From Actinomycetota bacterium (GTDB lineage Bacteria; Actinomycetota; Actinomycetes; Actinomycetales; Kineosporiaceae), in contig JAUPKJ010000080.1 in the NCBI GenBank assembly GCA_030837505.1, positions 1 to 33,770 of the forward strand: a stretch of 33,770 bases of DNA, given 5' to 3'. This document shows positions 1-33,770 of this stretch, piece after piece; the stretch's first letter is position 1; every line of letters starts with the position of its first letter. Made by a program: the position numbers and the translations under genes. The notes beneath the pieces were generated by a model. That model saw only the letters and a list, made by a program, of their open reading frames with translations. It was not told where the DNA came from and did no database searches.

Positions 1-4
1 CGCG

Positions 5-1246
5 GTGAAGGAATCCCCGGGCAAACGCCCCTGGTTGACGCGGAACCTCAAGGTCGTCTCGGTGGTCTCCTTCCTGCAGGACACCGCTTCGGAACTGCTG
101 TACCCGATCTTGCCGATCTTTCTGACCGTGACGCTGGGGGCCCCGGCAGCCGTCGTCGGAGCGGTCGAGGGGATCGCGGGAGGCGTGGCCTCGCTCGCCA
201 CGATGGCCGCCGGTCGTCTGTCCGACCGTTTCCGACGCCGTCCCCTGATCGCCGTCGGCTACGGCCTGGCCGCGCTGGGAAAGGTGTTCGTCGCCGTGGC
301 CTGGGCCTGGCCGGTGGTCCTCGCCGGCCGATGTGTGGACCGTCTGGGCAAAGGCGTACGAGGAGCGCCCCGCGACGCTCTGATCGCCACGGACGTCCCG
401 CCCGAGGACCGCGGCAAGGCCTTCGGCTTCCACCGGACCATGGACACCGCGGGGGCCGTCGTCGGACCGCTGCTGGGCCTGGGCGCCTACCACCTGGCGG
501 ATCAGCGTCTGCGGCCGCTCCTGGTGATCGCCGTGGTTCCCGCTGTGCTCAGCGCCCTGTTCGTCCTGGCGATCCGGGAGCCGGGACCTGCCCGGCCTGC
601 CCCGCCGCTGTCTGGCCCGCCCCGGTCTGGCCCACCCCGGTCTGGCCCACCGCTGTCGGGCGCCGTCGGGGAGACGGGCGAACGCCCCGCGCCGCTGCCC
701 GCCCGGTACTGGCGGGTCGTCCTGTTGCTCGGCCTGTTCGGCCTGGTCAACTTCCCCGACGCGCTGGTGATCCTGCGGCTGCATGAGATCGGCTTCGGGG
801 TCACCGAGATCGTCCTGGCCTACGTCGGCTACAACCTCGTGTACACGGCGCTGAGCTACCCCGCGGGAGCCCTCGCCGACCGCTTCTCACCCGCTGTCGT
901 GTTCGGCACGGGGATGGCGGTCTTCGCCGTCGCCTACACCGGTCTGGGGATCACCGAGGACCGCCCCACGGCCTGGCTGCTCCTCGCCGGTTACGGCGCC
1001 TTCACGGCCCTGACCGACGGCGTGGGCAAAGCCTGGATCTCGGGCCTGCTGCCCGCAGCGGTCCAGGGGAGCGGCCAGGGGCTCTTCCAGGGAATCACCG
1101 GAATGGCGGTCCTGGTCGCCGGGATCTGGGCCGGCCTGGCCTGGGGCGCCGACGGGAGTACGCCCCTGGTCGTCTCCGGGTGTCTGGCGGCCGTGCTGTC
1201 GATCGGGGTGCTCACCGGAGCCGTGCTGCGCCGCGGCGTCCGGTGA
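5..1246 (+). CDS. MFS family transporter
   Basis: A 413-residue integral membrane protein with about twelve hydrophobic segments in two halves, as expected for the major facilitator superfamily. The loop after the second segment carries the family signature GRLSDRFRRRP (about residues 69-80), and the following GAPRDALIA and DRGKAFGFHRTMDTAG stretches are typical of bacterial drug/metabolite exporters of this class. The substrate cannot be told from sequence. The central cytoplasmic loop holds a short proline-rich repeat (SGPPR units, about 603-660) that looks like a length-variable linker. The GTG at position 5 is the first possible start in the window; an upstream start outside the window cannot be excluded. 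It converges on the lipoprotein gene, with only 24 nt between stop codons. Confidence 0.88.
   Translation: MKESPGKRPWLTRNLKVVSVVSFLQDTASELLYPILPIFLTVTLGAPAAVVGAVEGIAGGVASLATMAAGRLSDRFRRRPLIAVGYGLAALGKVFVAVAWAWPVVLAGRCVDRLGKGVRGAPRDALIATDVPPEDRGKAFGFHRTMDTAGAVVGPLLGLGAYHLADQRLRPLLVIAVVPAVLSALFVLAIREPGPARPAPPLSGPPRSGPPRSGPPLSGAVGETGERPAPLPARYWRVVLLLGLFGLVNFPDALVILRLHEIGFGVTEIVLAYVGYNLVYTALSYPAGALADRFSPAVVFGTGMAVFAVAYTGLGITEDRPTAWLLLAGYGAFTALTDGVGKAWISGLLPAAVQGSGQGLFQGITGMAVLVAGIWAGLAWGADGSTPLVVSGCLAAVLSIGVLTGAVLRRGVR
603..660 (+). repeat. Short in-frame tandem repeat coding SGPPR linker
   Basis: Near-identical 15-bp units (core CCCGGTCTGGCCCAC) encode repeated SGPPR/SGPPL in the loop between the two halves of the MFS protein. 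The number of units is likely to vary between strains by slippage, without breaking the frame. Confidence 0.7.
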
Positions 1247-1270
1247 TCACTCCGATGGTGGGAACGCGCG

Positions 1271-2059
1271 TCAGCCCCTGCCCAGCGGGGTGTAGGCAGC
1301 CTTGGCCTTCGCCTGGCCGTACTGTTCGATGAGCGTCTGTTCCGCCAGCTCGGCCACGGTCATCCCGGCTTCTGTCGCCATGGCCATGAGAGCCATGTTC
1401 GCGATCTTCATCAGGTCCATGAGCTTGACCTTCCAGCGTCCGTCCTCGTATCTGAAGTGCATTTTCAGCTTGGTCTTCTCACCGTCCAGCACATAGATCG
1501 CTCTACCGTAGGTGCCCACGATGGTGGCATCGGTGACCGAAATCCTGTTGCTGCCCTCGGCGTCGGTCATCCCCATCTTTGTTCCCAGGACGAACAGTTC
1601 ACGACCGTTGATGGAACGCAGGGTCGCCGCCGGGATCTGGATCCTCATGACCAGAACGGAAAGCTGTTCCGACGCCGACAGCCCCTCCAACTCGGCTGCC
1701 TTCGTGTCCAGGGACTTCTCCCGGATGCCCTCGTAGAAGTCGAAGGTGTCCTCGGCCACCAGGTCCGCCGCGGCTTTACCGTTCTTGGTCAGGATCGCGG
1801 TCTTGTACGCCTTCCAGGCGTCGTAGATGGCCTGAGAATCCTTCGGCGGCAGGGGTTCAGAGGTCTTCTTGTTCGCGACAGGGTTCGCGGCGGTCGAGTC
1901 CGACGCTGTCGGGGACTGCTGCCCGGGGTCCCGTCCGCCGTCGTCCGAGCCGCCCGAGCAGGCGGAAGCCCCCAGCGCGACACAGGTCAGGAACGCTCCC
2001 GCCAACAGACGGGAGGGAACGGTCCGTTCCGAACGTCGCCTTCCAGATTGAATGATCAC
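1271..2059 (-). CDS. Putative secreted lipoprotein
   Basis: I chose the GTG at 2059 because it places an arginine-rich n-region (RRRSERTVPSR), a hydrophobic stretch (LLAGAFLTCVALG) and a lipobox ending GASA-C at the N-terminus, a classic lipoprotein signal. The open frame extends further upstream (to 2188), but that part runs through a terminator hairpin and into the upstream gene. After the lipidated cysteine comes a low-complexity Gly/Asp/Ser/Thr spacer, then a folded alpha/beta region of roughly 190 residues with the pattern of small nuclear-transport-factor-like or DUF4878-like domains (KAYKTAILTKNGKAAADLV...). Function unknown; probably anchored on the outer face of the membrane. It lies just downstream of the GH43 gene on the same strand but behind a strong terminator, so it is probably transcribed separately. 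Confidence 0.72.
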   Translation of the reverse strand: MIIQSGRRRSERTVPSRLLAGAFLTCVALGASACSGGSDDGGRDPGQQSPTASDSTAANPVANKKTSEPLPPKDSQAIYDAWKAYKTAILTKNGKAAADLVAEDTFDFYEGIREKSLDTKAAELEGLSASEQLSVLVMRIQIPAATLRSINGRELFVLGTKMGMTDAEGSNRISVTDATIVGTYGRAIYVLDGEKTKLKMHFRYEDGRWKVKLMDLMKIANMALMAMATEAGMTVAELAEQTLIEQYGQAKAKAAYTPLGRG

Positions 2060-2078
2060 AAGTGCGGGAGTGTACAGA

Positions 2079-2113
2079 CCCGTGGCGACGAGCTGTTCCC
2101 TCGTCGCCACGGG
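2079..2113 (-). terminator. Strong hairpin terminator after the GH43 gene
   Basis: A perfect 14-bp inverted repeat, CCCGTGGCGACGAG / CTCGTCGCCACGGG, with a 7-nt loop, begins 7 nt past the GH43 stop codon. Flanking AGACC (2076-2080) and GGTCT (2115-2119) could extend the pairing around an internal loop. It has no long U tract, as is common in actinomycetes. Confidence 0.85.
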
Positions 2114-2120
2114 CGGTCTT

Positions 2121-3605
2121 TCAGGCCGTCTTCCGCTGCCACTGCTGGGCGGTGCTGCCGTCGCACACGGCCTGCACGACGCGGGCACTGTTCGCGGTGG
2201 AGGCGTCGGTCACCGCCAGGCACTTGCCGCTGTGCCGGGCCACCACCCGCAGGTACCCGTTCCCGGCGTCCTGCAGTTGCCACTGCTGGTTGGTGCCGCT
2301 GCCGCAGGCGTACTGGATGACCTTGGCCTTGTCCGCGGTGGAGCTGCTGACGACGTCCAGGCACTTGCCGCTGTGTCGAACCTGGAGGTTCACGTACCCG
2401 GCGGCGGCCTCCTGCACGTTCCACTGCTGGTTGTGCGCGGTACCGCAGGCGTACTGGATGATCTCGGCGTTGTTCTCAGAACTGCCGTTCACGACGTCCA
2501 GGCACTTGCCGGAGTTCCGGTTGACCACCGTGCTGTACGACGACGTGGCCCCTGTCACCTCGCCCGTGGCCGTATCGATGGTGATCTGCGGTGAGCTGTC
2601 CATCGCCAGGGTGGTGTTGCTGGGGAAACGCAGTGGCAGCCACACGTACTGGGAATCGGCGTAGACCCCGCCGAAGCCCGGTCCCCACCGGTCTCCCAGG
2701 TACAGGTACGAGGTGGTCAGGCTGCCCTGGACCGGCAGGACGAAGGTGGTCTGCGAGCCGAAGGCCGTGGAGTCGCCCACGTTCTGCCAGGCGCTCCACG
2801 ACCCGGTGATGCTCGTGGCCGTGGAGTACTTCTGCTGGTTCGGGTCCCAGCCCGTGGCCCCGGAGGTCACCATGAAGTACACGCCGTTGCGTTTGAACAG
2901 GGCCGGGGCCTCCCGGTGGTCGCCGGGCCAGGAACGGGCCAAGGAGGCGACGTTCGTGTAGTCGGCGGTCAGTTTGTACACGTGCAGGTCGTAGTTCTCA
3001 CGGGCCGCGGAAATCATGTATCCCGTGCCGTCGTCGTCGACGAAGGCCGTGATGTCCCGTGACATGTGCTGGTTGAGGGGCCGGAAACTCCCGCGGTAGC
3101 TGTAGGGGCCCTCGATCGTGCTCGACGTGGCCACGGCGGCGCGGGCCTCGCCGTAGTCCTTGCCGTTCTCCTTGTGCATCCACATGACGTACTGCTTGGT
3201 CGACCGGTTGTAGATGACCTTCGGCCTTTCGATGTTGGCCGAGGCCAGCTCTGACGCCGAACCCTGGCTCAGGGCGTTGCCCCGGGACTCCCAGTTCTTC
3301 AGGTCCGTGGACCGGTACACGGTCACGGCGCGGAAGGAGTAATCGGAGTTCCGGCTCTCACCGAACCAGTAGTAGTACGAATCGACCTTGATGATCCCGC
3401 CGCCGTGGGCGTGAAGGACATTGCCCGCCGTGTCGCGGAACTGGGTGCGGTTGGTGATCGTCACGGTCGCGGCCTCGGCCGGCGCCCCGGCGTTCAGGGC
3501 CGCACCGGCCAGCGCCCCCGCCAGGGCGAGGGAGAGGAGGCCGAGGCGGCGGCCTCGTCGCAGCCTCGGACGGAGGCGCGGGGACGCAGCGTTCGACTCA
3601 AACAT
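2121..3605 (-). CDS. Secreted GH43 exo-beta-1,3-galactanase-like enzyme with C-terminal CBM13
   Basis: ATG at 3605 is chosen because AGGAG (3614-3618) sits 8 nt upstream; the frame opens nine codons earlier without such a site. The 494-residue product has an Arg-rich signal peptide cleaved near APAEAA-TV (about residue 47), a five-bladed GH43 domain (about 50-355) and a ricin-type beta-trefoil CBM13 (about 362-494) with three GKCL...QQW repeats. HAHGGGII (65-72), IERPKVIYN (E126), DHREAPALF (E232) and SQTTFVLP (Q285) match the pattern of GH43 subfamily 24 exo-beta-1,3-galactanases, in which a Glu is the acid and the usual base is replaced by Gln or Glu. The likely substrate is the beta-1,3-galactan backbone of plant arabinogalactan proteins; that is inference from family motifs. 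Confidence 0.9.
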   Translation of the reverse strand: MFESNAASPRLRPRLRRGRRLGLLSLALAGALAGAALNAGAPAEAATVTITNRTQFRDTAGNVLHAHGGGIIKVDSYYYWFGESRNSDYSFRAVTVYRSTDLKNWESRGNALSQGSASELASANIERPKVIYNRSTKQYVMWMHKENGKDYGEARAAVATSSTIEGPYSYRGSFRPLNQHMSRDITAFVDDDGTGYMISAARENYDLHVYKLTADYTNVASLARSWPGDHREAPALFKRNGVYFMVTSGATGWDPNQQKYSTATSITGSWSAWQNVGDSTAFGSQTTFVLPVQGSLTTSYLYLGDRWGPGFGGVYADSQYVWLPLRFPSNTTLAMDSSPQITIDTATGEVTGATSSYSTVVNRNSGKCLDVVNGSSENNAEIIQYACGTAHNQQWNVQEAAAGYVNLQVRHSGKCLDVVSSSTADKAKVIQYACGSGTNQQWQLQDAGNGYLRVVARHSGKCLAVTDASTANSARVVQAVCDGSTAQQWQRKTA

Positions 3606-3868
3606 GGGCACCACTCCTGGATCGGACGGCACTTCGCGACGACGGGGCTACCCCTGACAGCGCCACGGGACCTCCCCGCGTTCACCTCGGGCGTCGACGA
3701 CGGAGCCCGGGACCGGGCTCGCGCGCTCGACGAGAGGTAGTACGGGTGTGTCAAAACACCTCGGACCAGGGTATTCCAGGCACACTCGGTGTGATTCACA
3801 TCGCACTGCGGTCGGGCGTCGTCCACCCGGTTCTCGCGAAAACACTCACGACGCCGGAGACTGTCCGA
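3606..3868. promoter_or_regulatory. Intergenic region upstream of the GH43 gene with two inverted repeats
   Basis: This 263-nt gap holds no convincing gene. Two inverted repeats stand out: GGTGT-gtcaaa-ACACC (3745-3760) and TGTGA-T-TCACA (3790-3800). Both lie upstream of the GH43 start and could be operators for a sugar-responsive repressor. No clear -35/-10 pair was found. Confidence 0.4.
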
Positions 3869-4741
3869 TCAGTACTGGTGGAAGAACTGGGCGATCATCT
3901 TCGGTGTGGTGGTCGCGGGGCAGGTTCTGTTGTGGTCGACGGTCGCGCTGCCCCGCTGGATGATCGCGGGGGTTCCCCCCTGGATCGACCGGCTCGCGGT
4001 ACAGGCCGTGAGCAGGTCCTTCTCCGTCTTGTTCATCCCGACGGTGCGCCATTCGGGCACCGAGAAGTGCCCGGTCCCGACGATCTTCTTCCAGGCCGTC
4101 ACGGTGCTGTAGATGCCGACCTTGTGGCCCCGGTTGCGCAGCCCGTTGATGAATCCCGAGAGCACGTAGGCGTTGTTCTGGGTCGAGGTGCTCCAGGGCT
4201 GAGGTTTCGAACCCTCGACGTCGATCCACACCGTGGGGGAGGCGAAGCCCCTCGCCCGCAGGAGATTCACGGCCGCCTCGGCCTCGGCCCACCCGACATT
4301 GCGCAGTTTGGCGTCGAGAGTCGTCCCCTTCCACGGGCCCGAGGAACCGTAGGACTTCAGGTGGGAAGCCGTGGGGTAGTTCGCCATCGCATAGGCGGCG
4401 CCCAGAGCATGGTGGCTGCGCAGCCAGGCCAGTTCGGCCGACAGACACGGGTTGGTCGTGAAAGCACGGCCGTTGGTGAGGCCGACCACCACGAACTTTC
4501 GGTCCGACGTCGGCATCGGCAGACCCTTGCTCGTCTTCGTGGTGCACTGCGGCCAGGAGATGTCCTGCCCGGACAGGGTGTTCTTGGTCGTCGCGACCGT
4601 GGTCGCGGAGGTGCCCTCCGGATTGAGGGCAAGGGCGTCGTCACTGTTCCGAACGACGAGAACCCAGGTCAGAGCCGGAATGGCCACCAGGGCCGGCAGG
4701 GTGAGGCGAAGGTACCGTCGAGGCCGCATGCGGGGGATCAT
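3869..4741 (-). CDS. Secreted or membrane-anchored GH25-like / DUF1906-like protein
   Basis: A 290-residue product beginning with basic residues and one hydrophobic segment (about 11-30, LRLTLPALVAIPALTWVLVV) that is either an uncleaved anchor or a signal peptide. A TIM-barrel-like domain follows from about residue 57. The opening GQDISWPQC, the strand ending TVWIDVEGS (acidic DxE pair), and the later NRGHKVGIYST strand match the glycoside-hydrolase-25-like and DUF1906 group of actinobacterial exported proteins, often annotated as lysozyme-like. Catalysis is not proven: the DVE pair is present, but I cannot check the rest of the active site. GAGG lies about 8 nt upstream of the ATG. It is 58 nt downstream of the GH3 gene on the same strand and may be cotranscribed with it. 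Confidence 0.75.
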   Translation of the reverse strand: MIPRMRPRRYLRLTLPALVAIPALTWVLVVRNSDDALALNPEGTSATTVATTKNTLSGQDISWPQCTTKTSKGLPMPTSDRKFVVVGLTNGRAFTTNPCLSAELAWLRSHHALGAAYAMANYPTASHLKSYGSSGPWKGTTLDAKLRNVGWAEAEAAVNLLRARGFASPTVWIDVEGSKPQPWSTSTQNNAYVLSGFINGLRNRGHKVGIYSTVTAWKKIVGTGHFSVPEWRTVGMNKTEKDLLTACTASRSIQGGTPAIIQRGSATVDHNRTCPATTTPKMIAQFFHQY

Positions 4742-4799
4742 CTCAGGACCTCGGGACTGGTTCGAACGAGGGGCTGCCCCGTCCGGACAGGCTCCCCGG

Positions 4800-7073
4800 T
4801 CACCGGGGTCCGAGGCCGATCATGGCGCGGACCTCGGAAGGCAGGGAACCGAACACGAGTCGCTCTTCGGCCAGGGCGATCCGGCGGGCGTGAACCGCCT
4901 TCGCCGGTGATCCCGTCGAGTCAGCCGTGCGGAACGCCCTCTGAACGATCGTGCGGTCCGTCCCGGTCCCGGCGGTCGCCGTGCCCCGGGTCGTCAGGCC
5001 CCACCCGTAGGGGAACAAGGGGTCGTAGTCGGCGTCGCCCACATTGATCGGTTCCTGGTCGAGCGAGCGCGGCCAGGTCACCGGCAGCCGCCCGGTGAAC
5101 TGTCGTTCGCCGAACAGGACGTCGGCGAGGCCCGCTCCTTCGCTGCCCGGCAGCCAGGACGCGACGAGAGCGTCCACCTCCGCGAACGTACGCGGCTCCA
5201 GGACGAGGGGCCGGCCGGAGATCAGGGTGACGACGCACGTCTCGACCTGCGAACAGACCCGTTCGACCGTCCGGGCGTCCTCGTCGGTGAGCGTCATCGT
5301 GTGGCTCGGGTGGGGGTGTTCGGACCAGGGCCACGCCGGCCCACCGACGTCGCCGTAGCCCTCGGCGTACGGCATCTCGCCGACGGCGACGACGGCGACC
5401 TGTGCCTCTCCGACCGGCGCTGTGCCGTCCACGCTGTGCACGATCCGGGCGTCGGGGGCGAGGGCCCGGAGCCCCTCCAGGATGCTGGTGCCCTCGATGG
5501 TGTCGCCGGAGTCGCCCTGCCAGGTGACGGTCCATCCACCGGCTTGACGGCCGAGATCGTCGGACGCCGAACCGGCCACGTAGATCTCCCCGGAGCGTCG
5601 CAGCGGCAGCGCACCGTGCTCGTTGCGCAGCAGGACCTGGGACTCGGCGACGGCCCGGCGGGCCACGGCCCGGTGTTCGGGGGAACCGATCCGGTCCAGG
5701 CGGCTGCGATCGGTGAAGGGATGCTCGAACAGGCCGAGTTCGAACTTGGCGGTGAGGATCCGCCGGACGGCGTCGTCGATCCGGGACATCGGTACCCGTC
5801 CCGCCTCGACCTCCTCGGCGAGCAGCCTCACGAACCGGTCGGCAGCGTGCGGTTCCCCGGCCATGTCGATCCCGGCGTTCACGGCGGTTCGCACCTTGTA
5901 CCCGGTCAGCTCGGTCTCTTCGGGGGCCTGCGGATCGGGGATGGACCGTATCGCGGCCCAGTCGCTGATGAGGAAGCCCTCGAACCCCAGACGGTGTTTG
6001 AGAACCCCCGTGAGCAAGTCACGGTTGGCATGCATCTTGATCGGGTCGCCGATGCCGTTCTCCGTGAGATCCACCGACGAGTACGACGGCATGATCGTCC
6101 CGACGTCGTAGCGTCTCACCGCCGGTAGGTACTGCTTGATCGCTTTCTCCCACAGACCGGCCTGGTCGGTGATGGCCGTGCCCTGGTCGATCGTGTAACC
6201 GTCCGGGTTGGTGCTGCTCCCGAACTGCGTCAGGCCGTCCCCGGCGAAGTGTTTCGCGGTGGCCAGGACCCGGTCCGCGGCATATTTCTCTGCCCCCGTG
6301 CCTTGCAGACCGTCGTAGATGGTTTCCAGGGCCACGACCCGGTTCGGGTCCTCGCTGTACGACTCGTAGGAGCGTCCCCACCGATCGTCCTGGACCGAAC
6401 ACAGGCACGGGTCGAACGACCACTGTGGTCCGGTGGCCCTGGTCTCCTCGGCAGTGATGTGGCCGATCCGCCGCTGGAGGTCCGGATCGTACGCGGCCCC
6501 CAGCCCGATGTTGTGGGGGAAGACGGTCGCCCCGCGAAGATTGGCGTGGCCGTGCGCGGAGTCCAGGGCGTACAGAACGGGAATCCCCAGCCGGGTCCGC
6601 AGAGCCTGACGTTGGAAGTCATCGACCATGTCGGCCCAGGCCGCAGGGGTGTTCTCGGACGGCCCGGAACCCGCGCCGGACATCACGCTGCCCACAGCCA
6701 GCGTTGTCACGAGATCCGGCACGTTCGTGGCGTTCTCCCGCTCGGTCTGGGTCATCTGGCCGACCTTCTCGGCCAGGGTCATCCGGGACAGGAGGTCGGC
6801 GACCCTCGGGCCGACGGGGGCGGAGGGATCACGGTACGTCTCCGGCAGCGCGACCGGAGACGTACCGATCACAGGGGGCCGACCGGCCGGGGAGGACCGG
6901 CCCGGTCCGGCCCCTGCGGTCTGCGAACACACCGACACTGCAACAGCGGCGACCACCAGGGCCGCAGGGAGCCCGCGGCGGGGGAGCCGGTCCGGCGGCC
7001 GCAACCGACCGGGACTCGGGACTGCGGACGACGGCGCCCCCAGACGGTGCGAGACAGGACCTGCATCCCTCAT
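4800..7073 (-). CDS. Secreted glycoside hydrolase family 3 (beta-glucosidase / glucan exohydrolase type)
   Basis: A 757-residue protein. I chose ATG at 7073 because GAGGAG (7079-7084) sits 5 nt upstream; the frame opens 16 codons earlier. The N-terminus has an Arg-rich stretch and hydrophobic core (RRGLPAALVVAAVAVSV), consistent with export. The GH3 N-terminal barrel starts near DLLSRMTLAEKVGQM, with TAKHFAGDG as the substrate-binding strand and GFLISDW carrying the expected nucleophile D371. The C-terminal domain has GEMPYAEGYGD, the position of the acid/base Glu in plant and actinobacterial beta-glucan exohydrolases, and ends with the FPYGWGLTT strand. The expected role is release of glucose from beta-glucans or cello-oligosaccharides outside the cell. 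Exact linkage cannot be read from sequence. Confidence 0.92.
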   Translation of the reverse strand: MRDAGPVSHRLGAPSSAVPSPGRLRPPDRLPRRGLPAALVVAAVAVSVCSQTAGAGPGRSSPAGRPPVIGTSPVALPETYRDPSAPVGPRVADLLSRMTLAEKVGQMTQTERENATNVPDLVTTLAVGSVMSGAGSGPSENTPAAWADMVDDFQRQALRTRLGIPVLYALDSAHGHANLRGATVFPHNIGLGAAYDPDLQRRIGHITAEETRATGPQWSFDPCLCSVQDDRWGRSYESYSEDPNRVVALETIYDGLQGTGAEKYAADRVLATAKHFAGDGLTQFGSSTNPDGYTIDQGTAITDQAGLWEKAIKQYLPAVRRYDVGTIMPSYSSVDLTENGIGDPIKMHANRDLLTGVLKHRLGFEGFLISDWAAIRSIPDPQAPEETELTGYKVRTAVNAGIDMAGEPHAADRFVRLLAEEVEAGRVPMSRIDDAVRRILTAKFELGLFEHPFTDRSRLDRIGSPEHRAVARRAVAESQVLLRNEHGALPLRRSGEIYVAGSASDDLGRQAGGWTVTWQGDSGDTIEGTSILEGLRALAPDARIVHSVDGTAPVGEAQVAVVAVGEMPYAEGYGDVGGPAWPWSEHPHPSHTMTLTDEDARTVERVCSQVETCVVTLISGRPLVLEPRTFAEVDALVASWLPGSEGAGLADVLFGERQFTGRLPVTWPRSLDQEPINVGDADYDPLFPYGWGLTTRGTATAGTGTDRTIVQRAFRTADSTGSPAKAVHARRIALAEERLVFGSLPSEVRAMIGLGPR

Positions 7074-7102
7074 GGCGTCTCCTCGTGCAGAATCAACGTC
7101 TT

Positions 7103-7124
7103 TGGTGCGCACGGCGTGCAACCA
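7103..7124. promoter_or_regulatory. Imperfect palindrome upstream of the GH3 gene
   Basis: TGGT (7103-7106) and ACCA (7121-7124) flank GCAC-ggc-GTGC (7109-7119), giving an imperfect two-fold symmetric site about 30 bp upstream of the GH3 start. LacI-family repressors commonly control such genes through sites of this size in actinomycetes, but no regulator is encoded nearby, so this is a weak prediction. Confidence 0.3.
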
Positions 7125-7308
7125 TCATGATTCGTACACATTGCCCCGCGGGTCAAGGCTCCCTGCTGTGGAAACGCCGTGGCTGGTCCGACCGAAGGGA
7201 GCGAACGGCGGAAAGGTGTGGTCCGCCGCTGGATTGCCGATACACCGGACGGCGCTCGGAACACAGACCGGGCCGTCCAGTCGCACCCCGAAGGAAGAGG
7301 AACGGATC

Positions 7309-7638
7309 ATGAAGGTTGAGGAACTCATCGAACGCTGCAGCGACCATCTGGGGGTGCGGCGGGTCTTCGGCGAACCCGTGGAGCGGGACGGCGTCACGAT
7401 CGTCCCTGTCGCGGTCATCATGGGCGGCGGGGGATGCGGACCCGCTCCCGCGGACACAGAGGGGTGCGGCGAGGGGGCAGGATTCGGAATGTGCGCCCGC
7501 GGGATCGGGGTCTACACCATCCATGAGGGCAAGGTCCGCTTCGTCCCTGCCCTGGACCCGACGGTTCTCAGCCTGACGGCCCTGGCCATCGTGTCAGTGA
7601 TGGGCAGGACGCTGTCCCGCAGACGCCGCCGTCGCTGA
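7309..7638 (+). CDS. GerW/YtfJ-family sporulation-type protein
   Basis: A 109-residue protein starting at ATG 7309, with GGAAGAGG (7293-7300) about 8 nt upstream. The VFGEPVERDGVTIVPVAVIMGGGG...GMCARGIGVYTIHEGKVRFVPALDPT pattern is that of the GerW (YtfJ) family, known from Bacillus spore germination and widespread in actinomycetes that do not make endospores. The glycine-rich loop has GCGP and a second Cys cluster. The C-terminus has a hydrophobic segment (VLSLTALAIVSVMG) followed by a run of arginines, which suggests peripheral or single-pass membrane contact. It is divergent from the GH3 gene. Its role in this organism is unknown. Confidence 0.85.
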   Translation: MKVEELIERCSDHLGVRRVFGEPVERDGVTIVPVAVIMGGGGCGPAPADTEGCGEGAGFGMCARGIGVYTIHEGKVRFVPALDPTVLSLTALAIVSVMGRTLSRRRRRR

Positions 7639-7642
7639 GAAA

Positions 7643-7664
7643 CCGTCGCTGACGGCACCGACGG
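7643..7664 (+). terminator. Possible weak terminator after the GerW-like gene
   Basis: CCGTCG (7643-7648) and CGACGG (7659-7664) form a 6-bp stem; an alternative CCGTC-gct-GACGG hairpin overlaps it. It starts 4 nt past the stop codon. It is weak and without a U tract. Confidence 0.35.
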
Positions 7665-7729
7665 CCTCCCGACCGGTCCCGGTCCCGGACAGTGGCTCTT
7701 CCAGGCCGTGTCCGGTGGGGGGGACGCCG

Positions 7730-8668
7730 TCAGGTCGGCGCGGGAGTCAGCCGCTGCAGGGTGAGCCGGCCGATCCTCGCGAAGTGCGGATCGTCGACGG
7801 AACCGTGTTCCAGGAGCATGGAGCCGAAGAACACGGCCCAACCGCGGGCTCGCAGCAGGGTCGCGGGGGAGACCTCCCCGTAGGCTTCCCAGACCTGGGC
7901 ATGGTGCTCGACGGGGAAGTGCATCCAGACGGCTGCCAGATCGGTCGCGGGGTCTCCCAGACAGGTGTCGCCCCAGTCGATCACTGCGGCGAGCCTGCCC
8001 CCGTCCGCGAGGACGTTCTTGGGGTGCAGATCGGCGTGGATCCAGGCGTCGGCGGTGTCGAGGGGAGCCGCGACGGCCGACCGCCACAGGTCGAACAGAC
8101 GTTCCCAGTCCAGTCCTGGCGATGCCGAGGCAAGGGACGTGAGTCTCTGCTCCACTGTGACGCACCGTTCCAGCGCCATACCGCGGTAGGTGCTGTGGGG
8201 AAGCCCGGGCGGATCGACGTGGTGCAGGGCGTTCAGGAACGATCCGAACACCCCGGCCTGGTCGGCGGCGAGGGGATCGTGTTCGGTGGAACGTCCGGTG
8301 ATCCACGGAACGATGCTCCAACGCCACGGGTAACCCTGATCGGGCCGCCCCTCCCGCACGGGGACGGGCACGGGGACGGGCAGACGCAGAGCCAGCAGGG
8401 GCAGGAAATCCTGTTCTCTCGTCAGGAGTTCTCCTGCCATTTTCCTACGGGGTATCCGCACGGCCAGGTCGGCCCCCAGCCGGTAGGTGCAGTTGTCCCA
8501 CCCCGTCGCCGTCAGCTCCAGCGGCAGGTCGGCCAGGTCCGGGTGCTGCGAACGCAGGAGGTTCCTCACGAGGTCCTCGTCGATCTCGATCTCCGCCGGG
8601 GGAGTGCCCCCCGGCGGCGACGCAGCCGCCCGTGGACCTGATCGAGCCATGTTTTCCCCGTTCGTCAT
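7730..8668 (-). CDS. Aminoglycoside phosphotransferase (APH) fold kinase
   Basis: A 312-residue protein with the APH kinase fold. The N-lobe has a nucleotide-loop region (TATGWDNCTYRLG) and LAVRIPRR for the ATP-binding basic residue. The C-lobe has the catalytic HADLHPKNVL (H-x-D-x-H-x3-N) and the metal-binding IDWGD. Small-molecule kinases of this family act on aminoglycosides, macrolides, homoserine, choline and other metabolites; the substrate cannot be assigned, and most chromosomal members are not resistance genes. The start is ambiguous. ATG 8668 has AAGGGGA about 10 nt upstream; a GTG at 8692 and an ATG at 8650 (GGGGA nearby) are in frame. The repeat-bearing region at 8724-8808 lies just upstream. 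Confidence 0.82.
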   Translation of the reverse strand: MTNGENMARSGPRAAASPPGGTPPAEIEIDEDLVRNLLRSQHPDLADLPLELTATGWDNCTYRLGADLAVRIPRRKMAGELLTREQDFLPLLALRLPVPVPVPVREGRPDQGYPWRWSIVPWITGRSTEHDPLAADQAGVFGSFLNALHHVDPPGLPHSTYRGMALERCVTVEQRLTSLASASPGLDWERLFDLWRSAVAAPLDTADAWIHADLHPKNVLADGGRLAAVIDWGDTCLGDPATDLAAVWMHFPVEHHAQVWEAYGEVSPATLLRARGWAVFFGSMLLEHGSVDDPHFARIGRLTLQRLTPAPT

Positions 8669-8723
8669 GGTGTTGCCGTCCCCTTCGCCCACGGTGTTCC
8701 GCTCGCACGGCCGACAGATGAAT

Positions 8724-8759
8724 GATCATGTCGTCACGGCCGATCATGTCGTCACGGCC
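8724..8759. repeat. Two perfect 18-bp tandem repeats
   Basis: GATCATGTCGTCACGGCC occurs twice in perfect tandem, between the APH-like gene start and the end of the GGDEF-EAL gene. The unit carries GATC and ATGTCGTCA elements. It lies where the kinase gene promoter should be. Confidence 0.9.
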
Positions 8760-8760
8760 C

Positions 8761-8808
8761 TGGACTGCGCAAGATGCGGACTGCGCAACATGTGGACCGC
8801 GCAAGACG
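8761..8808. repeat. Three imperfect 16-bp tandem repeats
   Basis: Units at 8761-8776 (TGGACTGCGCAAGATG), 8777-8792 and 8793-8808 differ by only two to four bases from each other. Each has a GCGCA core; in the first two it reads as the palindrome TGCGCA. They directly follow the 18-bp repeats and end 4 nt before the stop codon of the GGDEF-EAL gene. Possible protein-binding iterons, or simple slippage repeats. Confidence 0.85.
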
Positions 8809-8811
8809 TGT

Positions 8812-11487
8812 TCAGACTGAAACATCCTGTACGAGGAGGGAGGGGACGTCCTCGGAGGGCACCGGTCGGGAGAACAAGTACCCCTGGCCGAAGGGGCAGC
8901 CCAAACTCCTCAGAGTGTCCCGCTGTATCGAGGTCTCGACCCCCTCGGCGACAACGGAGAGTCCCATCCCTTCGGCGATCGCCAGGATCGCTCGAATGAT
9001 CACGCTGTCGACGGCCTCCTCGGTGATTCCCGAGACGAATGATTTGTCGATCTTCAGTCCGTCCAGTGGGAACCGTTTCACATAGGCGAGGTTCGAGTTG
9101 GAGATCCCGAAGTCATCGAGCGTGAACCGCACGCCCTCGGAGTTCAAGGCCACGACGCTCTCGTGGATCCCTGCGGGCAGTTCCCCCCGCTCGGCCACCT
9201 CCAGCCAGAGCGCTCCGGCCGGCAGCCCGACGTCGGCCAGGGCCCTTCGGGTGGTCGCTGCCAACAGCGAATCATCCAACTGCAACGAGGACAGGTTGAC
9301 GTGCATCGCCAGGTCGTGGCCTTCCGGCAGAGCGCGCCACCGGGCCAGCCGGGCGCAGGCCTCCTGGATGACCCAGCGCCCGATGTCGACGATGGCGCCC
9401 GTCTCCTCGGCGATCGGGATGAACTGCGTGGGAGGGAGCAGGCCCTTCACCGGATGCTGCCAGCGCAGCAACGCCTCGAGCGCCGTCACCCGGGACGAGG
9501 CGAGATCGACGATCGGCTGGTAGTGGAGCACGAGTTCGTGCCGTTCGAGCGCCTTGAGGATGTCGACCTCCAGGCTCCAGCGATCCAGGGAGCGCAGGGA
9601 GTCGTCCTCATCGAAAATCTCGATTCGGCCTCTGTCCTTGCCCCGGCCCCTGTCCTTGGCCGCGTACATGGCCGCATCGGCGTCACGGAGCAGGTCCCCG
9701 GGGGTCCGCCGGTCACCCGCGGAGGCCAGGACCCCACCGACACTCATCGAGATCTGGATGAACTCCCCCCGCAGGTCGAACGGCTCGTCGAGGGACCGCA
9801 GCAGCCTGCCTCCCACGTCGTCGATCTCCTGTGGACTGTGGATCCCCTCCAGGAGGACGACGAATTCGTCCCCTCCGAAACGGGCCAGGGTGTCGGAAGG
9901 GCGCAGACAGTTCGACAACCGGACAGCCACCTGTCGCAACAGCTCGTCCCCGGCCTCGTGGCCGAGCCGGTCATTGACGGCCTTGAACTTGTCCAGGTCG
10001 CAGAACAGCAGCCCCAACTTCGAGGCGGTCCGCAACGCCAGAGCCGTTTCGGCCTTGGCTGTGATCAGGCTCCGGTTCGCCAGCCCTGTGAGGGGATCAT
10101 GGGTGGCCCGCCGGACCAGTTCGTCCTCGAGTTTCTTGCGTTCCTCGATGACCCTCGTGGAGAGCACGACAGTGGACGCTTGTTCGGAGGCCATGTGCAG
10201 GAAGGTCTCGACCCAGACCCATGAGCCGCCCGCGGCCCGCATCCGGCACTCCACCGCGGGAGAGGTGCAGGCACAGCTCAAAGTCCTGCTCAGGGCCGCA
10301 GACAACCGGGAACGGTCCTGAGGGTGGACGAGTTCGATGAGATCAGTGCCCAACAGGGTCGACGGGTCGTGTCCCAGCCCCCGCGCGTAGGAGGGCGAGG
10401 CGTAGACGAACCGTCCCTCGGCATCCACGACGCTGATGAGATCGTTGATCGAATCGGTGATCAGCCGGGAAGAGGCCTCGCTCTCCTGCAGCGCCCGGTA
10501 CAGGGAGATGTTCTCCAGCACGGCCCCCACGGTGACCGCGAAGGTGTCGAGCACCTCAGCGGTGATGGGTCCCGTCCCCGGACGGTTTCCGGTGATCCTC
10601 AGCAGATGGGACACCCGTCCCTCCGACGTCACCGGCACGTACAGAACAGCCTGGACCGCAGTACCGACCGTCTCCAGGCCCCACCAGTGTTTTCCACCGG
10701 CGAGAACGTTCCACCCCTCCAGTTGCGGAACGGGACGCGGCCAGGTGCCGAGTTCCTCCGACGAGAGTCCCGAGTGCTCACGCACCTCCAGCAGGTCGTC
10801 CCCGACCGCCAGGACCGCCTTCGTCCTGGCCTCCGACAGCTCCCCCAGAAGGACGATCACCTCTCGCAACAGGTCACCACTGTCCAGGATCCGCGACAGG
10901 CGGTGCCCGGCCAGGGCCAACCGTTCGAGAGCAGCGCCCCGGGCCCGGGCTTCGACCGAGACGAGCAGACGTTGGGCCACCGACCCCAGGAGCGCCAGAT
11001 CCTTTTCGTCGAACGGATCGCCGCTGCTGCGATAGAGCACGAGCAACAGATCGGGGGATTCCCTCCCCAGAGGTACCCAGGCCCCGGACCGCACTCCGAA
11101 CCCGGTCAGGCACGACGGCCTGTTCGGACTGTCGTCCTCCAGCCGGGCCCACGTCCCCCGACCGCTCCGACGGACCTGGGTCCCGGCCGGACAGATGGGC
11201 CAGCCGTCCGTGAGCGCCGGGTTGTCCTCGGGCAGGCCGCAGGACCCCAGCACGCTCATGTGAGCCGTATCCGGATCCGCCCCGACCAGACACACGATGC
11301 CGGCCTCGAAGACCTCCGACAGAACCGTCAGAGCCGTGTCGACCAGTTCCTCGGAAGTGCCGGGCTGCCCGAAGACCGTCAACAAGCGGATGAGGCGCGC
11401 CGAGTCCCGGTAGGCGTCGTGCGCAGCCCAGACCGCTGCGTCGAGCCTCGACTGAAGATCTTCATGAGGAGGGGGGGAAGCGCTCAA
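8812..11487 (-). CDS. GAF-GAF-PAS-GGDEF-EAL cyclic-di-GMP signalling protein
   Basis: An 891-residue cytosolic protein with no membrane segment. The start is TTG at 11487: AAGGAG lies 8 nt upstream (CTCCT on the plus strand at 11496-11500). Two GAF-like sensory regions occupy about 25-325, a PAS domain about 330-445, a GGDEF diguanylate-cyclase domain about 455-615 and an EAL phosphodiesterase domain about 640-885. The cyclase motif FGGDEF (537-542) is intact, with the preceding DLDKFKAVNDRLGHEAGD metal-binding strand. The EAL motif (E671-A-L) and the downstream DDFGISNSNLAYVKRFPLDGLKID segment are also present, so both activities may be functional. It is divergent from the FIST gene, with about 210 bp shared between them. 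Confidence 0.95.
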   Translation of the reverse strand: MSASPPPHEDLQSRLDAAVWAAHDAYRDSARLIRLLTVFGQPGTSEELVDTALTVLSEVFEAGIVCLVGADPDTAHMSVLGSCGLPEDNPALTDGWPICPAGTQVRRSGRGTWARLEDDSPNRPSCLTGFGVRSGAWVPLGRESPDLLLVLYRSSGDPFDEKDLALLGSVAQRLLVSVEARARGAALERLALAGHRLSRILDSGDLLREVIVLLGELSEARTKAVLAVGDDLLEVREHSGLSSEELGTWPRPVPQLEGWNVLAGGKHWWGLETVGTAVQAVLYVPVTSEGRVSHLLRITGNRPGTGPITAEVLDTFAVTVGAVLENISLYRALQESEASSRLITDSINDLISVVDAEGRFVYASPSYARGLGHDPSTLLGTDLIELVHPQDRSRLSAALSRTLSCACTSPAVECRMRAAGGSWVWVETFLHMASEQASTVVLSTRVIEERKKLEDELVRRATHDPLTGLANRSLITAKAETALALRTASKLGLLFCDLDKFKAVNDRLGHEAGDELLRQVAVRLSNCLRPSDTLARFGGDEFVVLLEGIHSPQEIDDVGGRLLRSLDEPFDLRGEFIQISMSVGGVLASAGDRRTPGDLLRDADAAMYAAKDRGRGKDRGRIEIFDEDDSLRSLDRWSLEVDILKALERHELVLHYQPIVDLASSRVTALEALLRWQHPVKGLLPPTQFIPIAEETGAIVDIGRWVIQEACARLARWRALPEGHDLAMHVNLSSLQLDDSLLAATTRRALADVGLPAGALWLEVAERGELPAGIHESVVALNSEGVRFTLDDFGISNSNLAYVKRFPLDGLKIDKSFVSGITEEAVDSVIIRAILAIAEGMGLSVVAEGVETSIQRDTLRSLGCPFGQGYLFSRPVPSEDVPSLLVQDVSV

Positions 11488-11697
11488 TCGTTCGGCTCCT
11501 TATTCCCAGGTCCTCCCGCTGCACGGGCAGGCCGCCCGACGGACCGAAGATCCCTTCTCAACACTCCGCTGCCCATGATCCCAAGTGTGGAAGAAGGACG
11601 AACGAGGTGCTCCCTCTCCTCACAATGGTATCGGCAGGACAGCCCTCCAGGTGTAGCTTGATTCTCGAACAGATCAAGAGTTCTAACGGATCAACCG
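11488..11697. promoter_or_regulatory. Shared upstream region of the GGDEF-EAL and FIST genes
   Basis: A 210-bp divergent intergenic region. It contains the AAGGAG site of the TTG-started GGDEF-EAL gene and a more AT-rich patch (about 11656-11690, ttgattctcgaacagatcaa) near the FIST start, where a promoter is most likely. No consensus -35/-10 pair or perfect palindrome was found. Confidence 0.35.
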
Positions 11698-12900
11698 ATG
11701 AAGTGGAACATGACACCGGTGCCTACGGGGCTGGGAAACAGCAACCACGAGAATTCCCGAACAGCGGGGACACAAGCGGCCACCATCGCGTTCACCCAGT
11801 TGGGCGACGAACCCGCTGCCCTGGTCATCGTGTACTCCTCGGCCCGCTACGACCTCGAACAGCTGCTCTCCGGCGTCAGGAGCGTCACCGGCCCGACCCC
11901 CCTCATCGGCGCCACCACCCACGGACACTTCTTCGACGGACAGTTCGTGGCGCCCGATACCGGAGTCGTGGTCCTGGTGATCTCCCAGGGCTCGTACACC
12001 TTCTCCTTCGGATCGGCCACCGGGATGGTGGGCGACCCGGTCGGAACGGGCAAGGAACTCGCCCGGGCCGCAAAATCCTCGGCCCGGTGGGCAGAGCCCC
12101 CGCCCCATGCCGTTCTGCTCCTGCTTTCCTGCGGCCGGACCGGTGACCAACAACAGTTGCTCAACGGGATCCACCGCGTCCTGGGAGCCGCCGTCCCGGT
12201 CGTCGGCGGCGCCTCCGCCGTCGACCGCCCCCAACTCCCCACCGCCGTCTTCCACGACGACCGTGTTCTGCACGACTCGGCGGTCGGAGTGCTCATCGGC
12301 TCCCACGAACCCCTGAGGGTCGTGCGCGGACACGGCTGGCGCGCCCACGGCCTGCCCCAGCTCGTGACTGATACCGAAGGCAACCTCGTGCGGTCCATCT
12401 CCGGACGCCCCGCCTATGACGTGGTCGAGGAAGCTCTTCGGGAGACCGCCGCCGAACGCGGCGAGACCCCGGGCGAAGAGGGCAGCGACGGCGTCGTGCG
12501 GCTCGGCGGCCGAGGACGCTGTTTCGGCATCATCGAACCCGACGGCTCTCATCTGTTGCGCGGAGGCATCCTCACCGAGGACCGACAGATCCAGACCTGG
12601 GCACCTCTACCGGCCTATTCGTCCATCCAGATGATGTCCTGCACCCAGGACTCCCTGCTCGACGTCTGCGACCAGATCGCCCAGGAGGCCACGGCCGGTC
12701 CCGACGCCGGGCTCCTCCTGGTCTTCGGCTGCGTCGCCCGCTGCGAGATCCTCGGATCCCGTGTGACGGAGGAGGCCACCCGGCTCCAGAACGCCGCAGG
12801 CCAGGTCCGCACCATCGGTTTCTACACCTACGGAGAGTTCGCCCGGACCGTCAGCGCCCTCGGCTTCCACAACGCCACCATCACCGGCCTGGCCCTGTGA
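11698..12900 (+). CDS. FIST-domain sensory protein
   Basis: A 400-residue soluble protein with FIST_N (about 25-225) followed by FIST_C (about 235-395). Marks of the family are LVIVYSSARYDLEQLL, the PLIGATTHGHF strand-turn, VPVVGGASAVD, AVGVLIGS and the C-terminal LLVFGCVARCEILG...GFYTYGEF. FIST proteins are proposed to bind small ligands such as amino acids and usually sit beside signalling enzymes, including cyclic-di-GMP enzymes and chemoreceptors. Here the divergent neighbour is a GGDEF-EAL protein, which supports a sensor-output relationship (inference). The ribosome site before ATG 11698 is weak; ATG 11710 is an alternative. Confidence 0.9.
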   Translation: MKWNMTPVPTGLGNSNHENSRTAGTQAATIAFTQLGDEPAALVIVYSSARYDLEQLLSGVRSVTGPTPLIGATTHGHFFDGQFVAPDTGVVVLVISQGSYTFSFGSATGMVGDPVGTGKELARAAKSSARWAEPPPHAVLLLLSCGRTGDQQQLLNGIHRVLGAAVPVVGGASAVDRPQLPTAVFHDDRVLHDSAVGVLIGSHEPLRVVRGHGWRAHGLPQLVTDTEGNLVRSISGRPAYDVVEEALRETAAERGETPGEEGSDGVVRLGGRGRCFGIIEPDGSHLLRGGILTEDRQIQTWAPLPAYSSIQMMSCTQDSLLDVCDQIAQEATAGPDAGLLLVFGCVARCEILGSRVTEEATRLQNAAGQVRTIGFYTYGEFARTVSALGFHNATITGLAL

Positions 12901-12905
12901 GTGTC

Positions 12906-12924
12906 CCCTCGGCCCCGAAGAGGG
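12906..12924. terminator. Small bidirectional hairpin between convergent genes
   Basis: CCCTC (12906-12910) and GAGGG (12920-12924) with a 9-nt loop lie in the 30-nt gap between the FIST stop codon and the end of the convergent phosphodiester glycosidase gene. The stem is only 5 bp. Confidence 0.4.
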
Positions 12925-12930
12925 CAGCTC

Positions 12931-14355
12931 TCAGCGCCGCACCAGGACCAGAGCGTCGCTGACCTTGCGTTCTTCGGCTCCGCTGGGCCGGTTGACCGCC
13001 TGCCCCCCCACCACCATCGTGGTGGAACCACCGCCGTCGAGGTTCACGGCGTCGCGCAGGCCCAACGCCCGCAGAACCTCGGCGCACTCCCGCAACGTCG
13101 CCCCCACGCTCGTCGTCCTGCGCCCGTCGATGGTCACCAGTTTGAGGACTCCGTCCGGTGTGACCCCGACAGCCGTACGAGGATGGCGATCGAAAAAACT
13201 GCTCGTGTAACCGGGGACGACGGCCTTGCCACCCTCGAGCAACTGGTATCGCCCCGAGACCCCGAACAGCCCCGAGTTCAACGGGATCCGTTTACCGCTG
13301 CTGTCCATCAGGACACTCGTTCGAGTGAAGCACCCCTTGCCGACCTTCAACAACGCAGCGCTGCGGGACCCCGTCGCCTGCAGCGAACTCTGCCCGGCCG
13401 CGAGCTGCACCCCGCGGGTGGCGGACCGTCGGATCACGCAGTTCTTCGCATCCAGGAGAAGCTCGGCTCCCGGCCCCGACGGCGTCCGGGTCGTGAACTC
13501 CGGGGTGAGCAACGAGACGTCCCCCGGCTGAGAACACTTCGTCTGGTCGGTCTGGCCCGCGCAGGCCGCCGGGACCACGGGCGGATGGTTGACGAACTCC
13601 AGTCGCAGCTGGGCTCCGGTCTCACGATGGCGCATCGTGCCCGACCATCGCAGACGGTCCATCCGAACAACCTTGTTCGTCCTCGAGTCCATCAAGAAAT
13701 CGATCTCGTACGGCTGGCCGGACGGCTGGCTGAGCACCTGCCCCCGATAGATCGCCAGCCCCACGGGATCACCGGGATACTTCTTGCTGTCCCCGAGGGC
13801 GAAAAAGGACGCGTTGACCCCCGCCAGGGCCCCGGCCGCGCGCACGATTCCGGTGGTCGTCTCCGTCTTCGCCAGTGCACGGCCGAACCCCGCCTCCAAC
13901 CGGATCTGCGACTGCCGGGGGTCAAGAGCCAGCACACCGACCCTCCACGGGCCCCGGGCCGTGGTACCGATCTCCCGGGAAGCGGCAGGGTCCGTGCCCC
14001 GGACGATGGTGGTCACGGTGAGCCCGGGCGCGACCTGTCGGGTGGTCCGGGTCTCTGGCAGGTCGGGCTCGCCCAGGGGCAGTCCGGCAGGTTTTCGCTG
14101 CGCCGTCCGGCCGGTCTCGTCCACAGATCGTGACGGGGCCCTCTCGGCCCCGAAGACAACACCCGCGACCCCACAAAAAAGGACGATCAGTACGGTACGG
14201 CGCACCCGGGGGATCTGAAGGGCCCGCAGGGCCAGGGTCCGCAGCGCCAGGGTGCGCAGGACGCCGACACGCAGCGAGGCCGCGCAAAAAACGGCGATAC
14301 GCAGGAGCGGTGCGTGCAGGCCGCGGCGCGGGGGCATACGGGATCCAAAAGGCAT
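12931..14355 (-). CDS. Phosphodiester glycosidase (NAGPA/DUF2233) family exported protein
   Basis: A 474-residue protein. The N-terminal 70 residues are basic with an unusual LRTLALRTLALRAL repeat, followed by one hydrophobic segment (VRRTVLIVLFCGVAGVVFG) that should act as an anchor. The rest, probably extracytoplasmic, carries NAGPA-family hallmarks: GVNASFFALGD, HPRTAVGVTPDG and the C-terminal NLDGGGSTTMVVGG. In mammals this fold uncovers mannose-6-phosphate. Bacterial members act on cell-wall or exopolysaccharide phosphodiesters, so a cell-envelope glycan role is inferred. The start is uncertain because no good ribosome site precedes ATG 14355; ATG 14337 (MPPRRGL) is an alternative. Confidence 0.82.
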   Translation of the reverse strand: MPFGSRMPPRRGLHAPLLRIAVFCAASLRVGVLRTLALRTLALRALQIPRVRRTVLIVLFCGVAGVVFGAERAPSRSVDETGRTAQRKPAGLPLGEPDLPETRTTRQVAPGLTVTTIVRGTDPAASREIGTTARGPWRVGVLALDPRQSQIRLEAGFGRALAKTETTTGIVRAAGALAGVNASFFALGDSKKYPGDPVGLAIYRGQVLSQPSGQPYEIDFLMDSRTNKVVRMDRLRWSGTMRHRETGAQLRLEFVNHPPVVPAACAGQTDQTKCSQPGDVSLLTPEFTTRTPSGPGAELLLDAKNCVIRRSATRGVQLAAGQSSLQATGSRSAALLKVGKGCFTRTSVLMDSSGKRIPLNSGLFGVSGRYQLLEGGKAVVPGYTSSFFDRHPRTAVGVTPDGVLKLVTIDGRRTTSVGATLRECAEVLRALGLRDAVNLDGGGSTTMVVGGQAVNRPSGAEERKVSDALVLVRR

Positions 14356-14706
14356 CGAGGCAGGTCCGGCGGAACCTTACCGGACGGTAGGAGCGGTCCG
14401 GTGATACAGAGGACGCCACTCATCATCAGGATCAACAGAGGGTGTCGGACCGCTTCCGGCGCGTTCTTCTCCAACGTCCTCGAACGGCCTGCCTCGAACA
14501 GCCCTTCCCGAACAGCCTGTCCCGAACAGCGGGAGGCGGCTCCTGCCGACGAGGGGAGCACAGAAGGTCCCCCAGTGAACTACCGAATCAATATAATCAA
14601 TGTTGATCTTGATTTATTTAAGATTCCAGACTTGCGGTCTCAACTTCACTGAGGTACAACAGACGTAGGCCGGTCGAAGGGCCGGGGAGGAAACAGGAGG
14701 GACGGC
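14356..14706. promoter_or_regulatory. Divergent intergenic region with an AT-rich island of ATCAA/TTGAT elements
   Basis: This 351-bp gap has no convincing gene. At 14583-14626 the base composition drops sharply to AT-rich. Within it ATCAA occurs at 14587-14591 and 14596-14600, and TTGAT at 14603-14607 and 14609-14613, so the pairs face each other. TATAAT (14592-14597) is a perfect -10 hexamer but has no good -35 at 16-18 bp. The layout suggests a promoter overlapped by operator half-sites for the DUF2089 operon. AGGAGG (14695-14700) is the ribosome site of the next gene. Confidence 0.5.
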
Positions 14707-15069
14707 ATGGACTGGCAGGAGCTGACCCGGCTCACGCAGGGGCAGGAGGTCGTCGTCGAACGGGTTCGTCTGGTGGAGCAGGGGATCACGATCGAAGGAC
14801 AGTTCGAGCTGCCCCAGCTGGCGGGGTTGACCGTCGAGGAGCAGGTCTTCGTGACCGCCTTCGTTCGCTGCCACGGATCGATCAAGGAAATGGAACGGAT
14901 CTTCGGCATCAGTTACCCCACGGTGAAGGCCCGCCTCAACCGCATCGCCGAACAGCTGGAGTTCGTCCAGACGGATCCGGCGCCCTCCCGGGCAGAGATC
15001 ATCGACCGGCTCCGTTGCGGGGAGATCAGTGCCGCGCAGGCCGCCGAGGAACTGGAGGGCCTGCGATGA
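14707..15069 (+). CDS. DUF2089-family predicted DNA-binding protein
   Basis: A 120-residue protein; AGGAGG lies about 6 nt before the ATG. The sequence from QFELPQLAGLTVEEQVFVTAFVRCHGSIKEMERIFGISYPTVKARLNRIAEQL is the DUF2089 core, with a helix-turn-helix (SIKEMERIFGISYPTVKARLNRI) resembling sigma-70 region 4. The usual N-terminal zinc ribbon of longer members is missing. The C-terminal RAEIIDRLRCGEISAAQAAEELEGLR is a SHOCT-like two-helix motif also seen at the N-terminus of the third gene. First gene of a three-gene operon, overlapping the next by ATGA. It probably autoregulates through the AT-rich island upstream (inference). Confidence 0.85.
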   Translation: MDWQELTRLTQGQEVVVERVRLVEQGITIEGQFELPQLAGLTVEEQVFVTAFVRCHGSIKEMERIFGISYPTVKARLNRIAEQLEFVQTDPAPSRAEIIDRLRCGEISAAQAAEELEGLR

Positions 15070-15326
15070 TCCCCGTGCTGCTCATCCTGCGGATCCGCTC
15101 GGAGGGGGGCCGGACCGTCCGCCTCTGGTTGCCCTTGATCCTGCTGTGGGTGCTGCTGCTCCCGATCGCGTTGCCAGTACTGATCGTCCTGTGTCTCATC
15201 GCCCTGGCCCGCGGCGGCAATCCGCTGCGGGTTCCGGTGGCCGGCTGGCAGATCCTGCGGGGTCTGAGGGGGCTGGTCATCGACATCGACGAACCGGACT
15301 CCACCATCTACCTGAAGATCGTTTAA
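15066..15326 (+). CDS. Small membrane protein of the DUF2089/SHOCT-like operon
   Basis: An 86-residue protein. The start ATG overlaps the stop of the DUF2089 gene (ATGA), which implies translational coupling. A basic/polar N-terminus (LRIRSEGGRTVRLW) precedes one long hydrophobic hairpin (LPLILLWVLLLPIALPVLIVLCLIALA). The C-terminal tail (LVIDIDEPDSTIYLKIV) is beta-like. No known enzyme motif. Equivalent small membrane proteins accompany DUF2089 and SHOCT-like genes in other Gram-positive bacteria, so a role in envelope stress sensing is plausible but inferred. Confidence 0.8.
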   Translation: MIPVLLILRIRSEGGRTVRLWLPLILLWVLLLPIALPVLIVLCLIALARGGNPLRVPVAGWQILRGLRGLVIDIDEPDSTIYLKIV

Positions 15327-15355
15327 GGACCGTTCCCGGAGAGGTGACACAAATC

Positions 15356-15787
15356 ATGAACGAACAGCGACAGCAGATCCTCCACATGCTCGCCGAGGGG
15401 AAAATCACTGCTCAGGAGGCTGACCGCCTGCTGCTGGCACTCCAGGACAGCAGCCCGGCCGGGGCCGGCGCAGGGGAGAGACCCAGCGGATCCAAGGCTG
15501 CTCCCCGTTACCTGAGGGTCGTCGTGGACGAGGGTGAGGAGGGAGGCACCAGGGTCAACATCCGTGTGCCACTGCAATTGATCAGGGCCGGGGTCAAGCT
15601 GGCCACTCTCCTGCCGGAGTCGGCCCGCAGCCCTGTCGATCAGGCTCTGTCCGAAGCGGGTGTTCCCTTCGACCTGAGCCGGATCAAAGCCTCGGAGGTC
15701 GAAGAACTGGTCGAGTTCCTCGCCGATCTGAGCGTGGACATCGACGACAAGGACGAGTCGGTGAAGGTACGCATCTTCGCCGAGTGA
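15356..15787 (+). CDS. SHOCT-like domain protein
   Basis: A 143-residue soluble protein. ATG 15356 is preceded by GGAGAGG about 11 nt upstream. The N-terminal QQILHMLAEGKITAQEADRLLLALQ is a SHOCT-like helical hairpin, as in YvlB/LiaX-type envelope stress proteins. A Gly/Ala linker follows, then a domain with PRYLRVVVDEGEEGGTRVNIRVPLQLIRAGVKLATLLPE and acidic strands to the end (SVDIDDKDESVKVRIFAE). The SHOCT-like motif recurs at the C-terminus of the DUF2089 protein, so the two may share a partner. Last gene of the operon, followed by a strong terminator. Confidence 0.83.
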   Translation: MNEQRQQILHMLAEGKITAQEADRLLLALQDSSPAGAGAGERPSGSKAAPRYLRVVVDEGEEGGTRVNIRVPLQLIRAGVKLATLLPESARSPVDQALSEAGVPFDLSRIKASEVEELVEFLADLSVDIDDKDESVKVRIFAE

Positions 15788-15798
15788 GTTCCCCTCCT

Positions 15799-15827
15799 CG
15801 CCGGTCGCTCGTTGGGGGCGACCGGCG
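15799..15827. terminator. Bidirectional terminator hairpin
   Basis: Perfect 10-bp stem CGCCGGTCGC / GCGACCGGCG with a 9-nt loop, filling the gap between the convergent SHOCT-like gene and pentapeptide-repeat gene. Confidence 0.85.
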
Positions 15828-16532
15828 TCAGGGGGCTCCGGCCTCTTGTTCCTCGATGGTTATCCCCAGGGCACCGGCCAAGCTGTGGGCCAGATCGGCC
15901 AGGTCGTAGGAGTCCACGACAGCCCCGCGCAGGGAATGGACACCGGCGATACCGCCGAGGGAACACCGTTGGAAACGAGTGCCGGTCGTGACGGCGTTCG
16001 AGAACTGTGCGCCGGACAGGTCACAGTCCTCGAAACGGACTCCGCGCAGGTCCGCGTTCTGGAAGTCCGCCTGCCGCAGATCGCAGCCGGTGAACAGCAC
16101 CCGGGTGAACCGTGCGAACCGGAACGCGGACATGTCCGCCCGGCAACCCTCCCAACGCACGTCCTTGAGCGGACCGCCGCCCCAGGACAGCCCGGTCGCC
16201 CGGCAGCTCGTGACCGAGGTTCGCACCATCGAGGAGTCCTGGGCCTGCAGGTTCGCCAGGTCGCACCCGATCAGCTCGCAGTCGGACAGCGACACCCGAT
16301 CGAAACGCCCCGGGCCGAACCTGCACGTGGCCAGACGCGACTCCGCGATGTCCGCGTTCACGACGTCCCGCCCGGACAGGTCCAGGTCGACGAAGGACAG
16401 ACAGGCCAGAGCAGCCTCCTCGACGAGGTCGTCCCGGGGCAGTTCTGCGTCCGACAGAGGACGTAACGTCTTCGGGGGCAACGGATCGCGTGTGTCCGGC
16501 GCCCCCCTGCGGGGCGCTGTACCACGGCGCAT
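15828..16532 (-). CDS. Pentapeptide-repeat protein
   Basis: A 234-residue protein with AAGGAG 8 nt upstream of ATG 16532. From about residue 45 to 205 it is built from five-residue A(D/N)LXX-type repeats (for example NADIAESRLATCRF, CDLRQADFQNADLRGVRFEDCDLSGAQFSNA), which fold as a right-handed quadrilateral beta-helix. Unusually many repeat positions hold Cys. The C-terminal helix region (SYDLADLAHSLAGALGITIEEQ) may be a dimer or cap element. Some family members mimic DNA and protect gyrase from quinolones (Qnr, MfpA), but most have no known role. No function is assigned. Confidence 0.9.
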   Translation of the reverse strand: MRRGTAPRRGAPDTRDPLPPKTLRPLSDAELPRDDLVEEAALACLSFVDLDLSGRDVVNADIAESRLATCRFGPGRFDRVSLSDCELIGCDLANLQAQDSSMVRTSVTSCRATGLSWGGGPLKDVRWEGCRADMSAFRFARFTRVLFTGCDLRQADFQNADLRGVRFEDCDLSGAQFSNAVTTGTRFQRCSLGGIAGVHSLRGAVVDSYDLADLAHSLAGALGITIEEQEAGAP

Positions 16533-16581
16533 CCGAACCGCTCCTTAACCGAGAACGACAACTGCTCCGCCAGAATATTGC

Positions 16582-16601
16582 GGGGCCCTCCGACGGGCCC
16601 C
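16582..16601 (-). terminator. Hairpin terminator after the HEAT-like gene
   Basis: GGGGCCC / GGGCCCC, a perfect 7-bp stem with a 6-nt loop, 14 nt past the stop codon of the gene ending at 16616. Confidence 0.75.
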
Positions 16602-16615
16602 GGGCGGGTCGGGCC

Positions 16616-17086
16616 TCAGTCCACCGCGAAGCGCCAGATGAACCGTCCGAAGTTCGCGTCCCCCTCCAACCAGTTGAGGGCCTTCTTCAGTTCGTACTGG
16701 CTGAGGGCGTTGTCCCAGGAGTCCCCTTCTCCGGCCCATCCCACGTAGTACTCACGGAGGACGGGCAGAGCCCTGCGGTCACCGAGCTGCCCCAGCGCCC
16801 AGATCGCGTTGTTCCGGGACCGGTAGTTCTGCGTTTCGTCGTCCAACTGTTCGGTGAGGGCTTGTACACAGTCACCGCCGTAGACGTCCTTGGCCTTCGA
16901 GCAGTGACTCGCCACGTCGTGACCTATCCAGAGGCTGATCCCCAGGAAGGCCACCACCGCGATGGCGGCCCCGGCGGCCACGACCCGAACCGTGATCTTC
17001 AGCAATCGTTTTCTGTCCATGAGGCGCTCGACCTCCTCGCAGGAAGGCCGACCCGAGCCCGGCTGCTCCGGGTCGACGGCATCCAT
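16616..17086 (-). CDS. Small membrane-anchored HEAT-repeat-like protein
   Basis: A 156-residue protein with one hydrophobic segment (ITVRVVAAGAAIAVVAFLGISLWIG, about residues 31-55). The part beyond it (VQALTEQLDDETQNYRSRNNAIWALGQLGDRRALPVLREYY) is one or two HEAT/PBS-lyase-like helical repeats. Two cysteines (CSKAKDVYGGDC) could form a disulfide if that part is outside the cell. The start is uncertain: ATG 17086 has GGGAGG only 3 nt upstream, while ATG 17020 (MDRKRLLK) has GAGGAGG 11 nt upstream. A perfect 14-nt palindrome lies 37 nt upstream of 17086. Function unknown. Confidence 0.75.
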   Translation of the reverse strand: MDAVDPEQPGSGRPSCEEVERLMDRKRLLKITVRVVAAGAAIAVVAFLGISLWIGHDVASHCSKAKDVYGGDCVQALTEQLDDETQNYRSRNNAIWALGQLGDRRALPVLREYYVGWAGEGDSWDNALSQYELKKALNWLEGDANFGRFIWRFAVD

Positions 17087-17122
17087 CGTCCTCCCGCCGC
17101 CTGCTCGTACGCCACAAAATGC

Positions 17123-17136
17123 CCTGTCATGACAGG
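17123..17136. promoter_or_regulatory. Perfect 14-nt palindrome, candidate operator
   Basis: CCTGTCATGACAGG reads the same on both strands. It lies 37 bp upstream of the HEAT-like gene, where a dimeric helix-turn-helix regulator would act. The regulator is unknown; the PaaX-family gene next door is one candidate. Confidence 0.55.
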
Positions 17137-17155
17137 ACGGGCAGCGACCGGTGCT

Positions 17156-17182
17156 CGGTGATCGGGGTAGTGCCCATCACCG
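17156..17182 (-). terminator. Hairpin terminator after the PaaX-family gene
   Basis: CGGTGAT (17156-17162) pairs with ATCACCG (17176-17182), and GGG (17164-17166) with CCC (17173-17175) around a one-base bulge and 6-nt loop. It starts 2 nt past the stop codon. Confidence 0.75.
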
Positions 17183-17184
17183 GT

Positions 17185-18177
17185 TCAGTCCACGGCTCGG
17201 CCCTTCCACGGCGCGAAGCAGTGGCACTCCGGTAGCAGACCCCCGAGCAGGTCCGCCAGGGTGTGGCTGCCGATTCCCGGCAAGGAGTCCTCGCCGGCAC
17301 GCGACACGACCTCCAGCACGTGTTCCAGCGCCGGTTGGGCCAGGCCGTCGTAGACGGTTTCGAAAATCTCCCGGGCGCGTTCCCTCGGCCACCCGGGAGG
17401 CATCATCGACAGGGGTACGAAGGGGTCGAGGGCGATGAAACGCCGGTACACGTCCATGGCCTCGGTCCGGACCCGCAACGCCTCGGCGCCTTGGATGCCC
17501 TGAGCACGGATCTGTGGCAGCAGGGGGCTCCACCGCCGCAGGAAGGACTCGTACTCGCGGGCCACTCCGACCAGGTCCCAGGCCTCCAGGGGATCACGGG
17601 TGGTGCTGTTTCGATCGAGATCGATCTGGCGGGCGCGGAACACGGTCGTCCGCCCCGGACCGATCTCGGCGAGGGCCAGTGTGGTCTCCTGGTTCGGAGG
17701 GTGCGGTGAGACCCACAGGGCGTCGTACAGGGGGGCGTACCCCAGAGTCCTCAACCGGCTCCGCAGCGCTCGTCTGCGGGTGTCGCCCCCCTCGGGCAGG
17801 GAGAAGGCGATCAGGGTCCAGCTGCCGGCCCAGGCCTCGGCCTGCTGGGGGATCGAGGCGATCACCATGCCTCCGATGGCGATGGCCACGGCTGCCGGTT
17901 CGGTGAAGCGATAGGAACTGTGGCGTCCTTGTCGGCGACGTTCCAGGACGCCCCGCTGTGCCAGACGGCTGAGGGTCGTCCGGGCCGCGCCCGGTGTCGC
18001 ACCGAATTCCGTGAGCAGTTCCACGAGGGCCCCGGCGGGAAATCTCGCGCGGGTCCGCAGGGTGTAGTCGGCCAGCAGGGTCTGAGCCAGTCCCTGAGGG
18101 GACATCGTGACCCGTTTTCCGGGGAAACGGACCTGTCCGAGCCCGGGCATGATCTCTTTGAGGTCGAACTCGCTCAC
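17185..18177 (-). CDS. PaaX-family transcriptional regulator
   Basis: A 330-residue protein. SPQGLAQTLLADYTL...GALVELLTEFGATPGAARTTLSRLAQRGVLERRRQGRHSSYRFT is the PaaX N-terminal winged helix, and the following W(A)GSWTLIAFSLPEG...RRRALRSRLRTLGYAPLYDALWVSP is the central Cas2-like dimer domain. The C-terminal FRRWSPLLPQI...RFIALDPFVPLSMMPPGWP segment is the PaaX C-terminal domain. The prototype represses phenylacetate degradation in response to phenylacetyl-CoA, but no such pathway is present here, so the ligand is unknown. The start is uncertain: GTG 18177 has GGAG 12 nt upstream; ATG 18150 and ATG 18105 are in-frame alternatives. Confidence 0.88.
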   Translation of the reverse strand: MSEFDLKEIMPGLGQVRFPGKRVTMSPQGLAQTLLADYTLRTRARFPAGALVELLTEFGATPGAARTTLSRLAQRGVLERRRQGRHSSYRFTEPAAVAIAIGGMVIASIPQQAEAWAGSWTLIAFSLPEGGDTRRRALRSRLRTLGYAPLYDALWVSPHPPNQETTLALAEIGPGRTTVFRARQIDLDRNSTTRDPLEAWDLVGVAREYESFLRRWSPLLPQIRAQGIQGAEALRVRTEAMDVYRRFIALDPFVPLSMMPPGWPRERAREIFETVYDGLAQPALEHVLEVVSRAGEDSLPGIGSHTLADLLGGLLPECHCFAPWKGRAVD

Positions 18178-18794
18178 CGTGTGAAGACTCCAGCCTGATG
18201 GTCGGGGTGGTCGGAAGGCTCACCGGGATAGCTGACCTCTGACGCAGTTCTGAGACCTCCCACCTGCCCCGGTCCTCGTTCGGCGCCGGACGGCATGCCC
18301 GGTCACCGGCTCCCGGCCGGACCGGGTACCGACGGGGAGCAAGATGACATGGCGGAAGCATAAGAGGGTCCGCCCGTAGGTGGCTTCGACAGGTGAGCGG
18401 TGTGGCGGGTGCCGGCCGGGAAGGCGGACGGCATCACCTGCACGCCGGGGTAGGAACGAGGCGACAGCAGGCGGGCATCGCTGTGGCGCGCAGGCCGGGC
18501 CGGCGCGACACAGACGTCCGTGTCGGTCGGGGTCAGCTTGCGCTGCAGGAGCCCGGGGGCGCCTGGGCGTTGTCGTCGCCTCAGGCCTCCGGACCAGGAT
18601 CACACGGAACTCCCGCAGAGATCACGGACGGCCGATTGCCGCGCCGGCTCCCGTCCGGACGAAAAAAGGACAGGAATGAACAAAGACCCCGTGTCGACAC
18701 GTGACTGTAACCGCCGGCCCGTTTCGGACGCTGTGCCTCGCAAGGAGGCGGCACCTGTCCGCGCCCGCAGCCGACCGCATATGAGAGGACTCGC
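18178..18794. other. Long intergenic region between regulator and xylanase
   Basis: This 617-bp stretch separates the divergent PaaX-family and xylanase genes. Open frames exist on both strands, but their products are Arg/Gly/Ala-rich shadows without motifs or credible ribosome sites, so none is annotated. A perfect 10-bp palindrome GTGTCGACAC lies at 18691-18700, about 95 bp before the xylanase start. It is a candidate operator, though a 10-mer palindrome can occur by chance. Confidence 0.5.
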
Positions 18795-19838
18795 ATGGTA
18801 CGCAAGATCAGGGGCTGGAAACTACTTCCGCTGGTGGCGGTCCCGTTTCTCTTCTTCGGAATCTTCGATGCCAGTGCGGAGACGATTTCTTCGAGTCGGA
18901 CGGGGACGAACAACGGGTACTACTACTCGTTCTGGACCGATGGTGGGGGATCGGCGTCCATGACGATGGGTTCCGGAGGGAACTACAGCATGTCGTGGAG
19001 CAACGTCGGTAATTTCGTGGGTGGTAAGGGGTGGGCCACCGGTGGGCGTCGGACGGTCTCGTACTCGGGCAGTTTCAATCCGTCGGGGAATGCCTATCTG
19101 ACGTTGTACGGATGGACGACGGGTCCGTTGGTGGAGTATTACATCGTCGACAACTGGGGGACGTACCGTCCGACGGGTACTTTCAAGGGGACCGTGACCA
19201 GTGATGGTGGGACCTACGACATCTACGAGACGACCCGGACGAACCAGCCCTCGATCGAGGGCACCAAGACGTTCCAGCAGTACTGGAGCGTGCGGCAGTC
19301 CAAACGGACCGGTGGGAACATCACGACCGGGAACCACTTCGACGCCTGGGCTTCCAAGGGCCTGCAGCTGGGGACCCACAACTACATGGTCCTGGCCACC
19401 GAGGGCTACCAGAGCAGCGGAAACTCCAACATCACCATCAACGGCTCCGACTCCAGCGGCACCTCACCCGTGAAGAGCGCGACCCCGACCCGCACGGCTG
19501 TCCCGACCCGCACGGCTGTCCCCACCCGCACGGCTGTCCCCACGAGGACCACGACCCCCGGCGGGGCCACCGGCCGGTGCACTGCACTGGTCTCTCCCGG
19601 CACCAGGTGGGGTGACCGCTACAACCTGAGCATCTCGGTGACGGGTTCGCGCAACTGGGCCGTGACCATGAAATTGCCGCCCCAAGCCAAGATCATCAAC
19701 AGTTGGAACACCGCTGTCGCCTTTCCCAGTTCCCAGGTCCTCACCGCCCGCCCCAACGGCAAAGGCAACACCTTCGGTGTGACCATCATGGCCAACGGCA
19801 ATGGGAAGTGGCCCACGGTCTCCTGCAACGCAAGCTGA
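18795..19838 (+). CDS. Secreted GH11 endo-1,4-beta-xylanase with CBM2-like domain
   Basis: A 347-residue protein; GAGAGGA lies 5 nt before ATG 18795. A signal peptide ([21 protein letters not shown]) is followed by a compact GH11 jelly roll (about 30-220). The nucleophile is E114 in [12 protein letters not shown] and the acid/base is E203 in [10 protein letters not shown]; the [16 protein letters not shown] thumb region is intact. A Thr/Pro/Arg linker (about 229-256) made of TAVPTR repeats leads to a CBM2-type cellulose or xylan-binding module (about 260-347) with terminal cysteines C262 and C344 that should form a disulfide. It should hydrolyse xylan outside the cell. The catalytic domain to about 19,240 uses many GGT and G-ending codons, the rest mostly C-ending codons, which hints at mosaic origin. 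Confidence 0.95.
19487..19550 (+). repeat. Tandem repeats coding the xylanase TAVPTR linker
   Basis: Three near-perfect 18-bp units (core ACCCGCACGGCTGTCCC) encode RTAVPT in tandem between the catalytic and binding modules. The unit length is a multiple of three, so copy-number changes alter linker length in frame. Confidence 0.85.
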
Positions 19839-19857
19839 CCACTGCGACGATGACGGG

Positions 19858-19892
19858 CTCCCGGGGTCCCTGCATGGCCGGGGCCCCGGGAG
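19858..19892. terminator. Bidirectional terminator between xylanase and TAP-like hydrolase genes
   Basis: CTCCCGGGGTCC / GGGCCCCGGGAG forms a 12-bp stem with one G-U pair and an 11-nt loop, in the 58-nt gap between the convergent stop codons. Confidence 0.85.
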
Positions 19893-19896
19893 AGGA

Positions 19897-21636
19897 TCAC
19901 CCTCCTGCCCCGGGCACGCCGGAGGCGGTCTCCTCGTAGGGCTGCGGGGCGTGGCAGGTGGTTCCCTGCGGGGGAAGGGCCCCGGTGATCAGATACTTGT
20001 CCAGGGCTTGCGAAACGCAGGAGGACCCGTCGTAACTGGTGTGTCCCCAGCCGTCGCTGGTCAGCAGGCGACTGTTGGGCAGCATCCGGGACACGGCCAC
20101 CGCCTGGTCGTAGGGGGTCAGAGGGTCCCAGGTGTTCGCGACGAGCAGGATGGGCGCGACGGTCCGGCGGTCGAAGGGGCCGGTGTAGCGGTCCTCGTCC
20201 CTCGCCGTCCAGGTGTCCAGTGCACACGGGGCGCTGCCCCAGGAGGCGGGCAGCGAGAGGTCCGGGACCTCGCGTTCGACCGCCGCCGCCGTCCGCGGCC
20301 ACGACGACGCCGACCGCGCGTGCACGCCGTCCGTGCACAGGACGGCCAGGCCGGCGTCCCCGGAACCGTCCTCGGGGCTGTCCCCCCAAGCCGATGTCTT
20401 TGCGGCAAGGGGTGAAGCGGCGGCACCTGCGCCGACAGTGCCGGGTTGTGCGGTCGGAGGGTCCTCGAACTCCATGAAGGAGGACCAGAAACCGACGAAG
20501 GTCTCCAGCTCGTTCGGAACAGGGGTCAGAAGAAAACGCAGGGTCGAGGTCACCAGGACGTCGTAGGTCAGGACCCAGTGGCTCCCGGTCGGGTAAGTGA
20601 TGCTGACCGGGGTCCTCCTTACTCGTTGGAGGAACTTGTCGGCACTGGCCGGTGCCTCGTCGTCCCCCCAGAAGGAGCAGCGTCCGTCGCCGACGGCCTC
20701 GCAACGGCGGAGCAGTTCCATGAACACGGCCCTGCCCATGCGGTACTCGCCGGTCCGGACCTGTGTCGGCCGCTCCGCCGTGGCCGCTGTCCCGGTCCAG
20801 CCCACGGGGTCGATCAGGCCGTCGAGGGCCATGGTCCGGAACCTCTCGGGGAACAGGTTGGCGTACACCTGCCCCAGAAATGTTCCGTAAGAAAATCCCA
20901 GATAGTTGAGTTTCTGCTCCCGCAGTGCCCTGCGCACGAGTTCGAGGTCCCGCGCGACCTGCACGGTGGACATGGACGACGCCAGCGTCCGGCCCGTCGT
21001 CGAACAGGCCGCGCCCCAGGCCTCGGCCCGGCGCACGAAGGCGCTCTCCTGCTCACTCGTGTAGGGGACCTCGGAATCCACCATCCCCAGGACCTCGTCC
21101 CGGGCCGCCCCGTCGGGGAAGCACTTCAACCGGGTGCTCAGGCCCACGCCGCGGGGGTCCATGCCCACGATGTCGAAACGGTCCAGGAGGTCCTTGCCGA
21201 GCCACTGCTCGGAGTCCCGCACGGCATCGGTGCCCGACGTCCCGGCCTGCCCGGCGACCACGGTGAGGACCCCGACCCGCCGTGCGGGATTGTTGGCCCT
21301 CCGACGCAGGATCGCGACCTTCACCGTCGGGCCGTTCGGGAGGTCGTAGTCCAGAGGAGCCTTCACCGTGGCGCAGTCGAGAACGGGGGCCTTGGATTTC
21401 GCCCCGGTCCGCGCGCTCTCCTGAGCGCCCCCCACGACCTGTTCCCGGAAGGGGGGACACGGCCTCCAGACCGCCGTCGGGACAGAGACCCGATCGACCA
21501 ACCGGGCCTGGTCCGGATCGGTGCCCGCCGGCGGGGGCGAGGTCCCTGGCTCATCGACCGGCGCAGCGAGCCCCGGGATCGTCGGCACGGAGAACAACGC
21601 CACGACGACCGCGAATCCCAGAATCCGGGTACGCAT
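19897..21636 (-). CDS. Secreted alpha/beta hydrolase, tripeptidyl aminopeptidase (TAP-like) family
   Basis: A 579-residue protein with a signal peptide (RILGFAVVVALFSVPTIPGLAAP). The alpha/beta hydrolase core contains DIVGMDPRGVGLST, the nucleophile elbow GFSYGTFLG (S249) and the C-terminal TAP-like domain with ANTWDPLTPYDQA (acid Asp) and DGWGHTSYDGSSC (His). These match the Streptomyces tripeptidyl aminopeptidase and SlpD/E lipoprotein group, which clip short N-terminal peptides from secreted proteins. The oxyanion region reads VVAGQAGTSG instead of the usual GGPGGSG, so activity may differ. The insertion about 395-430 is Gly/Ala-rich. The ATG at 21636 has only GTGGAAG directly upstream. 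Confidence 0.88.
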   Translation of the reverse strand: MRTRILGFAVVVALFSVPTIPGLAAPVDEPGTSPPPAGTDPDQARLVDRVSVPTAVWRPCPPFREQVVGGAQESARTGAKSKAPVLDCATVKAPLDYDLPNGPTVKVAILRRRANNPARRVGVLTVVAGQAGTSGTDAVRDSEQWLGKDLLDRFDIVGMDPRGVGLSTRLKCFPDGAARDEVLGMVDSEVPYTSEQESAFVRRAEAWGAACSTTGRTLASSMSTVQVARDLELVRRALREQKLNYLGFSYGTFLGQVYANLFPERFRTMALDGLIDPVGWTGTAATAERPTQVRTGEYRMGRAVFMELLRRCEAVGDGRCSFWGDDEAPASADKFLQRVRRTPVSITYPTGSHWVLTYDVLVTSTLRFLLTPVPNELETFVGFWSSFMEFEDPPTAQPGTVGAGAAASPLAAKTSAWGDSPEDGSGDAGLAVLCTDGVHARSASSWPRTAAAVEREVPDLSLPASWGSAPCALDTWTARDEDRYTGPFDRRTVAPILLVANTWDPLTPYDQAVAVSRMLPNSRLLTSDGWGHTSYDGSSCVSQALDKYLITGALPPQGTTCHAPQPYEETASGVPGAGG

Positions 21637-22093
21637 CTTCCACCCCAGTTCTTCCGTGCAAAATTCGGGCGACCCCGAATGATTTCGGCGAAGACCCCCG
21701 AAGACCCGACCTGGGGAAGGAGAAGGCCCGGCCCGCGAAAGGAGGAAAAACTCATCGTAACCCGCCGCGGATCCTCACAGGCCCATTTCCCCGATCGCAG
21801 CCCCGACCGAACGGGGAACTCTGCCGGGCGGCCGCCTCCCCTGGGGGGATCGGCCGGGTTCTGAGCAGTGCACCCGTTGTTCCTTACGAACCCGTCACCC
21901 ATCGACCGAACCCCGGAGACGGGAGATGATCACAGTTACCTTCAGCGCCTGCAGCCCGTGGCAAGATCCGCGAGGCCTCGTCCGATCATCAGGTCGTCCT
22001 CCTCTGAGGCGTGTTTCCGTCGCCCGAAACGAACGAAATCGTTCTCACCCGAAACTTACTGTCATATCGACAAAAAGTCGTTACGCTTGACCC
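21637..22093. promoter_or_regulatory. Divergent intergenic region upstream of the Nudix-nucleosidase operon
   Basis: No credible gene in 457 bp. Three inverted repeats stand out: CCGAA-tgat-TTCGG (21675-21688), 38 bp upstream of the hydrolase start; GAACG-aaat-CGTTC (22031-22044); and TGTC-atatc-GACA (22060-22072). The last two are 50 and 22 bp upstream of the Nudix start, in a locally AT-rich stretch (about 22,031-22,090) that is the most likely promoter of the operon. The first operon gene encodes a putative NrtR-like regulator, so autoregulation at these sites is plausible. Confidence 0.5.
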
Positions 22094-22828
22094 ATGACCG
22101 ACGATTCATGGCAACCGCCCGCAATCCTGCTCACGGTCGACCTCGTCATCCTGACCCTCAAGGACTCGCGTCTGCAGATCCTGCTCGTCGAACGAGGGAC
22201 CGAGCCCTTCCGGGGCGCTCTGGCACTGCCCGGCGGGTTCCTGCACGACGCCCAGGAACCGATCGAAACGGCCGCGAAGCGCGAACTACTCGAAGAGTCC
22301 GGATTGGACGCCGAGACCTTCCACCTGGAGCACCTGGGGGTCTACGGGACCCCTGGGCGCGACCCCCGCGGCCGGGTGGTGTCCGTGGCCCATCTGGCCA
22401 TAACCCCCAGGCTTCCCGAGCCCACTGCGGGAACCGATGCCGCCGACGCGTACTGGCACCCAGTCGACACGATCCTGTCCTCGGACGTAGAGCTGGCGTT
22501 CGACCACCACCGGATACTCACCGACGGCGTCGAACGGGCCCGGGCGAAACTCGAATACTCGACTCTCGCGACAGCCTTCTGCGGACCGTCTTTCACCCTC
22601 GCAGAACTGCAACAGGTCTACGAGGCCGTATGGGACGTCCGACTCGACCCCAGGAACTTCTACCGCAAGGTTCAGGGCACCGACGGGTTCGTCGTCCCGG
22701 ACGGACTCACCCGGAAGATGGAGACCGGTCGCCCCGCCAGACTCTTCCGCCCCGGACCGGGAAAAATTCTCCACCCGGCGATGATCCGCACCGTGGAGTC
22801 GGCAGCGACACAGGGATCGACCCGATGA
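22094..22828 (+). CDS. NrtR-like protein: Nudix domain plus C-terminal winged helix
   Basis: A 244-residue protein. Residues about 8-150 form a Nudix domain with LPGGF and the box R63-E64-L-L-E67-E68-S-G70, so the metal-binding glutamates are retained. There is one extra residue between G48 and E55 compared with the standard box. Residues about 160-235 (FTLAELQQVYEAVWDVRLDPRNFYRKV...GRPARLFRP) match the winged helix of NrtR, a family that senses ADP-ribose and represses NAD genes. So the protein may bind or cleave a nucleotide such as ADP-ribose and control its own operon (inference). No strong ribosome site precedes the ATG. The stop overlaps the next start (ATGA at 22825), which implies coupling with the nucleosidase. 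Confidence 0.87.
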   Translation: MTDDSWQPPAILLTVDLVILTLKDSRLQILLVERGTEPFRGALALPGGFLHDAQEPIETAAKRELLEESGLDAETFHLEHLGVYGTPGRDPRGRVVSVAHLAITPRLPEPTAGTDAADAYWHPVDTILSSDVELAFDHHRILTDGVERARAKLEYSTLATAFCGPSFTLAELQQVYEAVWDVRLDPRNFYRKVQGTDGFVVPDGLTRKMETGRPARLFRPGPGKILHPAMIRTVESAATQGSTR

Positions 22829-24048
22829 GCGCCGCCGAGATCGTGTTCCTCACGGCGCTGAACCTGGAGTATCAAGCCGTCCGTGAGCACCTGACCGATC
22901 TGAGACTGCGCAGGCACGAGGCCGGAACCCGGTTCGAGGTCGGCAGAATCACGGACACCGGGACCCGAGCGGCGCTGGTCCTCGTCGGAAAGGGAAACCA
23001 CCCGGCAGCGGTCCTGGCAGAAAGGGCCATCGCGGAGTTCTCCCCGTCGGCCCTCGTGTTCGTCGGAGTGGCCGGGGCGCTGCGAGCCGGTATCACCCTG
23101 GGCGACGTCATCGTAGCCACCCACGTCTATGCCTACCACGGTGGCACCAGCCAGGACGACGGGCTCAAGGCCCGCCCGCGGGTCTGGGAGATCCCCCACG
23201 GAGCGGATCAGATCGCCCGTCATCTGGAACGCACGGGGGAATGGAAACGGCGGCGGCGCACCGACGGCGACGCCCCCCAGGTGCGTTTCGGTCCCATCGC
23301 CGCCGGCGAGGTGGTCCAGGACTCGACCTCCTCCGAGCATGCCCGGTGGGTACGGCAGCACTACAACGACGCGCTGGCCATCGAAATGGAGTCCGCCGGA
23401 GTGGCACAGGCCGCCCACCTGAACAGAGCCCTGCCCGTGGTCGTCGTGCGCGGTATCAGCGACAGGGCCGACGGCAGCAAGAACGACACGGACCGCCAGC
23501 TATGGCAGCCCCGGGCTGTCGCGGACGCCGCAGCCTTCGCCGTAGCGCTCGCGCAGGAACTGGCTATGGAGGAGACCAGGCCGAAGACCCCCAAACCAAC
23601 CGGTACCGGGCGGGCAGCGGTGCCTTCCGTGGAACAGGGGTACGAATCCACCTCGCCGGTCACCCCGACGGGAAGAGGAACGATGGACGGCGGCACGCAG
23701 AACATCGCGACGGGCAACAGCCAGGTCGGTCTCCAAGCCGGAACGATCTACGGAGACATACGGATCGGAGCCGCAGCTGTCCCCGGGAGGAGCCCGCAGG
23801 AAGAGCTGGCCGTGCTGCGGACATTGCTGGCACGAGCCCACGACGATGCCCGGATCGACGACCCCACCTACTGCGCAGCTCGGTCCGAACTGCGTATTGC
23901 TGAGGAAGCCCTCAGAAATGGGAAGGCGCAGGACCGCAGCGCGGCCTCGGTCGCACTCAAACGGCTGCGCGGGTTGGTCGGCAACATCACGGACCTGGCC
24001 ACGAAGGTCGCGGCCGTCCTCTCTCTGATCGAAGGGGTGTCACGATGA
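22825..24048 (+). CDS. MTAN/PNP-superfamily nucleosidase with C-terminal motif and helical module
   Basis: A 407-residue protein starting in the ATGA overlap at 22825. Residues 5-245 form a phosphorylase-superfamily nucleosidase: VFLTALNLEYQAV (E15), GVAGALRAGITLGDVIVA (81-98), AIEMESAG (E187-M-E189) and VRGISDRAD (D213) correspond to the catalytic and ribose-binding residues of MTA/SAH nucleosidase. Housekeeping MTAN is about 230 residues; this one adds a linker (about 248-286), a 22-residue motif N293-x-A-x5-VG-x-QA-x4-GD-x2-I314, and a helical module (about 322-407, ELAVLRTLLARAHDD...LRGLVGNITDLATKVAAVL). Superfamily members act as ATP-cleaving effectors in Detocs, CBASS and Avs defence. 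The substrate here is unknown. The extra C-terminus and the coupled membrane gene argue against ordinary methionine salvage. Confidence 0.88.
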   Translation: MSAAEIVFLTALNLEYQAVREHLTDLRLRRHEAGTRFEVGRITDTGTRAALVLVGKGNHPAAVLAERAIAEFSPSALVFVGVAGALRAGITLGDVIVATHVYAYHGGTSQDDGLKARPRVWEIPHGADQIARHLERTGEWKRRRRTDGDAPQVRFGPIAAGEVVQDSTSSEHARWVRQHYNDALAIEMESAGVAQAAHLNRALPVVVVRGISDRADGSKNDTDRQLWQPRAVADAAAFAVALAQELAMEETRPKTPKPTGTGRAAVPSVEQGYESTSPVTPTGRGTMDGGTQNIATGNSQVGLQAGTIYGDIRIGAAAVPGRSPQEELAVLRTLLARAHDDARIDDPTYCAARSELRIAEEALRNGKAQDRSAASVALKRLRGLVGNITDLATKVAAVLSLIEGVSR

Positions 24049-26078
24049 CGGATCCCCCCGGACCGATCCCCCCGACGGCCAATGTAGCCGGCGACCGCGC
24101 AACCGTTGGCGTCCAAGCGCAGAACCTGCACGGGGATGTCACCATCTACCAGGTTCCCCCCGGGGCGACCCCACGGAAAAAGTACGAGATCGGCGTGAAC
24201 CACCTCCAGGGCCGGATGCCGGACACTGCCCGCAGACTCATCACCGACGCCATCGAGAACGGATTCCTTGACAACGAGGACGAGCATCTGAGCAGCGAGA
24301 TCGGCTTCCACTGGGCCCTGGCGATCCTCAGCGGCCGGACCCTCCGCCAGTTGTCGGACGAAGAGTTCGACCACCTACAGGTCGCCCTGGGCACAGCGAA
24401 CCCCCACTCCGCGGACAGGTGGACCGAAGGGCTGCAACTGATCGGTCTTCTCCTGGGAGTGGGGCAGAAAAACGACTTCGATCTTGTCGACGAAAAGTTC
24501 GAGAAACTCGACGACGAGCCGCACGACAAGATCCTGACCCATCTCGAACTGGTGCTGGAGAGCCAGAACCAGGACCGGATGTGGGAACGTTCCGTCCGAC
24601 GCGCTCACGAAGAACGCCTGTCCTCAGACAGGACCGAACGGGTCGGGCTGTTCTTTGAACCCGTGCCCGCGCCAGCACGGATGATGCCCGTCGAACCCCT
24701 CGGGACCACCTTCCCCGAGTACCTCGGTACGGTCGCATCGACCCTCGTCGCCCTCCTGCCCGTCTGGCATCTGGGCGGGACAGCCGTCCAAGCGGGCGGG
24801 TCACGGACCGGCCTGGCACTGTTCCTGACCGTTCTGGCCGGCGTCTGCTGTGCCCGGAAAGGAGCTGAGCTTCGTTTCGGAAAGCAGCGGATCCGACAGA
24901 AGGACCTGGAGTTCGATACCACCAGGAACTTGACGGGACACGCCACCGAGACCGGTTTCGCGCGCGGCGTGGAGAGGTTGGCGGACAAATATTTCGCAAG
25001 ATACGTTCCACGAGGCCTCGATCGGGACCTGTGGTTGAAACTCACGACAGGCGTCCGCTGCCGGACCCGCGACAACATCGCCGAGACCTACCGGGAAACG
25101 GCGATCAGACACGACCAGATCGCCTGGCTGATGCGAGCCAGAGCGAGCGCGGCCGAACGGCAGTGGGAGACCAGGACCTTCCAGCAGTACCGGCAGCAGC
25201 TCAGCCCGACCGGTTCTGCCGTCCTGTGGTTCTTCCTCACCTCGGCGGGAGCCGTGATCGGAGGCCTCCATGTCGTCACGGAGGCGATCAGGAGCAGACC
25301 GATGGACAGCACGTGGATGACCCTCCTGCTCCTGGGAGCCGGTTTGTTCGCTGTGAGGGGTTGGGCACAGATCGATCTGGAACGCAGGAGATTCGCCGCA
25401 GACACCCAGGAGGCGCGGCATCTCCTGAGCGCAGACACAGAAGCCTACCTCCGGTGGAAAGAAAAACTGAAGCGTCGTCCCGATGACCGGGAAATGGCAG
25501 ACTGGCTCGACTGCGATCGGAAGATCCTCATGTATGAGGCCACGGAACACTACAAAATGTTGCCCGGCGAAACCATCGCCCATGCCTTCATCGAGGCACC
25601 CGGAGAACATTACAAACGCAACCGCGTCCCGGACGGTCCGTGGCGGTACTCGCGCTACCACATCATTCTCTTCCTTCTCACCGAGGACGGGGTCCGTCAG
25701 GTGGATGCCGATCTCGACTTCAAGAAAGGCATCCTCGACATCCGGCAGCGGATGAGCTACCGGTTCGACGCTGTTTCCTCGGTGAAAGCCACCCAGAAGA
25801 ACCGGATCCCACAGAAGTTCGTACTCACACTGGTCAACGGCACACCGGTGGATGTTCCCGTCCGCGGGCAATTCCCGCCCGAACAGGATCTGCGGAACGT
25901 CCCAGATCCCCCGGCGGAGGAAGACGCGGCATCAGGGGTCTCCTCGGACGCCGCAGGGCTGAGAAGAACTTTGCACATCTTCGAAGGAGTTGCTGCAGAG
26001 GGCAAGGAATGGGTCGAAAACGAACGCAAGCGGGGCACGACCCGGGTCGCGGCCCTCACGGAACGGCTCGCTCCCTGA
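24045..26078 (+). CDS. Four-pass membrane protein with N-terminal effector-associated motif and TPR-like region
   Basis: A 677-residue protein I do not recognise as a named family. It overlaps the nucleosidase gene by ATGA. Residues 13-34 repeat the motif found in the nucleosidase (N-x-A-x5-VG-x-QA-x4-GD-x2-I). Residues about 42-200 are helical and TPR-like (KKYEIGVNHLQGRMPDTARRLITDAIENGF...). Two hydrophobic hairpins follow: about 226-247 with 256-271, and 390-412 with 424-442, separated by a basic helical region. The remaining C-terminus (about 450-677) looks cytosolic, with a beta-rich part near residues 500-610 (YHIILFLLTEDGVRQVDADLDF) and an acidic linker. It could tether, gate or inhibit the nucleosidase, or be a membrane effector itself; all of these are inference. 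Confidence 0.8.
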   Translation: MTDPPGPIPPTANVAGDRATVGVQAQNLHGDVTIYQVPPGATPRKKYEIGVNHLQGRMPDTARRLITDAIENGFLDNEDEHLSSEIGFHWALAILSGRTLRQLSDEEFDHLQVALGTANPHSADRWTEGLQLIGLLLGVGQKNDFDLVDEKFEKLDDEPHDKILTHLELVLESQNQDRMWERSVRRAHEERLSSDRTERVGLFFEPVPAPARMMPVEPLGTTFPEYLGTVASTLVALLPVWHLGGTAVQAGGSRTGLALFLTVLAGVCCARKGAELRFGKQRIRQKDLEFDTTRNLTGHATETGFARGVERLADKYFARYVPRGLDRDLWLKLTTGVRCRTRDNIAETYRETAIRHDQIAWLMRARASAAERQWETRTFQQYRQQLSPTGSAVLWFFLTSAGAVIGGLHVVTEAIRSRPMDSTWMTLLLLGAGLFAVRGWAQIDLERRRFAADTQEARHLLSADTEAYLRWKEKLKRRPDDREMADWLDCDRKILMYEATEHYKMLPGETIAHAFIEAPGEHYKRNRVPDGPWRYSRYHIILFLLTEDGVRQVDADLDFKKGILDIRQRMSYRFDAVSSVKATQKNRIPQKFVLTLVNGTPVDVPVRGQFPPEQDLRNVPDPPAEEDAASGVSSDAAGLRRTLHIFEGVAAEGKEWVENERKRGTTRVAALTERLAP

Positions 26079-26117
26079 CACCGTGAAATCCAAGGCCCCT
26101 GTCCGACTTTCCACCGC

Positions 26118-26495
26118 TCACCGGATCGCCGACAAGGTGCCGTCCTCTGCCGGTTCCCGGTGTGAGAAGCGATCTCGGCCTCGCGGCGACGGGCCGGGCC
26201 CTCGGCGTGGGCTTCCCCAGGGGGGCACCGACCGGATGTTGAACGTGACGAGATCGTCGGCGTCCAGGCCCAGCGTTCGGTACACGAATTTCGCCGCCTG
26301 CAGCCCCAACGCGTCGCTCTCCGAACCGTCACCGTAGTCGGTGAAAATCCCGTCGTCGTCCTGGAACTTGTCCACCTTGTCGTTACCGTTCCAGACGGAA
26401 CGCAACTCACCGTGGGTCTCGGCGTCGGAGTCCGCTTGGAATGGGATCAGCTGAACCCTGCTTCGATCGCACCCCCCGACAGGCCTCTGAACCAC
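26118..26495 (-). pseudogene. Unrecognised small ORF, probably a gene remnant
   Basis: A 125-codon frame with GTG start at 26495 and no clear ribosome site. Its middle (LIPFQADSDAETHGELRSVW then NGNDKVDKFQDDDGIFTDYG and the helix-like DALGLQAAKFVYRTLGLDADDLV) has good actinomycete codon usage and looks like a real folded domain. Both ends look non-native: the start is Arg/Cys-rich without a leader, and the C-terminus (GSPRRGPGPSPRGRDRFSHREPAED) is low-complexity. I read it as a piece of a larger gene left between the operon and the toxin-antitoxin remnant. I do not recognise the family. It could alternatively be a short intact hypothetical gene. Confidence 0.4.
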
Positions 26496-26530
26496 GTGCT
26501 TGGACGTGCTACAGATAAGGGGTGGAATCG

Positions 26531-26779
26531 GTGAGTCAGCGCGAGATGTGCAACAACTCCGGGGAGCTCCTACGTCGTACAGCCGAAGGGGAGTCGGTAT
26601 TGATCACCAACGGAGGAGTACCTGCCGCAGTGATGGTCCCGGCGGGCAGCGACGCACGTACACGCTTGGTCGCGGCCGGTCGGCTACGTACGGGGACCGG
26701 CCTGGACCTGAAGGCCCTGCCGGAACCGGTCCGCTCGTCGCGGTCCAGTGACGATCTCCAGGGGGAGGACCGCGACTGA
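26531..26779 (+). CDS. Phd/YefM-family antitoxin (VapB-type partner)
   Basis: An 82-residue protein. I chose GTG 26531 because AAGGGG (26517-26522) is 8 nt upstream and the product then begins VSQREMCNNSGELLRR, the usual start of prevent-host-death antitoxins; a GTG at 26522 is also in frame. The N-terminal half (GELLRRTAEGESVLITNGGVPAAVMVP) is the DNA-binding and dimerisation domain. The C-terminal tail (LPEPVRSSRSSDDLQGEDRD) is the flexible toxin-neutralising part. The expected PIN-domain toxin gene downstream is only a fragment, so this antitoxin appears to be an orphan. Confidence 0.88.
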   Translation: MSQREMCNNSGELLRRTAEGESVLITNGGVPAAVMVPAGSDARTRLVAAGRLRTGTGLDLKALPEPVRSSRSSDDLQGEDRD

Positions 26780-26806
26780 TACCCGAGCAGCCATCGTTCC
26801 GTCTGT

Positions 26807-26980
26807 GGTCCGGGGCACGGGAGGTGGGCTGCTCTCTGGCGCGCGGGGCGTCTTCCCTCGCCGCCGGGTACCTTCCTGCGCACCGCCGACGCGATTCATC
26901 TGGTCGCGGCCAGGGAATTGGCGGAAACGGACTTCCTCACCTACGACCGCCGGCAGGCTCAAGCAGCTGAAGCCCGAGGC
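26807..26980 (+). pseudogene. C-terminal fragment of a VapC-type PIN-domain toxin
   Basis: In the same frame as the antitoxin, after its stop codon, the translation reads AGRLPSPPGTFLRTADAIHL (about 26846-26905) then VAARELAETDFLTYDRRQAQAAEA. This is the well-conserved C-terminal part of VapC toxins, including the D of TADAIHL and of TYDRR. Only about 90 nt separate the antitoxin stop from this point, where a full toxin would need about 230-250 nt, so the N-terminal part with the first catalytic Asp is missing. The frame then runs on without a stop into repeat DNA. Not expected to be active. Confidence 0.75.
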
Positions 26981-27074
26981 TCCCCAGGAGTTCCGGGGGT
27001 TCCCCAGGAGCAGGTCGGGGCGAGGGCCGGTGTTGGTGTGTCGAACGCTCCGGGGTGTGTCGAACGCTCCGGGG
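26981..27074. repeat. Short tandem duplications at the end of the toxin fragment
   Basis: TCCCCAGGAG occurs at 26981 and 27001 (20-bp period), and GTGTGTCGAACGCTCCGGGG occurs twice with a 19-bp period (27035-27074). Such duplications fit repair or slippage at a deletion junction. Confidence 0.7.
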
Positions 27075-27099
27075 CCTGCCGCGGTAGCCGTCTCCTTCG

Positions 27100-27843
27100 T
27101 CAACCGACGCTGAGGACCACGTTGTCGATCTCGCCGTGGAACTGGTCGTTGTTGGACCCGGTGCCCTTCGCACCGATCGTGACGTCGGACGTGTTGGTGA
27201 TGTCCATGCTCGCGTCCGCGGCCGCGTTGACCGGGGTCCCGTTGGCGACGTTGATGCTGAGCACCGTGCCACGCCGTTTGCACTCGACGAACTTCCAGCC
27301 GGTACCGGCGATCGAGCTGCCCCACGACACGATCACCGACAGCCCGCTGGTGCCGGCGATGCGGCAGCTCGGTACGCCGTTGTCGAGTTGGAGTTTCCAC
27401 TGCCCACCGGCGGTGTTGAAGGTGCCTTTCTGCACCAGGTTGGCGCCGGGCGAGACCTCGCCGGTCGCAACCTTCACCATCGTGGAGACCGTGAAGTCGG
27501 CCGTACCGGGGTTGAGGCGCGAAGCATGTTCGACACGGAGCATCGCGGTGCCGGCCCCGGACGCCGGGAACTTGACGGCCGGACTCGTGGTGGTACCGCT
27601 CGGACGTTGTTCCCGGGTGACGGCGCCCGCGCCACCCACGACGACGCAGGCGTCGTCAGCGGGTGCGACGGCGTCCGTGAAGCACCCTGTGGTCCACGGC
27701 CCTGCTTCGTTCTGGCCGCTCGGTGCCGTGTCGAACGTCAACCGTAGCTGCGCGGTCGCGGCGGCGGCCGACGGACCACCGAGCATGGCCAGGGCCACCG
27801 CAACCGGCACGCAGAGCGCCGGGCCGGTGAGTCGTCGGGTCAT
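27100..27843 (-). CDS. Secreted LamG-like (concanavalin-fold) protein
   Basis: A 247-residue protein. ATG 27843 is preceded by GAGGGAG with 6-nt spacing; the frame opens 11 codons earlier without a good site. A signal peptide (RRLTGPALCVPVAVALAMLGGPSAAAA) precedes a beta-sandwich domain. TADFTVSTMVKV, NLVQKGTFNTAGGQWKLQLDNG, KFVECKRRGTVLSINVANG and NDQFHGEIDNVVLSVG are the strand pattern of laminin-G/concanavalin-like carbohydrate- or protein-binding domains found in actinomycete secreted proteins. Two cysteine pairs may form disulfides. No catalytic residues are apparent, so a binding role is likely. Confidence 0.82.
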   Translation of the reverse strand: MTRRLTGPALCVPVAVALAMLGGPSAAAATAQLRLTFDTAPSGQNEAGPWTTGCFTDAVAPADDACVVVGGAGAVTREQRPSGTTTSPAVKFPASGAGTAMLRVEHASRLNPGTADFTVSTMVKVATGEVSPGANLVQKGTFNTAGGQWKLQLDNGVPSCRIAGTSGLSVIVSWGSSIAGTGWKFVECKRRGTVLSINVANGTPVNAAADASMDITNTSDVTIGAKGTGSNNDQFHGEIDNVVLSVG

Positions 27844-28079
27844 CACGGTCTCCCTCGTACGGGTTCCTTCCCACACGATATGTGCCGGATCGACCTGAAC
27901 AAAGGTGACATCGGCAGGACCTCAGAGGATTCGCCAGTGGATGTCTTCGACTTCCCATCGGGATTTCGTCAAGATTCGGGTCCTGGGCGTTGTCTTTCCG
28001 TCAGGGATCCTTTTCCTCCGGCTGGGGGTGCCGTCCACTGTCCCTGTGAGCACTGGTCGTCGAGCCGGAGGGGGCCCTG
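27844..28079. promoter_or_regulatory. Divergent region upstream of the kdp operon
   Basis: A 236-bp region holding promoters for the LamG-like gene and the kdp operon; no consensus pair is evident. Its 3' part contains the inverted repeat described separately (28015-28071). Confidence 0.4.
28015..28071 (+). promoter_or_regulatory. Inverted repeat able to sequester the ribosome site of the first kdp-operon gene
   Basis: CCTCCGGCT (28015-28023) is exactly complementary to AGCCGGAGG (28063-28071), and the latter contains the GGAGG that serves ATG 28080. In the transcript a 9-bp stem (10 with a terminal wobble pair) would hide the ribosome site. The 39-nt interior has a short helper pairing GTGC (28028-28031) / GCAC (28050-28053). 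This fits a riboswitch-like or translational control element, but no known class is recognised. Confidence 0.55.
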
Positions 28080-28547
28080 ATGTCCCACTCGTCTGTAGGT
28101 CCTTTCCGTCGGGGTTCGTGCCCTGTGGAGGGAACGCCCCTGGGGATCGCTGTGGCAGCGAGCACGGTGCTGCTTGTGGGCGCGACGGTCGCGGCGAAGG
28201 TGATTCCGGAGCGGTACCTGGTGATGCGGTGCGCTGTGCTGCTCGTGGTGGTGGTCCTGGCGGGGATCGGCACCTGCGACGCGGTACAGACCCTTGTGAC
28301 CGCGGGGGTGGCGTTCTTGTTGGCGAACGCGTTCCTGGAGAACGGGCAGGCGGTCCTGTCCTGTCACGGGGTGCAGGACTGCTTCCTGATCCTGGGACTG
28401 CTGATCTGCGCCGGTCTGGGGCTGGTGCTGGGGGAGATCCGCCTGTGGCTTCGACACCGTCGTGCCGCGGCGGAGGGGAACGGGCGGGGAAGCGCGAGCG
28501 CGCGGATGGCCCTGGCGGAGCGGAGAGGAGATGGTCGGTGTGGCTGA
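28080..28547 (+). CDS. Unrecognised membrane protein leading the kdp operon
   Basis: A 155-residue protein with GGAGGGGG 5 nt before the ATG. It has about four hydrophobic segments: GIAVAASTVLLVGATVA, VMRCAVLLVVVVLAGI, LVTAGVAFLLANAFL and CFLILGLLICAGLGLVLG. The tail is basic, cytosolic and low-complexity. Six cysteines, including one in CHGVQDC between segments three and four, are unusual for so short a protein. It matches no Kdp subunit known to me. The position (first gene, overlapping the next by 8 nt) suggests it is made together with the potassium ATPase and may assist or regulate it. Confidence 0.7.
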   Translation: MSHSSVGPFRRGSCPVEGTPLGIAVAASTVLLVGATVAAKVIPERYLVMRCAVLLVVVVLAGIGTCDAVQTLVTAGVAFLLANAFLENGQAVLSCHGVQDCFLILGLLICAGLGLVLGEIRLWLRHRRAAAEGNGRGSASARMALAERRGDGRCG

Positions 28548-28623
28548 CGTCGTGTTCGTCGTGGTGACCGTGGTGTCCTTCGCGGTCCTGACACTGGTGG
28601 TACGGGGGGTGGAGCGGCTGTGA
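28540..28623 (+). CDS. 27-residue single-pass membrane protein upstream of kdpF
   Basis: GTG 28540 with GGAGAGGAG ending 9 nt upstream gives a 27-residue product (residues 2-21 hydrophobic, ending VRGVERL). An ATG at 28531 is in frame but abuts the ribosome site. It overlaps the preceding gene by 8 nt and kdpF by GTGA. Similar short hydrophobic peptides ending K/R-G-V-E-R-L precede kdpF in other actinobacteria as far as I recall. They are usually left unannotated. It could be a small accessory subunit like KdpF. Confidence 0.7.
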   Translation: MADVVFVVVTVVSFAVLTLVVRGVERL

Positions 28624-28709
28624 ACGTGGTGAACCTCGTGGGGTTGGTCGCCGTCGCGGGCCTGGTGGTCTTCCTGGTCGCGGCCCTGGTGTTTCCGGAG
28701 CGTTTCTAG
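28620..28709 (+). CDS. kdpF: KdpF, small subunit of the potassium ATPase
   Basis: A 29-residue single-pass peptide from GTG 28620: a hydrophobic helix (GLVAVAGLVVFLVAALVFPERF) ending in the PERF motif typical of KdpF, which stabilises the KdpABC complex at the membrane. It overlaps the upstream small ORF by GTGA, and its stop codon abuts the kdpA start. Confidence 0.9.
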   Translation: MNVVNLVGLVAVAGLVVFLVAALVFPERF

Positions 28710-30371
28710 ATGAGTGATTCCGTGGCGGGTGCCGCCTTCGTGGTGTCCCTGGTGACGGCTCTGGCGGTGGCCTATCGCCCGCTGGGTGACTACCTGCACG
28801 CGGTGGTGACGTCGCCGCGGCACGGGCGCGTGGAGCGGGCGGTGTACCGCGTGGTGGGGGTGGATCCCGAGGGGGAACAGCCCTGGGGGGTGTACGCGCG
28901 CAGCGTGTTGGCTTTCTCGGCGGTCTCGGTGTTGTTCCTGTATGCCTTTCTGCGGGTTCAGGATCGGCTGTGGCTGTCGTTGGGTCTGCCTCGGGTGGAC
29001 GCTGACGGGGCGTGGAACACGGCGGTGAGCTTCACGACCAACACGAACTGGCAGTGGTATTCCGGAGAGTCCACGATGGGACATCTGGTGCAGATGGCCG
29101 GGTTGGCCGTGCAGAACTTCGTGTCCGCAGCCGTGGGAATCGCCGTGGCGGTGGCCTTGGCCAGGGGTCTGGCACGCAGCCGCACGGACCTGTTGGGCAA
29201 CTTCTGGGTGGACCTGGTACGGATCGTGCTGCGGGTGCTTCTGCCGATCAGCGTGGTCGCGGCGATCGTCCTGATCGCGGGTGGGGCGGTGCAGAACCTC
29301 TCGGGCGGGTTCGACGCCCACACCCTGGTGGGGGCCACTCAGCACGTCACCGGGGGGCCGGTGGCCGGTCAGGAAGCGATCAAGGATCTGGGCACGAACG
29401 GCGGTGGTTTCTACAACGCCAACAGCGCGCACCCGTTCGAGAACCCCACGGCCTGGACGAACTGGATCGAGATCTTCTTGTTGTTGCTCATTCCGGTCGC
29501 TCTGCCACGTACCTTCGGGCGGATCGTGGGTGATGATCGGCAGGGCTACGCGATCGTGGCGGCCATGGGAGCGCTGGCACTGGGCAGCATCGTCACCCTG
29601 AACGTGGTCCAGGGGATGCATCCCGGGACGGTCCCGCAGTCGGTGGGGGCGGCAACGGAGGGGACCGAGACGCGGTTCGGGGTGTTCGGCTCGGCGACGT
29701 TCGCCGCGGCCACCACACTGACCTCGACGGGGTCGGTGAACTCCTTCCACGACTCCTACACCGCCCCGGGCGGGGGAGTGACACTGCTGAACATGATGTT
29801 GGGTGAGGTCGCGCCCGGTGGGGTGGGCTCGGGGCTGTACGGGATGCTGGTGCTGGCGATCGTCACGGTGTTCGTGGCCGGGTTGATGGTCGGGCGGACT
29901 CCGGAGTACCTGGGCAAGAAGATCGGGGCTCGGGAGATCAAACTCGCGTCCCTGTACTTCCTGACCACTCCGACCCTGGTGCTGGTGGGCACGGCAACGG
30001 CGATGGCTCTTGCGGTGGGCCGCGGGGCCATGCTCAACACGGGGGCCCACGGACTGTCGGAGGTGCTGTACGCCTTCACCTCTGCGTCCAACAACAACGG
30101 GTCGGCCTTCGCGGGTCTGAGCGTGAGCGGCACCTGGTACAACACCGCTCTCGGTCTGGTCATGCTCCTCGGGCGCTTCCTGCCGATGATCCTGGTGCTG
30201 GGCCTGGCCGGGTCCCTGGCAGCCCAGCAGCCCGTTCCGGTATCGGCCGGGACGCTGCCCACCCACCGACCGTTGTTCGTGATCATGCTGGTCGGGGTCA
30301 CGGTGATCCTCGTGGCCCTGACCTTCCTGCCGGCCCTGGCACTGGGGCCGTTGGCCGAAGGAGTGCGCTGA
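28710..30371 (+). CDS. kdpA: KdpA, potassium-binding channel-like subunit
   Basis: A 553-residue protein with about ten membrane helices, the usual KdpA length. The four selectivity-filter loops are visible: [47 protein letters not shown] and [12 protein letters not shown]. It forms the potassium entry path of the high-affinity KdpFABC pump. The start directly follows the kdpF stop codon (TAGATG), and GGAG within the end of kdpF serves as ribosome site. Cotranscribed with kdpB and kdpC. Confidence 0.98.
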
Positions 30372-30374
30372 CCC

Positions 30375-32567
30375 GTGACCGTCACCGTTGGCCGGCCCTC
30401 GACCGTCGGGCCCTCCGCGACGTCCTCCCCGCGGGTTTCCGGCGGCCTGCTGGAACCTCGGCAACTGTGGACGTCCCTGCCGGGGGCCGTGCACAAGCTG
30501 GATCCCCGGACCCTGTGGCGCAATCCCGTCATGTTCATCGTGGAGATCGGCGCGGTGTTCACCACGGTCCTGGCCACCACCGATCCCAGCGTGTTCGCCT
30601 GGGCGATCACAGTGTGGTTGTGGCTGACCGTGGTGTTCGCCAACCTCGCCGAGGCCGTGGCCGAGGGCCGGGGCAAGGCCCAGGCCGACACCCTGCGCCG
30701 TGCCCAGCAGGACACCCTTGCCCGGCGCCTGCCCGTCTGGCGGCCGGGAATGGGGTTCGAGGACATGGAACCGTTCGAGGACAGGGAGCCGGGGATCGAG
30801 ACCGTGCCGGCCCCCCAATTGCGCTGCGGGGACGTCGTGATCGTCGAGGCCGGGGAAATCATCCCCGGGGACGGCGACGTGGTGGTGGGGATCGCCAGCG
30901 TCGACGAGTCCGCGATCACCGGGGAATCCGCCCCCGTGATCCGAGAGTCCGGTGGGGACCGCAGCGCTGTCACCGGCGGGACGAAAGTGCTCTCGGACCG
31001 GATCATGGTTCGGATCACCCAACAGCCCGGGCAGAGCTTCCTGGACCGGATGATCGCCCTGGTGGAGGGCGCGAACCGTCAGAAGACCCCGAACGAGATC
31101 GCCCTCAACATCCTGCTGACCGCCCTGACGATCATCTTCCTGCTGGCGGTGGCCACGCTGCAGCCTCTGGCGATCTATTCCAAGAGTGTGCAGGCCGCCA
31201 CGGAGGACTCCCTCGCACTGGATGCCCACGGGGTCACCGGCATCGTGTTGGTCTCCCTGCTGGTGTGCCTGATCCCCACCACGATCGGTGCCCTGCTCTC
31301 GGCGATCGGGATCGCGGGCATGGACCGACTGGTCCAACGCAACGTGCTGGCGATGTCCGGGCGAGCCGTGGAAGCCGCCGGAGACGTGAGCACCCTGCTG
31401 TTGGACAAGACCGGCACCATCACCCTGGGCAACCGGGCAGCCGCCGAGTTCGTCCCCCTGCCCGGCATCGATCCGGCGGCCCTGGCCGACGCCGCTCAAC
31501 TGTCGAGCCTGGCGGACGAGACTCCCGAAGGGCGTTCCGTCGTGGTCCTCGCCAAACAGCGGCACGGACTGCGGGAACGCCGGCCCGGTGAACTCGCCGC
31601 GGCAACCTGGGTGGAGTTCACCGCTCAGACCCGCATGTCCGGGGTGGACCTGAACGAGGACGGCGTGACACGGCAGATCCGCAAGGGGGCCGCCGGTGCG
31701 GTGATGGCCTGGGTGCGCGAGAACGGCGGGAACCCCGCCGAGGCGGTCGGACCGGTCGCGGACAGGATCTCCGCCTCGGGGGGCACCCCGCTGGTGGTCG
31801 CCGAGCACGTCGTCGGCAGCCCTGCCGACGTCCTGGGGGTCATCCATCTGAAGGACATCGTCAAGGAAGGAATGCACGGACGGTTCGAGGCCATGCGTCG
31901 CATGGGCATCCGCACCGTGATGATCACCGGTGACAATCTACTGACGGCCCAGGCCATCGCGCAGGAGGCCGGAGTCGACGACTTCCTGGCCGAGGCCACC
32001 CCCGAGGACAAGCTCGCCCTCATCAAGCGCGAACAGGCCGGCGGCCGGCTCGTGGCCATGACCGGGGACGGCACCAACGACGCGCCCGCCCTGGCCCAGG
32101 CCGACGTGGGGGTGGCCATGAACAGCGGCACCTCCGCGGCCAAGGAGGCCGGGAACATGGTCGATCTCGACTCGGATCCGACCAAGCTCATCGAGATCGT
32201 GGAGATCGGCAAACAGCTGCTCATCACCCGAGGAGCGCTGACCACGTTCTCCATCGCCAACGACATCGCCAAGTACTTCGCGATCATCCCGGCGATCTTC
32301 ACCGCGGTCTACCCCGGCCTGGAACGACTCAACCTCATGCACCTGTCCAGTCCGGCCTCGGCGATCCTGTCCGCAGTGATCTTCAATGCCCTGATCATCG
32401 TGGCCCTGATCCCTCTGGCCCTGCGCGGAGTGCGGTACCGCCCCTCCAGCGCCGCCGCCATGCTGCGCCGCAACCTGTGGGTCTACGGCGCGGGGGGCGT
32501 CCTGGTCCCCTTCCTCGGTATCAAACTCATCGACCTCCTCATCCAGTTCGTCCCCGGGATCTCCTGA
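30375..32567 (+). CDS. kdpB: KdpB, P-type ATPase catalytic subunit
   Basis: A 730-residue P-type ATPase beginning at GTG 30375, 3 nt after kdpA. It has the actuator motif ITGESAPV, the phosphorylation site [12 protein letters not shown] with D344, the nucleotide-binding KGA region ([14 protein letters not shown]), and the hinge [21 protein letters not shown]. These are all the residues needed for ATP-driven potassium transport. The N-terminus is slightly longer than in E. coli KdpB (680 residues). The stop overlaps the kdpC start (TGATG). Confidence 0.98.
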
Positions 32568-33514
32568 TGCGTCTGCCCTCCTGGATCGCCCAGCATCTGG
32601 CCGCGCTGCGGGCACTGCTCGTCCTCACCGCCATCACCGGCCTGGCCTACCCCCTGGCGCTCGCCGCCGTCGCGAGGGTGCCCGGTCTTGCCCACCACGC
32701 GGACGGCTCCGCGGTCACGGCGAACGGGATCACCGTGGGCAGTGCCCGGATCGGCCAGTCGTTCACCGACAGCGACGGGAACGCCCTGCCGCAGTACCTG
32801 CAGTCCCGGCCCTCGGCCGCCGGCGCCGGCTACGACCCCACTGCCACGGCAGCCTCCAACCTCGGCCCCGAGGACGTCGTGGACGTCGTGGACGTCGTGG
32901 ACGTCGTGGACAGCCTGCCCGACCCCACCGACCCCACCGACCCAGCCGACCCCGCCGGCCAGACCGACCCGGCCTCGGGCCGTCGGAGCCTGCTCACCCA
33001 GGTGTGCGCCCGGAGTCTTTCGATCGGGAAGACCGAGGGCGTGGACGGTCGCCGTCCCTACTGCACGGGCTCGGGAGTGGGCGCCGTGCTCGGGGTCTTC
33101 CACCGCGAGGGTCCGACCGGCCCCGTCACCCGCGTGGTCAGCCTCAACGAGCCCTGCCCCACGGCCCCGTTCCTGGCCACCCACGGCGGGGTTCGGGTCG
33201 AGTGCGCCCGTCCCGGACAGGACTACGCCCGCGCCGTGGTCGTCCCGGTGCGTGGCAACGCCCCGGGCCAGCCCGTGGTCCCCGCCGACGCGGTCACGGC
33301 CGGCGCCAGCGGCCTGGACCCGCACATCAGCCCCGCTTACTCTCGGATCCAGGCTCCCAGGGTGGCCGGTGCCCGCGGTATCGATGTCGCTGTGGTCCTC
33401 AAGATCGTCGAGGAGCACACCGCGGGCCGCGCCCTGGGTTTCCTGGGTGAGCCGACCGTGGACGTCCTGGCGGTGAACCTCGACCTGGACCGGCACCATC
33501 CCGTGCGGGACTAG
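32567..33514 (+). CDS. kdpC: KdpC with large central insertion
   Basis: A 315-residue subunit with one N-terminal membrane helix (ALLVLTAITGLAYPLALAAV), the QSFTDSDGNALPQYLQSRPSAAGAGYD segment and the C-terminal ASGLDPHISPAYSRIQAPRVAGARG...TAGRALGFLGEPTVDVLAVNL typical of KdpC. E. coli KdpC is about 190 residues. The extra region (about 100-230, LLTQVCARSLSIGKTEGVDGRRPYCTG...) is, from memory, shared with other actinobacterial KdpC. What looks specific here is the expanded linker DVVDVVDVVDVVDSLPDPTDPTDPADPA (split: four DVV units, then DPT/DPA units) before that insertion. The stop codon lies in the first of six 19-bp repeats. Confidence 0.93.
   Translation: MRLPSWIAQHLAALRALLVLTAITGLAYPLALAAVARVPGLAHHADGSAVTANGITVGSARIGQSFTDSDGNALPQYLQSRPSAAGAGYDPTATAASNLGPEDVVDVVDVVDVVDSLPDPTDPTDPADPAGQTDPASGRRSLLTQVCARSLSIGKTEGVDGRRPYCTGSGVGAVLGVFHREGPTGPVTRVVSLNEPCPTAPFLATHGGVRVECARPGQDYARAVVVPVRGNAPGQPVVPADAVTAGASGLDPHISPAYSRIQAPRVAGARGIDVAVVLKIVEEHTAGRALGFLGEPTVDVLAVNLDLDRHHPVRD
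32873..32911 (+). repeat. 9-bp tandem repeat inside kdpC
   Basis: Four perfect GACGTCGTG units followed by GAC encode repeated Asp-Val-Val. The unit is a multiple of three, so changes in copy number keep the frame. A GACCCCACC-like repeat (about 32920-32957) encoding Asp-Pro-Thr/Ala follows. Confidence 0.95.
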
Positions 33515-33609
33515 CCATCCCGTGCGGGACTAGCCATCCCGTGCAGGACCAGCCATCCCGTGCAGGACCAGCCATCCCGTGCAGGACCAGCCATCCCGTA
33601 CAGGGCTGG
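33496..33609 (+). repeat. Six 19-bp tandem repeats spanning the end of kdpC
   Basis: Unit 1 (33496-33514, CCATCCCGTGCGGGACTAG) encodes the last residues of KdpC and its TAG stop. Unit 2 is identical. Units 3-5 are identical to each other (CCATCCCGTGCAGGACCAG), and unit 6 is degenerate (33591-33609). The array fills most of the kdpC-kdpD gap. There are no spacers, so it is not a CRISPR. Confidence 0.95.
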
Positions 33610-33690
33610 GTGAACCGACAGACCGGTGGGGTGGTGCCCCTGCCGGGAACACGATGCTCAGTGTCGGGGGGATCCCCGGAAGGGAACGAG

Positions 33691-33770
33691 ATGTCCCCCG
33701 GCCAGCGGCGCGTCGATCTGGGGGCCGCACCTGGCGTGGGCAAGACCTTCCACATGCTCGACGAGGGCCA
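33691..33770 (+). CDS. kdpD: KdpD sensor kinase, N-terminal fragment (cut by window end)
   Basis: Only the first 26 codons are in the window. ATG 33691 follows AAGGGA. The sequence RRVDLGAAPGVGKTFHMLDEG is the start of the KdpD N-terminal domain, with the Walker A-like GAAPGVGKT. KdpD senses potassium limitation and turgor and, with KdpE, controls kdp expression. A perfect palindrome GGGGATCCCC lies at 33668-33677 just before it. Confidence 0.92.
   Translation, partial: MSPGQRRVDLGAAPGVGKTFHMLDEG

Follow-up and report, generated by a model that had tools for sequence, protein, structure and literature searches.

The AT-rich island in front of a three-gene operon (P1-P2-P3) is, as judged by comparison with related loci, a conserved operator. 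The window in which it lies, that is, the whole stretch of 33,770 nucleotides analysed here, comes from a member of the Kineosporiaceae. The comparison shows that a specific and usually paired site belongs to this operon and also, among relatives, to paralogues of P3. We think it fairly probable that P1, a DUF2089-type protein, binds these sites and autoregulates the operon, presumably as a repressor, and that P2 and P3 tie the operon to the membrane.

The operon occupies positions 14707-15787 of the plus strand according to the ORF calls, in agreement with a preliminary description of this DNA (Table 1).

Table 1. Features of the operon and of its flanking regions, in window coordinates
Feature	Position	Strand	Description
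Operator site O1	14587..14601	+	ATCAATATAATCAAT; 17.6 bits; centre at about -73; contains TATAAT
Operator site O2	14608..14622	-	CTTAAATAAATCAAG; 24.1 bits; centre at about -52
Predicted -35 box	14632..14637	+	TTGCGG; 17 bp before TACAAC; like element in relatives
Possible degenerate third site	14639..14653		CTCAACTTCACTGAG; located 31 bp from O2 within the -35/-10 spacer; weak
Predicted -10 box	14655..14660	+	TACAAC; predicted transcription start near 14667
Shine-Dalgarno-like sequence	14695..14700	+	AGGAGG
P1	14707..15069	+	120 aa; DUF2089-type helix-turn-helix protein
P2	15066..15326	+	86-aa predicted membrane protein; ATGA overlap with P1 stop
P3	15356..15787	+	143 aa; SHOCT-like protein
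Hairpin 3' of P3	15799..15827		GC-rich, 12-bp stem without a T run; may be a terminator separating convergent genes

The island (14583-14626) has a GC content of 25% in a window of 67% GC and includes the window's 40-mer of lowest GC content (0.175; the lowest elsewhere is 0.35). It carries ATCAA at 14587 and 14596, TTGAT at 14603 and 14609, and TATAAT at 14592, the sole copy of that hexamer on either strand of the window; within the window, the 45-bp stretches with two ATCAA and two TTGAT elements on the plus strand are only those that cover the island. The AT-richness, the paired elements and the TATAAT had been pointed out before and are upheld, but the role then given to TATAAT, as the centre of a promoter, is not, the hexamer being inside site O1.

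The operator was modelled as a 15-bp dyad (CTTAAGAAAATYAAG, pattern YTTRA-N5-TYAAR), using a PWM learned from 67 actinobacterial upstream regions from which the window and its sister locus were held out (consensus CTTAAGAAAATCAAG, 26 bits). This held-out PWM ranks O2 best of 67512 window positions and O1 second, the next non-overlapping position reaching 8.2 bits, and O2 is also the single match of its own genome to the consensus with at most one mismatch. The possible third site scores only -0.8 bits, and the sister locus has a similar site of 0.2 bits at equal spacing. Of the 81 upstream regions compared, 67 of which served as training rows and are thus in-sample, 79 contain a site of at least 15 bits and 74 exceed all 60 of their own dinucleotide shuffles. 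No operator site was found in locus L133, and the best in L015 has only 11 bits. L133 stands alone among the actinobacterial P1 orthologues compared in lacking an operator. Residues 1-13 are absent from its match, which suggests a replaced 5' end of the gene. Single sites carry little evidential weight beyond Actinomycetota, where at least one of 60 shuffles reaches the best score in 6 of 12 loci.

A second site of at least 8 bits was found at 54 of the 81 loci, and here the spacing is informative: 21 bp in 26 cases, 30 bp in 3, 31 bp in 23 and another value in 2, so that 52 of the 54 pairs are two or three helical turns apart. As training used only one site per locus, the spacing constitutes independent evidence. 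In a tree of P1, the window groups with its sister in a supported clade (100/97), and two other clades comprise 26 rows mostly of the 31-bp type and 40 rows mostly of the 21-bp type; many of the remaining forks lack resolution.

The site is also specific. In 271,058 bp from 23 loci, all 33 PWM hits of at least 12 bits fall within 160 bp upstream of P1, and they represent all 23 loci, whereas among 33 loci that encode distant DUF2089 proteins, 32 have no site of 15 bits. The exception among these 33, L035 (GC content 57%), encodes a distant DUF2089 protein (31% identity) with hits of 28.3 and 22.3 bits at 1442 and 1639, around the gene. Self-control of the operon, as the preliminary description had proposed, is thus well supported by comparison: the operator is kept in P1 orthologues, is missing from nearly all distant DUF2089 loci and recurs before unlinked P3 paralogues (see below). 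A conserved and specific site lies beside the regulator's own promoter, as in an autoregulated operator-promoter unit.

A search of ten genomes for the consensus with up to two mismatches gave 25 matches, against 5 for the reversed pattern. Eight of the 25 are P1 operators, and all four matches with at most one mismatch are upstream of P1; the pattern is strict, missing the P1 operators of 3 of the 10 genomes (G001, G982 and G419). Among the 17 matches elsewhere (again to be set against 5 for the reversed pattern), 2 precede SHOCT-like genes and 15 are at other places, with two mismatches; none of these 15 has a partner site of at least 8 bits within 60 bp. The window's own genome has one other match (two mismatches; one for the reversed pattern), which lies inside an ORF read by eye.

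The predicted promoter of the window, TTGCGG-17-TACAAC, belongs to a widespread type: TTG-N3-N16..18-TANAN[CTA] is found in the 130 bp ahead of P1 at 61 of the 82 loci, compared with 2 of 717 downstream control slices. These conserved boxes start 40 and 63 bp downstream of TATAAT, and with that hexamer taken up by O1 the TATAAT-centred promoter of the earlier account is abandoned. Taken as a -10 box, TATAAT (14592-14597) was rejected on further grounds: no TTG-like box was seen by eye 17 bp upstream, and the hexamer is absent from the sister locus. Relative to the predicted starts, a site centre falls at exactly -52 in 46 of the 61 loci with a promoter call (the best site in 38, the second site in 8). 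The commonest centres of second sites are -21, -31/-30 and -28; the window and its sister have theirs at -73. P1 would consequently cover the core promoter of many relatives. In one clade the -35 box overlaps an operator site, so the promoter and operator calls there are not fully independent.

A separate observation is that 37 of the 82 loci (L044-L049, L077 and L079-L112), all within the 40-row clade of the P1 tree, look leaderless. Each has a further in-frame start codon, located 15 nt ahead of the one for M-D-W, and this upstream start is itself preceded at 5-9 nt (7 nt in 30 of them) by a TANNN[CT] box. The window is unlike this clade, with a leader of 40 nt.

The assignment of P1 to DUF2089 is clear (PF09862, 71.6 bits, cut-off 33.4), and all 17 members of the P1 alignment match this family at E <= 1. 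The helix-turn-helix covers residues 41-86 and the C-terminal SHOCT-like hairpin residues ~93-118, while residues 12-38 give only a weak match and appear to be a cysteine-free zinc-ribbon remnant: the score against the zinc ribbon PF22747 (13.5 bits) does not reach the cut-off of 27.6, and cysteine is absent from residues 1-40 in all 82 close orthologues. The SHOCT-like hairpin had been placed at the C-terminus of P1 and the N-terminus of P3. The C-terminus of the window's P1 alone has no SHOCT-like match in Pfam, and the window's P1 is not among the 12 of 17 alignment members that match PF22746 (SHOCT-like_DUF2089-C) at E <= 1; residues 3-30 of P3 reach 32.9 bits with this model (cut-off 27). 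Comparison of a profile of P1 C-termini with one of P3 N-termini by hhalign gave Prob 93.8, E 1.7e-7 and a score of 31.6, while 50 column shuffles reach 15.6 at most. By these profiles the two hairpins are homologous, in line with the earlier placement; the link itself is already known, being implicit in the name of the Pfam model. Searches by sequence for solved relatives yielded nothing convincing for P1 (best E 0.22) or P3 (best E 0.066).

That a small membrane protein separates P1 and P3 is likewise confirmed, as P2 has a hydropathy peak of 3.13 over 19 residues. It has no Pfam match, and its model (pLDDT 67.8, low) consists of a beta hairpin, a long hydrophobic helix, a helix and a beta hairpin. 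The model of P3 (pLDDT 73.7) shows the SHOCT hairpin and two beta hairpins around helices. Its second domain, residues 52-142 (beta-beta-helices-beta-beta), has no Pfam match, and the structure has no confident match in the PDB: Foldseek found none at E <= 0.001 (best 0.38), and the best matches by VIA-align are SPAK/OSR1 C-terminal domains with Z 3.2. Strands and helices are predicted to succeed one another in the same order in P2 (15066-15326) and the second domain of P3 (15509-15781), which gives P2 the look of a membrane form of this domain, and tblastn searches with P2 meet P3 genes in L043 (E 0.003), L144 (0.006) and L208 (4e-4), each in a small database. We regard this as a lead and do not claim homology, which the hhalign result does not prove (Prob 2.1 with P 0.023, against a best Prob of 1.1 in 30 column shuffles).

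Close P1 orthologues, defined by E 1e-30 or better, have a patchy distribution. They occur in 2 of 297 genomes of the window's own order (read from E-values), in 59 of 345 of another actinobacterial order, and in 5 of 35 and 2 of 197 of two further orders. A scan of genome contigs gave 17 loci, from Glycomyces, Streptomyces sulfonofaciens and Actinomadura logoneensis and from MAGs labelled Latescibacterota, Zixiibacteriota, Gemmatimonadetes, Dehalococcoidia and others. Three loci from MAGs labelled Rhodothermales and Gemmatimonadetes (L012, L013 and L014) are near-identical to the Latescibacterota loci in the P1 tree, and may represent mis-binned contigs or a recent transfer. In the resulting comparison set of 82 distinct loci, P3 was found in 79, and two of the three without it, L005 and L016, are loci that end nearby. 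The 79 P3-bearing loci yielded a P2 ORF in 74 cases, and it starts with the 4-base overlap in 72 of these. As it was not found in the other 5, P2 is apparently not always needed. Loci of the Latescibacterota type have an extra gene between P2 and P3, which in L007, the sole one checked, encodes a SHOCT-Toastrack protein.

The operator is not confined to the operon. The 25 genomes with P1 contain 28 P3 matches, of which 3 are unlinked to the operon (L202, L207 and L208, in G1033, G1017 and G831). All three have a site between -35 and -10 (21.2, 23.9 and 26.7 bits), and two have a 13-14-bit partner site 31 bp away. Both of these paired promoters fit the pattern (TTGCGG or TTGACG-17-TACAAA), and TTGACT and TACTAA were read by eye in G831. 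The two consensus matches before SHOCT-like genes mentioned above are a site pair 31 bp apart that precedes an unlinked P3 paralogue (L150) and, in G1072, a site upstream of a SHOCT-like DUF1707 gene (L230/L152); among the DUF1707 loci fetched from three genomes, 1 of 30 has a site of at least 12 bits within ~600 bp upstream. The sites before unlinked P3 paralogues and one DUF1707 gene suggest that relatives possess a small SHOCT-like regulon. The unlinked P3 genes might descend from earlier duplications of the operon and have kept its promoter. In the window's genome, which has one P3 and no DUF1707 match, this operon alone was found to carry the operator.

We favour a mechanism where P1 dimers would bind the YTTRA-N5-TYAAR dyads of the island, with two dimers placed two helical turns apart just upstream of the -35 box TTGCGG, so that bound P1 would keep transcription of the operon low. 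In relatives, the same sites would control the unlinked P3 paralogues too. P2 would reside in the membrane with P3 below it, and upon envelope disturbance P3 could pull P1 off the DNA via the common SHOCT-like hairpin. A role in envelope stress, suspected from the outset, is reasonable to infer. Hints as to the signal come from published membrane-anchoring and PSP-like predictions and from ABC exporter or DUF1707 genes downstream in relatives.

A point contrary to repression is that the good sites of the window are both upstream of the -35 box (-52 and -73), a location equally compatible with activation, and a fixed site position of -52 is more typical of activators. P1 might then be an activator or dual regulator, with the dimer at -52 touching RNA polymerase and the second site tuning or shutting the promoter, and 46 of the 61 loci with a predicted promoter indeed keep the -52 centre, even as the position of the second site varies (-21, about -30, or -73). 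We consider this unlikely, while giving it serious weight: the two large actinobacterial clades have the second site on the -35 box or in the spacer, where a bound protein would normally block the polymerase, and one unlinked P3 promoter carries the spacer site alone. Still more speculative, and in our view quite unlikely, is a kinase-free membrane thermostat in which a zinc-free DUF2089 protein, held at a fixed position of -52, would contact RNA polymerase. The sign of control of a small SHOCT-like regulon would be set by a second dimer at a distance of 21 or 31 bp, and a SHOCT-SHOCT exchange between P1 on the DNA and P3/P2 on the membrane side would be the switch.

Two further readings deny P1 a role at the island. 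An AT-rich stretch directly upstream of a -35 box, where the alpha C-terminal domains of RNA polymerase bind, might be a mere UP element or a patch for a nucleoid protein such as Lsr2. We hold this to be very improbable: the island carries a sequence-specific 26-bit dyad, paired at 21 or 30/31 bp, with zero hits of at least 12 bits outside operator regions in 271 kb and missing from all but one of the 33 distant DUF2089 loci. Alternatively, the operator could belong to another regulator, P1 acting elsewhere, as the link between P1 and the site is one of co-occurrence, and the 15 of 25 consensus matches at other two-mismatch places, against 5 for the reversed pattern, leave room for further sites. 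None of those 15 places has a partner site, and wherever pairs were found they accompany P1 operons or P3 genes, so that we hold this reading, too, to be very improbable. Binding and autoregulation by P1, probably in the sense of repression, is the reading that we retain.

Gene sets of this kind have been predicted before, and the present one is a variant. Operons of DUF2089, SHOCT and Toastrack genes have been proposed as PSP-like contexts, and SHOCT-like domains are predicted to anchor proteins at the inner membrane face (Ravi et al. 2024, PMC11237479, accessible text). The four-gene DUF2089/Toastrack/SHOCT-like context described there likewise has a DUF2089 helix-turn-helix protein with a SHOCT-like C-terminus beside SHOCT-like and membrane proteins, and our relative L007 shares its SHOCT-Toastrack gene. 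The window differs in that P1-P3 lack Toastrack, PspC and LiaI-LiaF-TM (none of these, nor PspA, has a Pfam match in P1-P3 or in five other scanned neighbour proteins) and in that P1 lacks the zinc-ribbon cysteines. Unlike here, no operator is given for the DUF2089 context in the accessible text of that paper. The enterocin DD14 locus offers another parallel, by description and gene order alone: in the part of PMC7332713 available, the list of genes in this bacteriocin locus has an 89-aa DUF2089 protein (ORF C, function given as unknown) directly followed by a 90-aa membrane protein (ORF D).

The DUF1707 proteins of actinobacteria (PF08044) are SHOCT-like too, but they are encoded by a separate gene, which the window's genome does not have. 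The YvlB-type SHOCT-Toastrack proteins of B. subtilis and LiaX have an N-terminal SHOCT-like hairpin and are presumed to lie beneath the membrane; P3 is alike in its hairpin and differs in its second domain, for which Pfam and the PDB gave no confident counterpart. The preliminary remark that such modules are rarely studied fits the sparse mention of DUF2089 in the literature searched. A DNA target of DUF2089 proteins was not found there (partial texts), nor were the operator letters TTAAGAAAATCAAG / TTAAGAAAATTAAG; the same holds for the operator as such and for its geometry, for a cysteine-free P1 and for the leaderless-looking clade, with subscription papers and supplements outside the scope of the search. 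DUF2089 is still listed as a family of unknown function, and the role of the SHOCT-like hairpin has so far been predicted, as membrane anchoring (PMC11237479, accessible text). For a putative regulator of genes suspected to act in membrane stress, there is now a concrete sequence as predicted target, a paired operator conserved far beyond the window's own family, and P3 is named as the partner through which a signal could pass. The held-out operator, its fixed geometry and the extra predicted targets make a vague stress-module prediction cheaply testable.

Beyond P3, no neighbour gene is general, and ABC exporter and DUF1707 genes occur in a minority of contexts; the ORF caller used was crude and picks shadow frames in GC-rich DNA. 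An ABC ATPase gene starts downstream of P3 in 6 of 24 contexts (one of them short), with a likely seventh, and DUF1707 genes follow P3 in 5 of 24 (L004, L166, L173, L176 and L177), the families having been checked in L002 and L004 only and DUF1707 by Pfam in L004. The ABC genes, on the same strand 3' of P3 in L002, L164, L166, L170, L173 and L177 (L176 likely), resemble those of daunorubicin exporters; the best NCBIfam match in L002 is drrA with 285 bits, below the cut-off of 312. The window operon has neither gene downstream. It is preceded by genes for a FIST-domain protein (11698-12900, plus strand) and a NAGPA-type phosphodiester glycosidase (12931-14355, minus strand). On the other side, a pentapeptide-repeat gene (15828-16532, minus strand) is convergent with the operon across the strong hairpin 3' of P3 (region 15785-15845 folds at -40 kcal/mol, z -3.86), and its product has a distant likeness to Qnr/MfpA, far under the NCBIfam cut-offs.
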